DNA from: Acuticoccus sp. MNP-M23
GTDB lineage: Bacteria > Pseudomonadota > Alphaproteobacteria > Rhizobiales > Amorphaceae
Assembly: GCF_031195445.1 (NCBI RefSeq)
Contig: NZ_CP133480.1
Span: 868,001 to 932,000, forward strand
Length of the DNA: 64,000 bases
Direction of reading: 5' to 3'
Shown here: positions 1-64,000 of the stretch, piece after piece
Layout: each line of letters starts with the position of its first letter
Numbering within the stretch: position 1 is the first letter of the stretch
The notes under the pieces: generated by a model
Seen by the model: only the letters and a program-made list of their open reading frames with translations
What the model was told of the DNA's origin: nothing
Database searches by the model: none
Translations under genes and position numbers: made by a program

Positions 1-11
1 CCCGTGCCGCC

Positions 12-623
12 GTGCGCGCAACGCGCAAGAAGATCACGCGCGCCGACCCCGACACGCTCGACCTCCTCCTCACCGAAGCCCGCACGCACTATGGCTGGCA
101 GGACCGCCCGGTCGCAGACGAGACCCTTCGCGAAATGTACGACATCGCGAAGATGGGTCCCACCTCCATGAACCAGCAGCCCATGCGCATCCTGTTCATC
201 CGCTCGGCCGAAGCCAAGGCGAAGCTGGAGCCGCTGATGATGGAGGGCAACCGCGCCAAGACGATGTCAGCCCCCGTGGTCGCCATCGTCGGCTACGACA
301 CGAACTTTTACGAAAAGCTGCCCGAGCTGTTCCCGCCCGTGCCGAAGGCGAAGCAGATGTACGAGGGCAACGACGCCATGATCGAGGATCACGGCTTTCG
401 CAACGGCACGCTGCAGGCCGCCTACCTGATGATTGCAGCGCGCGCGGTGGGTCTGGACGTCGGCCCGATGTCCGGCTTCGACAAGGGCGGGGTCGATGCG
501 GCCTTCTTCGCCGGCACGGCGATCAAGACCAACTTCATCATCAACCTCGGCTATGCGGACGAAGACAAGCTGTTCCGCCGCCTGCCGCGCATCCCCTTCG
601 AAGAGGCGACAACCACCGTCTGA
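12..623 (+). CDS. rutE: Malonic semialdehyde reductase, nitroreductase family (RutE-like)
   Basis: Likely FMN-dependent reductase turning malonic semialdehyde into 3-hydroxypropionate, the last step of the Rut pyrimidine-degradation pathway. The 203-residue product follows E. coli RutE (196 aa) along its length: the FMN-contact segment GPTSMNQQP lies at residues 49-57, and GPMSGFD and NLGYADE segments follow in the C-terminal half. The start is uncertain. A GTG at 12 is used here, but the frame is open to the left edge and the first ATG in frame falls inside the conserved fold, so the true start may lie outside the window. The gene ends 4 nt from the convergent ArgE-like gene. No other rut gene is in view, so a role in reducing another semialdehyde, for example from the neighbouring polyamine genes, is possible. 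Confidence 0.8.
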   Translation: MRATRKKITRADPDTLDLLLTEARTHYGWQDRPVADETLREMYDIAKMGPTSMNQQPMRILFIRSAEAKAKLEPLMMEGNRAKTMSAPVVAIVGYDTNFYEKLPELFPPVPKAKQMYEGNDAMIEDHGFRNGTLQAAYLMIAARAVGLDVGPMSGFDKGGVDAAFFAGTAIKTNFIINLGYADEDKLFRRLPRIPFEEATTTV

Positions 624-627
624 CGGT

Positions 628-1824
628 TCAGCGGCAGCAATCGTCCACGACCCGTGCGATGAACGTGAGGCCGGCGGCAATCTGGCCGTCGGTGATCCAC
701 TCTTCTGGCTGGTGCATGGCGGCGAACTCGCCGGGGCCGAACACCACGGTGTCGATCCCGGCGGCCTGCAGGTAGCCGGCATCGGTGCCGAAGGAGACGA
801 CGCCGGGCGCCTCATCGGTCCACAACCGCCGGACAAGATCGGCAGCCCGGCAGTTCGCGTGCGGCGCGAGGCCGAGACAGCGCGCAATCACCTCGGTCTT
901 GATGCTGGCCTCACGGTCCCGCGCGTGAAGGCGCTGCGCAAGCGCCGCGGCATGGCTCTCGATGCCGGCAAAGATCGCATCGCCGTCCTCGTAAGGCAGC
1001 GGGCGGACCTCCCAGTCAAAATGGCAGATGTTGGCGATGGCGTTGCGCGCCTCGCCGCCGGCAACCCGCCCGATATTGATGGTGGCGTAGGGCGGCAGAA
1101 ACGGCGTTTGCGCGTGCGGGCTTTGCGACAGCGCGTCGGCACGGCGGACGATTTCGGCCATCAGAAGGGAGGCTGCATGAACCGCGCTCACCTTGCCCGT
1201 GGGGTTGGAGGCATGCCCGCTGGACCCGGTGACCGTGGTGGTCAGCTCAAGCAGCGCGCGGTGCGCACTGACCGGCACCATCCCCGTCGGCTCACCCACA
1301 ATGGCGGCGGCCGGTGCAATGCCATTGGCCGCCAGAAATGCCCCCACTTGCGCCGCGCCGAAGCAGCCCTCCTCCTCGTCGAAGGTGAAAATGAAGTGGA
1401 TCGGCCGCTTCAGCCGCCCGGCCTCGGCTGCAATCAGCGGTGCTGCGGCCAGGCACATGGCCAGAAAGCCCTTCATGTCCACCGCGCCGCGCCCGATCAA
1501 CCGCTCACCGTCGCGCCGCAGCCGGAACGGATCGGCGCACCAGCCCGCCGGATCGGCCGGCACCACATCCATGTGGCCGCACAGGACCACGCCGCCGGAC
1601 AGGCCGTCGCCGAAGGTGGCGACCACGTTGGCGCGCGTGCCGTCCGCGTGGCGGTCGATCAGCGTCGTTGCGCCGAAGCACTCCAGCCGGGCGGCGATAT
1701 AGTCGACAATGTTGCCGTTGGGGAGGCCGGATACCGTGGGAAACCCCACGAGATCGGCCAGAATTGCCGCGGCCTCCGCCTGCATGCCGGCGTGGTCGGT
1801 GGGCGCGGTGTCATTCAACGACAT
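628..1824 (-). CDS. argE: M20 family deacetylase, acetylornithine deacetylase-like (ArgE)
   Basis: Zinc amidohydrolase of the ArgE/DapE/CPG2 family, 398 aa. It shows the M20 metal-site pattern: GHMDVVP with H84 and D86, GRGAVDMKG with D116, and a DEEE segment with the catalytic Glu at about 150-151. The overall sequence resembles acetylornithine deacetylases, which release acetate from N-acetylornithine. The ATG at 1824 is preferred over an upstream in-frame start because it has a GAGAG site and overlaps the stop of the M24 gene by 14 nt, implying translational coupling. It is the last gene of the polyamine-type operon. Its partner, an ectoine-hydrolase-like protein, raises the alternative that it deacetylates N-acetyl-diaminobutyrate or a similar N-acyl diamine; that is inference. 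An arginine-biosynthetic role cannot be excluded. Confidence 0.8.
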   Translation of the reverse strand: MSLNDTAPTDHAGMQAEAAAILADLVGFPTVSGLPNGNIVDYIAARLECFGATTLIDRHADGTRANVVATFGDGLSGGVVLCGHMDVVPADPAGWCADPFRLRRDGERLIGRGAVDMKGFLAMCLAAAPLIAAEAGRLKRPIHFIFTFDEEEGCFGAAQVGAFLAANGIAPAAAIVGEPTGMVPVSAHRALLELTTTVTGSSGHASNPTGKVSAVHAASLLMAEIVRRADALSQSPHAQTPFLPPYATINIGRVAGGEARNAIANICHFDWEVRPLPYEDGDAIFAGIESHAAALAQRLHARDREASIKTEVIARCLGLAPHANCRAADLVRRLWTDEAPGVVSFGTDAGYLQAAGIDTVVFGPGEFAAMHQPEEWITDGQIAAGLTFIARVVDDCCR

Positions 1825-2983
1825 GCACGTCTCTCGGAAAGCTGGTGAGGCAGATGGCGTCATTCTCGCGCACGTGGATGGTCTCGCTGATTTCCATGCC
1901 CCAGTCCGCCATCCACATGCCGAGGATGATGTGGACCACGGCGTTTTCCGGCACGGTCACCGTGGCGCCGGGCCGGAAGCTCAAGGTTCGCTCGCCCCAG
2001 TCCGGCCCGTAGCCGACGCCGATGGAATAGCCGATGCGGCTTTCCTTTTCGAGGCCGTGCTTGTCTAGCACCCGCTGCCAGGCGGCGTGGACGTCCTGCG
2101 CCATCACGCCCGCCTTGAGGCTCGCCAGCACCGCGTCCATGCCTTCCTCCACGGCGGCGGCGGTGTCGAGCAGGGTCTGCGGCGGCTTGCCGAGGTGGGC
2201 GGTGCGGGCAAGGCCGGCATTGTAGCGCCTGCGGCAGCCGCCCAGCTCGAACCCGATGGTGCGGTCGTTGACGAACGGCTCGTCGTCCCACAGCGGATGC
2301 GCGGTGGAGCCGCGGTCGCCGGGCATCACCAGCGGATGCACGGCGGTGAGGTCGCCGCCGAATTCGGCCGTCCCCCTGAGCTGGGCCGCCACAACCTCTG
2401 CCATCAGCGAGGCTTGCCGCACGCCGGGGCGCAAATGGTCGAAAGCGGCTTGCATGGCAAGGCCGGCAAGGGTCGCCGCCTCGCGCATCATCCGGAGTTC
2501 CGCCGGGCTTTTCACGAGGCGGCACCAGTTGACGACGAGGTTGGCATCGGTGAAGCGGGCGTTCGGCAGGCCGGTCCGCAGCGCGTCCAGCGTCCGCGGC
2601 GTGAAGTGGTGGCCGTCGCTCTCGTAGCCGATTGTGGCAGTGCCGAGGCCGAGCTTTTCGATCTCACCGGCCATATGGTCACCGGGGTGCCGGTCGTCCC
2701 GGTGGACGAACGTGTCCGGGTAGGGCCGCACATCCGCTTCGTCGATGTAGGTGGTGAACCTGGTGGCGCCGGAATCCATCATGCGGCCCAGCCAGAGGGG
2801 CCGCTCGCCGGGGCGGAACACCACCATTTGCGGCATGTAGAAGGACCAGGCATCGTAGCCCGTCAGCCAGTTCATGCTGGAGGGGTCGGTGACGAGAAGC
2901 GCATCGAGCTCGGCCGCCTCCACCGCCGCTGCGACCTTCGCCTCACGCGCCGCATATTCGGCTCTGGAAAATGGGGGCGCCAT
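1811..2983 (-). CDS. M24 (creatinase/prolidase fold) hydrolase, ectoine hydrolase-like (DoeA/EutD)
   Basis: 390-aa pita-bread-fold hydrolase. N-terminal creatinase domain about 1-160, then the M24 domain. The sequence tracks DoeA/EutD, the enzyme that opens the cyclic amidine ring of ectoine, including LTGYDAWSFY near residue 40-49, WDDEP near 232 and PDWGERT near 328. The usual metal-binding Asp pair is altered: one position is Glu in FELGG (E246) and the other is Gly in YNAGLART (G257), while E367 near the C terminus is kept. This degenerate metal site is shared with EutD-type and creatinase-type members rather than true aminopeptidase P. ATG at 2983 follows a GGGAGAGA site. The gene lies 26 nt after the agmatinase gene and overlaps the ArgE-like gene. 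Substrate not proven; ectoine, creatine-like or other N-acyl/guanidino compounds are candidates. Confidence 0.78.
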   Translation of the reverse strand: MAPPFSRAEYAAREAKVAAAVEAAELDALLVTDPSSMNWLTGYDAWSFYMPQMVVFRPGERPLWLGRMMDSGATRFTTYIDEADVRPYPDTFVHRDDRHPGDHMAGEIEKLGLGTATIGYESDGHHFTPRTLDALRTGLPNARFTDANLVVNWCRLVKSPAELRMMREAATLAGLAMQAAFDHLRPGVRQASLMAEVVAAQLRGTAEFGGDLTAVHPLVMPGDRGSTAHPLWDDEPFVNDRTIGFELGGCRRRYNAGLARTAHLGKPPQTLLDTAAAVEEGMDAVLASLKAGVMAQDVHAAWQRVLDKHGLEKESRIGYSIGVGYGPDWGERTLSFRPGATVTVPENAVVHIILGMWMADWGMEISETIHVRENDAICLTSFPRDVHVVE

Positions 2984-3009
2984 GGGTCTCTCCCGCTCGG
3001 TTGTTGCCG

Positions 3010-3957
3010 CTATCCGGCGCGGTCTGCGCCGAAGAGGCCGATCATCGCCATGGCCATGGTCGCCGCCGCCAGCGCGGTGATCTCCGCATGGTCGTAGGCG
3101 GGCGCCACCTCCACAATATCCATGCCGACAATGGGAAGACCCGCCAGCGCCCAAAGGATGCGCTCCGCCTTGTTGGTGGACGGGCCGCCGCACACCGGCG
3201 TGCCGGTGCCGGGCGCATACGCCGGATCCAGAAAGTCGATATCGAAAGTGAGGTAGAGGGGGCCTTCGCCGGCCCGCTTGGTGATGGCGGCGGCAAGGCT
3301 TGCGGGGGTCTCGTCGGCAACGCGGTCAGCGTCGATGATCGCCATCCCGTGGGTATCCGCGTTGCCGGAGCGGATGCCGATCTGCGCGGAGCGGGCCGGG
3401 TCTATGATGCCCTCTCGGATGGCGCGCCGGAACATGGTGCCATGGTCGAGCCGGTCGCCATCGTCCACCCAGGTATCGGAGTGGGAATCGAACTGAATGA
3501 GGCCGAGCGGGCCGTGCTTCGCCGCATGCGCCTTGAGGAGCGGGTAGCTGACGAAGTGGTCGCCGCCGAGCGAGAGCAGCCGCGCGCCGGTGGCAAGGAT
3601 CTCGGCAGCGCGGGCCTCCACGATCTCGGCAAGGCGGTGCGGCTGGCCGGTGACGATGGCAACGTCCCCGGTGTCGACGACCGCCAGCGTCTCGAACGGG
3701 TCGCCGCTCCAGCGCCACGGGCCGCCGGGCCACGCAAGATTGGTGGAGGCGGCGCGGATCGCGCGGGGGCCGAATCTCGCGCCGGGGCGGTTGGTGACGG
3801 CCTGATCGAACGGGATGCCGAGGACGGCGACGTCCGCGCCTGTGGCGTCGGCGCTGTAACGGCGGCGGAACAGGCTGGTGGCGCCGGCGAACCAGTTTTC
3901 CTCGTCCGTGCCGTAGAGACCGCCGCGAAAGGCGCGGTCCTGCCCTTCCCCGCTCAC
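3010..3957 (-). CDS. speB: Agmatinase / guanidino hydrolase, ureohydrolase family
   Basis: Binuclear manganese ureohydrolase that would split agmatine or another guanidino acid or amine into urea plus an amine. The 315 aa carry the family metal motifs: GGDH at 131-134, D157-x-H159-x-D161 in FDSHSD, and DIDFLDP with D239 and D241. The middle motif has Ser where agmatinases usually have Ala (FDAH). It starts with GTG at 3957, whose bases overlap the TGA stop of potI (GTGA), so translation is coupled to the permease gene. Position inside a polyamine ABC transporter operon supports a diamine or guanidine substrate; guanidinobutyrase or guanidinopropionase activity is equally compatible with the motifs. 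Confidence 0.83.
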   Translation of the reverse strand: MSGEGQDRAFRGGLYGTDEENWFAGATSLFRRRYSADATGADVAVLGIPFDQAVTNRPGARFGPRAIRAASTNLAWPGGPWRWSGDPFETLAVVDTGDVAIVTGQPHRLAEIVEARAAEILATGARLLSLGGDHFVSYPLLKAHAAKHGPLGLIQFDSHSDTWVDDGDRLDHGTMFRRAIREGIIDPARSAQIGIRSGNADTHGMAIIDADRVADETPASLAAAITKRAGEGPLYLTFDIDFLDPAYAPGTGTPVCGGPSTNKAERILWALAGLPIVGMDIVEVAPAYDHAEITALAAATMAMAMIGLFGADRAG

Positions 3958-4748
3958 CGCGCGTCACGCCTTGCGGTGTGCCACTTGCCGGCAAGGGTGG
4001 CGGCCATCACGCCGGATGCCACCAGCGCAATGAGGATGGTGCAGGCGGCGTTGATCTCCGGCGACACGCCAAGGCGCACGGACGAGAAGATCCGCATCGG
4101 CAAGGTTGTGGAGCCGGGGCCGGACACAAAGCTCGCGATCACCAGATCGTCCAGCGACAGGGTGAACGCCAGAAGCCACCCGGCAATCACCGCAGGGGCG
4201 ATGTTGGGGAGCGTCACCGTGAGAAACGCCAGCCAGGGCGGGGCGCCAAGGTCGCGCGCGGCCTCTTCAAGGCTGTTGTCGAACGCAATCAGGCGGGACT
4301 GGACGACGACGGCCACATAGCAGAGCGCGAACGTGGTGTGGGCAATGGTGATCGTCCAGAACCCGCGGTCGAAGCCGATGGCGACGAATAGCAGGAGGAG
4401 CGAGAGGCCGGTGATGACTTCCGGCATCACCAGAGGCGCATAGGCCATAGCGGCAAAAAGAGTCTTGCCCGGCAAGCGGGTGGCGCGCACCAGCGCGACG
4501 GCGGCGAGCGTGCCGAGCACGGTCGCAAGCGTCGCGGTGGTGAGCCCTACCAGCAGCGACACCTTGGCGGCATCCAGCAACTGCGCGTTGTTGAAGAGCG
4601 AGACGTACCACTTGGTAGAGAACCCGCCCCACACCGTGACGAGGCTGGAGGCGTTGAAGCTGTAGACGATGAGGATGACGATCGGCAGGTAGAGGAAGGC
4701 AAAGCCGACCGTCAGCGAGACGATGTTGAAGGCGGAAAAGCGCTTCAC
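3954..4748 (-). CDS. potI: Spermidine/putrescine ABC transporter permease, PotI/PotC type
   Basis: Inner-membrane permease of 264 aa with a first hydrophobic segment near residues 8-30 and about six membrane segments in all. The cytoplasmic EAA loop is seen as EEAARDLGAPPWLAFLTVTLPNIAP, in pieces EEAARDLGAPP and LPNIAP, which contacts the ATPase. It would pair with PotH to import polyamines. Start is GTG at 4748, overlapping the TGA of potH (GTGA); its own stop overlaps the start of speB. Family and operon position are clear; substrate range between putrescine and spermidine cannot be told from sequence. Confidence 0.88.
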   Translation of the reverse strand: MKRFSAFNIVSLTVGFAFLYLPIVILIVYSFNASSLVTVWGGFSTKWYVSLFNNAQLLDAAKVSLLVGLTTATLATVLGTLAAVALVRATRLPGKTLFAAMAYAPLVMPEVITGLSLLLLFVAIGFDRGFWTITIAHTTFALCYVAVVVQSRLIAFDNSLEEAARDLGAPPWLAFLTVTLPNIAPAVIAGWLLAFTLSLDDLVIASFVSGPGSTTLPMRIFSSVRLGVSPEINAACTILIALVASGVMAATLAGKWHTARRDAR

Positions 4749-5656
4749 ATCGCTTGCCTTGACTGGGCGCGCTGGAAGAGCGCGATCGGCACCACCAGCA
4801 CCAGCACCAGGATCACCGCCACGGCGCTGGAAAGCGGCCAGTCCCGGTTGAGGAAAAACTCGTCCCAGAGCGTTTGCCCGATCATCAGCGTCTCGGAACC
4901 GCCGAGAAGGCTCGGGATGACGAACTCACCGACGGCGGGGATGAAGACGAGCAGGCAGCCGGCAAAGATGCCCGGCAGCGAAAGGCGCACGGTGATCTGC
5001 CAGAAGGCAAGCCAGGGCGGGCTGCCAAGGTCGGACGCGGCCTCGATCAGCGAGCGGTCCTGCCGCAGGAGCGAGGCGTAGATCGGCAAAATCATGAATG
5101 GCAGGTAGCCATAGACGATGCCGATATAGACCGCGACGTTGGTGTTGAGGATGGTCAGCGGCTCGGCGATCACGCCCAGCGACAGCAGGAACTCGTTGAG
5201 GAGTCCGTCGCGCTTGAGGATGCCGATCCACGCGTAGATGCGGATGAGGAACGAGGTCCAGAACGGCAGCACCACCAGCGCAAGGAGGACGGTGCGCCAC
5301 CCTTCCGGCGCGCGCGCCATGGCGTAGGCGATGGGGTAGCCGGCGAGGAGCGTCAGCACCGTGGAGATGGCGGCGATCCTGAGCGACGACAGGTAGGCGT
5401 TCACGTAAAGCGAGTCGGACGTCAGGAATTCGTAGTTGTAGCTGGTGAATTCGCGGAAGCTGGCCCAGAGGCCGGCAACGCCGTTTTCCAGAGAGAAGTT
5501 GGGCGTATAGGGCGGGATCGCGATCGCCATCTCGGAGAACGAGATTTTGAGGATGATCAGGAACGGCGCCATGAAGAAGAGCAGCAGCCACACATAAGGC
5601 GGCAGCGCTGCGATGAAGGCGCCGAGGTTGCGCCGCTTCGGCGCGGCATCGCTCAT
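4745..5656 (-). CDS. potH: Spermidine/putrescine ABC transporter permease, PotH/PotB type
   Basis: 303-aa inner-membrane permease, partner of PotI. It has an N-terminal hydrophobic segment at about residues 16-36, a large periplasmic loop to about residue 85 (typical of PotB/PotH), and the EAA loop IEAASDLGSPPWLAF in the C-terminal half. The ATG at 5656 lies 1 nt after the TGA of potG, and the gene ends in a GTGA overlap with potI. Expected to form the heterodimeric channel that receives polyamine from PotF and is driven by PotG. Confidence 0.88.
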   Translation of the reverse strand: MSDAAPKRRNLGAFIAALPPYVWLLLFFMAPFLIILKISFSEMAIAIPPYTPNFSLENGVAGLWASFREFTSYNYEFLTSDSLYVNAYLSSLRIAAISTVLTLLAGYPIAYAMARAPEGWRTVLLALVVLPFWTSFLIRIYAWIGILKRDGLLNEFLLSLGVIAEPLTILNTNVAVYIGIVYGYLPFMILPIYASLLRQDRSLIEAASDLGSPPWLAFWQITVRLSLPGIFAGCLLVFIPAVGEFVIPSLLGGSETLMIGQTLWDEFFLNRDWPLSSAVAVILVLVLVVPIALFQRAQSRQAM

Positions 5657-5657
5657 C

Positions 5658-6839
5658 TCAGCGGTCCAGGAAGATGGCGTCGGCGGGCGCGAACGTCAGC
5701 GCCACGCGGTCGTGCCAGGTGATGGGGTCTTCTTCCACGCGGCTGCGGTTGAACCGGCTCGCCTCGATCAGCGCGCCCGACGCGGTGCGCACCCGGTAGA
5801 GCGTATAGTCGCCCATGTAGGCAATGTCGTAGACCTCGCCGGCGAGGCGGTTGGGCGCATCAGGGGCGATTTCGTCCTCGCGCCGCATCGTCATCTTCTC
5901 GGGGCGGACGGCGGCGCAGCCGGCCATCCCGCTCTGCGCCCGCTCGTGCGGCGGCAGGCTGATCGCGGCAGCGCTCTCGCCGGTGTCCAGCGTCACGCCA
6001 TCGGGGCCTGCGGCGATGACGGTGCCTTCAATGAGGTTCACGTCGCCCACAAAGTCCGCAACGTAGCGGGAGGCGGGGGATTCGTAGATGTCGCCGGGCG
6101 GGGCGACCTGCTCGATCTTGCCGTCACGCATGATGGCGATGCGATCGGCCAGCACCATCGCCTCTTCCTGGTCGTGGGTGACGATGAGGAAGGTGATGCC
6201 GATGTCTTCCTGCAGGTTCATCAGCTCGAACTGGGTTTCGCCGCGCAGCTTCTTGTCCAGCGCGGCGAGCGGCTCGTCCAAGAGCAGGACGCGCGGGCGC
6301 TTGGCGAGCGAACGGGCGAGCGCGACGCGCTGGCGCTGGCCGCCGGAAAGCTGGTCGGGCTTGCGCCGCCCCTGCGCGGTGAGCTGGACGAGGGTCAGCA
6401 TCTCGTCGACGCGGGAGGCGATCTCCTTTTTCGGCAGCCCGTCACGGCGGAGGCCGAAGGCGATGTTGTCCCAGACCGAAAGGTGCGGAAACAGCGCGTA
6501 GGACTGGAACATCATGTTGATCGGCCGCTTGTGCGGCGGCACTCCGACAAGGCTCTGGCCATCCAGCCGCACGTCGCCGGCAGACGGCGCCTCGAAGCCC
6601 GCCAGAAGCCGCATCAGCGTGGTCTTGCCGCAGCCCGATGGCCCCAGCAGTGCAAAAAACTCGCGCGGGAAAATGTCGAGCGAGAGGCCGTCGACGGCGA
6701 CGGTATCGCCGTAGACCTTGGTCACGCCCTCGAAGCTGATGAGGGGCTCCACAGCCGGGTCTTCCCACGGCGCGAACGCCCGCTTGGGCTGCGGACGGCG
6801 GGCGGCGGCGGGCGTTGCGGCGGTCTGGGGGTTGGTCAC
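5658..6839 (-). CDS. potG: Spermidine/putrescine ABC transporter ATP-binding protein
   Basis: 393-aa importer ATPase. Walker A GPSGCGKTT at residues 66-74, Q-loop in FQSYALFPHL, signature LSGGQRQRV, Walker B LLLDEP, and a C-terminal TOBE region from about residue 290. An Ala/Pro-rich N-terminal extension of about 30 residues precedes the domain, as in many alphaproteobacterial PotG proteins. Start is GTG at 6839. The gap to the upstream potF holds a short hairpin, which may lower expression of the membrane and ATPase genes relative to the binding protein. Confidence 0.9.
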   Translation of the reverse strand: MTNPQTAATPAAARRPQPKRAFAPWEDPAVEPLISFEGVTKVYGDTVAVDGLSLDIFPREFFALLGPSGCGKTTLMRLLAGFEAPSAGDVRLDGQSLVGVPPHKRPINMMFQSYALFPHLSVWDNIAFGLRRDGLPKKEIASRVDEMLTLVQLTAQGRRKPDQLSGGQRQRVALARSLAKRPRVLLLDEPLAALDKKLRGETQFELMNLQEDIGITFLIVTHDQEEAMVLADRIAIMRDGKIEQVAPPGDIYESPASRYVADFVGDVNLIEGTVIAAGPDGVTLDTGESAAAISLPPHERAQSGMAGCAAVRPEKMTMRREDEIAPDAPNRLAGEVYDIAYMGDYTLYRVRTASGALIEASRFNRSRVEEDPITWHDRVALTFAPADAIFLDR

Positions 6840-6857
6840 GGGCTGAGCCTTGCAAGG

Positions 6858-6873
6858 GGGCGCCGAAGCGCCC
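6858..6873 (-). promoter_or_regulatory. Intercistronic hairpin between potF and potG
   Basis: On the transcribed strand the sequence reads GGGCGC-TTCG-GCGCCC: a perfect 6-bp stem closed by C-G around a UUCG loop, the exceptionally stable C(UUCG)G tetraloop. It sits between the potF stop and the potG start without a following T-run. Such hairpins after a binding-protein gene commonly protect the upstream mRNA from 3' decay so that more binding protein is made; that role here is inferred. Confidence 0.6.
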
Positions 6874-6881
6874 GCCTCCTA

Positions 6882-7967
6882 TTACTGGCCGGATTTAACG
6901 CGGGTCCACTCGCGCGTTGCGACTCGCTGGGCGCGCGGCTCGAGCGCCTTCACGGTGAAGAGGTTGTCCATCACCTCGTCCGACGGATAGACGGCCGGGT
7001 CGGTCCGCACGTCTTCGTCGATCAGGTCGAGCGAGGCGGCGTTGGCGTTGGCGTAGCTCACATAGTCGGTGACCTTGGCGATGACGTCCGGCTTCATGAT
7101 GAAGTTGAGGAAAGCATGGGCGTTTTCCCTGTTGGGGGCGTCAGCGGGGATCGCCATCATGTCGAACCACATCTGCGCGCCCTCCTTGGGGATCACGTAT
7201 TTCACCGTCACGCCGTTGTCCGCCTCATCGGCGCGGTCGCGCGCTTGCAACACGTCACCCGACCAGCCCACCGCGAGGCAGATGTCACCGCCCGCAAGGC
7301 CGTTGATGTACTCTGAGGAGTGGAATTTCTGCACGTAGGGGCGGATCTTCTGGACCAGGTCCGCCGCGGCCTTGATGTCGTCCGGGTCGGTGGAGTTGGG
7401 ATCCTTGCCGATATACTGGAGCGCTGCGGGCAGGATGTCGGACGGGGAGTCCAGAAGCTGAACGCCGCAGTCGGCGAACTTGGAGACGATTTCGGGGTCG
7501 AACACCATGTCCCAGCTGTCGACCGGCGCGTCCGGCATCCGCTCCAGGATCTTGTCTTCAACGTAGCCGAAGCCCGTGGTGCCCCACATGTAGGGGATCG
7601 CGTGCTCGGCGTTGGCGTCGTACTTGTCGGTCTGCTTCAGGATCTTGTCCCAAAGGTTCTTGAAGTTGGGCAGTTCGGCCTTGTCCAGCTCACCGAACAC
7701 GCCCGCCTGGATCTGGCGTGACAGGAAGTAGGCGGTCGGAACCACAACATCGTAACCGGAACCGCTGGCGAGAAGTTTTGCTTCGAGCAGCTCGTTGGAA
7801 TCGAAAACGTCATACTGAACCTTGATGCCGGTTTCTTCGGTAAACTCGGCCAGGATCGAGTCGTCGATGTAATCGGACCAGTTGTAGACGTTGACGACAC
7901 CGTCAGCCATGGCCGGTCCGGCGCCGATGAGAAGGGCGGCAACGGCCGCCTGCATGGTGCGCTTCAT
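6882..7967 (-). CDS. potF: Polyamine ABC transporter periplasmic binding protein, PotF/PotD type
   Basis: Secreted polyamine receptor of 361 aa. A Sec signal peptide (MKRTMQ then a hydrophobic run to AMADG, cleavage near residue 20) precedes the mature start VVNVYNWSDYID, which is the hallmark N terminus of PotF/PotD proteins. Family residues recur at YDVVVPTAYFL, GTTGFGYV and AVGWSGDVLQARDRA. The ATG at 7967 was chosen because it begins the signal peptide and follows AGAGGGAA. It is the first transporter gene and lies downstream of the aminotransferase on the same strand, with about 130 nt between them that may hold its own promoter. Confidence 0.9.
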   Translation of the reverse strand: MKRTMQAAVAALLIGAGPAMADGVVNVYNWSDYIDDSILAEFTEETGIKVQYDVFDSNELLEAKLLASGSGYDVVVPTAYFLSRQIQAGVFGELDKAELPNFKNLWDKILKQTDKYDANAEHAIPYMWGTTGFGYVEDKILERMPDAPVDSWDMVFDPEIVSKFADCGVQLLDSPSDILPAALQYIGKDPNSTDPDDIKAAADLVQKIRPYVQKFHSSEYINGLAGGDICLAVGWSGDVLQARDRADEADNGVTVKYVIPKEGAQMWFDMMAIPADAPNRENAHAFLNFIMKPDVIAKVTDYVSYANANAASLDLIDEDVRTDPAVYPSDEVMDNLFTVKALEPRAQRVATREWTRVKSGQ

Positions 7968-8098
7968 GATGAATTCCCTCTGGCGCCCGCTGAGGCGCGC
8001 ATTCCGTCGATTGTGCAGCAAGCCGGATGCCAGGGTCTGCCGCGTTGATTGCGGCCACTCTTCCCCATGCACCGGCAACGATCAAGCCGGGATTATCC

Positions 8099-9478
8099 TC
8101 ATGCTGCGCGCAATTCCGCGGCAAGTTCGTCCAGCGTCCGGCGGGCGCGCTTCACCAGTTCGTCGCATTCAGACTCGGTGATCACCAATGGCGGTGCAAT
8201 CACCAGGCTGTCGCCCACCGCGCGCATCACGAGGCCGTTCTTCACCGCAAGGTCGCGGCAGCGGCTCCCCACATCGGCTTCGGCGGAAAAGCGCGTGCCG
8301 GTCGCCTTGTCGGCCACCAGCTCCAGCGCGCCGATGAGTCCGGTCATTCGCGTTTCGCCGACCAGAGGGTGATCCGCCAGCGTTGCCCAGCGGGCCTGAA
8401 GGGCGGGGCCGGTGGTCTCGGCCACCTGCGGCACCAGGTTTTCGCGGTGCATGATGGCAAGGTTGGCCAGCCCCGCGGCGCAGGCCGCAGGGTGGCCCGA
8501 ATAAGTGTAGCCGTGGAAGATCTCGCCCGCGGTGGCGAGCACGTCCGTTACACGATCCGACAGGAAGACGCCGCCAGCAGGGATGTAGCCGGAGGTCATC
8601 CCCTTGGCGATGGACATGAAATCGGGTTCGATGCCGAAGGTCTCCGAGCCGAACCAGTTGCCGGTGCGGCCGAAACCGCAGATCACTTCGTCGGCCACAA
8701 GCAGGATGTCGCGTTCGCGGCAGATCCGCTGCACCTCGGGCCAGTAGGTGGCGGGCGGAATGACGACGCCGCCCGCGCCCTGGATCGGCTCGCCGATGAA
8801 GGCCGCCACGTTGTCGGCGCCGATCCGGTCGATCTCCGCCTCCAGCGCGCGCGCCGCCTCCAGCCCGAACTCGTCCGGCGACAGCCCGCGCGGCCGGCCC
8901 TCGCCGAACCAGTAAGGCTGGGCAATGTGGCTGATGCCCTCGATGGGAAGGCCCGACTGGCCGTGCATCGCGCCCATGCCGCCAAGGCTCGCGCCGACGA
9001 CGGTGGACCCGTGATAGCCGTTGCGGCGTGCGATGAAATGCTTCTTGCCGGGTTTGCCCTTCAGGTCCCAGTAGATCCGGGCGAGGCGAAACACCGTGTC
9101 GTTGGCCTCCGAGCCGCTGCCCGCGAAAAAGACGCGGTTCATGTGCTCGGGCGCAACGGCGCACAGCGCCTCGGCAAACTCGGCCACCGCCGGGTGGGTG
9201 CACTGGAAGAAAGTGTTGTAGTAGGGCAGCGTTTCAAGCTGGCGGGCCACCGCGTCGACAATCTCCTGCCGGCCGTAGCCGACGGCGACGTTCCACAGGC
9301 CCGACATTCCGTCGAGGATCCGGTTGCCGTCCGAATCTTCGAGCCAGACCCCGCGGGCACGCACGATGACGCGAGAACCCTTGGCGTTCAGCGCCTTCAT
9401 GTCGGTGAAGGGGTGCCAGTGGTGGGCGGCGTCGATCGCCTGATAATCTGCGGTGGAACGGAAATTGTCGAACTGCAT
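8099..9478 (-). CDS. spuC: Class III PLP aminotransferase, SpuC/putrescine-pyruvate type
   Basis: 459-aa pyridoxal-phosphate omega-aminotransferase. Recognisable are HHWHPFTDMK at the N terminus, GSEANDT for phosphate binding, the aspartate motif VADEVICGFGRTG, and the PLP lysine in SIAKGMTSGY. It resembles polyamine:pyruvate and beta-alanine-type aminotransferases, and would convert putrescine or another omega-amine to the aldehyde. ATG at 9478 has a GAGGGT site. It heads the leftward polyamine operon and faces the glutamine synthetase-like gene across about 105 nt of shared promoter region. DoeD-type diaminobutyrate transaminases belong to the same family, so exact substrate is open. Confidence 0.83.
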   Translation of the reverse strand: MQFDNFRSTADYQAIDAAHHWHPFTDMKALNAKGSRVIVRARGVWLEDSDGNRILDGMSGLWNVAVGYGRQEIVDAVARQLETLPYYNTFFQCTHPAVAEFAEALCAVAPEHMNRVFFAGSGSEANDTVFRLARIYWDLKGKPGKKHFIARRNGYHGSTVVGASLGGMGAMHGQSGLPIEGISHIAQPYWFGEGRPRGLSPDEFGLEAARALEAEIDRIGADNVAAFIGEPIQGAGGVVIPPATYWPEVQRICRERDILLVADEVICGFGRTGNWFGSETFGIEPDFMSIAKGMTSGYIPAGGVFLSDRVTDVLATAGEIFHGYTYSGHPAACAAGLANLAIMHRENLVPQVAETTGPALQARWATLADHPLVGETRMTGLIGALELVADKATGTRFSAEADVGSRCRDLAVKNGLVMRAVGDSLVIAPPLVITESECDELVKRARRTLDELAAELRAA

Positions 9479-9583
9479 GGGACCCTCGCACCGCACCGGC
9501 GTGTGGCGCGGCTCTAGCGGTCAATCGCCAAAAGGTCTACTGCCGCGCAACTCATCCCCCGGTCCCTGCCAGAGGCATTCACG

Positions 9584-10963
9584 ATGACGGGCGCGCCCGA
9601 CAGTTTCGACATCCAGCCCTTTGCCGACAAGCTGGCGCAGATGACCGCCCAGCATCCGGACGTTGCCCTGGGCGAGATCTTTGCGGTAAACCTCAACGGC
9701 GCCCTCCATGGCAAGCGGGTGCCATTGTCGACCTTGCTGAAGCTGGCGGCCGATGGGCCGCGCGCCCTGCGCTTCCAGCTCTCGCTCGCCGGCCTGGACG
9801 TGTTTGGCGATGATGTGGCCGAGGCGCGGATCGCCATGGAGATCGGCGACCCGGACGGCGCCTTCGTGCCGGTGGCCGATACGCTGGCAGTCGCCCCTTT
9901 CGGCGCCACACCCATGTTCCTGCTGCAAGGCATGTTCGGAGCCCAGAGCCAGGACGTGCTCAGCCCGCTCGACCCGCGCAGCATCCTGCTGGCACAGGAT
10001 GCCCGCGCCCGCGCCGCCGGCCTGACGCCCGTGATGGCGCTGGAGATCGAATTCTACCTCATCGACCCGAAGGCGAACACGCCGGCGTGCCATCCAAGCC
10101 GCGGCACACCGCTCGGCCGCTCGCAGGTTCTCGACGTCGACCTTCTGGAGGCGTTCGACCCGGTCCTGTCAGACATTCGCGACAGTGCCGCGCGACTAGG
10201 CTTGCCGGCCGACACCATCCTCGCCGAGTTCGGCGCCGGGCAGTTCGAGATCAACCTCGCCCACACCGATGCAGCGCGCGCATGCGACCAGCTGGTTGCG
10301 CTGAAGCGGCTCGTAAAGGTCAAGGCGCGGGCGCACGGGCTGGATGCGACGTTCATGGCAAAGCCCTTTACCGGCTGGTCGGGCTCGGGCCTTCACCTCC
10401 ACCTCAGCATGCTGGACGGAGACGGGCGCAACGTGTTCGACGAACCGGGCACCCCCGTCGGCCCGCGCCTCGGGCATGCCATCGCGGGGCTGGCCGGCAC
10501 CGCGCGCGAAACCTTCCTGATGGCAGCGCCGCACCTCAACTCCTACCGGCGGCACCGCCCGGGCTCCTATGCCCCCATCGGCGCCACCTGGGGGGTGGAC
10601 AACCGCGGCGCTGCCATCCGCGTGCCCACCGCCACAGGCCCGGCCGCCCGGCTGGAGCACAGGATTGCCGGCGCCGATGCCAACCCCTATCTCGTCGCAG
10701 CCACGGTTCTGGCCGGGGCGCTGCACGGGATGGAAAATGCGCTGACGCCGAGCGCGCCTTGCGAAAGCGATTTCGGCGAAGGCGACCGCTTTCCGGAGGC
10801 GTGGACCGAGGCCATCGACCTGTTCGAGGGCTCGGACCATGTGGCGAACACCTTCGGCACGGAGTTCGCGCGGGTGTTCGCGGCCATGAAGCGGCAGGAG
10901 GCGGCCGCCCTGCGTGCCCGCGTCACCGACGTCGAGCACGCCGTCTATCTGCGAAACGTCTAG
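9584..10963 (+). CDS. Glutamine synthetase family protein, gamma-glutamylpolyamine synthetase-like (PuuA)
   Basis: 459-aa ATP-dependent ligase of the glutamine synthetase fold. Active-site segments are visible in order: EIEFYLID (first Glu of the metal site), EFGAGQFEINL, the ATP/ammonia-site run SGSGLHLHLSM, NRGAAIRVP and RLEHRIAGADANPYLV. The divergence from canonical GlnA and the location opposite a polyamine importer and aminotransferase suggest gamma-glutamylation of putrescine or another amine, as PuuA does. The stop TAG at 10961-10963 is formed by the first three bases of the large palindrome that follows. Whether it acts on putrescine, ethanolamine or a monoamine cannot be decided from sequence. 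Confidence 0.82.
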   Translation: MTGAPDSFDIQPFADKLAQMTAQHPDVALGEIFAVNLNGALHGKRVPLSTLLKLAADGPRALRFQLSLAGLDVFGDDVAEARIAMEIGDPDGAFVPVADTLAVAPFGATPMFLLQGMFGAQSQDVLSPLDPRSILLAQDARARAAGLTPVMALEIEFYLIDPKANTPACHPSRGTPLGRSQVLDVDLLEAFDPVLSDIRDSAARLGLPADTILAEFGAGQFEINLAHTDAARACDQLVALKRLVKVKARAHGLDATFMAKPFTGWSGSGLHLHLSMLDGDGRNVFDEPGTPVGPRLGHAIAGLAGTARETFLMAAPHLNSYRRHRPGSYAPIGATWGVDNRGAAIRVPTATGPAARLEHRIAGADANPYLVAATVLAGALHGMENALTPSAPCESDFGEGDRFPEAWTEAIDLFEGSDHVANTFGTEFARVFAAMKRQEAAALRARVTDVEHAVYLRNV

Positions 10964-11227
10964 AGCGTTTCTCGCTCCTATTGCCCCACCCGATGGCCCG
11001 CTGACGCAGGGTGGCAAGGAGCGTCGTGCAGCCGGTAGCGGGAGTACCGGCAAGCGGCGTGACGCTGTCCACCCTGCGTCAGCGGGCCACCCGGAGGGCG
11101 CCGCCAGGGCGTTCGCCGGACTGCGTTGCAGCGCTTGGCCGTGCGGCCGGCACGCCCGGCGCGCTGCGCCTCGCCGGCAAACGCCCTGACGACGTCGAGT
11201 GGGCCAATACGAGCGAGAAACGCTCTA
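10961..11227. repeat. Nested palindromic intergenic element (three-arm structure)
   Basis: A 267-bp non-coding block between convergent genes. Outer arms 10961-10983 and 11205-11227 are inverted copies matching at 22 of 23 positions, and pairing continues inward to about 10995/11193 with three more mismatches. Inside are two further inverted repeats: 10995-11014 with 11069-11088 (20 of 20) and 11105-11119 with 11174-11188 (14 of 15), each enclosing smaller stems such as GCCGGTA/TACCGGC and GCAGCGC/GCGCTGC. Each outer tip, GAGCG-TTTCT-CGCTC, is itself a small hairpin. The folded form would be a stem with two side arms. Each end begins TAG, giving the stop codons of both flanking genes. It carries no ORF and resembles a mosaic palindromic or MITE-like repeat; family not identified. 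Confidence 0.85.
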
Positions 11228-12100
11228 GCCTTCGTCGGCGCCATCCTCGCGCGCGATCCGCAGCGGCTCCTTGAAGGTCATCGTGCGGTAGGGGAACGGG
11301 ATCTCGATGCCCGCATCGTCCAGCGCGCGCTTGACCGCGGCAACCACCTCATCGCGCGAGGTGCGCACGTCGACCGGCTTGGAGCCGGTCCACCACGTCA
11401 CCTCGAAGTTGATCGACGAACTGGCAAATTCCTGCGCGAAGATCTGCACCGGGCGGCCCTCGGTGATCACCGTGCTGCAGGCCTTCACCGCCTTGGCAAT
11501 CACGTCGCGCGAGGCGTCCACGTCCTCGCCATAGGCGACGCCGCAGATGAAAGTGGTGCGGCGCTGTTCCTGGTCGGTGATCACGGTCAGCGGGTTCTTG
11601 AACACCATCGCATTGGGCAGGATGACGAGCTGGCCGTCAGTCCGCCGCACATAGGTCTCGCGGATGGTGATGCGCTCGACGCACCCCTCGTGCCCGTTGC
11701 TGTCGACAAAATCTCCGATCCGCATGGACGCGCGAAACAGGATCATGATCCCGGCAAAGAAATTCTCGAACACGTCCTTGAACGCAAAACCGATAGCGAC
11801 CGAGCCAAGGCCGACGCCGGCCAGCGCAGACGCCGGTGTAAGGGTGGGAAACAGCACCACCGCTGCGGTGGTGAGGCCCACAACCCAGGTCAGAATGGAG
11901 GCAAGGAGCGTGAACAGCTCCTGGAGCGACTGGCGCAAACGCGCCCGCCGTGTGGCCGACTGGACCGCCCTGTGGACCAGCTTGGCCATAAGCCAGGTGA
12001 GGAGGATCACCGCAAAGGCTGCGGCAACTTCGGGCAACAGCTCAATGGCGTTGCGCCCCAGCCGCGTCATCTCGCGAACCAGGATCGTGATGGGTTCCAT
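11225..12100 (-). CDS. mscS: Small-conductance mechanosensitive channel, MscS family
   Basis: 291-aa inner-membrane channel protein. It has membrane segments at about residues 20-45, 68-90 and the pore-lining helix at about 95-125, where the Gly/Ala-rich ALAGVGLGSVAIGFAFKD is typical of TM3, followed by the beta domain with GDFVDSNGHEGCVERI. It should open under hypo-osmotic stress and release solutes. ATG at 12100 follows GAGGAAA; a longer frame upstream has no such support. Its TAG stop is supplied by the right end of the palindromic element. Function is clear at family level. Confidence 0.88.
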   Translation of the reverse strand: MEPITILVREMTRLGRNAIELLPEVAAAFAVILLTWLMAKLVHRAVQSATRRARLRQSLQELFTLLASILTWVVGLTTAAVVLFPTLTPASALAGVGLGSVAIGFAFKDVFENFFAGIMILFRASMRIGDFVDSNGHEGCVERITIRETYVRRTDGQLVILPNAMVFKNPLTVITDQEQRRTTFICGVAYGEDVDASRDVIAKAVKACSTVITEGRPVQIFAQEFASSSINFEVTWWTGSKPVDVRTSRDEVVAAVKRALDDAGIEIPFPYRTMTFKEPLRIAREDGADEG

Positions 12101-12306
12101 TGGTGTTTCCTCAGCCGGCCGTTTCGGAAATAACCCGCGGGCGGCTCCTTGGTTCACCACTTTGTCACAGGACCAGGCGACAGGATGCGCTTGCCTTGGG
12201 CAAGCCTGCCGGGGCACCCTCCCCGCCCCAAGGAGATTGAAGCATTGACGCGCGCATCCAAGACAGACCATCGGCCCGTGAAGGCTGGCGCCGCGCGGTT
12301 CCCGCA

Positions 12307-13065
12307 ATGACGCACGCAACGCCGCTGCCGTCCGAGGCGCCGCAGGAGAACCCGCGCGACCTCAGCGCCTTCGCCCATGTCGACACATGGATCTTCGACC
12401 TCGACAACACGCTCTACCCTTCGCACACGGACCTGTTTGCCCAGGTCGACCAGCGGATGGGCGACTTTGTGGCAAAGCTTCTCGACATGGAGCGCAGCGC
12501 CGCCCACCTTTTGCAGAAGGACTATTACAAGCGCTACGGCACCACGCTGCGCGGCCTGATGGTGGAGCACGGGATCAACCCGGACGGTTTCCTCGAGTTC
12601 GTCCACGACATCGACCACTCGAAGGTGCTGCCCGACCCTCGCCTCGGCGCGGCGCTGGAGGCGCTCCCGGGCCGCCGCTTCATCATGACCAACGGCACCA
12701 CTGCCCACTCCAACGCCATCACCGGACGCCTTGGCCTGGACGCCCACTTCGAGGACGTGTTCGACATTGTCGCAGCAGACCTCATCCCCAAGCCAGCGGC
12801 GGAAACCTACACGCGGTTCTGGGACAAGCACGGGATCGACCCCGCCCGCTCGGCCATGTTCGAAGATCTTTCGCGCAACCTTGTGGTGCCGGCTGAACAC
12901 GGGATGCGTACGGTGCTGATCGTGCCGGAGGGAACGCGCGAGGTTTTCCGCGAGGACTGGGAGCTTGAGGGACGCGAGGCCCCGCACGTCGAATATGTGA
13001 CGGACGATCTTGCCGGCTTTCTGGAGCGTCTTCCGGGCGCCCTCGCGCCCGCCGCGCCGGATTGA
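12307..13065 (+). CDS. HAD-superfamily pyrimidine 5'-nucleotidase
   Basis: 252-aa HAD phosphatase. Motif I is DLDNTLYP with nucleophile D31 and D33, motif II is the Thr in IMTNGT, and the later Lys (IPKPAAE) and Asp (FEDLSRN) motifs are present. DLDNTLYP and FEDLSRN together mark the pyrimidine 5'-nucleotidase (SDT1/PpaA-like) subfamily, which dephosphorylates UMP, CMP or related nucleotides. The ATG at 12307 has only a weak ribosome site, so a slightly later start is possible. It is divergent from mscS and lies about 85 nt upstream of dapD on the same strand. Confidence 0.85.
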
Positions 13066-13150
13066 AGCGCCGGCCGCCACCACCCGGCCCTATGATTTTC
13101 ACAGCCGAGCCATTATGTCTTCGGCGGACCCACACGCCTTTGGACTTTCG

Positions 13151-14005
13151 ATGCAAATAAATTCCGCCGAGCGCGAGCGCCTGGAAGCCACCATTGATGC
13201 CGCGTTCGAAGAGCGCAGCACCGTGACAGCCCGCACCACCGGCCGCGTGCGCGATGCCGTGGACAAGGCCCTCGGCCTTCTGGACCGCGGCGTCCTGCGC
13301 GTTGCCGAGCCTGACGGTGCCGGCGGCTGGAAGATCAACGAGTGGCTCAAGAAAGCCGTCCTCCTCTCGTTCCGCCTCACCCCGATGGAAACCATCGAAG
13401 GCGCCGCCGGCAACGCAAGCTGGTGGGACAAGGTGCCTTCCAAGTTTGCCGGCTGGTCGGCGCTTGATTTCGAGCAGGCCGGCTTCCGCGCCGTTCCGGG
13501 CTCGATCGTGCGCCGCTCGGCCTTCATCGCGCCCGGTGTGGTGCTGATGCCCTCTTTCGTGAACCTCGGCGCCTACGTCGACGAAGGCACCATGGTCGAT
13601 ACGTGGGCGACCATCGGCTCCTGCGCACAGATCGGCAAGAACTGCCACATCTCGGGCGGTGCCGGCATTGGCGGCGTGCTTGAGCCGCTGCAGGCCGCGC
13701 CCGTCATCATCGAGGACAACTGCTTCATCGGCGCCCGGTCCGAAGTGGCCGAAGGCGTCCGCGTCGGCACCGGCTCGGTGCTCTCCATGGGTGTGTTCCT
13801 CGGCGCCTCGACCAAGGTGATCGACCGCGCCACCGGCGAGACCTTCATGGGCGAGGTGCCGCCCTACTCCGTGGTGGTGCCGGGCAACATCGCCACCAAG
13901 TCCGGCGGCGGGCACGACCTTTCCCTCGCCGCTGCCATCATCGTGAAGCGGGTGGACGAGCGCACGCGCTCGAAGACGTCGATCAACGAGCTGCTTCGAG
14001 ACTGA
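13151..14005 (+). CDS. dapD: Tetrahydrodipicolinate N-succinyltransferase
   Basis: Transfers succinyl from succinyl-CoA to 2,3,4,5-tetrahydrodipicolinate in the lysine/meso-diaminopimelate pathway. The 284 aa match alphaproteobacterial DapD throughout: [23 protein letters not shown], a left-handed beta-helix from about residue 100 ([18 protein letters not shown], read in pieces [10 protein letters not shown] and FVNLGAYV), [23 protein letters not shown], and the C-terminal VKRVDE and [11 protein letters not shown] place the start at the ATG at 13151 because it gives the usual family length; an ATG 36 nt upstream at 13115 is an alternative. It heads dapD-DUF805-dapE. Confidence 0.93.
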
Positions 14006-14006
14006 C

Positions 14007-14381
14007 ATGGCCGGAGCGCGCCAGCCGACATTATTGTGGGCCCTTCTGGGCCTCGACGGACGTGTCAGCCGGGAGGTGTTCTGGCTGGGCAATTTCGGCT
14101 GCGGCTTTATCGGCGTCGCGCTCCTGATGCCATCCCTCGACCCGGACACCGGGGCCCTGGTTCTGGCGCCGACCTCGCCGGTCGTGTTTGCGGCCCTGTT
14201 GTGGACCGAGGTGGCGTTGGCGGTGAAACGCCTGCACGACCGCAACCTGACCGGCTGGTACGCCGCGGCGTTCGGCATCCCTGTTCTGGGCCTTGCTGCC
14301 TTCTTCGTCATCGGGCTTCTGCCCGGCGACCGGGGCGCCAACAAGTACGGGCCTGCCACCAACACACGCGGACCGGTTTGA
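14007..14381 (+). CDS. DUF805 family small membrane protein
   Basis: 124-aa integral membrane protein of the DUF805 family, function unknown. Diagnostic parts are GLDGRVSREVFW at the N terminus, KRLHDRNLTGWY in the middle and PGDRGANKYGP at the C terminus, with about four hydrophobic segments between. Start codon ATG lies 1 nt after the dapD stop, so it is cotranscribed, and it is followed within about 20 nt by dapE. The dapD-DUF805-dapE order suggests a link with cell wall precursor supply, but no biochemical role is known to me. Confidence 0.85.
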   Translation: MAGARQPTLLWALLGLDGRVSREVFWLGNFGCGFIGVALLMPSLDPDTGALVLAPTSPVVFAALLWTEVALAVKRLHDRNLTGWYAAAFGIPVLGLAAFFVIGLLPGDRGANKYGPATNTRGPV

Positions 14382-14403
14382 CGGGCCGGCGAAGAGAACT
14401 CCC

Positions 14404-15564
14404 ATGAGCCGCACGCCAAGCGCCACCGTCGACCCTGTCGCCCTCGCCAAAGACCTCATCCGCGTCAACTCGGTGACGCCGGCCGGCCCGGCCTGTTTCG
14501 ACATTGTCGAGACCGTGCTCGCTGGTGCGGGCTTCACCGTGGAACGCGTGTTCTTCGACGAGGACGGCAGCGGCCCCGTCGAGAACCTCTTTGCCACCGC
14601 TGGCGACGGCAACCGCCATCTCGCCTTTGCCGGCCACGTCGATGTCGTCCCCCCCGGCCCCGCCGAGGCCTGGACCCACGACCCTTTCGGCGCCGCCACC
14701 GACGGCGACACGCTTTATGGCCGCGGCGCGCAGGACATGAAGGGCGGCGTCGCCGCAATGATCGCGGCCGCCGTGTCCTGGCGCGCCGAGGGCGGACCGG
14801 GTCGCATCTCGTTCCTCATCACCGGAGACGAGGAAGGCCCGGCCCTCAGCGGCACCCGGCCGCTGATGGCATGGTGCGCCGAACGCACCAGTTTCGATGC
14901 CGCCATTGTCGGCGAGCCCACCTCGCGCGAGGTTCTGGGCGACACCATCAAGATCGGCCGGCGCGGGTCCCTCTCCGCCACCATCACAATCAAGGGCAAG
15001 CAGGGCCACGTCGCCTACCAGCACAACGCGGAAAACCCCATCGCGCACGCCGTTGCCATCGGCGCTGCGCTGATGGCGCCGCTTGATGAAGGGAGCGCAG
15101 CGTTCGCCCCCACCAACCTTGAAATCACCTCGATGGATGTGGGCAACACGGCATTCAACGTCATTCCCGGTGAGGCGGCTCTGCGCTTCAACGTGCGCTT
15201 CAACGACCACTGGACCGCCGACACGCTGAAAGCCGAGCTTGGCGGCAGGATCGAGCGCGCCGCCCCCGGCGCCAAAATGAGCATCGCCTGGCAACCCGGC
15301 ATCAGCGACTGTTTCCTCACCCGCGATGACGCCCTGATCGAAGCGGTGACCAGCGCCGTTGCAACCGTCACCGGCGTAACCCCCGAGGCGACGACGGGCG
15401 GCGGCACCTCGGACGCACGCTTCATCAAGAATTATTGCCCGGTGATCGAATTCGGGGCTGTGGGATCGACCATGCATCAGGTGGACGAGCGCACGTCCGT
15501 CGCCGAGCTGGAAACGCTCACCAAAGCCTACGGGGCAATCATCGCCAGCGTTCTGGCCCCATGA
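14404..15564 (+). CDS. dapE: Succinyl-diaminopimelate desuccinylase
   Basis: Zinc hydrolase that removes succinate from N-succinyl-LL-diaminopimelate to give LL-DAP for lysine and peptidoglycan. 386 aa with M20 residues H78 and D80 (AGHVDVVP), D111 (YGRGAQDMKGG), E143 and E144 (GDEE), a lid domain from about 180 to 290 with KQGHVAYQHNAENP, and the C-terminal H in GSTMHQVDE. Start ATG at 14404 follows GAAGAGA; the longer upstream frame runs over the DUF805 gene and was rejected. Same operon as dapD, giving two steps of the succinylase branch together. Confidence 0.94.
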   Translation: MSRTPSATVDPVALAKDLIRVNSVTPAGPACFDIVETVLAGAGFTVERVFFDEDGSGPVENLFATAGDGNRHLAFAGHVDVVPPGPAEAWTHDPFGAATDGDTLYGRGAQDMKGGVAAMIAAAVSWRAEGGPGRISFLITGDEEGPALSGTRPLMAWCAERTSFDAAIVGEPTSREVLGDTIKIGRRGSLSATITIKGKQGHVAYQHNAENPIAHAVAIGAALMAPLDEGSAAFAPTNLEITSMDVGNTAFNVIPGEAALRFNVRFNDHWTADTLKAELGGRIERAAPGAKMSIAWQPGISDCFLTRDDALIEAVTSAVATVTGVTPEATTGGGTSDARFIKNYCPVIEFGAVGSTMHQVDERTSVAELETLTKAYGAIIASVLAP

Positions 15565-15598
15565 GGGCCATGTTCGCTGCGGCTCCTGCGGCCGTGCC

Positions 15599-16153
15599 AT
15601 GCTGAGCGCGGCGGAAATCAACCGCTCGCTGCGCGGCGCGTGGCTCCTGTTCCTCGGGCGCGAGGAAGGACTTCAGGCGCTCGACCGTTCGGTCGACGGC
15701 TTCTGGCGTTCGTTTGCGGTGATCGTGCTCGTGCTGCCGCTGACGGCAATCAGCGTCGTCGCCGTCACGCGCGGCGATCCGGACCGCGCCTTCAGCGACA
15801 TTTTCCTGTCACAGATCCCCCTGCTCCTCCTCGACTGGGTGATTTTCCCCCTCGTGATGGCGCTGGTGGCGCGGCCGCTCGGCGTCTCCGCGCATTATGT
15901 GTCCTATGTGGTCGCCCGCAATTGGGCAGCGCCGATCACGGCCGCCATCCTCACCGTGCCGCTGGTGCTGGAGGGGGCTGGCTTCTTGCCGGTGGAAGGC
16001 GCCAACCTCCTTTCCATCATCGCGCTGCTGATGGTGCTCTACTACCATTTCCGGGTCTTACGGCTGGCGTTGAAGACGCCGGTATCGCTGTCGATCGGGC
16101 TGGTGGTTGCCGACTTCTGCGTGACCATGGTGCTGATCGGCATGTTCGGCTGA
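15599..16153 (+). CDS. Conserved membrane protein of unknown function
   Basis: 184 aa; not assigned to a family with confidence. It begins with a soluble stretch (to about residue 38, containing GREEGLQALDRSVDGFWRS in pieces such as GREEGL and SVDGFWRS) and then has about five hydrophobic segments at roughly 40-58, 70-92, 105-125, 132-150 and 162-182. It starts 34 nt after dapE on the same strand and is probably the last gene of that operon. Similar short membrane proteins follow dapE in related bacteria as far as I recall, but no function is established. Possible accessory to cell envelope synthesis, by context only. Confidence 0.7.
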   Translation: MLSAAEINRSLRGAWLLFLGREEGLQALDRSVDGFWRSFAVIVLVLPLTAISVVAVTRGDPDRAFSDIFLSQIPLLLLDWVIFPLVMALVARPLGVSAHYVSYVVARNWAAPITAAILTVPLVLEGAGFLPVEGANLLSIIALLMVLYYHFRVLRLALKTPVSLSIGLVVADFCVTMVLIGMFG

Positions 16154-16175
16154 GGCTGGCAACGCCAGCGCCGCA

Positions 16176-16670
16176 TCAGTGGCTGGCGAGATCGGTGCCG
16201 GCCACCTCTTCCAGATCCGCAAGCAGCGTGTGCAGCGAGGCAAGGCGCGACGCGCCGTATTGTTCTTCGAGGCCGTCCGCGGTTTCGCGCCAGCTCTGGC
16301 GGGCGGCGTGGAAGGTCTTCATCCCGTGCGGTGTCAGGCTGAGGCGGCGCTCGCGGCGGTCATCGCCCGGACAGGCGGCAATGAAACCCGCCGCCCGCAT
16401 CCGCTCGACCGTGCGCGACAGGGTCGTCCGGTCGGTTCCCACGGCAACGGCCAGTGCCGACAGCGTCAGCGGAGATTCGCGGTTCAGCGTCGACAGCACC
16501 GCGTAGGTGACGATGGACACGCCATGCGGCTCCAGCGCCGCATCATAAACACTGGTGATCTGTCTCGCGACGCGGCGCAGCCGGAGACAGGTGCAGGGGA
16601 GAGATTTCTCCTCCTCGCTGCACCGCTTCTCTTCGATGGCTTCTATCGCTTCGGTCGGGCTATCGGTCAT
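16176..16670 (-). CDS. MarR family transcriptional regulator
   Basis: 164-aa winged-helix repressor. Helix-turn-helix and wing are in LTLSALAVAVGTDRTTLSRTVERM (pieces LTLSALAVAVG and TDRTTLSRTVERM) followed by the wing DDRRERRLSLTPHG. It opens with a Cys-containing stretch, CTCLRLRRVARQ, that could sense thiols or oxidants, though this is a guess. Start chosen at ATG 16670; an ATG at 16685 in the same frame is equally possible. The gene is divergent from a thioesterase gene, and a palindrome covers both candidate start regions, suggesting autoregulation and control of the neighbour. Confidence 0.85.
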   Translation of the reverse strand: MTDSPTEAIEAIEEKRCSEEEKSLPCTCLRLRRVARQITSVYDAALEPHGVSIVTYAVLSTLNRESPLTLSALAVAVGTDRTTLSRTVERMRAAGFIAACPGDDRRERRLSLTPHGMKTFHAARQSWRETADGLEEQYGASRLASLHTLLADLEEVAGTDLASH

Positions 16671-16686
16671 GTTGGATGATAACATG
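16668..16686. promoter_or_regulatory. Candidate MarR operator palindrome
   Basis: CATGTT-7 nt-AACATG, a perfect 6-bp inverted repeat between the divergent MarR and thioesterase genes, overlapping the possible start codons of both. Size and spacing fit a MarR-dimer site. Assignment rests on position and symmetry only. Confidence 0.4.
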
Positions 16687-16710
16687 GCGTCTCGGGTCCC
16701 AAGATCCAAG

Positions 16711-17214
16711 ATGCACCGAGCGATGGATCAAAAATTGCTACGCTTTCCCTCCAGCCTTCCCGACGATGTGATTGACCGGCTGACCGGGCTGGAACAGCTG
16801 CGCGGCATTGCCAGCGGCGAATTCCCGATGCCTACGATGCTGGAAACGCTGGGGTTTCGGCTTGTGGAGGCAACAGCGCGCACTGTCGTGCTTGTCGGCG
16901 CGCCCGGCGAAAATGCGCTGAACCCCATGGGAAAGATTCACGGCGGCTGGGCGGCCAGCATTCTGGATTCGGCCATGGGCTGCGCCGTTCACGCCACCCT
17001 TGCCCCCGGCGAGCGGTTTGCCACGCTGGAACTGAAGGTGAACCTCACCCGCGCACTTTTGCCTGGCATGGAGCCGCTCACCGCCACGGGCACCCTTGTC
17101 AGCCGCGGCCGGCGGACCGCGGTGAGCGAGGCGAAGCTGGTGGGGGCGGACGGCAAGACCTACGCCGCCGGCTCGTCCACCTGCATGATCCTGCCGCCGG
17201 AGCCTGCCCGCTGA
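16711..17214 (+). CDS. PaaI-family hotdog thioesterase
   Basis: 167-aa acyl-CoA thioesterase of the hotdog fold, PaaI/uncharacterised thioesterase type. The core motif is HGGWAASILDSAMGCA, where the Asp of LDSAMG and the Gly-rich turn set the CoA site, and the strand LELKVNLTRALLPG follows. Such enzymes hydrolyse acyl- or aryl-CoA. Start is uncertain: ATG 16711 is used, ATGs at 16684 and 16723 are in the same frame, and none has a strong ribosome site. Divergent from a MarR gene and ending back to back with the MFS gene (stop codons adjacent), it may detoxify a CoA ester controlled by the regulator. Confidence 0.83.
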   Translation: MHRAMDQKLLRFPSSLPDDVIDRLTGLEQLRGIASGEFPMPTMLETLGFRLVEATARTVVLVGAPGENALNPMGKIHGGWAASILDSAMGCAVHATLAPGERFATLELKVNLTRALLPGMEPLTATGTLVSRGRRTAVSEAKLVGADGKTYAAGSSTCMILPPEPAR

Positions 17215-18420
17215 TCAGCCTTTCAACGCCGACAGGCGCGGCGACGGGGCATCGCGGATCGGCAGATGCACCAGTGCAGCCAGTACGCCCAGCAGCACGC
17301 CAATCCACCACAGCATGTCGTAGGAGCCGGTCCGCGCGTAGATCACGCCGCCGAGCCACACGCCTATGGCCGATCCCACCTGGTGGGAAAAGAACACGAT
17401 CCCGAACAGGGTCGCCATGTAGCGCGGTCCGAACATCACCGAGACGAGGCCGGAGGTGAGCGGCACCGTGGAGAGCCACAGGAGCCCCATGGTGGCGGAG
17501 AACACGATGACCGTCGCCGGTGACACGGGCAACAGCACGAACGCGGCAATCACGACCGAGCGGAGCAGATAGAGGATCGATAGCGAATAGGACTTGGAAA
17601 AGCGCTGCCCGATCCACCCCGCCCCCAGCGAGCCGATCACGTTGAAGAGGCCGATCAGAGCAATGGCGATCCCGCCGAGCCGCGCGCCGAAGCCAAGGTC
17701 GACAAGGTAGGCGGGCATGTGGGCAATGATGAACGCCACGTGGAAGCCGCACACGAAAAAGCCGATCACCAGCAGCACATAGCTCCTGTAGGCCATGGCT
17801 TCACGCACCGCTGCGGTCAGGGTCTGGGGCGGCGCATCGGGGTCGGCCACCGAGCGGCCCTGCAGCGGAATGGCGAACGGGATGACCAGCAACGACAGCG
17901 CGGCAAACGCAATCAGCGCCGAATTGTAGCCGTGCTCGGCAATGAGCACAGCGCCCAGCGGGCCGAAGACGAACATTCCCAGCGAGCCGGCTGCCGTACC
18001 AAGGCCGAACGCCAGCGTTCGTTTGGCAGGCGTGACGGTGCGGCCGAATGCCGACAGCACCAGCGTGAACGAGCAGGCGGACATGCCGAAACCGAGGAGG
18101 ACGCCAAACACCATCTGCAGGGCAAAGGCGCTTTCGAGCTGCGCCGTGCCCACAATGCCGAGCGCATAAAGGATGCCGCCGCCCATCAGAACTTTCATGG
18201 TGCCGAAACGGTCTGCAAGGGCGCCGGCGATGGGCTGGCCGATCCCCCAGATGAGGTTCTGCAAGGCAAAGGCGAGCGCAAACGCTTCACGGCCATAGGG
18301 TTTTGCGGCAACGAGATCGGCCTGGAACAGGCCGAATGCAGAGCGTTCGCCGAGCGAAAGCATCGCGATGCCGCAACCGCAGGCAAGCACCAGCGGAAGG
18401 GGGAATGAGCGGGCCATCAT
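17215..18420 (-). CDS. MFS transporter
   Basis: 401-aa major facilitator with 12 predicted membrane segments, two sixfold halves split near residue 195 (PLQGRSVADPDAPP loop). The loop between segments 2 and 3 carries the family motif in a form GALADRFGTMKVL, and the N-terminal part SLGERSAFGLFQADL resembles monocarboxylate/oxalate-formate type MFS proteins. Substrate unknown. ATG 18420 is preferred because AAGGTGG lies just upstream. Its stop abuts the stop of the thioesterase gene; nothing links them functionally. Confidence 0.83.
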   Translation of the reverse strand: MMARSFPLPLVLACGCGIAMLSLGERSAFGLFQADLVAAKPYGREAFALAFALQNLIWGIGQPIAGALADRFGTMKVLMGGGILYALGIVGTAQLESAFALQMVFGVLLGFGMSACSFTLVLSAFGRTVTPAKRTLAFGLGTAAGSLGMFVFGPLGAVLIAEHGYNSALIAFAALSLLVIPFAIPLQGRSVADPDAPPQTLTAAVREAMAYRSYVLLVIGFFVCGFHVAFIIAHMPAYLVDLGFGARLGGIAIALIGLFNVIGSLGAGWIGQRFSKSYSLSILYLLRSVVIAAFVLLPVSPATVIVFSATMGLLWLSTVPLTSGLVSVMFGPRYMATLFGIVFFSHQVGSAIGVWLGGVIYARTGSYDMLWWIGVLLGVLAALVHLPIRDAPSPRLSALKG

Positions 18421-18487
18421 GACCACCTTTTACGGAGTTGCCTTGACGCTCTAGGCCCGAAAGGGTGCCAGCGCAAGTATGGCCGGC

Positions 18488-19555
18488 TCAGGTCCAGCCG
18501 CCACCGCGCGTCAGATAGAAGATGTGATCGTCGATGGTTTCGACCTTGCGCATCAGCCCGGCCCAGCGCGGGTTCACGCGCTTGGCATGGTAGTGGGTGG
18601 CCGCGCCGATCTCGTTCATCCACGCCGCGCCGCTGGCATATTCGGTGGCAATGGTGGCGGCCAGCGTCCAGGCGTCCTTGTTGCGCACCACGTCACGCAC
18701 CCGGTCGCAGGCGAAGGTGAACTGGCAGCGGTTGCGCCACCCCTTGTTCTGGTAGACCACGCCGCAGACATCATCGGGATACGCCGGGTTCTTCACGCGG
18801 TTGATGACCACCTGCGCCACCGCGCGCTGTCCGGTTTCGGACTCGCCCCGCGCCTCGAAATAGATTGCTTCGGTCAGGCAGCGCAGCGACTTCTTGCCGG
18901 CAATGTCCTGCGGCAATGGCCGGTCGGACCACCAGTGGTCGAGCCCACCGCCCGAGACGCCGGGGGTGGCGACGGGCTGCGGCGCTTCGCCGAGGAGGAG
19001 CTTGAACGGGGTGTCGATGTCGACCCGGTCCGGCGCGTAGGCCGAGAGCATGGAGGTGAGCGCGGCCCGCGCGGTATCGGATGGGGCACGGGGGTCGCGG
19101 TGCGTTCCTGCCGCACGCGGCGCCGCCACGAAGCTCACCCGCGGCAAGGCGGCGGGCGTCGCTTCGGTGAGAAAACCGGACAGCGGCGAGAACATCGCCC
19201 GCTCCACGCCACCGTGAGGCGGCGCAAGGCTCCCGGCCTTGGCGGCGGGCGTGTCGTCGTGGGGGACCGCCAGCGCAACATCCCCGGCCCCGCCCAGTTG
19301 CGGCGACAGGGTCATGCCGCTTTCCGGCGCACGAAGAGAGAGCGCCCAGGCGGGACGATCCATCGTGAGCGCGGCAAGACCGGAAAGGTCGCCAAGATTT
19401 GTGGACAGGATGCCAAGGATGGGGGCCACCAGGACAAGGGTGGCTGCGATCCGGCGGATGCGGCCGCGACGGTGATGACGGACCGGCGGCACATAAAGGC
19501 TGCTGGTCAGAAAACCGCGGCGGGCAAGGCCGTGGGGAAGGTCGAATACGCGCAA
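18488..19555 (-). CDS. SleB/CwlJ-type cell wall hydrolase
   Basis: About 355 aa with one membrane-anchor helix near residues 35-55, a low-complexity periplasmic linker, and a C-terminal hydrolase_2 domain (about 235-355): LTEAIYFEARGE, AQVVINRVKNPAYPDDVCGVVYQ in pieces such as AQVVINRVKNP and DVCGVVYQ, CQFTFACD and ATHYHAKRVNP. The SleB/CwlJ fold cleaves peptidoglycan, probably as a lytic transglycosylase, with the Glu of YFEARGE catalytic. In this non-sporeformer it would serve wall remodelling. The start is unsure: TTG at 19555 fits because the frame further upstream runs into the dps terminator and the N terminus RVFDLPHG looks natural. Confidence 0.82.
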   Translation of the reverse strand: MRVFDLPHGLARRGFLTSSLYVPPVRHHRRGRIRRIAATLVLVAPILGILSTNLGDLSGLAALTMDRPAWALSLRAPESGMTLSPQLGGAGDVALAVPHDDTPAAKAGSLAPPHGGVERAMFSPLSGFLTEATPAALPRVSFVAAPRAAGTHRDPRAPSDTARAALTSMLSAYAPDRVDIDTPFKLLLGEAPQPVATPGVSGGGLDHWWSDRPLPQDIAGKKSLRCLTEAIYFEARGESETGQRAVAQVVINRVKNPAYPDDVCGVVYQNKGWRNRCQFTFACDRVRDVVRNKDAWTLAATIATEYASGAAWMNEIGAATHYHAKRVNPRWAGLMRKVETIDDHIFYLTRGGGWT

Positions 19556-19631
19556 CGCGGCCTCTACTCCACACAGTGCAGCGTTGGCGCCGCACCCAAG
19601 CGTTGTGCAGGGTCGTGGTTGCTGAAACGTA

Positions 19632-19659
19632 AAGCGCCGCGCAAAAAATGCGCGGCGCA
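19632..19659 (-). terminator. Terminator of dps
   Basis: On the minus strand a perfect 9-bp stem GCGCCGCGC / GCGCGGCGC with loop ATTTTTT starts about 10 nt after the dps stop and is followed by TTTACGTTT. The T-tract is modest, so termination may be partial. Confidence 0.65.
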
Positions 19660-19669
19660 ATTTATCTTC

Positions 19670-20149
19670 TTATTTTACAGGCTTGTGCGCCTCGATGAAC
19701 CAGAGCGACCGGTCCGCCATCCGCACGATCTCGGTGAAGAGATCCGCTGTGGCCTCGTCGCCCGCCTCGTCAGCCTCCTTGATGGCGTCGCGGTTGTTCT
19801 TGGCGTAGGCCGCCAGCGACTTGGAGAGCGCCTTGACGTGGTCGTCGATCTTGACCGCATCCAAGGGGTACTTGGGCAGGCGGGAGGCCTGGGCGGAGGC
19901 GTCAACGGTGCCTTCGGCCTGGCCGCCCAGAACGGCGATCCGCTCGGCAACCAGGTCCACCTTGTCCTCGACCTTCTCGTGCAGGTCATCCAGGAGCTCG
20001 TGAAGTCCGATGAAGTTCGGGCCGCGCAGTGTCCAGTGAGCCTGCTTGATCTGATAAACCAGGTCGATCCCGTCGGCTAGGTTGGCTTGCAGGAGGCCGC
20101 ATACAGCCTGGCGCGTCTGCTTGGGAAGGTCGTGGCTTGTCGGATGCAT
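19670..20149 (-). CDS. dps: DNA-protecting ferritin-like protein Dps
   Basis: 159-aa Dps subunit that forms a dodecamer, binds DNA and oxidises Fe(II) with peroxide. The inter-subunit ferroxidase ligands fit the family spacing exactly: H38, H50, D54, D65 and E69 (QAHWTLRG, then HELLDDLHEKVEDKVDLVAERI in pieces HELLDD and VDLVAER). The N-terminal tail is short with few Lys, so DNA binding may be weak. ATG at 20149 follows AAGGA. Monocistronic, with its own terminator; the 155 nt upstream should hold the promoter but I see no confident OxyR or Fur site. Confidence 0.93.
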   Translation of the reverse strand: MHPTSHDLPKQTRQAVCGLLQANLADGIDLVYQIKQAHWTLRGPNFIGLHELLDDLHEKVEDKVDLVAERIAVLGGQAEGTVDASAQASRLPKYPLDAVKIDDHVKALSKSLAAYAKNNRDAIKEADEAGDEATADLFTEIVRMADRSLWFIEAHKPVK

Positions 20150-20304
20150 AAAAGTGTCCTTCGTGATCGTCCGCGTTATGGCGCATCAATGCATGGCCCG
20201 GCGTTGTCGTTGCATGCCGATTGTTGCGGGTGACGCTCCGTCGCAGATTTCTGGATGGCACTATACGCCCGGCCGGCAGCCGCATGGCCTCCCCCCGCGC
20301 CGGT

Positions 20305-21255
20305 TCACATCCAGCGCCGCCAGTGGAAAATCAGCCACACGCTGATGGCTGCCATCACCATGCCCGCCACGCACAACAGGAAGCCGTGGTGCCAGGACAG
20401 GCCCGGCATATCGACGAAGTTCATGCCGAAGATCGAGCTGATGAGGGTGGCCGGCAGGAACATGGCCGCAATCAGCGACAGGACCATCATGATCTGGTTC
20501 TGGTCGAGGGTGATGAGGCCAAGCAGCGCGTTCAGCAGGAAATCCACCTTGCCGTCCAGCGCATTGGCAAGCTGGTTAATGGCGTCGATGTCCGAGCCGA
20601 GGACGTTGATGGCGTTGCGGTCGTCAAGGTCCGGCGCAATCAGCCGGCGGTGCTGTTCCATGAACAGGACGAGCCGCTTGTTGCTGGTGAGCGCATCCTG
20701 CAGGCGCAGGATCTCGGTGCCGATGCGCCCCAGATTGCGCATGATCTCCTGCACTTCGCGCCGGGTGCGGCGGTCCTGCGGATCGGGGTGGAAGACGTCG
20801 CCGGAGATCCGGTCGATCTCGGCCCCCAGCGCTTCCAGACGGTCTGCCAGATAGCCCACCGTGGCATCAACGAGGACGATGAAGAGGTCGTGCGGCTGGG
20901 CGCCCGGTGTGCGCTCGGCATAGGCGCGCACGGTGGCGATGGCGTCGTCCTCCGCCGTGCGCAGCGTGATCAGATAATTGGGGGCAAGGATGCAGGTGAC
21001 CCGCTCGTTGCTGCCATCTTCGCAGCGGGAGGCGCCCGAATACGTCATCGCGACGTACTCCTGCGCAACCACCAGACGGTTGGACGGCTCGATCGACCGC
21101 ATCCGCACACGGCTGGGCAGGGTCAGCTCCAGCGCGCTCTCCACCGCGGCCCGCTCGGCCGCGGTGGGTTTGTCGAGATCGATCCAGGAGGCCGCAGGCT
21201 CGAGGCCCTCCTTGAGGGAGGGGCCCTCCAGCCCGGCGACAAGGCTCCAGATCAT
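20305..21255 (-). CDS. CorA family divalent cation transporter (ZntB-like)
   Basis: 316-aa pentameric channel-type transporter. A long soluble N-terminal funnel domain (to about residue 255) is followed by two C-terminal membrane helices, with the signature GMN in SSIFGMNFVDMPG between them and a positively charged end, FHWRRWM. It resembles ZntB-type members, which move Zn(II) or Mg(II). ATG at 21255 was chosen; it begins 13 nt after the ppdK stop, so the gene is cotranscribed with a Mg-dependent enzyme. Ion preference cannot be read from sequence. Confidence 0.87.
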   Translation of the reverse strand: MIWSLVAGLEGPSLKEGLEPAASWIDLDKPTAAERAAVESALELTLPSRVRMRSIEPSNRLVVAQEYVAMTYSGASRCEDGSNERVTCILAPNYLITLRTAEDDAIATVRAYAERTPGAQPHDLFIVLVDATVGYLADRLEALGAEIDRISGDVFHPDPQDRRTRREVQEIMRNLGRIGTEILRLQDALTSNKRLVLFMEQHRRLIAPDLDDRNAINVLGSDIDAINQLANALDGKVDFLLNALLGLITLDQNQIMMVLSLIAAMFLPATLISSIFGMNFVDMPGLSWHHGFLLCVAGMVMAAISVWLIFHWRRWM

Positions 21256-21268
21256 TCTCCGTTCGCCC

Positions 21269-23935
21269 TCAGCCCTTCTTGCGCAGCGCCGCCTGCGCCG
21301 CAGCCAGCCGCGCGATCGGCACGCGGAACGGCGAGCAGGACACATAGTCGAGGTCGACGCTTTCGCAGAACGAGATGGATGCGGGGTCGCCGCCATGCTC
21401 GCCGCAGATGCCGAGCTTGATGTCCGGCCGCGTCTGCCGCCCGCGCTCGGCCGCCAGCTCCACCAGCGCGCCCACGCCGTCCACGTCGATGGAGACGAAC
21501 GGGTCGATGTCGATGATGGATTCGCGCAGGTAGGCGCCGAGGAAGACGCCGGCATCGTCACGGCTGATGCCGAACGTGGTCTGCGTCAGGTCGTTGGTGC
21601 CGAAGGAGAAGAACTCGGCGGATTCGGCGATGGCCTTGGCGTTGATCGCGGCGCGCGGCAGCTCCACCATGGTGCCGACCTGGTAGTGGAAGTCGACCCC
21701 CGTCTCCTCGCGAACGGCCTTTGCGGTGGCGTCGATGCGCTTTTTCACGAAATCGAGCTCGGTCTTGAGGCTGACCAGCGGCACCATCACTTCCGGCTCC
21801 ACCGGGGCGCCGGTTTTCTTCGCGGCGGCAACGGCGGCCTCGAAGATCGCGCGGGACTGCATCTCGGCGATCTCGGGGTAGCTGACCGCGAGGCGGCAGC
21901 CACGGTGGCCGAGCATCGGGTTGAACTCGGAAAGCTCACGCGAGCGGTTGCGCAGCTTGTCCGGCGAGACGCCGAGCGCTTCGGCCACTTCGAGGATCTC
22001 GTCCTCGCCGTGGGGGATGAACTCGTGAAGCGGCGGGTCGAGCAGTCGGATCGTCACCGGCAGCCCGGCCATGATCTCGAAGATCGACGTGAAGTCCTCC
22101 CGCTGCATGGGAAGGAGCTTGTCGAGCGCAGCCTTGCGGCCTTCGGTGTCGTCGGCGAGGATCATCTCGCGCATGGCGTTGATGCGCGCAGGGTCGAAGA
22201 ACATGTGCTCCGTGCGGCAAAGGCCGATGCCCTCGGCGCCGAACTCGCGCGCGGCCCGTGCGTCATGCGGCGTGTCGGCATTGGTGCGCACGCGCATCCG
22301 CCGCGCGCCGTCGGCCCACTGCATGATGCGCTGGAAGTCGCCCGAAAGTTCCGGGTTGAGCATCGGCACTTCGCCCATCAGGACTTCGCCGGTGGCGCCG
22401 TCGATGGTGATCTTGTCGCCCACCTTCAGCGTGCGGCCGCCGGCGATCATCGTGCCGTTGGCATAGTTGATCCGCACGTTGCCAGCGCCCGACACGCAGG
22501 GCTTGCCCATGCCCCGCGCCACCACGGCGGCGTGGCTGGTCATCCCGCCGCGGGTGGTGAAGATGCCGGCCGCCGCATGCATGCCGGAAATATCCTCAGG
22601 CGAGGTCTCGATCCGGCACAGGATGCAGGTGCGGCCGAGCCCGGCGATGCGCTCGGCTTCTTCCGACGAGAACACAATCTCGCCAGCCGCCGCGCCCGGC
22701 GAGGCGGGCAGTGCCTTGGCGAAAAGGTCGGTCTTCGCTTGCGGGTCGATGGTGGGATGGAGGAGCTGGTCGAGCGAGGCGGGCTCGATCCGCTGAACCG
22801 CTTCGGCTTCGCTGATGACGCCCTCGTCCACCATGTCCACCGCAATCTTCAGCGCAGCCTTGGCGGTGCGCTTGCCGGTGCGGGTCTGGAGCATCCACAG
22901 CTTGTTGCGCTCGATGGTGAATTCCAGATCCTGGACGTCGCGGTAGTGGCCTTCCAGCTTGTCGCAGACCGCCTTGAACTCGGCGAACGCCTCCGGCAGC
23001 GCCTTTTCCATGGACTGCTTTTCGGACCCGGCCTCAAGCCGCGCCTTTTCGGTGATGTCTTGCGGCGTGCGAATGCCGGCGACGACGTCCTCGCCCTGCG
23101 CGTTGATGAGGAACTCGCCGTAAAGCGCGTTCTCACCGTTGGAGGGGTTGCGGGTGAAGGCAACGCCGGTGGCCGACGTTTCGCCCATGTTGCCGAACAC
23201 CATCGCCTGCACCGTGACAGCGGTGCCCCAGCGCTCCGGGATCCCCTGGAGGCGGCGGTAGGTGACCGCGCGGTCGTTGCGCCAGGAGCCGAACACGGCG
23301 CCGATGGCACCCCAGAGCTGATCCCTCGGGTCCTGGGGGAACGGCGAGCCGGTCTCCTTCTGCACGAGGGCCTTGTAGCTCTCGATCAGGGTGCGCCAGT
23401 CGGCGGCGGACAGATCGGTGTCGAGTTCGACATCCTTCTCGTCCTTCATGGACTCAAGGTGCTCGTCGAACAGGCGCATGGGGACGCCAAGCACAACGTC
23501 GCCATACATCTGGATGAAGCGGCGGTAGCTGTCGTAGGCGAACCGCTCGTCGTCGGCGTTTTTCGCCAATGCGGGGACGGTGGTGTCGTTGAGGCCGAGA
23601 TTGAGGACGGTGTCCATCATGCCCGGCATGGAGATGCGGGCGCCGGAACGCACGGAAACCAGCAACGGCATGTCCGGATCGCCGAACTTCCGGTCCGTGG
23701 ATGCGGCAATCTGCTCCAGCGCGGCGTCCACCTCACCTTCGAGCTCGGGCGGATAGGTTTCGCCGTTCTCGTAATAATAGGTGCAGACCTCGGTGGTGAT
23801 CGTCATGCCGGGGGGCACCGGCAACCCGAGGCTCGACATTTCGGCAAGATTTGCACCCTTGCCACCCAGAAGGTCACGTTGGCTTGCATCGCCTTCGGCT
23901 TTGCCGTCACCGAACGTGTAGACCCATTGCCCCAT
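21269..23935 (-). CDS. ppdK: Pyruvate, phosphate dikinase
   Basis: 888-aa enzyme interconverting pyruvate, ATP and phosphate with PEP, AMP and pyrophosphate. The N-terminal ATP-grasp domain opens with LLGGKGANLAEM, the swivelling phospho-His domain has GGMTSHAAVVARG (His in TSH is phosphorylated), and the C-terminal TIM barrel shows GLCRTEHMFF and GICGEHGGDPASI with the catalytic Cys. Full length for the family. ATG at 23935 follows AAGGAATGG. It supports gluconeogenic PEP formation or reversible glycolysis, and is followed by a CorA-type gene. Confidence 0.95.
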   Translation of the reverse strand: MGQWVYTFGDGKAEGDASQRDLLGGKGANLAEMSSLGLPVPPGMTITTEVCTYYYENGETYPPELEGEVDAALEQIAASTDRKFGDPDMPLLVSVRSGARISMPGMMDTVLNLGLNDTTVPALAKNADDERFAYDSYRRFIQMYGDVVLGVPMRLFDEHLESMKDEKDVELDTDLSAADWRTLIESYKALVQKETGSPFPQDPRDQLWGAIGAVFGSWRNDRAVTYRRLQGIPERWGTAVTVQAMVFGNMGETSATGVAFTRNPSNGENALYGEFLINAQGEDVVAGIRTPQDITEKARLEAGSEKQSMEKALPEAFAEFKAVCDKLEGHYRDVQDLEFTIERNKLWMLQTRTGKRTAKAALKIAVDMVDEGVISEAEAVQRIEPASLDQLLHPTIDPQAKTDLFAKALPASPGAAAGEIVFSSEEAERIAGLGRTCILCRIETSPEDISGMHAAAGIFTTRGGMTSHAAVVARGMGKPCVSGAGNVRINYANGTMIAGGRTLKVGDKITIDGATGEVLMGEVPMLNPELSGDFQRIMQWADGARRMRVRTNADTPHDARAAREFGAEGIGLCRTEHMFFDPARINAMREMILADDTEGRKAALDKLLPMQREDFTSIFEIMAGLPVTIRLLDPPLHEFIPHGEDEILEVAEALGVSPDKLRNRSRELSEFNPMLGHRGCRLAVSYPEIAEMQSRAIFEAAVAAAKKTGAPVEPEVMVPLVSLKTELDFVKKRIDATAKAVREETGVDFHYQVGTMVELPRAAINAKAIAESAEFFSFGTNDLTQTTFGISRDDAGVFLGAYLRESIIDIDPFVSIDVDGVGALVELAAERGRQTRPDIKLGICGEHGGDPASISFCESVDLDYVSCSPFRVPIARLAAAQAALRKKG

Positions 23936-23964
23936 TAGACCATTCCTTCATCAAACTGATGTGA

Positions 23965-23992
23965 TGTATAAAGCCCGCGGGGCTGTTCGCAA
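23965..23992 (-). promoter_or_regulatory. Candidate sigma-70 promoter of ppdK
   Basis: On the minus strand TTGCGA (23992-23987), 16-nt spacer, TATACA (23970-23965), ending about 30 nt before the ppdK start. Fits a housekeeping promoter moderately well. The rest of the 246-nt gap up to the TPR gene shows nothing I can name. Confidence 0.45.
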
Positions 23993-24181
23993 ACGTCCTT
24001 GCTCGAATTGCGTTGGTTCTGTGCTAAGATGGCGCCTTGCAACGATCGCCGAAGCACCACACGTTTTCAAAATGCCGAGCAGACCTTGCGAGCGCATCGC
24101 GAGAGCCGCATGGCCCAGGACCGAAGCATCTCAAGCCGTGCCGGCAGCCCGCGGCACGCCTGGAGAGAGGAAGGATTGCCC

Positions 24182-25978
24182 TTGTTGAAGCTCATCTCTC
24201 GAGCGGCCCTTGCCTGCGCTGTCGCGTCGGCGTCGTCCGTGGCAATGGCATCTTCCGGTGCCGTCGAGCTGGCGCCTGCCGCGCAAGACGAAACTCTGAT
24301 CGTTCAGAAGGATCTTGCATCGCTCTCCGGCTTCTACCTTGCCGCCCGGCAGGCCGGAATCAGCAAGGACCTTTCGGCAGCCGCAGGCTTTTACGCCAGC
24401 GCGCTGCAGGCCGACCCGGACAATGCCGAGCTGCTGGACCGTTCGGTTCTCCTCAACATTGCCAGCGGCAACATCGCCAAGGCGGCCGAACTTGCCGAAC
24501 CGCTGCTCGAAATCGAGCCGGACGACCAGCTTGCCCTGCTGGCCTCCGGCGTCGCGTCCTTCCGCGCCGGTGACACCGAAGCGGCCCTCGCGCACACACA
24601 GGCGCTGAGGGACCTTGGCGGCCCGCTGCAGGCACTCGTCGGCTCGCTGCTTCAGGCCTGGACCATTGCCGGTGACGGCCGTCCGGCCGAAGCCATCAAG
24701 CTTCTGGACGATCTGGAAGGCCCCATCTGGATCGACCCGTTCAAGAAGATCCACGCCGGCCTCATCGCCGACCAGTTCAACCTTTATGAAATCAGCGAAG
24801 ACAGGTTGCGTCTTGCCTACGAGCAGGATGCGACCGACGTGCGCCTCGTGGAGGCGTATGCCCGCACGCTTGCCCGCGCCGGCAAGACCGACCGCGCCGT
24901 CGCGGTGCTCGACGCACTGGCCGAGCAGGTTCCCGCCATCGTCAAGCTGATCGACCCGGTGCGCACGGCCGTTGCCGGCGACGGCGAGGTCGCGCCGCTG
25001 GCAGACAATGCGCGCGCCGGCATGGCAGAGGCGCTCTACAGCCTTGGCCGCGGGATCGGCAGCAACGATACCACGCTGTCTGCATCGCTCCTCCAGCTCT
25101 CGCTTTACCTGCGGCCCGAAGCCGATTTCCCGGCCATGGCGCTGGGCGGGATTCTGGAAGGGATGCGCCAGCACGAGGCCGCCATCCTCGTTTACAGCAG
25201 CATCCCGCAGGATACGCCGCTCTACCGCGAAGCGCAGGTGCAGGAAGCGCTGAACCTCAACGTGCTCGAGCGGCACGAGGAGGCGATTGCCGCCCTCAAG
25301 TCGCTGCTGGCCAACGATCCGTCCGACGTGCAGGTCGCCCTCGCACTCGGCAACGTCTACCGCCAACTGGAAGACTTCAAACAGGCGGGAGAAATCTACA
25401 CTGCGTCCATCGACAATCTCGGCACCGTCCCCGAAGAATACTGGACGCTGTATTATTATCGCGGCATCGCCAACGAGCGCACTGACAACTGGAAGGGCGC
25501 CGAGGCCGACTTCCGCAAGGCGCTGGAACTTTCGCCCGAGCATCCGCTGGTGCTCAACTACCTCGGATATTCCTATATCGACCGTGGCGAAAACCTGGAT
25601 GAAGCGGTCTCCATGGTCCAGCGCGCGGTGAAGCAGCAGCCGGACGATGGCTACATCGTCGACAGCCTTGGCTGGGCGTACTACCGCCTCGGCCGGTACG
25701 AGGACGCGGTGGAGCAGCTGGAGCGCGCCGTGTCCCTGCGTGCCGGCGATCCCGTCATCAACGACCATCTGGGCGACGCCTACTGGAAGGTCGGCCGCAA
25801 GCTCGAAGCCATGTTCCAGTGGAACCACGCCCGCGACAGCGACCCCGAGCCGGACGATCTTCAACGGATCCTGACCAAACTCGCCGTCGGCCTGGATGCC
25901 GCGGACGCGGCACCGCACAAGGCCACCGCCGTGGCCGAGGATACCGGCGCCGAACCAGAACCCGCCACCGCACAGTAG
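24182..25978 (+). CDS. Exported tetratricopeptide-repeat protein
   Basis: 598-aa protein with a signal peptide (KLISRAALACAVASASS, cleavage near AMASS) and many TPR units: clear repeats occur around residues 60-130 and 350-560, for example EEAIAALKSLLANDPSDVQ, WKGAEADFRKALELSPEHP and RYEDAVEQLERAVSLRAGD, each read as a 34-residue helix pair. It should lie in the periplasm or on the outer membrane and act as a protein-protein scaffold. TTG at 24182 was chosen because AGGAAGG lies 7 nt upstream and the signal peptide begins there; an ATG at 24110 is the alternative. It is immediately upstream of ispE, an association seen in other alphaproteobacteria. Role unknown. Confidence 0.82.
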   Translation: MLKLISRAALACAVASASSVAMASSGAVELAPAAQDETLIVQKDLASLSGFYLAARQAGISKDLSAAAGFYASALQADPDNAELLDRSVLLNIASGNIAKAAELAEPLLEIEPDDQLALLASGVASFRAGDTEAALAHTQALRDLGGPLQALVGSLLQAWTIAGDGRPAEAIKLLDDLEGPIWIDPFKKIHAGLIADQFNLYEISEDRLRLAYEQDATDVRLVEAYARTLARAGKTDRAVAVLDALAEQVPAIVKLIDPVRTAVAGDGEVAPLADNARAGMAEALYSLGRGIGSNDTTLSASLLQLSLYLRPEADFPAMALGGILEGMRQHEAAILVYSSIPQDTPLYREAQVQEALNLNVLERHEEAIAALKSLLANDPSDVQVALALGNVYRQLEDFKQAGEIYTASIDNLGTVPEEYWTLYYYRGIANERTDNWKGAEADFRKALELSPEHPLVLNYLGYSYIDRGENLDEAVSMVQRAVKQQPDDGYIVDSLGWAYYRLGRYEDAVEQLERAVSLRAGDPVINDHLGDAYWKVGRKLEAMFQWNHARDSDPEPDDLQRILTKLAVGLDAADAAPHKATAVAEDTGAEPEPATAQ

Positions 25979-25993
25979 AGGCGGCGGGCGGGC

Positions 25994-26926
25994 ATGAATC
26001 CGGGCGCTGGCGCCGCGTCCGTCACGGTGACGGCGCGGGCGAAAATCAATCTCGCACTGCACGTCATCGGGCAGCGCGGCGACGGCTATCACCTCCTGGA
26101 CAGTCTCGTTGCCTTCGCCAGCCTCGGCGCGGCGGCGGGCAGCGACGCCGCGCCGCCCCTCACGGGCGACCGGCTGACGATCACCTTCGGCACTGCTGAC
26201 GGGCCGCCGCGCCTGACGGTGGACGGCCCTTTTGCCGGTGCCGTGCCCGCGGGGTCCGGCAACAGCGTGCTGGCTGCGGCCGCGGTTGCCGCTGGGATCA
26301 GCGCCATCCATCTCACCAAGGCACTGCCGGTTGCAGCGGGCATCGGCGGCGGTTCGGCCGATGCCGCGGCCGTGCTTCAGGCAGTGGCAAACCACCGCGG
26401 CATTCCCCGCGACCGGCTGAACGGCGTTGCCCTCTCTCTGGGCGCGGACGTCCCCGTATGCTTGCGCGGCGAGCCTGCGCGGATGCAGGGCATCGGCGAA
26501 ACGCTGACGCCCCTTGCGCTGCCCTCGCTCCCCTGCGTTCTCGTCAACCCCGGCATCTCCGTCTCGACGCCGGATGTGTTCCGCGCGCTGACATCGAAAG
26601 CCAACCCGGCTCTTCCGGCAGGAGCGCCCCCCGCGGGCGCCGAAGCCCTTGCCGCATTTCTCGCCCGGCAGCGCAACGATCTGGAGGCCCCGGCCATCGC
26701 CCTTGCGCCCGAGATCGGCGCTGCGCTGGATGTGCTGAGGCGCCAGGCGGGATGCACACTTGCCCGAATGTCAGGCTCCGGGGGCACCATCTTCGGCCTG
26801 TTTGCCGACGACGATGCGCGCACCGAAGCAGTCGCCGCGCTCCGTGCCCACGCGGCAAAGCACGTATTGCCCTGGTGGATAGAGCCGGCGCGCCTTGAAG
26901 GCTCGGACGGCGCACCGCACCCATGA
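25994..26926 (+). CDS. ispE: 4-diphosphocytidyl-2-C-methyl-D-erythritol kinase
   Basis: GHMP kinase that phosphorylates CDP-methylerythritol in the non-mevalonate isoprenoid pathway. 310 aa: ARAKINLALHV at the N terminus with the catalytic Lys, the ATP loop LPVAAGIGGGSADAAA, LGADVPVCL, and the C-terminal glycine loop RMSGSGGTIFGLF. Sixteen nt downstream of the TPR gene, so probably cotranscribed. The octaprenyl diphosphate synthase gene, which uses pathway products, lies a few hundred nt to the right. Confidence 0.93.
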   Translation: MNPGAGAASVTVTARAKINLALHVIGQRGDGYHLLDSLVAFASLGAAAGSDAAPPLTGDRLTITFGTADGPPRLTVDGPFAGAVPAGSGNSVLAAAAVAAGISAIHLTKALPVAAGIGGGSADAAAVLQAVANHRGIPRDRLNGVALSLGADVPVCLRGEPARMQGIGETLTPLALPSLPCVLVNPGISVSTPDVFRALTSKANPALPAGAPPAGAEALAAFLARQRNDLEAPAIALAPEIGAALDVLRRQAGCTLARMSGSGGTIFGLFADDDARTEAVAALRAHAAKHVLPWWIEPARLEGSDGAPHP

Positions 26927-26942
26927 GCGCCGCAGCGCGGGC

Positions 26943-27158
26943 TCAGACCGAGCCGTCGACCCCGGCGTCCCGCAGGAGCTGCCGCGCCTCATCGGCCCGG
27001 CCTTCCTCCACCAGCATCCGCCGCGGCAGAACGCCGAGCGACCCCTCGACCATGCTCATATGCTGGTCCAGCACCACGTGTCCGATCCTGGCATCGGACA
27101 GCAAAGCCTCCACAAACGAGATCAAAACCATGTCGTTGGTCCGCAAAAGCTCTTCCAA
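26943..27158 (-). CDS. DUF2007 small protein (putative signal-transducing protein)
   Basis: 71-aa protein starting with TTG at 27158, behind the ribosome site CGGAG. The sequence LLRTNDMVLISFVEALL, then VVLDQHMSMVEGS and LGVLPRRMLVEE, is the DUF2007 fold, a ferredoxin-like domain of unknown function. No ATG start gives the domain without a long non-conserved head, which is why the TTG is chosen. It is convergent with ispE (16 nt between stops) and divergent from the polyprenyl synthase gene, the usual neighbour of this family in alphaproteobacteria. Confidence 0.78.
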   Translation of the reverse strand: MEELLRTNDMVLISFVEALLSDARIGHVVLDQHMSMVEGSLGVLPRRMLVEEGRADEARQLLRDAGVDGSV

Positions 27159-27309
27159 AACACAACTCCGGTTGAATTTTTTTGGCTGAAACGCTGGGAA
27201 TTCGGTGCATCTGGCGTGTATGTGACCGACGCGGCGTTCGGCCCGCTTGCCGCAGCGCGAGGCCCGGCATAATGTCCCCCACCATGGCGGACCCCGAAGG
27301 ACTATTCTT

Positions 27310-28317
27310 GTGACGGCGCAACTGAGTGCAGCGCCCCCACCCGCGGGCGATATCGACCGCCTGATCGCAAGCGTGGCCGATCGCATGGCGAAGGTCAACG
27401 CGCTGATCGTCTCCCATGCCGGTTCGGACGTGGCGATGATCCCGGAAATTGCAGACCATCTGGTCTCCTCCGGCGGCAAGCGAATCCGGCCGATGCTCAC
27501 CCTCGCGACGGCGGCAATGTTTGGCTATTCCGGCGAGGGCGACGTGAAGCTCGCCACTGCGGTGGAGTACATGCACACCGCAACCCTTCTCCATGACGAT
27601 GTGGTGGACGAAAGCGGGATGCGACGCGGCAAACCCACCGCGCGGCTGATCTGGGGCAACCAGGCCAGCGTTCTGGTGGGCGACTTCCTGCTCGGCCAGG
27701 CGTTCAAGCTGATGGTCGAGGTCGGCTCGCTCGATGCGCTGGACGTGTTTGCGCGCGCCGCCGCCACCATCTCCGAGGGCGAAGTGCGCCAGCTGGCCGG
27801 GGCAAAGAACCTCTCGGTCGGCGAAGACCACTACATGGCCGTGATCGAGGCGAAAACCGCGGCGCTGTTTGCCGCGGCCACCGCGGCCGGACCCATTGTG
27901 GCCGGCGCGCCGGAGCACCGGGCTGCGCTTTCGTCCTACGGGCGCCAGCTCGGCCTCGCCTTCCAGCTCATCGACGATGTGCTCGACTATGAAGGTGACG
28001 CCGAAACCCTTGGCAAGAACGTCGGCGACGATCTGCGCGAGGGCAAGGCAACGCTGCCGGTTCTGCTGGCCTACGAGCGCGGCAACGAGGCAGATCGTGC
28101 ATTCTGGCGCCGCTGCATCGAACAAGGTGACGTTCAGGACGAAGATGTTCAGGCCGCTGCCCGGCGCGTAAAGGATACAGGCGCACTCGATGATTGCCGC
28201 GAGCGTGCTCGTGGCTTTGCGCAGCAGGCCATCAAGGATCTCGTGACCACGCCGCCGTCAGATATCCGTGATATACTTGAAGGAGTGGTGCATTTTACGC
28301 TATCCAGATTGAACTAG
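27310..28317 (+). CDS. ispB: All-trans octaprenyl (polyprenyl) diphosphate synthase
   Basis: 335-aa trans-isoprenyl diphosphate synthase making the ubiquinone side-chain precursor. First aspartate-rich motif DDVVD at 96-100 preceded by TATLLH, substrate GGKRIRP near 55-61, second motif in QLIDDVLDYEGD, and GKNVGDDLREGK. GTG start at 27310 with GAAGGA upstream. Side-chain length cannot be read safely; Q10-type synthases of alphaproteobacteria look the same. Confidence 0.9.
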   Translation: MTAQLSAAPPPAGDIDRLIASVADRMAKVNALIVSHAGSDVAMIPEIADHLVSSGGKRIRPMLTLATAAMFGYSGEGDVKLATAVEYMHTATLLHDDVVDESGMRRGKPTARLIWGNQASVLVGDFLLGQAFKLMVEVGSLDALDVFARAAATISEGEVRQLAGAKNLSVGEDHYMAVIEAKTAALFAAATAAGPIVAGAPEHRAALSSYGRQLGLAFQLIDDVLDYEGDAETLGKNVGDDLREGKATLPVLLAYERGNEADRAFWRRCIEQGDVQDEDVQAAARRVKDTGALDDCRERARGFAQQAIKDLVTTPPSDIRDILEGVVHFTLSRLN

Positions 28318-28421
28318 AGGATTCAATGGGTTGCGGAAATGCAAATAGAACAGCCGCCCTCAATCCATTTGCGAACAATTTGTGATGCGATAACGCGCCC
28401 CTACCCTCGTTTAACCGCGCC

Positions 28422-28940
28422 ATGAAGCGCCCGGAGGGTGAATCAGCCCTGCCGGTCGGCGTTGCATTGGAGCAACTCGACCGTCCGCCACCGGATCAGG
28501 CCGACCCGCTCGATCCGCGAATCAGGCGTCCCGAGATCTGGGGCCTTGCCGATATTGGCGGTCACAACCTCGAATGCCCGACCAGTTTCATCCACACCGT
28601 GGTGGACGACGTGCTCCACCCGGCCGAAGTATTTTGCGGTGGCAAACCCGTACAGGCGGCGGAAACCCTTGCCCGTGCTGTGATGACCAAGCGCGACGTG
28701 GTGATAATTCGCGACACCTGCCGCGACGAACGCTTCAAGCTTCTGCCGGAAGTTCTGGCGTTTCCCATGTTCCGCTACCTTGTCGGCGTACCGCTTATCA
28801 GCGGCTACAGAATGCTCGGCACACTGACCTTCGCCGACTATCGGCCGCGCCCTGCCCCCCCGAACGAGGCGTTGGCTGATATAAGGTGTCTTGCCGATGC
28901 AATGGCGTTTTTATTGGCGACGCGCGGGTTCTGCGTTTGA
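28422..28940 (+). CDS. GAF-domain protein
   Basis: 172-aa soluble protein. Residues about 55-170 look like a single GAF domain: AETLARAVMTKRDVVIIRDT, then FRYLVGVPLISGYRMLGTLTFAD in pieces FRYLVGVPLI and LGTLTFAD. No kinase, cyclase or DNA-binding domain is attached, so it would be a stand-alone sensor or partner protein. It lies 104 nt after ispB and 59 nt before the tctC gene on the same strand; the link to either is unclear. Confidence 0.65.
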   Translation: MKRPEGESALPVGVALEQLDRPPPDQADPLDPRIRRPEIWGLADIGGHNLECPTSFIHTVVDDVLHPAEVFCGGKPVQAAETLARAVMTKRDVVIIRDTCRDERFKLLPEVLAFPMFRYLVGVPLISGYRMLGTLTFADYRPRPAPPNEALADIRCLADAMAFLLATRGFCV

Positions 28941-28999
28941 AGTGTCAGCACCGCTGCGCTAATCCTCTGGGCAATTATAAGAACCTGGAGGAAACAAGA

Positions 29000-29974
29000 A
29001 TGACGATCAAATCCCTGATGATGGCCACGGCCGTTCTGGCGCTTGGCACGACCGGCGCGCTGGCGCAGGACTGCGACTGGAAGCCGGAGCGCGCCGTCAC
29101 CTACGTGGTGCCGTGGGGCGCCGGCGGCGGCACGGATGCAAACTCGCGCATGCTGGCCAGCATGCTGGAGAGCCACTTCGGCGTGCCCTTCAACGTCGTG
29201 AACCGCACCGGCGGCAACGGCGTGACCGGCCACTCGGCCATCGCCAATGCGGAGCCGGACGGCTACACCGTCGGCGCTGTCACCGTCGAGATCAACACCA
29301 TGCACCATGTCGGGCTGACCGAGATGGACCGCACCAACATCACCCCCATCGCGCTGGTCGACATCGTGCCGTCCTCGGTGCTGGTCAAGGCTGATTCCGA
29401 GTTCGACTCGCTGGCGGACCTCCTCACCTATGTGAAGGCGAACCCGGGCGAGCTGACCGCTTCCGGCACGTCGCAGGGCGGCATCTGGCATCTGGCACTT
29501 GCCGGCCTTCTCAATGCCGAAGGCATGGACCCTGCCGCAATCCGCTGGATCCCCTCCAAGGGCGCCGCCCCTGCGATGCAGGAGCTGATGGCCGGCGGCG
29601 TTGACGTTGCGACCCCTGCCCTGTCCGAAGGCAAGGCGCTGGTGGATGCCGGTGAGCTGAAGGCGCTCGCCTACATGTACGACACCCGCATGGCCGCATT
29701 GCCCGACGTGCCGACCACCAAGGAATCCACCGATTCCGGCTGGACGCTGGCTGCGTGGATCTCCATGTCCGGCCCCGAAGGCCTGCCCGCCAACATCGTC
29801 TGCTCTTACGAAAAGGCGGCGCTCGAAGCCTTCGAGACGCAGGAATGGGCTGACTTCAAGGCGTCGCGCGGCGCCGACGTGGTCAAGATGGGTTCGGCCG
29901 AACTGACCGACTACATGGCAACCTCCGACGAAGCGCTGGGCGAGACGATCCAGGCCGTCGGTCTCGCAAAATAA
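29000..29974 (+). CDS. tctC: Tripartite tricarboxylate transporter substrate-binding protein (TctC/Bug family)
   Basis: 324-aa periplasmic receptor. Signal peptide to about residue 21 (MTIKSLMMATAVLALGTTG, cleavage at ALAQ), then the family start YVVPWGAGGGTDANSR whose Gly-rich loop binds the carboxylate, and the second loop SGTSQGGIWHLA. Strong ribosome site GGAGGAAA before ATG 29000. First gene of tctC-tctB-tctA-aldolase. Ligand unknown; Bug receptors bind di- and tricarboxylates and related acids, and the aldolase in the operon suggests a hydroxy- or oxo-dicarboxylate. Confidence 0.9.
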   Translation: MTIKSLMMATAVLALGTTGALAQDCDWKPERAVTYVVPWGAGGGTDANSRMLASMLESHFGVPFNVVNRTGGNGVTGHSAIANAEPDGYTVGAVTVEINTMHHVGLTEMDRTNITPIALVDIVPSSVLVKADSEFDSLADLLTYVKANPGELTASGTSQGGIWHLALAGLLNAEGMDPAAIRWIPSKGAAPAMQELMAGGVDVATPALSEGKALVDAGELKALAYMYDTRMAALPDVPTTKESTDSGWTLAAWISMSGPEGLPANIVCSYEKAALEAFETQEWADFKASRGADVVKMGSAELTDYMATSDEALGETIQAVGLAK

Positions 29975-29980
29975 GCGGCG

Positions 29981-30004
29981 CGGCCGGGGGCTTGCCCCCG
30001 GCCG
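29981..30004 (+). promoter_or_regulatory. Intercistronic hairpin between tctC and tctB
   Basis: CGGCCGGGGG-CTTG-CCCCCGGCCG, a perfect 10-bp stem located 6 nt after the tctC stop and 13 nt before tctB, with no T-run behind it. It is placed to stabilise the tctC mRNA or to terminate part of the transcripts, so that binding protein exceeds the membrane subunits. Role inferred from position. Confidence 0.65.
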
Positions 30005-30017
30005 TTCGCACTTTGCC

Positions 30018-30497
30018 ATGCACATCGACGACCGCTTCCTCGGGCTGATCCTCGTCGGAATGGGCACCGCGATCTATCTGATCGCGCGCACTTTCCCGCT
30101 GATGGCCGGCATCCCCTATGGCCCCGGCTTCTTTCCATCCATTGCCGCGGTGGGCCTCATCGTGTGCGGCATCATCATTGCCGTCACCGGCACGCTGAAG
30201 AGCCGCGCCGCCCCCGTGATCGGGTCTGGCGCCTCGGTGGGCAGCGCTGCCCGCGGGGCGCTCCTGCGGCCCCTCATCATCTGCCTCGTTGTCATCTTCT
30301 TCGCCCTCGCCCTCCCCGTGCTCGGCTTTCATATTGCCGCCGTGCTCACGGTCGGGGCCGCGGCCTTCGTTTTCGGCGCACATCCGCTGGTGGCGCCTGT
30401 CCTGGCGCTCGCCGCAGCATTCGGCACGCACGCCGTCTTTTATTCGGTGCTGCGCGTTCCTCTTCCGTGGGGAATTCTCACCCCCTATGCATGGTGA
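30018..30497 (+). CDS. tctB: Tripartite tricarboxylate transporter small membrane subunit TctB
   Basis: 159-aa membrane protein with four hydrophobic segments: about 8-25, 40-60, a central pair at 85-120, and 125-150. The opening DDRFLGLILVGMG, then GPGFFPSIAA, and the ending VFYSVLRVPLPWGIL are typical of TctB. It pairs with TctA to make the transporter. The ATG at 30018 has no good ribosome site, in line with lower expression than tctC. Confidence 0.88.
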   Translation: MHIDDRFLGLILVGMGTAIYLIARTFPLMAGIPYGPGFFPSIAAVGLIVCGIIIAVTGTLKSRAAPVIGSGASVGSAARGALLRPLIICLVVIFFALALPVLGFHIAAVLTVGAAAFVFGAHPLVAPVLALAAAFGTHAVFYSVLRVPLPWGILTPYAW

Positions 30498-30532
30498 CGC
30501 TGCCTTGACCCATCATCGCTCGGGGTGCGCCC

Positions 30533-32053
30533 ATGTCGGCTGACGCGCTCGCGGCCGTCTTCACGGTCGATAATCTCACCGTCATTTTTCTGGCGACGCT
30601 CTACGGCACCTTCGTCGGTGCCATGCCCGGCCTCACCGCCACCATGGCGGTCGCACTCCTGGTGCCGTTCACGTTCTTCATGGACCCCGTGCCGGCGGTC
30701 TCTGCGATCATCGCCACCACCACCACCGCCATCTTCGCCGGCGACATTGCCGGCGCGCTGCTTCGGATGCCGGGCACGCCCGCCTCCGCAGCCTACGTCG
30801 ACGATGCCTTCCGGATTGCCCAGAAAGGGGCAGCGCGGCGGGTGCTGTTCGTCTCGCTGATGACGGCGTGTATCGGTGGCCTTGTGGGTGTCGTCATCCT
30901 CGCGGTCAGCGCCCCGCAGCTGGCGCGTTTTGCCATCGGCTTTTCGTCGTACGAGAATTTCTGGCTCGCAACGCTCGGCATCACCTGTGCCATCTTTGCG
31001 GGCACGGGCACCGTGGCGAAGAACTTCGCCTCGCTGTTCTTCGGCCTGTTCGTCGCCTCCATCGGGATCGACGTTGCGGTGGGCCATCCGCGCTTCACAT
31101 TCGGCAATGTGGAGCTGATGGACGGGGTCAACTTCATCCCCGCGATGATCGGCCTCTTCGCCATGTCCGAGGTGCTGCGCAACGCTTCGAGGGGCAAGGC
31201 CGCGGTCCGTCTCGATGTGGCTCTCGACGGGGTTGGCAGCGCCTTCATGGGGGCGGCCCGGTCGCTGCGAAACTTCAAGCGGGTGATCGCGCAATCCAGC
31301 GTGCTCGGCACCCTCGTCGGCGCTCTCCCCGGCGCCGGCGCCGATATTGCTGCCTGGATCGCCTACGCGCTGGCGAAAAAAGGCTCGAAGACGCCCGAAC
31401 AATACGGCAAGGGCTCGCTGGAAGGCATCGCCGCAGGCGGCTCGGCCAACAATGCCGGTGTTGCGGGCGCGTGGACGCCTGCCCTGGTATTCGGGATTCC
31501 GGGTGACAGCGTGACCGCCATCGCCATCGGCGTTCTGTTGATGAAGGGGCTCACGCCGGGGCCGCAGATCTTCACCAACGACCCCGTTCTGGTCGGCGCG
31601 CTGTTTGGCTCGTTCTTCATGGCCAACATCGTGATGCTGTTCACTGGGGCGCTCGCCATTGCGCTCGCCACCATGATCCTCAAGGTGCCGCGCTCGGTGC
31701 TGATGCCGCTGATCCTGCTCTCCTCGCTCGTGGGCAGCTTTGCAATCACCGGCTCCGTCCTTGCCATCTGGATCGTGCTTGTCCTCGGCGTGGTCGGCTA
31801 CTTCATGGAGGAAAACGGCATCCCCATGGCCCCCGCCATTCTCGGCATCGTTCTCGGACGGGTGCTGGAAGACAATTTCATGCTCTCGATGATGAAATCG
31901 CAGGGCGCGATGCTGGACTTTTTCGAGCGCCCGGTCGCAGGCGTTCTGGGCGGGCTCACGGTTCTCTTGTGGGCCCTCCTCCTCTACCGCGCGCTGCGGC
32001 AGCTCCGCCGCGCCGGCTCCACCCCCAAGGAAAGACCCGATGTCGCCAAATAA
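30533..32053 (+). CDS. tctA: Tripartite tricarboxylate transporter large permease TctA
   Basis: 506-aa integral membrane protein with about 11-12 segments. Family landmarks are GAMPGLTATMAVALLVPFTF read as GAMPGLTATM and ALLVPFTF, the conserved GIPGDSVTAIAIG in the second half, and LPGAGADIAAWIAY between them. Begins 35 nt after tctB. Its 3' end overlaps the aldolase gene by 14 nt, so the enzyme is translated from the same message. Confidence 0.92.
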   Translation: MSADALAAVFTVDNLTVIFLATLYGTFVGAMPGLTATMAVALLVPFTFFMDPVPAVSAIIATTTTAIFAGDIAGALLRMPGTPASAAYVDDAFRIAQKGAARRVLFVSLMTACIGGLVGVVILAVSAPQLARFAIGFSSYENFWLATLGITCAIFAGTGTVAKNFASLFFGLFVASIGIDVAVGHPRFTFGNVELMDGVNFIPAMIGLFAMSEVLRNASRGKAAVRLDVALDGVGSAFMGAARSLRNFKRVIAQSSVLGTLVGALPGAGADIAAWIAYALAKKGSKTPEQYGKGSLEGIAAGGSANNAGVAGAWTPALVFGIPGDSVTAIAIGVLLMKGLTPGPQIFTNDPVLVGALFGSFFMANIVMLFTGALAIALATMILKVPRSVLMPLILLSSLVGSFAITGSVLAIWIVLVLGVVGYFMEENGIPMAPAILGIVLGRVLEDNFMLSMMKSQGAMLDFFERPVAGVLGGLTVLLWALLLYRALRQLRRAGSTPKERPDVAK

Positions 32054-32819
32054 CATCAAGGCCGCCATGCTGCGCGGCGAGACCGTCGTTGCCATGTGGA
32101 GTTCGACCGGCTCGGCCGATCTCGCCGAAGCGGCGGTCCATCGCGGCTGGCCCACGATCCTCATCGACAACGAGCACGGCGTCGGCAACCTCGATACGGC
32201 CGTTGCAATCCACCGCGCGGTCCTGGCCGCCGGCGGCGACTGCATCATCCGCGTTCCCTCGTCCGATCCGACTCACCTCAAGCTGGTCGCCGACCGCGGC
32301 TTCCGCTCCATCATGGTGCCGATGATCAACAATGCCGCCGACGCAAAGATGATCGCCGACGCTACGCGCTATCCGCCCCGCGGCATGCGCGGCTATGCGG
32401 CCCCCGTGGTGCGCGGCTCCTACTTCGGTGCCGACGGCGCCTACATGCGCACCGCCCACAAGGACTTCCTGCTGATCGCGCAGATCGAGCACAAGGACGC
32501 GGTCGACAACATTGCCGAGATTGCGGCGGTGGACGGGATCGACTGCCTGTTCCTCGGCCCCAACGACATGGCCGGCTCCATCGGCAAGCTTGAAGAACTC
32601 GACCACCCGGACGTTCTCGCCCTGTGCGAGCGCGTGGAGAAGGAGACGCTGGCCGCCGGCAAGCTGTTCGGCTCGATCTGCCGGCCGACCCGCTCCGGGA
32701 CGGAGCTGAAGGAGGTCGGCTGCACGCTGATCGCGGGCCCGTCCGACCTCAGCATCTTCCTGAAAGGGGCCGTCGACGCACGCGCCGACTTCCCCTTCAT
32801 CGCCAACCCCGCCGGCTGA
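32040..32819 (+). CDS. HpcH/HpaI family class II aldolase
   Basis: 259-aa metal-dependent TIM-barrel aldolase. Visible are DNEHG at 41-45, the arginine in IIRVPS, the loop RSIMVPMINNA, the metal-ligand Glu in IAQIEHKDA and Asp in LGPNDMAGS. Members cleave 4-hydroxy-2-oxo acids, such as 4-hydroxy-2-oxoheptanedioate or 2-keto-3-deoxyglucarate, to pyruvate and an aldehyde. Good ribosome site AAGGAAAG before ATG 32040. The overlap with tctA implies that it acts on the compound imported by the TTT system or a product of it. Confidence 0.87.
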   Translation: MSPNNIKAAMLRGETVVAMWSSTGSADLAEAAVHRGWPTILIDNEHGVGNLDTAVAIHRAVLAAGGDCIIRVPSSDPTHLKLVADRGFRSIMVPMINNAADAKMIADATRYPPRGMRGYAAPVVRGSYFGADGAYMRTAHKDFLLIAQIEHKDAVDNIAEIAAVDGIDCLFLGPNDMAGSIGKLEELDHPDVLALCERVEKETLAAGKLFGSICRPTRSGTELKEVGCTLIAGPSDLSIFLKGAVDARADFPFIANPAG

Positions 32820-32834
32820 CGGGGCGGCGGCGCG

Positions 32835-34418
32835 TCACTCGACGGTGACGCGCCCGTCCGTTGCCGGCGTAAACGCGCCGCGCTTGGTCAGATACTCGGC
32901 GACGACGTCTTCAAGGCCGGGGCCGTAATCGTAGGCGTCGGTTCCATCGGTCTCGAACACAGAGTAGCCGTCGCCGCCCTGCCGCATGAAGTTGTTGGAG
33001 ACGACCATGTAGGTCTTCTCCGGATCCAATGGCGCCCAGCTGTCGCCGTCCTTTACTTCCACGCTCTTGATGCGGCCTTCACCCGGCGCGACCGACGTGT
33101 CCGCCGTGTAGCGGATGCCCGCCACCTGCGGGAACCGCCCGCCGCCGTCCTCAATCTGCGAAACGCCGTTTTCGAGCGCAGCCACGACGCCAGCGCCGGT
33201 CAGCCCGAAGGTTGCGAGCGTGTTCTGGAACGGCAGCACCGTGAGGACATCGCCCATGGTGATGGGTCCCTCATCGATGGATGCGCGCAGGCCGCCACCG
33301 TTCTGGATCGCGATCGTCACGCCCTGCGAGGCGGTGCGGTCGAGCATCGCGTCGGCGACGAGGTTGCCCATGGGGCATTCCATCGCCCGGCAAACCTCGC
33401 GGCTGCCGTCGATAGCGGACGCGGTCTCGCCGACCACCTGGCTGCGGATCTCCTCCAGCGGTACGGCAAGCTCCTTGATCCGCTCGACGAACTTCGGGTC
33501 CTCTTCGATGCTGGCATCCAGCAGCAGCGGCTCGCCTTCGGCCGCGGTCACGTTGCCGGCGTCATCGAACGTCAGCGCAAGGGTGCCGAGATAGCGGCCA
33601 TAGGCGCCGGCCTGGACAACGGGGGTCGGCCCGTCCGGTCCGTCGATCATTTCAGGATAAGGGCCGGAGGCGCCGTCCACCGCGTTGGACAGAAGCGTGT
33701 TGGTGTGCCCGCCAACGACAAGATCCACGCCGTCGATTGCGGCGATCCCCTCGTCGGGGCCGATGCCGGAGTGGCTGAGGACGATGATGCGGTCGACCCC
33801 GTCGGCCGTCAGCTTTGCGACTTCGGCGCGCACCGCCTCGGCGGCGTCGGCAAAGGTGATCGTGTCACCGGGCGAGGACAGTTCGCCGGTATCCTGCGCT
33901 GTGATGCCGATGATGCCGTAGCGGTAACCATCCTTCTCGATCACCGTCGAGGGGGGCACTGCGCCGGCGATGGGCGAGTTGTCCGCAATGTCGAGGTTGG
34001 CGCTGACCACGGGGAACGCGACCGCATCGACGAAGCTCTTCAGCGTCTCCGGGCCATCGTCGAATTCGTGGTTGCCGACCACCATGGCGTCGAAGCCGAT
34101 GGCGTTCATCATCTCGGCCGCCACCTGGCCCTTGTACTGGGTGAAGAACAGCGAGCCCTGGAACTGGTCGCCGCCGTCCAAGAGGAGCAGCGGGCCATCG
34201 GCCGCCGCGCGCGCGGCAGTGACGGCGGTTGCAAGGCGGGCCGTGCCGCCGAAGCACTCGCCCGCCGCGTTGTCTTCCGGCGCGCAGGTGTTGTCGTATT
34301 TGGTGATCGGCTCGATCCGGCTGTGAACGTCGTTCACATGCAGGATCGTGACGGTTTCGGCGGCAGCTGCCGTCGGCAGCGCACAGGCGAGTGCAAGGGA
34401 AAGGTGACGCAGCTTCAT
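32835..34418 (-). CDS. Secreted 5'-nucleotidase / metallophosphoesterase (UshA family)
   Basis: 527-aa periplasmic enzyme with a signal peptide (cleavage near TAAAAE, residue 21). The N-terminal calcineurin-like domain has HVNDVHSR with D30 and H32, LLDGGDQFQGS, VVGNHEFDDG and VVGGHTN; the C-terminal 5'-nucleotidase domain from about 330 has NGGGLRASI and PFQNTLATF for base and ribose binding. It should dephosphorylate external nucleotides or 2',3'-cyclic nucleotides. A Cys-containing insert, NTCAPEDNAAGECFGG, follows the first motif. It is the last gene of a short leftward operon, 24 nt after the sugar isomerase-like gene. Confidence 0.9.
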   Translation of the reverse strand: MKLRHLSLALACALPTAAAAETVTILHVNDVHSRIEPITKYDNTCAPEDNAAGECFGGTARLATAVTAARAAADGPLLLLDGGDQFQGSLFFTQYKGQVAAEMMNAIGFDAMVVGNHEFDDGPETLKSFVDAVAFPVVSANLDIADNSPIAGAVPPSTVIEKDGYRYGIIGITAQDTGELSSPGDTITFADAAEAVRAEVAKLTADGVDRIIVLSHSGIGPDEGIAAIDGVDLVVGGHTNTLLSNAVDGASGPYPEMIDGPDGPTPVVQAGAYGRYLGTLALTFDDAGNVTAAEGEPLLLDASIEEDPKFVERIKELAVPLEEIRSQVVGETASAIDGSREVCRAMECPMGNLVADAMLDRTASQGVTIAIQNGGGLRASIDEGPITMGDVLTVLPFQNTLATFGLTGAGVVAALENGVSQIEDGGGRFPQVAGIRYTADTSVAPGEGRIKSVEVKDGDSWAPLDPEKTYMVVSNNFMRQGGDGYSVFETDGTDAYDYGPGLEDVVAEYLTKRGAFTPATDGRVTVE

Positions 34419-34442
34419 CGAGAACTCCTTCTCAAACGGCCT

Positions 34443-35495
34443 TCAAAGGCCAAGCATCTTGCGGACGGCGGCCTGATCGGTTGATCCGCCGGCAAAATCA
34501 TCAAACGCTTTTTCCGTGACCGGAATAATGTGGTCCTTCACGAATTGTGCCCCTTCGCGGGCGCCGACCTCGGCGTCCTTCAGCGCGCACTCCCACTCCA
34601 CCACGGCCCAGCCATCGTAGCCATGGGTGGCAAGCGCCGAGAACACCGCCTTGAAGTCCACCTGCCCGTCGCCCAGCGAGCGGAACCGGCCGGCCCGCTG
34701 CGCCCACGGCTGGAAGCCGGAGTAGACGCCCTGCCGCCCGGTCGGGTTGAACTCGGCGTCCTTGGCGTGGAACGCCTTGATGCGCTCGGCGTAGATGTCG
34801 ATGAACGCCACATGATCGAGCTGCTGCAGGACGAAGTGAGACGGGTCGTAGTTGATGTTGCAGCGCGGGTGACCGTCCAGCCGGTCGAGGAACATCTCGA
34901 AGGTGGCGCCGTCGAACACGTCCTCGCCGGGGTGGATCTCGAAGCACATGTCGACACCCTCCTCGTCGTATGCGTCGAGGATCGGCTTCCAGCGCCTGGC
35001 AAGTTCGGCGAACGCCTCGTCGATCAGCCCGTCCGGCCGCTGCGGCCACGGGTAGAGGAACGGCCACGCGAGTGCGCCCGTAAAACCGACCGCAGTATCG
35101 AGGCCGAGGTTGCGCGAGGCCTTGGCCGCAAAGCGCAGCTGCTCCTCTGCCCACGCCTGCCGCGCCGCGGGATTGCCATGCACTTCGGGCGGGGCGAATG
35201 CGTCGAACGCGGTATCGTAGACGGGGTTCACCGCCAGGAGCTGGCCTTGCAGGTGGACCGAGAGGTCGGTGATGGCGAGGCCGGCCTCACCGCAGATGCC
35301 GGCCACCTCGTCGCAATAATCCTTTGAGCTGGCGGCTTTGGCGAGGTCGAACAGGCGCGCGTCAGGCGACGGGATCTGCACGGCCACATAGCCGCAGTCG
35401 GCAGCCCACTTGGCGATGGCGGGGAGCGAGTTGAACGGGGCTTCGTCGCCGGCAAACTGTGCCAGGAACAGGCCCGGTCCCTTCATGGTTGGCAT
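34443..35495 (-). CDS. Sugar phosphate isomerase/epimerase-like TIM barrel protein
   Basis: 350-aa AP-endonuclease-2/xylose-isomerase-type barrel. Metal ligands of the family can be placed in CFEIHPGEDVFDG (Glu), NYDPSHF (Asp, His), FHAKDAEF (His, Asp) and VVEWECA (Glu). Proteins of this type epimerise or isomerise sugars, inositols or sugar acids. ATG at 35495 was preferred to one 18 nt upstream because AAGGAA lies at proper distance. Paired with a periplasmic 5'-nucleotidase, so a pentose from nucleosides is one possible substrate; the true one is not evident. Confidence 0.8.
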   Translation of the reverse strand: MPTMKGPGLFLAQFAGDEAPFNSLPAIAKWAADCGYVAVQIPSPDARLFDLAKAASSKDYCDEVAGICGEAGLAITDLSVHLQGQLLAVNPVYDTAFDAFAPPEVHGNPAARQAWAEEQLRFAAKASRNLGLDTAVGFTGALAWPFLYPWPQRPDGLIDEAFAELARRWKPILDAYDEEGVDMCFEIHPGEDVFDGATFEMFLDRLDGHPRCNINYDPSHFVLQQLDHVAFIDIYAERIKAFHAKDAEFNPTGRQGVYSGFQPWAQRAGRFRSLGDGQVDFKAVFSALATHGYDGWAVVEWECALKDAEVGAREGAQFVKDHIIPVTEKAFDDFAGGSTDQAAVRKMLGL

Positions 35496-35554
35496 CGCGC
35501 AGCGTTCCTTCAAGATGTTCTTTTCGGGATGCTGCGCAGCGCTTCAGGGTCGCG

Positions 35555-36094
35555 TCAAGGTTGGGGGGTGGCGCCGTCCTCACCCACAGCTCGGGCCAGG
35601 CGGGAGAAGAATTTCTCGATCAGCGTCGCAGCGGCCTTGTCGAGGAGGCGGCCGCCAGCTGCTGCGACCATGCCCTTGATGAGCAGCGCGTAGCGGTAGC
35701 GCACCTCCGTGCCGCCCGCCACCGGCGCAAGATCAATCCACCCCTCACCGCTGGAGCGTCCGAACGGCCCCTCGGCCCCGCCCAGAAGAACGAGACTCTC
35801 GGGCTCCGCCATATCCGCGAAAACGGCGCTGACACGGTAGATGCCCTTCAGCCGGCCGACGCCGATGCCAACGTCCGCTGCATAGGCGCGGCCTTGGCCC
35901 TCATCCACCCGGCGGAGGGTCTCGGCCCCCGGAATGGCCGCGGCAAGCCGCCGCTCATCCATGATGATGGCCCAGAGTTCAGCCGGCGCGACCGGAACGA
36001 CGGTGGAACCCGCGCCCGTCATTTTGTAGCCGCGGCCCGCCGGCATCTCCGGCCCGTCACGGCCCTCTCGGCTTTGCTCACTCATCATGTACAT
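35555..36094 (-). CDS. CoxG-like SRPBCC family protein
   Basis: 179-aa protein with a START/SRPBCC fold resembling carbon monoxide dehydrogenase subunit G: PVAPAELWAIIMDERRLAAAIPGAETL in pieces PVAPAELWAIIMD and AAAIPGAETL, then VGVGRLKGIYRV-like IGVGRLKGIYRV, GEGWIDLAP and TEVRYRYALLIKG. In CO dehydrogenase operons CoxG helps membrane attachment, but no cox genes are near, and many CoxG-like proteins have other unknown ligands. Start at 36094 is uncertain, with two further ATGs in frame at 36088 and 36085. About 60 nt upstream of the isomerase-like gene and possibly cotranscribed. Confidence 0.78.
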   Translation of the reverse strand: MYMMSEQSREGRDGPEMPAGRGYKMTGAGSTVVPVAPAELWAIIMDERRLAAAIPGAETLRRVDEGQGRAYAADVGIGVGRLKGIYRVSAVFADMAEPESLVLLGGAEGPFGRSSGEGWIDLAPVAGGTEVRYRYALLIKGMVAAAGGRLLDKAAATLIEKFFSRLARAVGEDGATPQP

Positions 36095-36201
36095 CCGTCG
36101 CTGATCACACTGTTCATATGGGTTGCGCGTGCATAAGCAATGTGTTGGCGAACTTCACCGCGGCCAAAAGCGTTAAGCCTGCAAAGGAAGTCTGTAGATT
36201 C

Positions 36202-37311
36202 ATGAACCTGCCGTCCCGTGAAGAACTGCTCGACCGCTCCACCGGTGCCGGTCACATGGACAAGGACGCCAGCCCGCACAGCCACGTTTTCTCGTTCATC
36301 TGGGCCGTCAGCTGGCGCCAGCAGATCTTCATCATGCTCCTGGCGCTGACGGTGGCGGGTCTCGATGTGGTCCCGCTGGAAATCCAGCGCCGCATTGTGG
36401 ATGGCGCCATCGACACCGGCTCCATCCCCGTACTGGTGCGCCTTGCGCTCGTGTACCTCGGCGTGCTGGCGGTCCACCAGGTGACAAAGCACGTCCTGCG
36501 CGTCTTTCAGGGCGCCGTTGCTGAGGATGTTCTGCGTGCAGCCCGTGCGCGGCTTTACCGCGACAGCGCGCCGGACACCGAGGTCGAGCTGGATTCGGAC
36601 GACGACGAAAGCGTCGGCGAGCGCAAGAAGGGCGGCACCCGCGTGGCCGTTCTGGGCCAGGAGATCGAGGCGATCTCGGTATTTTCCGGCAATGCTTTCG
36701 GTGAGGCGGCGGTGCAGATTGCCACCATCTGCGGCCTCGTCTTCTACATGATCTTCACCGAGCCGTTTCTGGCCGCCATCTCGCTGCCGTTCCTCATCCC
36801 GCAGGCCCTGGTGGTGCCGATGGTTCAGACCCGGATCAACCGCTTGTCCAAGAACCGCGTGGAGGAGCGCCGCGCCCTCAACGCCGCCGTGATGAAGGAC
36901 GACGACCAGCGCTTTCTGAAGAGCGGCCGCACGCTGCGCACCCTCGGCGTCAATGTGGCGTGGTGGAAGAGCGTGGCGCGTTTCATCGTCAACAGCCTGA
37001 ATGCGCTGGCGCCGCTCGCCGTGCTCAGCTTCGGCGGCTATCTCGCCATTGAGGGCGAAACGTCCATCGGCACGATCGTGGCGTTCGTTTCCGGCTTCCA
37101 GCGCATGTCCGACCCCGCCAAGCACCTGCTCGACTATTATCGCTCCGCGTCCCTCACCCAGACCCGCTACCGCCTCATCCGCGATTTCATCGCCAAGATG
37201 CCGCAGCGGGACGAGAGCGCGGTGTCCGACGAACCGGACGAAACGGCAACCGCCGCCACCGGCAGCGAAGGCGCGGCCGGCACAACGACCGACCACGCCA
37301 CACGCCCCTGA
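36202..37311 (+). CDS. ABC exporter transmembrane domain protein lacking an ATPase domain
   Basis: 369-aa membrane protein with the type-1 ABC exporter membrane fold: about six hydrophobic segments between residues 28 and 300 (first IFIMLLALTVAGLDVV, last pair near 255-300), coupling regions and the typical VAFVSGFQRMSDP stretch near the end of TM6. It stops shortly after, with a Ser/Thr/Ala-rich tail, and contains no Walker A, signature or Walker B sequence. No ATPase gene of exporter type is nearby. The longer frame from 36118 is possible; ATG 36202 has GGAAG upstream. It either pairs with a distant ATPase half or has a non-transport role. Confidence 0.8.
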   Translation: MNLPSREELLDRSTGAGHMDKDASPHSHVFSFIWAVSWRQQIFIMLLALTVAGLDVVPLEIQRRIVDGAIDTGSIPVLVRLALVYLGVLAVHQVTKHVLRVFQGAVAEDVLRAARARLYRDSAPDTEVELDSDDDESVGERKKGGTRVAVLGQEIEAISVFSGNAFGEAAVQIATICGLVFYMIFTEPFLAAISLPFLIPQALVVPMVQTRINRLSKNRVEERRALNAAVMKDDDQRFLKSGRTLRTLGVNVAWWKSVARFIVNSLNALAPLAVLSFGGYLAIEGETSIGTIVAFVSGFQRMSDPAKHLLDYYRSASLTQTRYRLIRDFIAKMPQRDESAVSDEPDETATAATGSEGAAGTTTDHATRP

Positions 37312-37315
37312 CGGA

Positions 37316-38374
37316 TCAACGCGCCGGCTGGGGGATCCATCCCGGCATCGCCACATCGGCGTGGGAGAACTGCGGAAGTTTCTCGGCCAGCTGTTCCATG
37401 TTGGTGATGTCCCCGTCGTTGAGCGCCTTCTGCGTGATCAGCGTGGGCGGGACCACAACGCTGGCACCGGGGTTCTCGCCGGCCAGCATCATCGCCAGCG
37501 CACGGACAGAGACCTCGCCCACAACCGCGGGGTTGGTGGCCGCCGTTGCCACCCAGGCCGAGCCCTGCTCGCGCATGGCGGCGATGTCCGCCGTGGAGAC
37601 GTCGGCCGAGTAGATCTTGATGTCCTGGCTGAGGCCGGCCTCGTCCACGGCAATCTTCACGCCCTTGGCGAACTCGTCGTAAGGGGCGAACATCACGTTG
37701 ATGTTCGGGTTGGCGCGCAGCACTGCGGCCGCCTGGTTGGCCACCGAGTTTGCAATCGGGTTATCCAGCGTGCCGAAGCGGGCGACTTCCTCGATGCCGG
37801 GATAGCGGGCCTTGAAGTCCTGCCAGGTCTCGTCGCGCCGGTCGAGCGGTGCAATGCCTGCGACGTAGACGTAGCCTGCCTTGAAGCTCTCGCCATTGTC
37901 GGCCACGGCCTGCTCCAGGGCGAGCCGGGCAAGGTCGCGGTCGGACTGCTCGATCTGCGGCACCGCCGGATTGTCGACGTTCACGTCGAACGCGACGACC
38001 TTGATGCCGGCATCCAGCGCGCGCTGCACGGCCGGCTGCATGCTCTCGGTCAGCCCGTGCTGGACGATGATGCCCTCCACGCCAAGGCCGATGGCCTGGT
38101 CCATCATGTCGGACTGGAGAGCGGCGTCCTGCCGGCTGTCGAACACGCGAAGCTCGATGCCGAGCGCTTCTGCCTGGCGCTGCACGCCCGACAGGTAAGC
38201 CTGGAAGAAGTCGCCGGTGGAAAGGTAGCGCACCAGCGCAACGCGCGGGCCGTTGTCGCCATCGAACGGGGCCGGTGCTCCGTCCAGCGCAAGCGCCGGT
38301 GCGGCATAGACAGCCGGCAGCGCGATGGTCGCGGCAAGCGCGGCCAGTGTACCCCTGCGGGTCATTTTGATCAT
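37316..38374 (-). CDS. Sugar ABC transporter periplasmic binding protein (RbsB type)
   Basis: 352-aa exported receptor of the ribose/galactose-binding cluster. Signal peptide with TRRGTLAALAATIALPA, cleavage near ALALDG. Two-lobed fold with RVALVRYLSTGDFFQAYL, DMMDQAIGLGVEGIIVQH read in pieces, VVAFDVNVDNP and NVMFAPYDEFAKG. ATG at 38374 follows a strong GGAGGA. Third gene of a leftward ATPase-permease-receptor operon, divergent from the mtnK operon, so methylthioribose, 5-deoxyribose or another pentose are candidate ligands. Confidence 0.86.
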   Translation of the reverse strand: MIKMTRRGTLAALAATIALPAVYAAPALALDGAPAPFDGDNGPRVALVRYLSTGDFFQAYLSGVQRQAEALGIELRVFDSRQDAALQSDMMDQAIGLGVEGIIVQHGLTESMQPAVQRALDAGIKVVAFDVNVDNPAVPQIEQSDRDLARLALEQAVADNGESFKAGYVYVAGIAPLDRRDETWQDFKARYPGIEEVARFGTLDNPIANSVANQAAAVLRANPNINVMFAPYDEFAKGVKIAVDEAGLSQDIKIYSADVSTADIAAMREQGSAWVATAATNPAVVGEVSVRALAMMLAGENPGASVVVPPTLITQKALNDGDITNMEQLAEKLPQFSHADVAMPGWIPQPAR

Positions 38375-38394
38375 TGTTGGTCCTCCCTCTTTCT

Positions 38395-39426
38395 CTACGA
38401 ACGCCGGACCGAAAGTCCGAACGTGAACATCAGCGCGCCGACGAGCACGGCACCCTTGACGAAGTCCTGCGCATAATAGGGTGCGTTCATCATCGTCAGC
38501 CCGTTGAGCAGCAGCCCCACAAAAAGCGCGCCGATGGCCGTGCCGATGGCGTTGGGCTTGCCAGCGCCGAACACGGCAAATCCGATGAGCGCCGCCGCAA
38601 CCGCATCCAGAAGGAGCGAGTTGCCGGACGACACGTCCCCCCGGCCGACACGGGCGGCCAGCAAGATGCCGCCGATCGACGCGAACACGCCGGAGATCAT
38701 GTAGGCCGCAATCTTGTAGCGCTCCACCGGGGCGCCGGCGAGCCGGGCAGCCTGCGCGTTGGAGCCGATGGCGTACATGATCCGCCCATAGCGCGTGAAT
38801 GTCATGAACACGGTGATGATGACCGCAAGCCCCAGCATCACCAGAACCGAGATGGGCACCAGATCCGCCACGCGGTAGCGGCCGAGCGCCAGGAAGGCGG
38901 CGGTGAACGAGCCGTTGGCGGTCGACCCGTCGGGCAGCATCATGCCGGTTGCGATGGAACGTCCCGCGGTGGGAATGAGCTGCAGGCCGAGGAGCAGAAA
39001 CATCATCCCGAGCGTGGCCAGAAGGTCCGGCACCCGAAACCTGACGATGAGCATTCCGTTGCAAAAGCCGACCAGCGCGCCCAGCGCCAGACAGGCGGCA
39101 ACCGCCGGCACCGTGCCGGCATCGAACACCACCATCACGTAGGACGACGTCATCAGCGCGGTGGCGGCGACGGCGCCGATGGACAGGTCGAACCCGCCCA
39201 CCACAAGGGTTGCGGTCACGCCAAGCGCCAGAATGGCAACGATGGAGACCGACTGCAGCACGATCACCATGTTGCGCACGGACAGGAACGCCGGCTCCAT
39301 GAAGCCGAAGAAGGCAACCATCGCCACCAGCAGCGCGACGAGACCGTAGCGCACGGCAAAGGCGCGCAGCGTGGTGCGGGGGCGTGCGGCGGGCTTGCGC
39401 TCCGGCGCGTTGTCAGTGGCAGTCAT
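38395..39426 (-). CDS. Sugar ABC transporter permease (RbsC type)
   Basis: 343-aa permease with 8-10 membrane segments. Family features are VTATLVVGGFDLSIGAV in two parts LVVGGFDLS and IGAVAATA, the conserved ARLAGAPVERYKIAAYMISG segment (AARLAGAPV, YKIAAYMISG), and ALIGFAVFGAGKPNAIGT in the second half. It makes a homodimer channel working with the divergent-operon ATPase. Starts at ATG 39426 with AGGACC upstream and is followed 20 nt later by the receptor gene. Confidence 0.88.
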   Translation of the reverse strand: MTATDNAPERKPAARPRTTLRAFAVRYGLVALLVAMVAFFGFMEPAFLSVRNMVIVLQSVSIVAILALGVTATLVVGGFDLSIGAVAATALMTSSYVMVVFDAGTVPAVAACLALGALVGFCNGMLIVRFRVPDLLATLGMMFLLLGLQLIPTAGRSIATGMMLPDGSTANGSFTAAFLALGRYRVADLVPISVLVMLGLAVIITVFMTFTRYGRIMYAIGSNAQAARLAGAPVERYKIAAYMISGVFASIGGILLAARVGRGDVSSGNSLLLDAVAAALIGFAVFGAGKPNAIGTAIGALFVGLLLNGLTMMNAPYYAQDFVKGAVLVGALMFTFGLSVRRS

Positions 39427-39529
39427 GTAAGGTCCTGGATCGGTGGGGTCGTGCCGGGGGGGTGGAGCGTTGCGCGGGACGTGGCGATCGTCAACGCCGT
39501 TCGCCGCGGCGAGAAAGAGGGCAATCCGG

Positions 39530-41050
39530 TCAGGCAGGGACTGGCGCAACCGGCGCGGTGGACATATGCGCGACCACCGCGTCCCGATCCAGCGTATCGG
39601 AGGCATGTTCGCCTACAATCGTGTGGTGGGCGATCACCACAATGCGGTCCGCCACCTCAATCGCCTCGTCGAGATCGGCGCACAGGACCAGCGTGGCTCT
39701 GCCCGCTGCCGTTGCGCGCAGGGCAGCGCCAATATCCCGCCGCGCCGCAATATCCACACCCTGAAACGGCTCGTCGAGAATGAGGAGCTTCGCCGGTTTC
39801 GACAGCCAGCGCGCCAGCACGACCTTCTGCTGGTTGCCGCCGGACAGGGTGCCGATGGCGTCCGTCTCGCGCCGCGCGACAATGCCGAGCCGGTCGATCT
39901 GGGTTGCAGCATGGGTCCGCTCCGCCCCGCGGCGGATCATGCCGAACGCCGAAAATTCCGCGGTGAAGGGCAGCGTCATGTTCTGGCTGATGTCGAAGTC
40001 GGGCACCAGCGAGCCGCCGGAGCGGTCCTCCGATGCCATGAACACGCCGGCCGCCACGGCATCGCTCGGCGCGCGGGGGGCGTAGGTTTCGCCATCCAGC
40101 TCCATCGTGCCGCCGGCCGCGCTGGCGACACCATAGGCCACCTGCGCAAACTCCGTCTTGCCCGCGCCGACAAGGCCCACCAGCGCCGTCACTTCGTCCT
40201 CGCGCAGCGCAATGTCCATCGGCGGGCTCATCGGCGCCAGTTTCAGCCCCTTGGCGGCAAACATCGTCCGGCCCGGCGCTTTGCGCGCGTGGCCCGCCTT
40301 GGCGAGCGCTGCGCCCAGCATGGCATCCACCGCCGCCTCATAGTCCAGCGGCGGGCGGAAATCGCCGGTGATCACACCGTCGCGCAAGGTGACGATGCGG
40401 TCCGCCAGACGGCGGATATCGCCCATCCGGTGCGAGATATAAAGAACCGGGATGCCCCTTTCCTTCAGCGTCTCAATCACGCCGAACAGACGCTCCGCCT
40501 CAGTGTCGGACAGCGCCGAGGTCGGCTCATCGAGGATCAGGAGTTTGGGTTCGTGGGCGAGCGCACGGGCGATGGCGACCATCTGCCGGTCGGCAAGCGA
40601 GAGGTCCGCCATCGGCCGGTCGAGCTTCATGTCGAGGCCGACACGGTCGAGCATCCGCTGCGCGTCGGCCCGCAGCCGGCGCCGGCCGAACCACATCGAC
40701 CCGCCGCGGCAAAGCTGGTCGATCATCAGGTTTTCGAGGACGTCCATGGTGAGGACGACGTTGTCGTTGATGGCCTGGTGGACGACGACGACGCCCTTCT
40801 CCAGCGCATCCGACGGAGAATCCGGTGCAAAGGCGACGCCGCCCAGCGTCATTTCACCCGCCGTGGCGGGGTGGACGCCGGCAACGATCTTGACCAGTGT
40901 GGACTTGCCCGCACCATTGGCCCCCATGAAGGCAGTGACCTCGCCGGGTGTCAGAAAAAGATCAACGCCCCTGAGGACGCTCGTTTCCCCAAAAATTTTC
41001 ACGAGACCGGCTACCGAGAAAACCGCCTTTGATTTGTATGCGTCGTTCAC
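39530..41050 (-). CDS. Sugar ABC transporter ATP-binding protein (RbsA/MglA type)
   Basis: 506-aa ATPase with two fused nucleotide-binding domains, as in RbsA. First Walker A is GANGAGKST (43-51), its signature is LSLADRQMV, and Walker B is LLILDEPTSAL. The second half has an altered P-loop, GLVGAGKTE, and the signature LSGGNQQKV. Start is GTG at 41050 with AAGGC upstream. First gene of the importer operon, separated by 110 nt from mtnK on the other strand. Confidence 0.9.
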   Translation of the reverse strand: MNDAYKSKAVFSVAGLVKIFGETSVLRGVDLFLTPGEVTAFMGANGAGKSTLVKIVAGVHPATAGEMTLGGVAFAPDSPSDALEKGVVVVHQAINDNVVLTMDVLENLMIDQLCRGGSMWFGRRRLRADAQRMLDRVGLDMKLDRPMADLSLADRQMVAIARALAHEPKLLILDEPTSALSDTEAERLFGVIETLKERGIPVLYISHRMGDIRRLADRIVTLRDGVITGDFRPPLDYEAAVDAMLGAALAKAGHARKAPGRTMFAAKGLKLAPMSPPMDIALREDEVTALVGLVGAGKTEFAQVAYGVASAAGGTMELDGETYAPRAPSDAVAAGVFMASEDRSGGSLVPDFDISQNMTLPFTAEFSAFGMIRRGAERTHAATQIDRLGIVARRETDAIGTLSGGNQQKVVLARWLSKPAKLLILDEPFQGVDIAARRDIGAALRATAAGRATLVLCADLDEAIEVADRIVVIAHHTIVGEHASDTLDRDAVVAHMSTAPVAPVPA

Positions 41051-41106
41051 GTTTTGCCTTGTATTATAATCTGCTTTGCAGAGTTTTTTTTATTGAGCTG
41101 AGGCCC

Positions 41107-41152
41107 TGCGTCAGGCAGTGCGTCAGCTCCGGTTTCTAGAGTAGAGCGTCAG
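41107..41152. promoter_or_regulatory. Iterated GCGTCAG motif between the sugar ABC operon and mtnK
   Basis: The heptamer GCGTCAG occurs three times on the plus strand, at 41108-41114, 41120-41126 and 41146-41152; the first two are extended to TGCGTCAG and lie 12 bp apart. They are in the 110-nt divergent region, together with a TATAAT-containing palindrome at 41063-41070. Position suggests a regulator site or promoter control for one or both operons. Not matched to a known operator. Confidence 0.3.
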
Positions 41153-41160
41153 AGGGACTT

Positions 41161-42479
41161 ATGGGTCATATCCCGTCGGGTCACACACGCAAAGAAGACA
41201 TCGTGGCCGTACCAGACTTTAAAGACTACAAGCCGCTTTCCCTCGACAGCGTCGCAAAGCGTCTCGCCACCTACCCCGGCGTTCAGGAGCGCCTCGGCGG
41301 CAAGCCCGAGAGCTGGACCGTGCGCGAGGTGGGCGACGGCAACCTCAACTTCGTCTACATCGTTACGGGGCCGGACGGGTCGCTCTGCGCCAAGCAGGCA
41401 TTGCCCTATGTGCGCCTTGTGGGTGAGAGCTGGCCGCTCCCCCTGTCCCGCTCCTTCTACGAGCATGCCGCCCTGGTGCGGCAGGACAAGGCCAACGGCT
41501 CCGTGCCCGAGATCTTCAATTATGACGGGCCGCAGGCGCTGATCGTGATGGAGAATCTTTCGCCGCACGTGATCTGGCGCAAGGCACTCATCAACCGCGA
41601 ACAGCACGACGTGGCCGCAAAAATGGTCGGCGAATTTGCCGCCGAATGCCACTTCCGCACATCCGACCTTGCCTTGTCCGCCGAGACCAAGAAGGCGGAG
41701 ATTGCCATGTTCGCGGGCAACACCGCGCTGTGCAAGATCACCGAAGACCTCGTCTTCACCGACCCCTATTACGATCACCCCATGAATTCATGGACCTCGC
41801 CCGAGCTGGACGAGACGGTGCGTGCCGTCCAGGGCGATCCGCAGTGGAAAGCGGCGGTGCAGGAGCTGAAGTTCATCTTCCTCACCCGCACAGAAGCGAT
41901 GCTCCACGGCGACCTGCACACCGGGTCGATCATGGTGCACAAGAACGAGGACGGCACCGAAGACATTCGGATCATCGACCCCGAGTTCGCCTTCTACGGC
42001 CCCATGGGCTTCGACTGCGGCGCGCTGATCGGCAACCTTCTTCTGAACTTGTTTGCGCAGGACGGCTATCCCGGCCGCGCGTGCGTCTATCAGGACTGGC
42101 TGCTGGAGCAGATCGAAAACTTCTGCCACGCTTACGCGTCGCGCTTTTCGGAGCTTTGGCGCACGGAACGGACCGGCGACGCCTACGCCCGCAGCCTGTT
42201 CGAAGACCAGAACCATACCGATGCGTCGGAGATCGCGCTCACCAACTTTCTCCACCGCGTGGAGATGGACTCGCTTGGCTTTGCCGGCGCCAAGATGACG
42301 CGCCGGATCATCGGCCTTGCCGGCGTGGCGGACCTGCAGGGCATTGCCGACCCCGCGACGCGGGCTGCCTGCGAGCGGCGGGCGCTGGCGCTGGCACGGA
42401 TGATGGTGGTGGAGCGCGTGGAGCTCGGCTCGCTTGGCCGCACGCTGGAACATGCAGAGCGAATTCTGAAGGACGTGAA

Positions 42480-42483
<4 letters not shown>
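41161..42483 (+). CDS. mtnK: S-methyl-5-thioribose kinase
   Basis: 440-aa kinase of the protein-kinase-like fold that phosphorylates methylthioribose (and in some bacteria 5-deoxyribose) at C1. The diagnostic catalytic loop is [13 protein letters not shown], and the metal-binding segment is [16 protein letters not shown]-terminal [15 protein letters not shown] forms the ATP loop. ATG at 41161 has AGAGGGAC directly upstream; a GTG at 41203 is an alternative. Its TGA overlaps the start of mtnA (ATGA), so the two are translationally coupled. Confidence 0.92.
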
Positions 42484-43591
<1,108 letters not shown>

Positions 43592-43592
<1 letters not shown>

Positions 43593-44266
43593 TGGCGGCG
43601 CGGCTCACCAACGTCAACCTGCGCAAGGCGATCATCGAGACCTGTCTGGAAATGAACGCCAGCGGGCTCAACCAGGGCACGTCCGGCAACGTCTCGGCGC
43701 GGGTGCGCGGCGGGATGCTGATCACCCCTTCCGGCATTCCCTACGGCGACCTTGCGCCCGACCAGATCGTCTTCGTGCGCGACGACGGCCGGGCGGACGG
43801 GCCGTGGCGCCCTTCGTCCGAATGGCGGATGCACCGGGACATCTACACGGGCCGCGCAAAAGCGGGTGCGGTGGTTCATGTCCACTCCACCATGGCAACC
43901 GCGCTCTCGTGCCTGCGCCGCGGCATTCCGCCGTTCCACTACATGGTGGCGGTGGCAGGTGGGACGGATGTGCGCTGCGCCGACTACAAGCTGTTCGGCA
44001 CGCAGGCGCTGTCCGATGCGATGCTGAAAGCGCTGGAGGACCGGAGCGCGTGCCTTCTCGCCAACCACGGCCAGATCGCCTTTGCCCCAACGCTCGGCAA
44101 GGCGCTGTGGCTTGCGGGCGAGATCGAGACGCTTGCGGCACAGCTGGTTGCCGCCAGCCAGATCGGCGACCCGGTCATCCTGGACGATGACGCGATGGCC
44201 GAGGTCCTCGCCGCGTTCAAGGACTACGGCAAGCAGCCATCGGCAAAACAGAAAGCCGGCGCCTGA
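43592..44266 (+). CDS. Class II aldolase, methylthioribulose-1-phosphate aldolase-like (Ald2)
   Basis: 224-aa zinc aldolase of the fuculose-phosphate aldolase family. Zinc ligands H96 and H98 in VVHVHST and H159 in LANHGQ, and the catalytic Glu77 in SSEWRMH. In the DHAP shunt such an enzyme cleaves methylthioribulose- or deoxyribulose-1-phosphate to dihydroxyacetone phosphate and an aldehyde. Replacement of the mtnB dehydratase by this gene right after mtnK and mtnA points to that shunt rather than the classical methionine salvage pathway. Start overlaps the mtnA stop by 1 nt. Confidence 0.88.
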
Positions 44267-44275
44267 GGCGCCGGC
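44255..44275. terminator. Hairpin spanning the aldolase stop codon
   Basis: GCCGGCGCC-TGA-GGCGCCGGC, a perfect 9-bp inverted repeat whose 3-nt loop is the TGA stop of the aldolase gene. It lies between convergent genes (the next stop is at 44300) and could help end transcription from both sides, but there is no T-tract on either strand. Confidence 0.45.
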
Positions 44276-44299
44276 CAGGTCAGATTGCCAATGTGCGGG

Positions 44300-45109
44300 T
44301 CAGACCCCGTTCGGCGAAATCCGCATCGAACTCGGCTCGATTGCAATGCGTCCGTTGGGCGTACCGATGGCGACGCTGTAGGGAATGGCAAGACCATTGC
44401 CCACGGGCACCATCGTAACCTCCAGGTCCTTGTTCTTGCGCAGGTACTCCACCTCGGGCTTGCGCGGGCGATGGCCGGCAACAGGCACCCAGCGCGCGGC
44501 ACACACGGCAACCGACCCCTTGAACCCTTCGGTCGACACGTTGCGCTGGCCCTTGTAGCGCAGCTTCACGTCATAACGGGTCCAGCCGTCGTAGATCTTC
44601 AGCGTGCGGTTGCAGGCATCGCGCGCGTCGGGCCGGCTGATCGGAAAGAGGCCGGCCGACAGCGGGTCGACGATGCCGCGCTTGTGGGCGCTGGTGACCG
44701 GCACGCGGCCGGGGCGCTCTTTCAGCGGCGGGCGGGCCTTCACGCCAGTCACCGTGCCCGCGCGCATGGACATGTCCACTGTGACGGGCTTGTCGGTTTC
44801 CGTCGCGCGGACGCTGTAGGACGAAGGCTCCACCGCCTTGCCGCGCACACGCCCCGCCGCCCCGACCGCGGTCCGCACGGCAGTGACGATCCGCGCAACG
44901 CCCTTGGGCCGCATCTGAAGGTCTGCCACATATTTTCCGTTGTTGACGGAAAGGTCGAGTGTGGCGCGGGCAAGGCCCCAGCCGGCAATCGAAATCTCGT
45001 AGGTCGCGTCAACCTTGACCGTTCCCGATTGCGCTGCCGCGCCGCCGCTGCCCTGTGCGGTAAACGCGATCAGCACGATGGCGGCCGAAAAAGCGGAAAT
45101 GGCGTTCAC
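44300..45109 (-). CDS. DUF3108 domain exported protein
   Basis: 269-aa protein with an N-terminal signal or anchor (AISAFSAAIVLIAFTAQG, cleavage near AAAQS). The rest matches the DUF3108 fold: VDATYEISIAGWGLARATL, an all-beta protein thought to sit in the periplasm, with ARDACNRTLKIYDGWTRYDV in the C-terminal half containing one Cys, and a second Cys in AVCAARW that could form a disulfide. Start at GTG 45109 is favoured by AGGGAG upstream, rather than an ATG 27 nt earlier. Function unknown; a role in envelope assembly is a guess. Confidence 0.8.
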   Translation of the reverse strand: MNAISAFSAAIVLIAFTAQGSGGAAAQSGTVKVDATYEISIAGWGLARATLDLSVNNGKYVADLQMRPKGVARIVTAVRTAVGAAGRVRGKAVEPSSYSVRATETDKPVTVDMSMRAGTVTGVKARPPLKERPGRVPVTSAHKRGIVDPLSAGLFPISRPDARDACNRTLKIYDGWTRYDVKLRYKGQRNVSTEGFKGSVAVCAARWVPVAGHRPRKPEVEYLRKNKDLEVTMVPVGNGLAIPYSVAIGTPNGRIAIEPSSMRISPNGV

Positions 45110-45240
45110 GTCATTCTCCCTGCGAGCATTGTGCACTCTTGCCCGAACCGGCCGGTGCGTGTTGCTTTATGGTAGCCCGATCCCCAGATCAAACGCCAAG
45201 GGTTGCGATTTGTTCGCGGATGCGCCAAGAACACGCACTC

Positions 45241-45269
45241 TTGACGGTGCTGGGCGTTCCGCCTATCCA
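45241..45269 (+). promoter_or_regulatory. Candidate rpmB promoter
   Basis: TTGACG (45241-45246), 17-nt spacer, TATCCA (45264-45269), about 58 nt upstream of the rpmB start. Good -35 element and spacing, poor -10. The remainder of the 217-nt gap between DUF3108 and rpmB shows nothing else I can name. Confidence 0.4.
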
Positions 45270-45326
45270 CCGCCACTCACATAAATTCTCTGGAATGAAG
45301 GCGTCGGCTCGCCGGCGAATGAACCC

Positions 45327-45647
45327 ATGGCGCGGCGCTGTGAACTGACTGGCAAGGGCGTGATGACTGGCAACAATGTCAGCCACGCCAACAACAAGAC
45401 CAAGCGGCGGTTTCTCCCGAACCTCGTGGACGTCACTCTCATCTCCGACAGCCTCGAGCGTCGTGTGAAGCTGCGCATCGCCGCATCTTCGCTGCGCACG
45501 GTCGAGCACCGCGGCGGTCTGGACAAGTTCCTGATCAAGGCGAAGGACGTGGAGCTTTCGGAGCGGATGCAGCGCATCAAGCGCGAAGTCGTCGCCGCCA
45601 CCGCAGCGAACACGACCGACGCTGCCGGTACCCCTGCCGAAAGCTGA
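45327..45647 (+). CDS. rpmB: 50S ribosomal protein L28
   Basis: 106-aa large-subunit ribosomal protein. The N terminus [20 protein letters not shown] and [12 protein letters not shown] is nearly invariant for L28, and [14 protein letters not shown] is typical of alphaproteobacteria, whose L28 is longer than the 78-aa enterobacterial form. An Ala/Thr-rich tail of about 15 residues ends the protein. Followed after 4 nt by the queuosine-precursor transporter gene, which is therefore cotranscribed. Confidence 0.97.
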
Positions 45648-45651
45648 TCCG

Positions 45652-46272
45652 ATGACAGCCACGCCCCGTGCGGCGCTGATTGCCGCGGTTGCGGCGATGG
45701 CGGCGGTTGTCGTTGCGTCCAACATTCTGGTCCTGCACCCGGTGCAGGGCACGTTCGGCGGGATCAACCTTGCCGACATGCTGACCTATGGCGCGTTCAC
45801 CTACCCCTTCGCCTTTTTGGTGACGGACGTAGTGAACCGCACCTTCGGGCCGGCCATGGCTCGGCGCGTTGCGCTCTGCGGCTTTGCAATTGCGGTGGTG
45901 ATGTCTCTCTACCTCGCCACGCCGCGGATTGCTCTTGCGTCGGGCTCGGCATTCCTGCTGGCACAGATGTTCGACGTGTCCATGTTCAACCGGCTCCGGC
46001 ACGGGCGGTGGTGGCGTGCGCCGCTGATCTCGTCCTTTGCCGCTTCGCTGCTGGACACGGTGATCTTCTTCACCCTCGCCTTCTCGGTGATCCTGCCGTT
46101 CGGCCTCGACGCATTTGCAACCGAGTCTGCACCGCTTCTGGGCCTCGCCGGTGCGCCGGATGTGCCGCGCTGGATTTCGTGGGCACTGGCCGACTTTACG
46201 GTGAAGCTCACTGTGGCGGCCTTCGCCCTCGGCCCCTACCGGGCGCTGACGGCGCGGACGTCCAGAGCCTGA
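45652..46272 (+). CDS. yhhQ: VUT family queuosine precursor transporter (YhhQ)
   Basis: 206-aa inner-membrane protein with about six segments. Recognisable YhhQ features are VVASNILVLHPV in the first helix, ADMLTYGAFTYPFAFLVTDVVNRTFGP (pieces LTYGAFTYPFAF and LVTDVVNRTFG), the AQMFDVSMFNRLR segment and SSFAASLLDTVIFF. Members import the 7-deazapurines preQ0/preQ1 used for queuosine in tRNA. Linked to rpmB, a translation gene, and followed by a strong terminator. Confidence 0.88.
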   Translation: MTATPRAALIAAVAAMAAVVVASNILVLHPVQGTFGGINLADMLTYGAFTYPFAFLVTDVVNRTFGPAMARRVALCGFAIAVVMSLYLATPRIALASGSAFLLAQMFDVSMFNRLRHGRWWRAPLISSFAASLLDTVIFFTLAFSVILPFGLDAFATESAPLLGLAGAPDVPRWISWALADFTVKLTVAAFALGPYRALTARTSRA

Positions 46273-46324
46273 ACAACCATTTTATGCCGCGGCGCAGCTG
46301 AGCTGCCGCGACTTTAGACCGCAA

Positions 46325-46362
46325 AACCGGCGCAAGGCATCAGCCTGCGCCGGTTTTTTTTT
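46325..46362 (+). terminator. Rho-independent terminator
   Basis: Stem ACCGGCGCA-A-GGC / GCC-TGCGCCGGT with loop ATCA and one bulged A, followed by nine T residues (46354-46362). It ends the rpmB-yhhQ operon. A weaker hairpin, GCGGCGCAGC-TGA-GCTGCCGC, precedes it at about 46287-46308. Confidence 0.92.
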
Positions 46363-46405
46363 GTGCCTTGCCTGCGCCCGTCCGGGTCATGGCGCACTAG
46401 TTTCG

Positions 46406-48142
46406 TCAATGCGGAATGTCTGCGGACGGCGGTGCGAGGCCGTGGGTGGAAAGGCGGGCCAGCATGGGTTGCAACTGCGCCTCGTAACGGCGCCATGCGT
46501 CCGAGCTGCCCTTGTAGATGGCACCGCGCACCTGAAGTGCGCTGGTGGTGCGCACGGCGCGCGTGGACGTCTTCGCGTCGAGACAGGACGGGTCGAACGG
46601 CAGGTCGCAGGCCTGGAGCAGACGGCGCACTTCAGTTTCCGGGTCTTCGGTCAGCGCCTCGTAGGACTGGGTGTGGATGGTCCCCGGCCAAAGGCCAGAC
46701 AGAAGCGTCATGAGGCTCTGGTAGTGATTGAAATAATCGGCCGCAGCTTCCATGTCGTAGGCGTAGCCGAGCCCGTGAACGCTGAAATAGCTGCGATAGA
46801 GCGACCAGCACACCGCAGCCGGTGAGCGGCGCATGTCGATCACCTTGGCCTCCGGGAAGGCGAGGCGGATAAAGCCGGTGAAGCGGAAGTTGGCGGGCAT
46901 CTTGTCGGTCACCACACCGTGGGGCGCATCGATCTCCTTCAGGTCCAGAAGATAGCGGCGGCGCACATCGCGGATCATGTCTTGGCTGAGCTGGCGGCCG
47001 TGGGTCTCTCCGGCATGGCTGACGGCGCGCCGCATCGATTCCAGCTCGCCCGCCCCCCAAACCTCGGGGTGCCGTTGCAGGATTTCCTCGCACAGCGATG
47101 TGCCGGACCGCGGCATCCCCACAATGAATATTGGCCGGTAGGGGATCGGCTCGAACGCCAGCGGCGGCAACGCATGCTCGGAAAACAGCGTCTTGATCAG
47201 CGCAAACCGCTTGTTCTCGTGGTCCGCATCGTAGCCGATCTGACCGAAGCGCAGGCGGTTGCCTTCCCGCCAGCACTCGAACGCCTCCTCCCGCGCATCG
47301 ATATCGTCGAACGCCTTGGCCCGTCCGAACGCAAGGTGGGTGCGGTCTTCGACGCCGAAGTCGTCGCGGGCCGCGAGCGCTGCCATCTCGTCAATGTGCG
47401 GATCGCCGGCGCGGTATTTGTGGACGATCGAAAATTCGCGGTGGGCGGGGCAATAGTCCGGCGCGATGTCGATAGCGCCCCGCAGGGCTTCGGCGGCCTC
47501 GTCGGCGCGGCCAAGCTCCAGAAGAGTCGTGCCGATGTTCTTGCGCACCTGCGGCCCGTCTTCCCGCTCCTGCACGCTTCTGAAGCAGCGCAGCGCATCC
47601 TCGTGCCGGTCAATGTTGCGCAGGGAGGAGCCGAGGTTGTTGAGCGCTCCGATGTCCCCCGGCGAAAGCGCCAGCGCCTGGTTGAGCGCAACGGTGGCCT
47701 GCCTGTGGTGGTTGGATTCCGCAAGCGCAGTGCCGAACCCCACCCACCCGCGCGAATAGGTCGGTGCCTGCTGGATCACCGCCTTGAACAGCGGTAATGC
47801 CTCGGATGGCCGCTGCGCCTCAACCAGCGCGAACCCGAGGAGAACGAGGACGAACACATCGTCCGGCAGGGCTTTGGCGAGCTGCGTGCCGAGCGCGATC
47901 GCCGCATCGCAATCTCTCGCTTCCAGCAGCGTGCGAAGGCGCTTGACCTCTCCCGCCAGCGCAGCCGGACGTGGCGGCACGGCCGGCATGTCGATCTTGC
48001 GCAGCACACTTTCAAGCCGTCGATTTTTGGGGAAGCGGCGGATGCCGTCCACCAGCAGGGCGCGTGCAGCGTCCGTCTCGCCCCGTTTTGCAAGGGATTT
48101 GGCGCGCGCGATCGCACGGTCCGGCGGCAGTGAGTTGAGCAT
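46406..48142 (-). CDS. TPR-sulfotransferase fusion protein
   Basis: 578-aa two-part protein. The N-terminal half (about 10-270) is made of helical TPR-like repeats, for example SEALPLFKAVIQQAPTYS and EALRGAIDIAPDYCP. The C-terminal half (about 310-560) is a PAPS-dependent sulfotransferase: the 5'-phosphosulfate loop is FIVGMPRSGTSLCEEI and the 3'-phosphate site is VIDMRRSPAAVCWS. Such bacterial fusions sulfate proteins, peptides or carbohydrates, and the target is not known. ATG at 48142 has GGAGGGG immediately upstream. Single gene; no obvious partner nearby. Confidence 0.87.
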   Translation of the reverse strand: MLNSLPPDRAIARAKSLAKRGETDAARALLVDGIRRFPKNRRLESVLRKIDMPAVPPRPAALAGEVKRLRTLLEARDCDAAIALGTQLAKALPDDVFVLVLLGFALVEAQRPSEALPLFKAVIQQAPTYSRGWVGFGTALAESNHHRQATVALNQALALSPGDIGALNNLGSSLRNIDRHEDALRCFRSVQEREDGPQVRKNIGTTLLELGRADEAAEALRGAIDIAPDYCPAHREFSIVHKYRAGDPHIDEMAALAARDDFGVEDRTHLAFGRAKAFDDIDAREEAFECWREGNRLRFGQIGYDADHENKRFALIKTLFSEHALPPLAFEPIPYRPIFIVGMPRSGTSLCEEILQRHPEVWGAGELESMRRAVSHAGETHGRQLSQDMIRDVRRRYLLDLKEIDAPHGVVTDKMPANFRFTGFIRLAFPEAKVIDMRRSPAAVCWSLYRSYFSVHGLGYAYDMEAAADYFNHYQSLMTLLSGLWPGTIHTQSYEALTEDPETEVRRLLQACDLPFDPSCLDAKTSTRAVRTTSALQVRGAIYKGSSDAWRRYEAQLQPMLARLSTHGLAPPSADIPH

Positions 48143-48222
48143 TGCCCCTCCGTCTGGCTGCGCGCCGGAACGCGCGCGCCACACCATCGCGATGCTTGCT
48201 TGCGTGAGGCTGAAATCTCTTG

Positions 48223-49203
48223 CTAGCCGCGGCGCGGGTTGGGGCGCGGCAGCGGGTCCGCCACCGCAAAGCGCAGGAGGAGCGAGCGCTGGTAAAATTT
48301 GTGATTGTCGTCCGAAGCGAGGGTGAGGATGATCTCGCCATCGTCCACTCTGGCGGCAATGGCTTCCATATTGTCGATCTCGGCGGAGAAGCCGGCTTTC
48401 AGGAGCACCGGGCCGTCGGCCACACCCTCGCGCGCCACCGCATCGGCGCCGATCCGCCGCACCTGCATCCCAACGTCAATGCCGCCGCCGTAGCGGCGCT
48501 CGACCAGCATCAGGTCGCCTCCCGGCAGCGCATCGGCCCCGGTGATTGCAAAATCTCCGTGGGCGCGGATCGCGAACGCCTTGCCCGAGGGCAGGTGGAA
48601 TGCGGGAATGGTGTCGGCCCCGCGGGCCCCTTTCTCGGCGATGACGATGAGGCTGCCGTCCGGCAGACTGGCGAGCGATTCGAGGCCGCGCCGCCCGGCC
48701 TTGCGGACGGGAGCCGGCACCGGCATCGCGTCCGGTGCAGCGTCCACCACAGCCAGCCCGTCAGCCGCATAGGACAGGAGCTGGCCGGCCTGCTCCACCA
48801 GCACGACCACCTTGCCGTCCAACTGCGCCAGCGCCTCTGCGTCAGCCGGAGCCTTGGATGTGATGGCTTCACCGGCAAGGTCGCGCCGCGCCGTGATCGA
48901 CACATCGTCAACGCCGGTGAGCCGCTTGCCGTCCAGCACCATCCGGCCGGTGACGAAGTGCCCCGTATCGGTTGCGGCCAGAAAGCGCGCATCGTTCACC
49001 AGAAGTCCGGACAGACCGCCGAAAGCCTTGGGACCGCGCAGGACGAGCCCACCCCGGAAGGCAAGCCGGTCCGCCGCGTCGAACGCGCCAAACCGCACAA
49101 TCTCGCGCTGGTAGAGGTCCGCCGGCTCGGCCCTTGCCGGAAAGCCGGAGAGGGCCAGCGCCACAGCTGCGCCGACGATGCGGCGCAAGGACGGGCTGCT
49201 CAA
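48223..49203 (-). CDS. Secreted esterase-like/phytase-like beta-propeller protein
   Basis: 326-aa exported protein with a signal peptide ([19 protein letters not shown]). The body is beta-rich with propeller-like segments such as [42 protein letters not shown] and [24 protein letters not shown] (each read in shorter parts), matching the esterase-like-activity-of-phytase domain. Catalytic activity is unproven for this family. It begins with TTG at 49203, overlapping the cobT stop (TTGA); a later TTG is possible. The overlap puts it in the cobalamin-gene transcript, though a link to cobalamin is not known. Confidence 0.75.
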
Positions 49204-51098
49204 GCGGCCCGGCGCCGGGGACGGTTGCCGCGCGGCTTTTCCACCTTGTCGTCAAACAGATCGGCCAGCTGGTCGACCATGGCGCCGGCCAGTTCCTCTG
49301 CATCCACAATGGTGACGGCGCGGCGGTAGTAGCGTGTCACGTCGTGGCCGATCCCGATGGCAATCAGCTCCACCGGCGAGTTGGTCTCGATATCGGCAAT
49401 GACGCCGCGCAGGTGTTTTTCCAGATAGTTGCCGGCGTTGACCGACAGCGTGGAGTCGTCCACCGGCGCACCGTCGGAAATCATCATCAGGATGCGGCGC
49501 TGTTCGGGCCGGCACATCAGCCGGTCGTGCGCCCACTGCAGCGCCTCGCCGTCGATGTTCTCCTTGAGCAGCCCCTCGCGCATCATCAGGCCGAGATTGC
49601 GGCGCGCGCGGCGCCACGGCGCATCGGCGGCCTTGTAGATGATGTGGCGGAGATCGTTGAGGCGGCCCGGCGCCGGCTTCTTGCCGTGCTGGAGCCAGTG
49701 GTCGCGCGACGCACCGCCCTTCCACGCGCGTGTGGTGAAGCCGAGAATCTCCACCTTCACATGGCAGCGCTCCAGCGTGCGGGCGAGAATGTCCGCACAG
49801 GTGGCGGCCACCGAAATGGGTCGCCCGCGCATGGACCCGGAATTGTCGAGAAGCAGCGTCACCACCGTGTCGCGGAAATCGCTTTCCCGCTCCACCTTGA
49901 AGGCGAGCGGCTGCATCGGGTCGATCACGATCCGCGTCAGGCGCGCGGTGTCGAGCACGCCCTCCTCCTGGTCGAACTCCCAGGAGCGGTTCTGCTGGGC
50001 CATCAGCCGGCGCTGGAGACGATTGGCAAGCCGGGCGACGGCGCCTTGCAGGTTGCTGAGCTGCCGGTCGAGGGCCGCGCGCAGGCGGTCGAGTTCGGCG
50101 GTATCGCACAGCTCCTCGGCAGTCACCGTCTCGTCGAACTCGCGAGTGTAGACGCGGTAGTCGACGCCGGGCAGCGCACGGGGGTCCACGTCGTCGACGC
50201 GCACGCCGTCCATCGCCTCTTCGGCGTCGCCCATCTCGTCTTCGCGCATGTCCTCGGCGGTGTTGGCCGCGTCGTCCATCTCCTCGGCGCTGTCGTCTTC
50301 GCCGGAGCGCTCGGATTCCTGCGGCGCGGAATCTTCGCCCGCATCGTCCTCGCTGACGTCGGCTTCCGCCTCGTCGGGGTTATCGGCGTCGCTCTCACCC
50401 TCGGACTGCTCGTCGCTTTCGCTGGCCTCCTGGCTGAGCTCCTCGGCCATGTCGAGTGCGGCGAGAATGTCGCGCGTGGCGGTGGCAAATCCGCTCTGGT
50501 CGGAAATCCGGTCGGGCAGATTTTCGAGGTTCTTGCCGCAGCGTTCTTCCAGCCACGGACGCCACAGGTCCACCAGCGTACGCGCGCTTTCGGGCGGCGG
50601 CGCGCCGGTCAGCTTCTCGCGCACCAGCAAGGACAGCGCGTCCGAGATGGGCGCGTCGGCCTTGTCGGTGATTTCGTGGAAGTTGCCGCGGAAGTAGCGG
50701 TCTTCCAGCATGGCGTTGAGGTTGGTGGCAACGCCCGACATTGCCTGCGCGCCCAGTGCATCGCAGCGCGCGTTCTCCACGGCATCGAACACGGCGCGGG
50801 CATCGGCGCCCTGCGGCGCGTACTTCGTGTGGACGGCGCTGTCGTGGGACGCCATCTTCAACGCCATGGAATCGCCGATGCCGCGGGTGACGGCAACGTC
50901 CTTGGCGGACAGGCGGCGCGGCGGCTCGGGCAGCCGCGCCTTGTCACCGACCAGGGCCGGCTTGTCGCTGGAGTAGGTAACCTCAAGCTCCGGATTGCCG
51001 GAGATGGCACGCATGGTCCCCGCCACGGCGGTACGGAACCTGTCGTGCCGCGTGTCCACCGGCGCGTTCTTGCGTGTGTTGTCTCCGGCTCCAGCCAT
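49200..51098 (-). CDS. cobT: Cobaltochelatase subunit CobT
   Basis: 632-aa subunit of the aerobic ATP-dependent cobaltochelatase CobN-CobS-CobT, which inserts Co(II) into hydrogenobyrinic acid a,c-diamide. N-terminal helical domain to about 200, a very acidic low-complexity linker at about 220-300 (rich in E, D and S), and a C-terminal von Willebrand A domain with the MIDAS sequence LLLDNSGSM at about 415-423. It partners the AAA+ ring of CobS. Starts 14 nt after cobS. The large subunit gene cobN is not in this window. Confidence 0.93.
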
Positions 51099-51112
51099 TC
51101 AGTCCTCCGGAC

Positions 51113-52096
51113 TCAGCTCGTGAGGCTCGGCGAAGCGGCCTTCAGGTCCTTGCCGAACGCGCGCTGATAGAACTCGGCGACGATGGCCCGCTCGGTCTCG
51201 TCGCACTTGTTGAGGAACGTCACCTCGAAGGCGAATGCCACGTCCTCGAAGATCTCCGCATTCTGCGCCCAGGTGATCACCGTGCGCGGGCTCATCACGG
51301 TGGACAAATCCCCGTTGATGAAAGCGTTGCGGGTCATCTCGGCAACCTTCACCATCTTGGTGATCGTCTGGCGTCCATCGTCCGTGTTGTAGCTTGTCGC
51401 CTTCGACAGGACGATCTCGCACTCCACGTCGAGCGGCAGATAGTTCAGCGTCGACACGATCGACCAGCGGTCCATCTGGCCCTGGTTGATCTGCTGGGTG
51501 CCGTGATAGAGGCCCGACGTATCGCCGAGACCCACCGTGTTGGCGGTGGCAAACAGGCGGAACGCATCGTGCGGGCGGATCACGCGGTTCTGGTCGAGCA
51601 GCGTGAGGCGGCCTGAAACCTCCAGCACGCGCTGGATCACGAACATCACGTCCGGCCGGCCGGCGTCGTATTCGTCGAACACCAGTGCGGTGTTGGTCTG
51701 GAGCGCCCAGGGCAGGATGCCGTCGCGGAATTCGGTCACCTGGTGCCCGTCACGCACGACGATGGCGTCCTTGCCCACAAGGTCGATCCGCGAGATGTGG
51801 CTGTCGAGGTTCACGCGCACGCACGGCCAGTTGAGCCTTGCGGCCACCTGCTCGATGTGGGTCGACTTGCCGGTCCCGTGGTAGCCCGAGATCATCACGC
51901 GGCGGTTGTACTTGAACCCCGCGAGGATCGCCTTGGTGGTGGGCGGGTCGAACACGTAGGAAGGGTCAAGATCGGGCACGTGCTCGGATGTCTCGGCAAA
52001 TGCCGGGATCTCCATGTCACTGTCGATGTTGAATGTCTGGCGAGCCGACAGCGTAATGTCCGGCGTGCGTTGCGACGCGGCGAGCGTCTCGGCCAT
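51113..52096 (-). CDS. cobS: Cobaltochelatase AAA+ subunit CobS
   Basis: 327-aa AAA+ ATPase of the cobalt chelatase. Walker [10 protein letters not shown] at 71-79, Walker [11 protein letters not shown], sensor [11 protein letters not shown], and the family C terminus. Forms a hexameric ring with CobT that drives metal insertion with CobN. Start at ATG 52096, [14 protein letters not shown]; the longer frame upstream is not conserved-looking. Order J-domain gene, cobS, cobT is the common alphaproteobacterial arrangement. Confidence 0.94.
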
Positions 52097-52148
52097 GTCG
52101 TGCGTCCTCGAAGTCAGTCGCGGCGGGGAGGCGCAAAGCGGGGTGGCT

Positions 52149-52784
52149 TCAGCAATGGCCGTTCCGACGCAGTGCGTTGTAGGCGTTGATGACGCTGCGG
52201 AGGCGATCCTCCGAGCTGCGGTCCCCATGGTTTGCGTCAGGATGGTGACGTTTTACAAGGGTTTTGTATCGCGCCTTGATTGCTTCTTTCGACGCATCCT
52301 CTTCCAGACCCAGGATATCCAGCGCATTTCGCACCGCCGCGCTGATCCTTCGGCGTTCCGGCGGGGGCGCCTGAGGCTGCCCCTTGTCTTCGCCAAAAAG
52401 GCCGAACGGGTCTTCGTAGGCGCTGTTCCACGCCGATTTGCTCTTGCTGGCGCGGGCCTTCCGGCCGGTCACGCCGATGGGTGAGGTGGGGCGGTGGCCG
52501 GTGAGGGAATCGCGCTGGTAGGCGATCACGTCATCGTCGGTCATGCCCTCGAAGTAGTTGTAGCTCTTGTTGTACTCGCGCACATGGTCGAGGCAGAAGT
52601 GGAAGAACTGCCCCTCGTGGCCACGCCCCTTGGGCGCACGATACTCGGCCTTCCCGTTGCAGCCTTCCCACGCGCATTCGCGCTGGAGCACGGCCGCGCC
52701 GGCACCGGCATCACCGCGACCGCCCCCGCGCCCACGACGGCGGGAGGCCCTGATCCGGTCATAATCCTTCGACGAGAAATCCAT
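52149..52784 (-). CDS. J-domain protein with C-terminal DnaJ domain
   Basis: 211 aa. A Cys/His-bearing N-terminal part ([15 protein letters not shown], then [13 protein letters not shown]) could bind zinc, and the last 65 residues form a J domain: [20 protein letters not shown], then [11 protein letters not shown] with the essential HPD. It should stimulate a Hsp70 on a specific client. Located about 50 nt upstream of cobS in the same direction, as in other alphaproteobacteria, which hints at help with assembly of the chelatase, by context only. Start ATG 52784. Confidence 0.86.
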
Positions 52785-52905
52785 GGTGGCAATTATGGGC
52801 AGCAGCGATTGCGCGAACAAGGACTTGACTTTCCGTCCTTCACAGCCCTGATCCCGCGCGCCGCAATCGCCCGCCGGGAAGCGCCGCAAACAACGGCCCG
52901 AACCC

Positions 52906-53514
52906 TCACCACAAGGTCGCTTTTGCCGCAGCCGGCCACTCGGCATCGAATGTGTCGGCGTCGATCTCGTTCTTTGTGGCGCTGGCCACCAGCGCGCCCA
53001 TGGTCGGCAGACCCTCGGTCATGTCGCGCCCTTGCCACAGACCCGAGCGAACGACCGCCTTGGTGCACTGGAAATAAACCTCCCCCACCGTCACGACGAC
53101 GACGGAGCGCGGCGGCTTGCCGTCCCGCGCGTAGCGCGCGCACATCGCTTCATCTGCGGTGATCCGGGCGCGGCCGTTCACCCGCATCACGACACCGGAG
53201 CCCGGAATGAGGAACATCAGCGCCACGCGCGGGTCGCGCACGATGTTGCGCAGTGAATCGATCCGGTTGTTGCCGAGCCTGTCGGGCATGACCAGCGTGG
53301 TGTCGTCTTCCACCAGCACCACCGGCCCGTCGTCACCGCGGGGCGAACAGTCGAGCCCTTCGGGGCCGACGCTGGCGAGCGCACAGAACGGCGATGCCTC
53401 GATCATGGCGCGGTAATCGGGGGTGATGCGGGCCGAAACCTTGGCGACCGCCGCGAGCCTGGGCGTCCCGTAGTGGGTTTCCAGCTCGGCTTCCGTTTCG
53501 ATCCAGTGGGTCAT
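52906..53514 (-). CDS. PPOX-class FMN-dependent flavoprotein
   Basis: 202-aa pyridoxamine-5'-phosphate-oxidase-like split-barrel protein. The FMN-binding core is ASPFCALASVGPEGLDCSPRGD (read FCALASVGPEG and CSPRGD), DRLGNNRIDSLRNI, then LMFLIPGSGVVMRVNGRA. It resembles the MSMEG_1061 type of flavoprotein annotated as possible general stress or F420/FMN reductases. ATG at 53514 follows GGAGG. Substrate unknown. Upstream of the J-domain gene by about 120 nt and divergent from a methyltransferase gene. Confidence 0.83.
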   Translation of the reverse strand: MTHWIETEAELETHYGTPRLAAVAKVSARITPDYRAMIEASPFCALASVGPEGLDCSPRGDDGPVVLVEDDTTLVMPDRLGNNRIDSLRNIVRDPRVALMFLIPGSGVVMRVNGRARITADEAMCARYARDGKPPRSVVVVTVGEVYFQCTKAVVRSGLWQGRDMTEGLPTMGALVASATKNEIDADTFDAEWPAAAKATLW

Positions 53515-53663
53515 TCCGCCCCTCCATTCATCCATGCCGTGCATCGGTGCAATTGCGCCGGCAGCATCACTCAACACTCGCATCAGACGGCGCAAGCGAT
53601 TATCGAGGGCTCACACAACCACCGGTACGGCGCGGCAACATGCCGCGCGTGTTGGAGTATAAG

Positions 53664-54566
53664 ATGACGAGACCCGCCCGGTTCAAGCCGATTGACACCG
53701 CAAGCGCCCAGCAGATGACCGCGGAACAGGCAATCCAGTACCACTACGACAACGACACCACCTTCTTTTCGCTCTGGCTCGACGAGACGCTGTGCTACTC
53801 GAGCGCCCGCTGGCGCGACCCCCTCGGCCTCACCCCGCCGCAGCCGGACCTTGCCAGCGCCCAGAAGGCCAAGATCGACCACCATCTCGATGCAGCGGCC
53901 CTTCCGCCCGGCGGCCGGCTTCTGGACGTTGGATGCGGCTGGGGTGCCGTGCTGGCTGCGCAGGTGGCGCGCGACCCCAACGCCACCGCCATCGGCCTCA
54001 CGCTCAGCCAGGACCAGCACGACCACATTGCCGCCAAGGGCACGGCCGGTGTGTCCGTGGAGCTGCGCGACGTGTTTGCCTATGATGCCGGCGTGCCGTT
54101 TCAGGCCGTGGTGTCCATCGGCGCGTTCGAGCACTTCGCCCGCCCGCAGATGACACGCGCGCAGAAGATCGACGTCTACCGCATCTTCTTCGAGCGCATT
54201 GCGGCGATGACCACACCCGGCGCGCGCTTCTCGCTCCAGACCATCGTCTGGGACAATGTGGACTTCGACACGTCCAAGGCGCTGCTTCCGCAAACGGTGT
54301 TCCCGCAGTCCGACATTCCGTTCATCGAGGAGATTGTCGCAGCCTCACACGGCACGTTCCGCCTTGCCTACCTGGAGAACGATCCGGACGAGTATGCGGC
54401 GACGCTTGCCGACTGGATCAAGGGCCTGCGCGCGGTGAAGAGCCATGTGATCGAAACTTGGGACGAAGAGAAGTACACCTTCTTCGAGCGTTATCTTCGC
54501 CGCTCGCGCTTTGCCTTCAAGCAGCGCTACAACTCGCTGGCCCGGATGGTTCTCGTGCGCCGCTAG
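53664..54566 (+). CDS. SAM-dependent methyltransferase, cyclopropane fatty acid synthase-like
   Basis: 300-aa class I methyltransferase. The SAM-binding motif I is LLDVGCGWGAVL, and the N-terminal YHYDNDTTFFSLWLDETLCYSSARW (in pieces YHYDNDTTFF and LDETLCYSSA) is characteristic of mycolic acid/cyclopropane synthases; motif IV is VSIGAFEHF. ATG 53664 with GGAG upstream. The active-site bicarbonate-binding residues cannot be checked by eye, so the substrate may be an unsaturated lipid or a small amine. Confidence 0.82.
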   Translation: MTRPARFKPIDTASAQQMTAEQAIQYHYDNDTTFFSLWLDETLCYSSARWRDPLGLTPPQPDLASAQKAKIDHHLDAAALPPGGRLLDVGCGWGAVLAAQVARDPNATAIGLTLSQDQHDHIAAKGTAGVSVELRDVFAYDAGVPFQAVVSIGAFEHFARPQMTRAQKIDVYRIFFERIAAMTTPGARFSLQTIVWDNVDFDTSKALLPQTVFPQSDIPFIEEIVAASHGTFRLAYLENDPDEYAATLADWIKGLRAVKSHVIETWDEEKYTFFERYLRRSRFAFKQRYNSLARMVLVRR

Positions 54567-54575
54567 GCCACGCGC

Positions 54576-55061
54576 TCAGTCGGCGTGCAAAATCCGGGTG
54601 GCGTGGATCGGCAGGCCATCCACAGCCAGCGTGCGGTGATCGTTGGCGTTGAGCGTCACCTCCAGATGGACCCGGCCTTCGGGGAGTGCCGGCACATGCA
54701 CCCATGGTCCGTAAAGGCGGGCGACCTTGGCACCGTTGACGTAGAGGTGCGCGTGGCCCTCGCCGGGCTTGTCCGGCTTGCCGGCATTTTCGGGCGCAAA
54801 GCGGAAACCGGTTGTCTGAAGCGCAATGTTGTAGCCGCTCACCGTGTCGGGGGTGACGGTCATCGTCACGGCTGGCGCGTTGCCGGCGGGGCGGTTCAAG
54901 AGGCCATGGTCATGACCGCCACCGCCCGCCGCCGCGCCGTGGTGGGATAGGTCGCCATGGTCGTGCCCGTCCAGCGTGATGCCGTTACCGGCGGCCACCA
55001 GAAAGCCGATGCCCCCGCCAAAAATCAGGCCGATCGCAAAAAGCGCCAGTCCGCGTGCCAT
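54576..55061 (-). CDS. Membrane-anchored His-rich protein linked to CbtA
   Basis: 161 aa; not a family I can name. One N-terminal membrane segment, LALFAIGLIFGGGIGFLVAAG (residues about 4-24), then a periplasmic His/Asp/Gly cluster (DGHDHGDLSHHG, then GGGGHDHG) well suited to bind divalent metal, then a beta-rich domain ending in HLEVTLNANDHRTLAVDGLPIH with a GEGHAHLYVNGAKVARL segment. It starts 76 nt after cbtA and is the third gene behind the B12 riboswitch, so it is probably a cobalt-handling partner of CbtAB. The function is inferred from context and His content only. Confidence 0.72.
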   Translation of the reverse strand: MARGLALFAIGLIFGGGIGFLVAAGNGITLDGHDHGDLSHHGAAAGGGGHDHGLLNRPAGNAPAVTMTVTPDTVSGYNIALQTTGFRFAPENAGKPDKPGEGHAHLYVNGAKVARLYGPWVHVPALPEGRVHLEVTLNANDHRTLAVDGLPIHATRILHAD

Positions 55062-55137
55062 GTTCCGTCCTCGCAATGGGCTTGCTTCGTCGCCGGCAGA
55101 TTGCGGCGGACAAAGCTGCGCCCGCCGCAAGATTCTG

Positions 55138-55851
55138 TCAGGTGCGCGGCTGAAGTGTTGACGCCTTCGCGGACGCCGCCTGCTCGCTGCGCCAGAACAC
55201 GGCGGCAAACAGACCGAGAAGCCCCCACGCCATCGCGCCAACGCCCAGCGCGCGGGCGGCAAAGGTGGCGCCCAGTTCGGTGGGCACCGGGCCGGTGAAC
55301 CCGTCCGGCTCCGGCGCACCGATGAGGTGCGGTGCGAGAAGCAGCACCACCGCACCCACAACGCCAAGCCAGTTGCGGCTGAACGCAATCAGCCACAGCC
55401 CCGCGCCGGCGGAAATCACGGTGGCCCACCACCAGATTTGCCGCAGCACGACATCTGCCGCCGCAACGCCCGGCACTTCGGGCGCCAGCGAGAAGGCCGG
55501 CGCGAACTGCACGGCTGCGAACCCCGCAAGGCCCCAGACGATGCCGCGGCGCGCGGTGACCGCCACGCCGCGTCGCTCCGCAACCGCCATCAGCGGCAGC
55601 AGAACCAGCGCGTAGCCAGTGTAGACGAGCATGCTGAACAGAAGGCTGAGGCCATCCCTCAGCACGTCGATGCCACCGGCAACAGTGGCGGTGCCGCTGG
55701 CCCCCTCGGCGCCGAAGTGGACAAGGGCGCCGGTTTCATAAAGCTCGGCATGGAGCAGCACCGGCTGGACGAAGATGAGCTGCAGCACGCCGGCCACAAG
55801 CCCTGCGAGCGCTCCTGCGAACAGGGCGCTTGTCAGAATTTTCGAGAACAT
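55138..55851 (-). CDS. cbtA: Cobalt transporter subunit CbtA
   Basis: 237-aa membrane protein with about five to six segments. N terminus KILTSALFAGALAGLVAGVLQLIFVQPVLLHAE (in pieces SALFAGALAGLVAG and LQLIFVQPVLLHAE) is the CbtA signature; RRGIVWGLAGFAAVQFAPAFSLAPE (WGLAGFAAVQFAP) marks the middle. CbtA with CbtB is a proposed cobalt importer found behind B12 riboswitches. ATG 55851 lies 22 nt after the cbtB stop. Confidence 0.9.
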   Translation of the reverse strand: MFSKILTSALFAGALAGLVAGVLQLIFVQPVLLHAELYETGALVHFGAEGASGTATVAGGIDVLRDGLSLLFSMLVYTGYALVLLPLMAVAERRGVAVTARRGIVWGLAGFAAVQFAPAFSLAPEVPGVAAADVVLRQIWWWATVISAGAGLWLIAFSRNWLGVVGAVVLLLAPHLIGAPEPDGFTGPVPTELGATFAARALGVGAMAWGLLGLFAAVFWRSEQAASAKASTLQPRT

Positions 55852-55873
55852 GGTTTTAACTGGGTCCGGCGGC

Positions 55874-56080
55874 TCAGTGGCAGGGGAAGCCGGCGGCGTG
55901 GCGCGTGTCGTGCGCCGCGTCGTGCAGGACCGAGGCCTGCGAATGGCCGGTGACCCAGATGGTCGCGATGCCGATGAAGGCGGCAGCGGCCAGCGCCAGC
56001 ACGTCCTTTGTGGCAAGGCGGGCGGTGTGGTTGCCGGAAATCGGGGCGGTGGCGCGGGTGGTCATGGTTTCGGTGGTCAT
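55874..56080 (-). CDS. cbtB: Cobalt transporter subunit CbtB
   Basis: 68-aa protein with one membrane helix (ATKDVLALAAAAFIGIATIWVT, shown in part) and a His-rich C terminus, HDAAHDTRHAAGFPCH, which carries four His and one Cys and is proposed to bind cobalt. Typical CbtB length. ATG 56080 follows AAGGAG and is the first start downstream of the cobalamin riboswitch, so its expression should fall when B12 is plentiful. Confidence 0.92.
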   Translation of the reverse strand: MTTETMTTRATAPISGNHTARLATKDVLALAAAAFIGIATIWVTGHSQASVLHDAAHDTRHAAGFPCH

Positions 56081-56120
56081 GGTCGTTTCTCCTTCGCCGT
56101 CATCCCGACAGCGTTCGGTT

Positions 56121-56341
56121 GCACTTGCCCGGCAGGTCTCCTGGCTCGCGGGTCGTCATGCTCCACCGGCCTTCCCGGTCCGCCCTGCAAAGAGCATCCC
56201 AGTGACACAAGATGGCAAAGCACTCGCCGCACACAGTCGCGGGAGCGGCTCCGGCTGATCGGCTTTTCCTTTCACGAAAAAAGCCGGGCTCCGGATTCCC
56301 TCTTCGGTTTCGGCAGGCGGTGAGGCCGCACGAAACACCAA
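56121..56341 (-). promoter_or_regulatory. Cobalamin (B12) riboswitch
   Basis: On the minus strand the leader of cbtB carries the B12 box AGCCAGGAGACCTGCC (56146-56131), preceded by the conserved core GCTCCCGCGACTGTG (about 56249-56231), CACTGGG, GGGAAGGCCGGTGGAGC and GGGAATCCGG (about 56301-56292). Binding of adenosylcobalamin should repress the cbtB-cbtA-His-rich operon, mainly by blocking translation or by termination. The stretch 56342-56418 upstream probably holds the promoter; I see no clear -35/-10 pair there. Confidence 0.93.
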
Positions 56342-56418
56342 GCCTCCCTTTAATAGGGCATCATGCCGCAACGCACCAGCGTTTCCTCATCCGGCGCCAT
56401 TCGGGCGGCATCCGGCGG

Positions 56419-57150
56419 TCAACGCAGATGGCGGCGCAGTTTGCGCATCATCTTTTCGGCATCGTGGGCGCTGGGCCATGGCTGCCGGCCCGGCCGGCGC
56501 ACCATGTAGACGAGCGTCCGCCGTTCGCGGGCGACCACCAGCTTGGCACCGGCCGACTCGCCGCCCGAATTCTTGGTCACCAGCGCATCGAACCCGTAGC
56601 GGTCCCAGAGCGCCCTCTCGTCCTCGATGTCGAACGGACCGCGCTGCTGGATCACCACGATATCGCGCCGGTTGCCGAGGTTCGGCGCCTCGATGGAGCG
56701 CACGATGAGCTTGAGATCGCGCCGTGGCAGGAACGGCGCGAGACCGCCGGCCCCCACCGCCAGAAACACGGTCGAGCCACTGTCGAGCCGTTCGGCCGCC
56801 GTTTCCAGGCTGTCCACGTCCACCCATCGGTCTGACTTGGCGCGGCGCCAGGGCCGGCGCTCAAGCCGGTAGTACGGGATTTTCGCAAGTTTCGCGGCGC
56901 GTTTGGCGTTGACGCTCATGTGGGCGGCAAACGGATGCGTGGCATCCACCAGAACCTCGAAGCCATCCGTGCCGATGGCGTCGACCAGACCGTCGACACC
57001 ACCAAACCCGCCGACCCGCATCGGGCCCGGATAGGACGCGGCCGTGCGGCCTGCCAGCGAGACGACAAAGTTCGCGCCCGCCTCATCCAGCATCTCGGCC
57101 AGTTCCCTGGCCTCCTCCGTTCCCCCCAGCAGCAGGATCTTCTTGCCCAT
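56419..57150 (-). CDS. cobK: Precorrin-6A reductase
   Basis: 243-aa NADPH-dependent reductase of the corrin ring (aerobic pathway, CobK). N-terminal ILLLGGTEEARELAEML, then VVSLAGRTA and VLVDATHPFAAHMS, followed by the C-terminal NLGNRRDIVVIQQRGPFDIEDE and VTKNSGGES, all characteristic. Next to the CbtAB genes but its own start (ATG 57150 with AAAGGAACC) is separate; the riboswitch lies downstream of it, so it is not in that leader. No other corrin-ring genes are within the window. Confidence 0.93.
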   Translation of the reverse strand: MGKKILLLGGTEEARELAEMLDEAGANFVVSLAGRTAASYPGPMRVGGFGGVDGLVDAIGTDGFEVLVDATHPFAAHMSVNAKRAAKLAKIPYYRLERRPWRRAKSDRWVDVDSLETAAERLDSGSTVFLAVGAGGLAPFLPRRDLKLIVRSIEAPNLGNRRDIVVIQQRGPFDIEDERALWDRYGFDALVTKNSGGESAGAKLVVARERRTLVYMVRRPGRQPWPSAHDAEKMMRKLRRHLR

Positions 57151-57357
57151 GGTTCCTTTCAGCCGCTTGGCTATGCCCGCACGTAAACGGCAACGTCAGA
57201 GGCCGCCCGCGCGGTATCGAAGCACCTCGACCCGTCGGCGCCGAAGCCCCGATCGTGCCCTGAGGCAAAGCCGCCACACCGCCTTGCCCCCAGGACCAAC
57301 GCATGGGCTACAGAAAGCGTGCCATCTCCCGCCGCACGGATTGCTCCTCTTGCGCGA

Positions 57358-58560
57358 TCAGGCGCCGACAGCGTGGAGCGCCCGTTCGTTGTCGGTGTTC
57401 ACCACCGGGGCCGAACGCGGGACCCCGCCCCAGACATTGTGCGCACCCAGCGCGTTGATGTCGGTCTCTCCGCACAGCGCCATGGTGATGTCCATCTCGC
57501 GGCGGATGATCTCGAGCGCGCGGGTCACCCCCGCCTCGCCCATCGCACCCAGCCCGTGAACGAAGGCACGGCCGATGGAGGTGGCGTGCGCGCCGAGCGC
57601 CATTGCCTTCACGACGTCCTGGCCGGAGCGGATGCCGCCATCCATGTGGATCTCGATCTTGTCGCCGACCGCCTCGGCAATTTCGGGCAGCATGTGGATC
57701 GAGGCCGGCGCCCCGTCGAGCTGGCGGCCGCCGTGGTTGGAGACGGTGATGGCGTCTGCCCCGGTATCGGCAGCAATGCGCGCGTCATCCACATCGCCGA
57801 CGCCCTTCAGGATCAACGGGCCGTCCCAGTGCTTGCGCACCCAGTCGATGGACGACCAGTCGAGCGTCGGGTCGAACTGGGAGGCGGTCCAGTCGGACAG
57901 GGACGACATGTCGTCGACACCCTTCACGTGGCCGACGATGTTGCCGAACTGGCGGCGCTTGGTGCCCAGCATCTTCATGCACCAGGAGGGATGCATCATC
58001 AGATCGGAGATCACCTGCGGCGTCATCTTGGGCGGGGCGCTGAGGCCGTTGCGCAAATCCTTGTGGCGCTGGCCGAGGATCTGAAGGTCGAGCGTGAGCA
58101 CCAGCGCCGAGCAGCCGGCGGCCTTGGCACGGGCGATCAGATCAGCGGCAAAGCCGCGGTCGCGCATGACGTAGAGTTGGAACCAGAACGGCTTTTCGGT
58201 GTGCGCCGCCACATCCTCGATCGAGCAGATGCTCATGGTCGACAAGGTGAACGGGACGCCGAATTTTTCCGCCGCACGCGCAGCCTTGATCTCGCCGTCG
58301 GCCCACTGCATCCCGGTCAGGCCCACCGGCGCGAGATAGACCGGCATGGTCGCCGGCTTGCCCAGGATGGTGGACGCCACACTGCGGTTGTCGATGTTGC
58401 GGGCAACGCGCTGGCGCAGCTTGATGGCCGAAAAGGCGGTCTCGTTCTCGCGGTACGTCCCTTCGGTGTAGGAGCCGGAATCCGCGTAGTCGAAAAACAT
58501 TTTCGGCGTATGCCTGCGGTGCATCTCCTTGAGGTCCGCTATCGTGAGAACCGGTGCCAT
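57358..58560 (-). CDS. lldD: FMN-dependent L-lactate dehydrogenase (alpha-hydroxy acid dehydrogenase)
   Basis: 400-aa TIM-barrel flavoenzyme oxidising L-lactate (or another L-2-hydroxy acid) to the oxo acid. Active-site residues: Tyr25 in FDYADSGS, Tyr130 in QLYV, Lys252 in LKGV, His276 and Arg279 in SNHGGRQLD, and FMN-binding DGGIRSGQDV and GRAF. Full family length. Inner-membrane association is known for LldD but no membrane segment is visible here. Monocistronic between cobK and tRNA-His; the 207-nt gap to cobK holds nothing I can identify. Confidence 0.88.
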   Translation of the reverse strand: MAPVLTIADLKEMHRRHTPKMFFDYADSGSYTEGTYRENETAFSAIKLRQRVARNIDNRSVASTILGKPATMPVYLAPVGLTGMQWADGEIKAARAAEKFGVPFTLSTMSICSIEDVAAHTEKPFWFQLYVMRDRGFAADLIARAKAAGCSALVLTLDLQILGQRHKDLRNGLSAPPKMTPQVISDLMMHPSWCMKMLGTKRRQFGNIVGHVKGVDDMSSLSDWTASQFDPTLDWSSIDWVRKHWDGPLILKGVGDVDDARIAADTGADAITVSNHGGRQLDGAPASIHMLPEIAEAVGDKIEIHMDGGIRSGQDVVKAMALGAHATSIGRAFVHGLGAMGEAGVTRALEIIRREMDITMALCGETDINALGAHNVWGGVPRSAPVVNTDNERALHAVGA

Positions 58561-58777
58561 CGCTGCCTCCGCTGCCGGGGACGGTCCCGGCGCTGCTTAT
58601 TTTCAGAGCGCGGAGTTAACGCGTTCGGGCGAGCCCATGCAATGCGCGGGAGCACCGGCGGCACAGAAGGCGTTCGGTCAGGCGAAAGCGTTGTTCACGC
58701 GGCAGCGGTGTGATGGGGGCGGCGCCATTCAACCGGTGCTGCGCACCGGGAGGCTAGCCATGATGCGATGCATCAAA

Positions 58778-58854
58778 TGGTACCGACGGCTGGTCTCGAA
58801 CCAGCGACCTCTGGATCCACAATCCAGCGCTCTAACCAACTGAGCTACGTCGGC
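58778..58854 (-). tRNA. tRNA-His (anticodon GTG)
   Basis: 77-nt cloverleaf on the minus strand, CCA encoded. Acceptor GCCGACG pairs with CGTCGGT, D arm, anticodon stem CTGGA/TCCAG with loop TTGTGGA (anticodon GTG), T arm GCTGG/CCAGC with TTCGAGA. The discriminator is A73 and position 1 pairs G with U72. A73 with no paired G-1 is the known alphaproteobacterial departure from the usual G-1:C73 tRNA-His. The 217-nt stretch between it and the lactate dehydrogenase start shows no further feature. Confidence 0.95.
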
Positions 58855-58899
58855 CTAGTGTCGGCGGGGTGTTCAACCCGCCGGCGCGGCATATGGCAC

Positions 58900-58930
58900 A
58901 AAAAAAGCGCGCCGGAAACCCCGGCGCGCT
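58900..58930 (-). terminator. Terminator of the phasin gene
   Basis: On the minus strand AGCGCGCCGG-GGTTT-CCGGCGCGCT, a perfect 10-bp stem, is followed by six to seven T residues; it begins about 26 nt after the phasin stop at 58957. Strong Rho-independent form. Confidence 0.92.
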
Positions 58931-58956
58931 GTTTCAACAGCCTGACTGCAAAAAGA

Positions 58957-59454
58957 TCAGCCGTTGTACTTGTTGACGGACTTTTCCCAGGCTTCCTTCA
59001 TCGGACCGGTGGTCTCGGAGGCGAGCTTGGAAGCGGTTTCCTGCATGTCGCGGGCCTGGGAGGCGAATGCCTCGAACTGCTCGCGGGCAAATTTGGTCTG
59101 AAGCTCGACGGCTTCGGAGACGGTCTTGGCGCCGGCAACTTCCTTGGCGAATGCGAACACGCGCTCGGTGTTGCTCTGGGCCTGGTCGATCAGGCGCAGG
59201 TTCATCTCGGTGAAGGACTTGCGGGCCTGCTCGTAAGAATCTTCGATCATATCAGTGGCATCCTCTGCTGCGTTGCGGGCATTTTCGTACATGTTGCGAG
59301 CCTGCGAAACGGACTGTTCGGCCATTTCGCGGACCATGTTCGGCATCTCGGCACCAGGCAGACGGGACGCGAAGTCTTCGGACGCGGTTTCCACGGCCTT
59401 GAACGTGCTATCCGCGACCTGGTCGGACTGCTGGGTGAATTCGTTGGTCGACAT
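58957..59454 (-). CDS. phaP: Phasin family protein
   Basis: 165-aa amphipathic helical protein without Cys. It lacks signals for export and looks coiled through most of its length, with QQSDQVADSTFKAVE, EDFASRLPGAEMP, ELQTKFAREQFEAFASQARDM and ETTGPMKEAW, the phasin pattern. Phasins coat polyhydroxyalkanoate granules, and some act in stress protection. A very strong AAGGAGG ribosome site and a good terminator suggest high expression. PHA synthase genes are not in the window. Confidence 0.9.
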   Translation of the reverse strand: MSTNEFTQQSDQVADSTFKAVETASEDFASRLPGAEMPNMVREMAEQSVSQARNMYENARNAAEDATDMIEDSYEQARKSFTEMNLRLIDQAQSNTERVFAFAKEVAGAKTVSEAVELQTKFAREQFEAFASQARDMQETASKLASETTGPMKEAWEKSVNKYNG

Positions 59455-59528
59455 TGTGACCTCCTTATGAGTGCTTCCGGCTCTGCGGTACGCGGTACGT
59501 TTCCCCGCAGATCGTCAGCGCCAAAACG

Positions 59529-59556
59529 TATATAGGGACGCCATTGTGCAGTGCAA
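59529..59556 (-). promoter_or_regulatory. Candidate phasin promoter with TGC-rich site
   Basis: Minus strand TTGCAC (59556-59551), 16-nt spacer, TATATA (59534-59529), with the start codon about 75 nt downstream. The -35 region reads TTGCACTGCACAA, a TGC/GCA near-palindrome of the kind bound by PhaR-type regulators of phasin genes. The rest of the gap to the PAS gene is AT-rich with no other feature I can name. Confidence 0.45.
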
Positions 59557-59681
59557 CATTTTTTTTCGCACCCGCGAACGATTTGCGCGCATATCGCGGC
59601 GGATACAAATTCTTAACGCAATGCTGCGTCGTTTGGATCGGTATGTCCAATTTTCGGCCAATGTGAGGCGGCTTGCGCGCG

Positions 59682-60953
59682 GTGACTGAGGCGAACCCCA
59701 ACAATATGGCAGGCGAGCCCATCGACCTCGGCCTGATCGCACGTCCGGATGCGGAGGCATTCCGCTACCTCGCGCGCTCGCTCGGGGCCCGCTATGCCGG
59801 CGACGACGCACCCGATCCGGTGACAGAGCCGGATGATGGCGGCGCCGTGGCCCGTTTGCCCGTGGCCCACAGCCGCCAGCCCGCGGGCGACCCCCGCGCT
59901 GCCGAAATCATCGATCAGGTGCCAAGTGCAGTCATCGTCAGCGATGCCGGCAGCGTGGTGTTTCTGAACCGGGCCGCTGCGGCGCTGCTCGGCCACAGCG
60001 CGGCTTCGCTGGAGGCTGCCGGCGGGATCGGCGCCCTCGTCACCGGCGCACCGCCGCACAATGGCGCGGTGGAGGTGGTGACCGCCACTGGCCAGCTCCT
60101 GCCGGCGCGCGTCACCCTCAGTGCGATCGCATGGGCCGACGCCCGCGCCATCATGGTGACGGTAACGCCGGTGGATGCCACCACGGGGCCGCGCGATGAT
60201 GACGGCGCCGCCGACGCGCTTACAGACCTCCTCAGCGCCAACCCGGACCCTGTGGCCATCGTCAGCCGCGGCGGCCATGTGGAAGCGGCCAATGCGGCTT
60301 TCGAGGCGCTTGGCGGCAAGGTCGGCCGCAACCTGCACGACCGGCTCGACGCTGATGGGCTCGCCGCCGTCCTCCAGGCGCTCGCAATGGCGCTGACTGC
60401 GCGCGACACACCACCCGCGCCGGTGGAGATCCGCGTGGAGGGCGAGGCCTGGGTGGTGACGGTGGGCGCACTGCAACACGCCGATTCGGCGTGTCTCGTC
60501 TTTCACCCCGGAACGCGCGCCTTTGGCGGCGAGAATGACCCGGCCCCGCTGGAGCGCGCGGCAGACACCGCACGGCGCCTGGTGCAGGACGCAGGCGTCT
60601 CGGTTGCGGTGGATGGAATGGCGGTGCAGGCGCTGGAACTCAGGTTCGGCACGGAGACCGAGCGCTTTTTCCGCGCGCTGCTGGTCGCGGCGGGCGCCCG
60701 TGCCCCTGCGGGCACAATCATCCGCGTGACGCGGGACGGCGCGCGCTACAAGGTGGCGCTCGACCCCCACCGGCCGGATGTTCTGTGTGACATCGCGATG
60801 TCATCGCGCATCGTTCTTTACGGACTGGAGGCCGGGCTTGCCGCACACAGCGAGGAAAGCGGACTGGTGATTGCGCCGCTTCTGGCTGCGGAGCCGGCCG
60901 GACGCGGCGAGAACGCGGCGCCAGCGCCCGGCGCGCCTAGCCGGTGGCCTTGA
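59682..60953 (+). CDS. PAS domain protein
   Basis: About 423 aa. Residues about 75-175 form a PAS domain (IIDQVPSAVIVSDAGSVVFLNRAAAALLGHS, read in parts), and a second shorter PAS-like unit lies at about 195-265 (LLSANPDPVAIVSRGGHVEAANAAF). The C-terminal third has no recognisable histidine phosphorylation site or ATP-binding boxes. It could be a degenerate sensor kinase or a PAS-only signalling protein. Start uncertain: GTG 59682 behind GAGGCGG is used, TTG 59673 is possible. Its end overlaps the convergent AsnC gene by 17 nt. Confidence 0.72.
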   Translation: MTEANPNNMAGEPIDLGLIARPDAEAFRYLARSLGARYAGDDAPDPVTEPDDGGAVARLPVAHSRQPAGDPRAAEIIDQVPSAVIVSDAGSVVFLNRAAAALLGHSAASLEAAGGIGALVTGAPPHNGAVEVVTATGQLLPARVTLSAIAWADARAIMVTVTPVDATTGPRDDDGAADALTDLLSANPDPVAIVSRGGHVEAANAAFEALGGKVGRNLHDRLDADGLAAVLQALAMALTARDTPPAPVEIRVEGEAWVVTVGALQHADSACLVFHPGTRAFGGENDPAPLERAADTARRLVQDAGVSVAVDGMAVQALELRFGTETERFFRALLVAAGARAPAGTIIRVTRDGARYKVALDPHRPDVLCDIAMSSRIVLYGLEAGLAAHSEESGLVIAPLLAAEPAGRGENAAPAPGAPSRWP

Positions 60954-61449
60954 GCTGGACCACCCGGTCCTCATCCTCGATGGCATCGATCGGCACCCGC
61001 GGCTCGGCCTTCGATTGACGGATCGTCAGCGAGGTGCGGACGCTTTCCACATTTTCGGCGGCCGTCAGCGTTTCGATGACGAAGGTCTGGAACGAGCGCA
61101 GCGTGTCGGCAATACAGAAGAGGACGAAGTCGATCTCCCCGGAGACCATCCACGCCTCCCGCACAATCGGCCAGCCACGCAGCTCGTCTTCGAAGCGCAC
61201 CAGCTCCGCCTCGGTCTGATTCTTCAGTCCCACCGACGCAAAGGCCGTCAGATCGAACCCGAGCTGCTTTTCGTCGAGCAGTGTCCGATAGCTTTCGATG
61301 ATACCGTTCTGCTCAAGCGCACGCACACGGCGCAGGCACGGCGGCGCGGATATACCGGCGCGGCGCGCGAGCTCGACATTTGTCATGCGCCCGTCTGACT
61401 GGAGAGCCCGCAGGATTTTCCAGTCTACTGTATCAAGTCGCACCTTCAT
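60937..61449 (-). CDS. Lrp/AsnC family transcriptional regulator
   Basis: 170-aa regulator with N-terminal HTH (LDTVDWKILRALQSDGRMTNVELARRAGIS, key parts LDTVDWKILRAL and NVELARRAGIS) and a C-terminal RAM ligand-binding domain from about 70 (AFASVGLKNQTEAE). Typically controls amino acid metabolism or transport genes as an octamer. Convergent and overlapping with the PAS gene; divergent from the ELM1 gene with about 100 nt between. Effector unknown. Confidence 0.9.
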   Translation of the reverse strand: MKVRLDTVDWKILRALQSDGRMTNVELARRAGISAPPCLRRVRALEQNGIIESYRTLLDEKQLGFDLTAFASVGLKNQTEAELVRFEDELRGWPIVREAWMVSGEIDFVLFCIADTLRSFQTFVIETLTAAENVESVRTSLTIRQSKAEPRVPIDAIEDEDRVVQLKATG

Positions 61450-61551
61450 AAGCGAACGTTACACCCATAATCGGAATATTTGCACATGGGATGAACGTGC
61501 GGGACACGAAATGTATCCCAATAAAAGTAGTACGCACCCGAACGACGCCAG

Positions 61552-62544
61552 ATGAGCATTTCAATCCGACCCAATCCCCCTTTCCGCTGCCTGATTGTTT
61601 CGGCCGAGGGCAAGATCGGTCACACCCGGCAGGCAGAGGCCATCGCAGCGCGTCTGGGCGCGGACACAAGCGTTGTGCCGGCTCTTGACGCGCGCCACCT
61701 GCAAGCCGGCGACGATGCGCTCGCCGCTGCCGACATTATTCTGGCGGCAGGACGACAAAGCATCGCACCCGCAAGGCGAATTGCACGCTTTTTCCGAAAG
61801 GCACCGCAGCGACCGTTGGTGGTCGTTCTGCAGCCGGTGCTGTGGCGCCCGCAGGATTTCGACCTGATCTGGGCCCCGGCTCACGACCGGCCGCCCCGCC
61901 TCCTGCCGCGCCCGCGCAACCTCGTCCAGACGCTGACGGCGCCTGCCAGTGCCGATCCCGCCGCGCTGGCGGCGGCTGCCGCACAGCTTGCCGCCACGAC
62001 CGACGTCGGCCCGCGGCCCCGGGTCGGCGTTCTCGTGGGCGGGCCGAGCGCAGCGCACCGCTTCGGCAGCGCGGAGGTGGACGAACTGGCGGCACGCCTC
62101 GCCGCCTTCGCCGCGCTGCACCATGTGAGCCTCATGGTGTCCACCTCGCGCCGGACACCGGCTGGCACGGCGGAAACCATCGCCGCACGACTTGCCGGCG
62201 AACAACACTTCGTGTTCGACGCGGCGCGCACCGGCCCGCTGGCGCCCGCGACGGTGTTTTCCGCAATCCTGCATCTTTGCGATGCGTTCATTGTCACCAA
62301 CGATTCGGTGGCAATGCTGAGCGAGGTCGCAGCCACCGGGAAGCCCATCTACGGCTGGCGGCTGCCGGGCGGAAAAGGCAAGTTCGAACGGCTTTACACG
62401 GGTCTTGAAGCCCATGGTGCCCTGCGCTGGTTCGACGGGGGCTTTGCGCAGTGGCATTATCGCCCGCTGGACGCCGCGGGAGACGTCGCGGATGCTATTG
62501 CGCGCCGGATGGGCTTCACATTGGATGATGCAGGGCGCATCTGA
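61552..62544 (+). CDS. ELM1/GtrOC1-type nucleoside-diphosphate-sugar epimerase-like family protein
   Basis: 330-aa protein of the mitochondrial fission ELM1 family (DUF1022). The bacterial form shows [20 protein letters not shown] in the N-terminal part, [15 protein letters not shown]-like [30 protein letters not shown] and [22 protein letters not shown], resembling a glycosyltransferase B fold with a nucleotide-sugar site in the last segment. A role in cell envelope is often assumed but unproven. Followed after 25 nt by trxB. Confidence 0.83.
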
Positions 62545-62569
62545 GGCAGAATTGGAACGGAGAGCAAGA

Positions 62570-63544
62570 ATGGGCGAGACCGTCAGAACGAAGCTGCTGA
62601 TCATCGGTTCCGGCCCGGCCGGGTATACCGCTGCGATCTATGCCGCCCGTGCGATGCTCAAGCCCGTGCTCGTCGCCGGCATCCAGCCCGGCGGCCAGAT
62701 GACCATCACCACCGAGGTCGAAAACTATCCGGGCTTTGCCGACGTCATCCAGGGCCCGTGGCTCATGGAGCAGATGCGCGCCCAGGCCGAACATGTCGGC
62801 ACCGAAATGCTTTACGATCACCTGACCGAAGCGGACCTCTCTCAGCGCCCCTTCGTTCTCAAGGGTGATTCGGGCAAGACCTACATTGCCGACAGCGTCA
62901 TTCTGGCAACAGGCGCGCAGGCCAAGTGGCTCGGCCTTCCCTCCGAGGAGCAGTACAAAGGCTATGGCGTGTCCGCCTGCGCCACCTGCGACGGTTTCTT
63001 TTATCGCGGCAAGAATGTTGCGGTGATCGGTGGCGGCAATACTGCGGTGGAGGAGGCGCTCTACCTCACCAACCACGCCGCAAAGGTCACGCTGATCCAC
63101 CGGCGCGACACCCTGCGCGCCGAACGCATCCTGCAGGAGCGCCTGTTCGCGCACGAAAAGGTCGACGTGATCTGGAACGCGGAGCTTGCGCACGTGGAAG
63201 GCGGCGGCACGCCCCCCGGCGTCACCGGAGCCCGCATTCGCGACCTTCAATCCGGCGAAGAGCGCAGCCTTGCGGTGGATGGCATCTTCGTTGCAATCGG
63301 CCATTCGCCTGCGACTGAACTCGTCGAAGGTCAGCTCAGGCTCAGACCGTCCGGCTACGTGTGGACCGAGGCGGACAGCACGCAGACGAGCGTGCCCGGC
63401 GTCTATGCCGCCGGCGACGTGACGGACGACATCTACCGCCAGGCCGTGACCGCTGCTGGCATGGGCTGCATGGCTGCGCTGGAGGCAGAGCGTTATCTGT
63501 CCGCACTGGAGACGGCCCCGCAAACGGAAACCGTCGCCGCCTGA
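62570..63544 (+). CDS. trxB: Thioredoxin reductase
   Basis: 324-aa flavoprotein reducing thioredoxin with NADPH. FAD loop [10 protein letters not shown] (12-20), redox pair C137-A-T-C140 in [16 protein letters not shown] loop GGGNTA (154-159), and the C-terminal [15 protein letters not shown] for FAD. ATG 62570 with GGAG upstream. Followed by a VtlR/LsrB-type regulator, the usual alphaproteobacterial arrangement. Confidence 0.95.
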
Positions 63545-63613
63545 CAGGGGGCCATCGTTCAGGTGGCCTCACTTAACGTTCAACCCCGGCCGCATCGGCC
63601 GACGGAGGTTCCC

Positions 63614-64000
63614 ATGGACTGGGACAAGCTGCGGGTGTTTCATGCAGCCGCGCAGAAGGGCAGTTTCACGCACGCTGGCGAGGAGCTGGGGATCAGCCAA
63701 TCCGCGGTGAGCCGGCAGGTTCACGCGCTGGAGATGCAAATTGGCGTCACCCTTTTTCACCGACATGCGCGCGGCCTGCTCCTCACCGAGCAGGGCGAGC
63801 AGCTGTTCCAGACCACGTCGGGCATCGCCCGCGAGCTGCAGGCCGTCTCCGGCGCGCTGGTGGATTCGCGCGACAGGCCGCGCGGCGTTTTGCGCGTCAC
63901 CACCACAATCGGCCTTGGCTCGTCGTGGCTGTCGGCTCGCGTAAAGGACTTTGTCGAACTCTACCCCGACGTTCAGCTCGAACTGATCTTCGACGATAAT
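63614..64000 (+). CDS. vtlR: LysR-type regulator VtlR/LsrB, cut by the window edge
   Basis: The first 129 codons of a LysR-type activator run to the right edge with no stop. N-terminal MDWDKLRVFHAAAQKGSF, HTH with ELGISQSAVSRQVHALE, then FHRHARGLLLTEQGEQL, and the start of the effector domain at about residue 95 (GVLRVTTTIGLGS, FVELYPDVQLEL). This matches the rhizobial/Brucella LsrB/VtlR regulator, which controls small proteins, redox balance and sRNAs. GGAGG ribosome site precedes the ATG, 70 nt after trxB. Orthology is by memory of the family. Confidence 0.85.
   Translation, partial: MDWDKLRVFHAAAQKGSFTHAGEELGISQSAVSRQVHALEMQIGVTLFHRHARGLLLTEQGEQLFQTTSGIARELQAVSGALVDSRDRPRGVLRVTTTIGLGSSWLSARVKDFVELYPDVQLELIFDDN

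Follow-up and report, generated by a model that had tools for sequence, protein, structure and literature searches.

The 267-bp palindrome at which two convergent genes end in the window (the whole stretch of 64,000 nucleotides of the Acuticoccus sp. MNP-M23 genome analysed here) is best explained, with a probability of about 0.8, as one copy of a MITE-like family of palindromic elements whose insertion at YTAR, here CTAG, with duplication of the TA leaves the stop codons of both genes in place, and whose mobiliser is most likely a transposase of the IS5 type. The family would be non-autonomous, without a transposase of its own, and spread over an alpha-proteobacterial order. A transposase acting on the terminal inverted repeats would insert the element at YTAR, most often at CTAG, and the central TA would be duplicated on insertion, as judged from empty and filled sites of other copies and, by extension, for the window copy. 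Because CTAG reads as TAG on both strands and is often a stop codon, an insertion that duplicates TA preserves the stop of each convergent gene; the resulting C-TA-[G...C]-TA-G would leave a TAG on each side, and both genes would keep their former stop. The palindrome that ends both genes is thus explained by target choice and TA duplication, and not by a supplied stop unit. The features of the region are the following, in window positions; R1 is a covariance model of the lobe core, described below.

9584-10963, plus strand: glutamine synthetase-like gene (ORF, PF00120), with its stop TAG at 10961-10963 inside the left junction
10961-10962, no strand: left TA, the putative duplicated target dinucleotide (C10960-TA-G10963 = CTAG), as suggested by other copies and empty sites
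10961-10993, plus strand: left terminal inverted repeat arm, beginning TAGAGC (pair at 91% over 34 nt)
10963-11225, no strand: mobile palindromic element, 263 bp without the TA duplication (repeats, fold, second full copy at 93%)
10985-11098, plus strand: lobe A, a hairpin with the R motif at 11013-11072 (inner repeat pair; R1 match of 74.3 bits, a training sequence)
11099-11194, minus strand: lobe B, an inverted hairpin homologous to lobe A (inner repeat pair; lobe alignment)
11116-11175, minus strand: R motif of lobe B (R1 match of 76.9 bits, a training sequence)
11195-11227, minus strand: right terminal inverted repeat arm, ending GCTCTA (same 34-nt pair)
11225-12319, minus strand: MscS-like mechanosensitive channel gene (ORF, PF00924/PF21082), with its stop TAG at 11227-11225 in the right junction; start codon uncertain
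11226-11227, no strand: right TA, the putative duplicated target dinucleotide (C11225-TA-G11228 = CTAG), as suggested by other copies and empty sites

Direct reading of the sequence at 10961-11227 confirmed the palindrome as first described. The three pairs of arms claimed by the first-pass annotation matched at 22 of 23 positions (outer arms, 10961-10983 and 11205-11227), at 20 of 20 (inner repeat, 10995-11014 and 11069-11088) and at 14 of 15 (second inner repeat, 11105-11119 and 11174-11188). A repeat search lengthened all three, giving 34 nt with 91% identity for the outer pair, and 30 nt (90%) and 21 nt (86%) for the inner ones. The element has a minimum free energy of -192.8 kcal/mol, compared with -130.5 +/- 5.4 for shuffled sequences (z -11.6; 0 of 200 shuffles as low), and the predicted fold is an outer stem closing on two large hairpins. 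The stability of this fold is not due to chance. Lobe A and the reverse complement of lobe B are homologous in the window copy, most clearly so in the copy of genome G365 and weakly in those of G007a and G049, and the element is therefore an inverted pair of one motif enclosed by terminal repeats. Empty sites of other copies allowed the borders of the window copy to be refined by analogy: the mobile unit most plausibly runs from G10963 to C11225 (263 bp), with the TA pairs outside it as the presumed duplicated target and with C10960 and G11228 completing the CTAG around it. The features of a MITE are all present, namely a short length (263 bp, too short for a transposase), terminal inverted repeats, TA duplication and dispersed copies. 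In Rfam, no family scored above the gathering threshold at the element, where only microRNA-precursor hairpins appeared below it; matches in the window were limited to one tRNA and one cobalamin riboswitch, the latter at 56114-56357 on the minus strand (97.4 bits).

Both convergent genes indeed stop in a TAG at the edges of the element, with ORF ends at 10963 on the plus strand and 11225 on the minus strand. It had also been proposed that the element supplies these stop codons, but a relative lacking the element speaks against this: in genome G005, a glutamine synthetase-like gene (61% identical protein) stops at the same codon, TAG, without it (locus L160). Likewise, the neighbour gene of the second copy in the Acuticoccus sp. 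MNP-M23 genome has a counterpart in G003 that stops at the same place without an element (L177); the match is 73% identical with a gap of 4 bases, and the stop appears in it as plus-strand TTA. Each of the two stops must therefore predate the element or owe nothing to it. What looked like "supplied" stop codons are two copies of the TAG already present in the target. No relative with the glutamine synthetase-like and mscS genes side by side was found.

Target choice can be followed in the other copies. Sixty further copies were fetched from genomes chosen for many matches (G151, G087, G048, G121, G334, G208 and G267). A script bounded 52 of them, and eight were dropped (three at contig ends, one without an inverted repeat, and four of G048 missed by the end pattern); together with the window copy, the second copy of the same genome and one of G006, the bounded set amounts to 55. 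Of the 57 fetched copies not truncated at a contig end, 56 contain an inverted repeat, and the length without TA is 257-267 in 50 of the 55 bounded copies and 271-327 in the other five. Ends are TAGAGC-, TAGGTC-, TAGGGT- or TATACC-like, 50 of the 55 being of the TAG type. Among these 50, TA is present on the left in 45, on the right in 49 and on both sides in 44, six lacking it on one side; a harsher count, adding the four dropped G048 copies, none of which has a clean TA on both sides, gives 44/54. The 44 copies with TA on both sides sit in YTAR in 41 cases and in CTAG in 24.

Empty sites were sought by joining the flanks of 31 sites and searching 12 genomes, the best 30 loci being examined. 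Within these 30 loci, 13 of the 31 sites have a congener that aligns over at least 140 of 148 bases through an element-free junction, and in 11 of the 13 at least one congener carries a single YTAR, mostly CTAG (L097/L155, L105/L173 and L114/L158 with CTAG; L118/L157 with TTAG). The remaining two (L095 and L101) have CA in the centre instead of TA, and the partial empty-site match of the second own-genome copy reads TTAC. A single YTAR in 11 of 13 empty sites and TA on both sides of filled ones together show that insertion duplicates TA. The window copy itself has TA on both sides; the joined-flank search in 12 genomes returned no orthologous empty site for it. Copies ending in TATACC (five bounded copies) seem to use another target. 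TATACC or ATACC ends were seen at L135, L137, L138, L140 and L143 of G334 and also at L065, L079, L087, L090 and L093, and in some of them the flanks look as if 3 bp of a TNA type (TTA, TCA), rather than TA, had been duplicated.

The proposal of a dispersed palindromic repeat family was borne out by the existence of other copies. The Acuticoccus genome (G000; 5.16 Mb, 7 contigs) holds a second full copy at C1:4060778-4061044, 93% identical over its whole length and with other flanks; the two copies, 7% different, may be old. It also holds two identical 21-bp sequences consisting of ends only, CTAGAGCGTTTCTCGCTCTAG, at C1:1880067-1880087 (L016) and C1:4547351-4547371 (L020), both flanked by a converging pair of ORFs (of 393/202 and 313/100 codons). 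From their sequence, these remnants look like products of deletion between short repeats, CGCTC or GAGCG, inside the arms. BLAST detected the element in 3 of 10 genomes of the bacterial family, the own genome included; of the 7 other congeners, 2 carry copies. The wider spread was surveyed with R1, built from 15 lobes of eight elements and one partial copy after a poorly aligned lobe (G049B) was dropped. At E <= 0.001, R1 matched in 76 of the 397 genomes searched in the order, from 50 of 141 genera, with rough E-values, 13 candidates scored per genome, and six of the 76 genomes having supplied training lobes. When 150 candidates were scored in 15 chosen genomes, up to 33 matches per genome were obtained (25 in G151, 33 in G049 and 16 in G334). 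Identity between copies reaches 1.00 (to two decimals) within G151 and within G087, and together with the empty sites in congeners this indicates that the family moved recently in these genomes.

Relatives are also carried by plasmids. One of Phyllobacterium sp. 628 matches the G151 element along its whole length at 67%, and two Nitratireductor plasmids match the G087 element over 60-82% of it. These plasmids belong to named Hyphomicrobiales, which suggests that the order carrying the family is probably Hyphomicrobiales. The same plasmid search with the window element gave one 59-base actinobacterial piece only, and those with the G334 and G267 elements gave no match. An exact 18-mer of the element end occurred in two acidobacterial records among the contigs searched, which is taken as chance. 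Some loci depart from the common form. Shorter elements of 138-173 bp, with like ends and apparently one lobe, were seen at L215 (5382-5519), L066 (1452-1613) and L079 (1439-1611); a degenerate copy at L042 (1350-1715, G007) adjoins a direct repetition of part of the element; and the right flank of the L108 site (G151) matches many places in congeners, pointing to another dispersed repeat beside the element.

The frequent location of the element at gene ends can partly be explained by the target. The window contains few CTAG sites (0.23 per kb). Of 44 element sites, 32 coincide with the end of one or more ORFs of at least 80 codons, and seven with the ends of two. Free CTAG sites were taken as a control from 400 kb of three genomes, as 20 evenly chosen stretches of 20 kb with element copies masked. 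These sites end one ORF in 20/43 (G151), 8/31 (G087) and 7/20 (G000) cases, and two ORFs in 2, 0 and 2 cases. By target choice alone, between about one quarter and one half of the insertions of a CTAG-targeting element would thus fall on a stop codon. In the same three genomes, element sites end at least one ORF in 24 of 30 cases compared with 35 of 94 for free CTAG (p = 5e-5), and two ORFs in 7 of 30 compared with 4 of 94 (p = 0.004); genome by genome, the excess is significant in G151 alone (17/18 vs 20/43) and not in G087 (5/10 vs 8/31). With ORFs of at least 150 codons, junction sides coincide with ORF ends in 36 of 94 cases; among all TAG triplets in the flanks, 17 of 435 do so, a still greater contrast. 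Since 24/30 exceeds 35/94, target choice accounts for part and not the whole of the gene-end excess. The rest would most likely come from the loss of insertions that break genes, or otherwise from a further preference for, or benefit at, gene ends. Four CTAG sites within 35 kb of G151 are the ends of element remnants.

Which transposase moves the element was approached with profile searches covering PF13340 in 12 genomes and PF01797 in the own genome. IS5-type transposases (PF13340) are present in 11 of the 12; G334 has no PF13340 match, despite its 16 R1 matches. Two transposases checked in NCBIfam belong to the IS5 family (NF033580), three of four ORF parts scoring over the cut-off. Ends of ISs were resolved at 15 loci, at two of them for one end only, and several further loci lack clear ends. 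The strongest case is in G087, where an 847-bp IS5-family IS (four matches of equal score, of which the three fetched are identical over 846-848 bp) sits in CTAG/TTAG and shares up to 17 of 18 terminal bases with G087 element ends, the maximum of 300 shuffles being 14. One G121 element end agrees with a G087 IS at 16/18 and one G151 element end at 14/18, the latter equal to the best shuffle. IS5-family elements also directly abut an element border at four loci, L096 (from about 1214), L106 and L111 in G151 and L259 in G087, which indicates that both use the same kind of target. Mobilisation of the TAGGGT-ended branch by IS5 is thus well supported. In the own genome, the best IS5 end match is 11/18, at chance level (shuffle mean 10.1, maximum 13), although the IS at L225 shares the initial eight bases, TAGAGCGT; for the TAGAGC-ended branch of the window, we only infer the same mobiliser. 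Element ends of G006, G334, G208, G267 and G048 match no resolved IS5 end beyond chance. A search of G151 for an element that shares these ends and carries a transposase gave none; five unpaired end motifs there are partial copies. Altogether, the mobiliser would most likely be an IS5-family DDE transposase with YTAR/TA choice, as suggested by near-identical ends in G087 and by extension elsewhere.

IS630/Tc1-like transposases also duplicate TA. Copies with TAGAGC ends such as that of the window (TAGAGCGTTTCTCG-type ends) might therefore be mobilised by an enzyme of this type, which would agree with TA duplication and the CTAG preference, with IS5 ends that match TAGAGC-type arms no better than chance, and with G334, where elements occur and PF13340 does not; RUP, moreover, has been linked with IS630-Spn1 in the part of the literature available (PMC2229807). 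This remains an unlikely candidate, since the 17/18 match in G087 is to the ends of an IS5 element, and IS711, a YTAR/TA element in the available part of its description, fits the IS5 reading (PMC2266754). A role rather than an origin is at issue in the suggestion that the palindrome is a bidirectional stop/terminator cassette, kept at convergent gene ends because it is useful to both genes. The very stable hairpin, the stops of both neighbours within the element, the 21-bp remnants that also lie between converging ORFs, and the gene-end excess over free CTAG on one side (24/30 vs 35/94) as well as both (7/30 vs 4/94) would all suit such a cassette. It is nevertheless improbable: the glutamine synthetase-like stop predates the element, the TA derives from the target, 37 of 44 element sites lack an ORF end (at least 80 codons) on at least one side, and no terminator-like T-tailed hairpin lies in 10800-11400. 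Of the two possibilities raised in the first-pass annotation, insertion at gene ends is thus upheld by the empty sites, and the built-in stop/terminator unit is disfavoured by the target origin of the TA, the G005 stop, the lack of a T-tailed hairpin and the scarcity of two-sided ORF ends.

Pairing is conserved strongly enough to raise the question of a structured RNA, regulatory or retro-transposed, whose fold would be under selection. Between genomes, identity of the left arms is 25-63% in 34 of 36 pairwise comparisons; the two arms of a single copy nevertheless remain complementary, on average at 82% over 32 bp and at 38% in the lowest case, counted without gaps. When 16 elements of our choice were aligned, 71 of 82 consensus pairs showed two-sided changes; with the structure derived from that same alignment, 93.0% of cells are paired, compared with 35-38% after sliding by 1-3 columns, and the observed covariation was reached by 0 of 500 shuffles. 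This strong two-sided covariation would fit an RNA, as would the lobes, in which 8-11% of standard pairs are G-T on the given strand and A-C is rarer (32 vs 9 and 51 vs 17). Against it, the outer stem has five G-T and seven A-C cells versus 351 Watson-Crick cells; counted in the own consensus fold of each strand, with mainly Watson-Crick lobe pairs, G-T and A-C stand at 38 vs 24 and 33 vs 35; pairs with G-T as their commonest form are seen on both strands (5 and 3); and the fold of the reverse strand is no less stable (-122.8 vs -117.6). By the counts in each strand's own fold, no strand stands out. With no strand bias, like folds on both strands and the Rfam result given above, selection at the RNA level is very improbable, and the complementarity of arms and lobes points to constraint or conversion at the DNA level. 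The inner lobes would then be two copies of a single structured motif whose base pairing is maintained throughout the order, more probably as DNA (hairpin/cruciform, or arm-to-arm conversion) than as RNA. Hardly any weight can be given to the idea that the element consists of two paired CGTC-tagged REPs of the REP/BIME type, with RAYT transposases as mobilisers. Such REPs, in the available part of the source, predominate in alpha-Proteobacteria and form inverted dimers, but their stems of 8-9 bp and loops of 4-5 are far smaller than lobes of 96-114 nt (PMC3733652). The own genome has 0 matches to Y1_Tnp (PF01797). To our knowledge, TA duplication is not a trait of IS200/605 elements.

IS711/IS6501 of Brucella belong to the IS5 family, and Bru-RS1 and Bru-RS2 of the same genus are about 103-105 bp long. 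As far as the available text goes, ISs of the IS711/IS6501 type share the YTAR target and the duplicated TA with the MITE-like family, IS711 measuring 842 bp (PMC2266754), and IS5-family ISs of G087 and G048 end at CTAG with the same kind of ends as the element. From that source, IS711 is the closest published precedent for the YTAR/TA target; it carries a transposase, whereas the element has none and possesses a two-lobed core. Bru-RS1 and Bru-RS2, compared by description only, are likewise repeated palindromes tied to a YTAR-targeting IS (PMC2266754, in part). According to the available portion of PMC2229807, the CIR of Caulobacter and Brucella resembles the element in being intergenic and alpha-proteobacterial, with two inverted-repeat arms and TA at the termini, but is about 110 bp long without pairing of the 5' and 3' ends, whereas the element is about 263 bp with a long end-to-end stem; on these two points, identity with CIR, known by description, is unlikely. 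RIME of Rhizobium, also compared by description, comprises rhizobial intergenic repeats (PMC2573895, in part). Br-REP1 of Bradyrhizobium has three palindromes as well and lies in overlapping 3' UTRs of convergent genes, but differs in its central 20-bp palindrome of other sequence and its about 200 sites, the accessible part of the report mentioning no TA duplication (PMC5082802). CGTC/GTAG-tagged REPs are also palindromes, often in inverted dimers (PMC3733652, in part). The MITEs RUP, Correia and ERIC share TIRs, TA at the termini and stable hairpins at a length of about 100-200 bp, and differ in their hosts and TIR lengths, no two-lobed core being mentioned in the part of the source available (PMC2229807). 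No description of the element family was found in the part of the literature searched; the family may yet be the same as a rhizobial repeat that already has a name, RIME and Bru-RS being known by description only, while CIR is set apart by its reported length.

Several consequences follow for palindromes at convergent gene ends. It is predicted that other CTAG-targeting elements also lie at stop codons. With arms that diverge between genomes and keep their complementarity within copies, the family makes it testable whether such repeats are kept palindromic by hairpins or by arm-to-arm conversion, and also in what way an element without genes becomes suited to a different transposase. Annotators could mask the family with the core model. 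A tentative extension, which might hold but is doubtful at present, is that the two-lobed DNA-hairpin core is a conserved chassis long carried in the order, its terminal repeats being re-tuned or exchanged to suit each resident transposase, with both arms changing together, and stop codons at CTAG giving it safe landing places on either side. In G334, TAGAGC-ended and TATACC-ended forms occur together, but core identity is lower between the two end types, with a mean of 0.68 and a maximum of 0.75 (25 pairs), than within a type, with a mean of 0.80 (20 pairs), so that a recent exchange of ends is not supported there.
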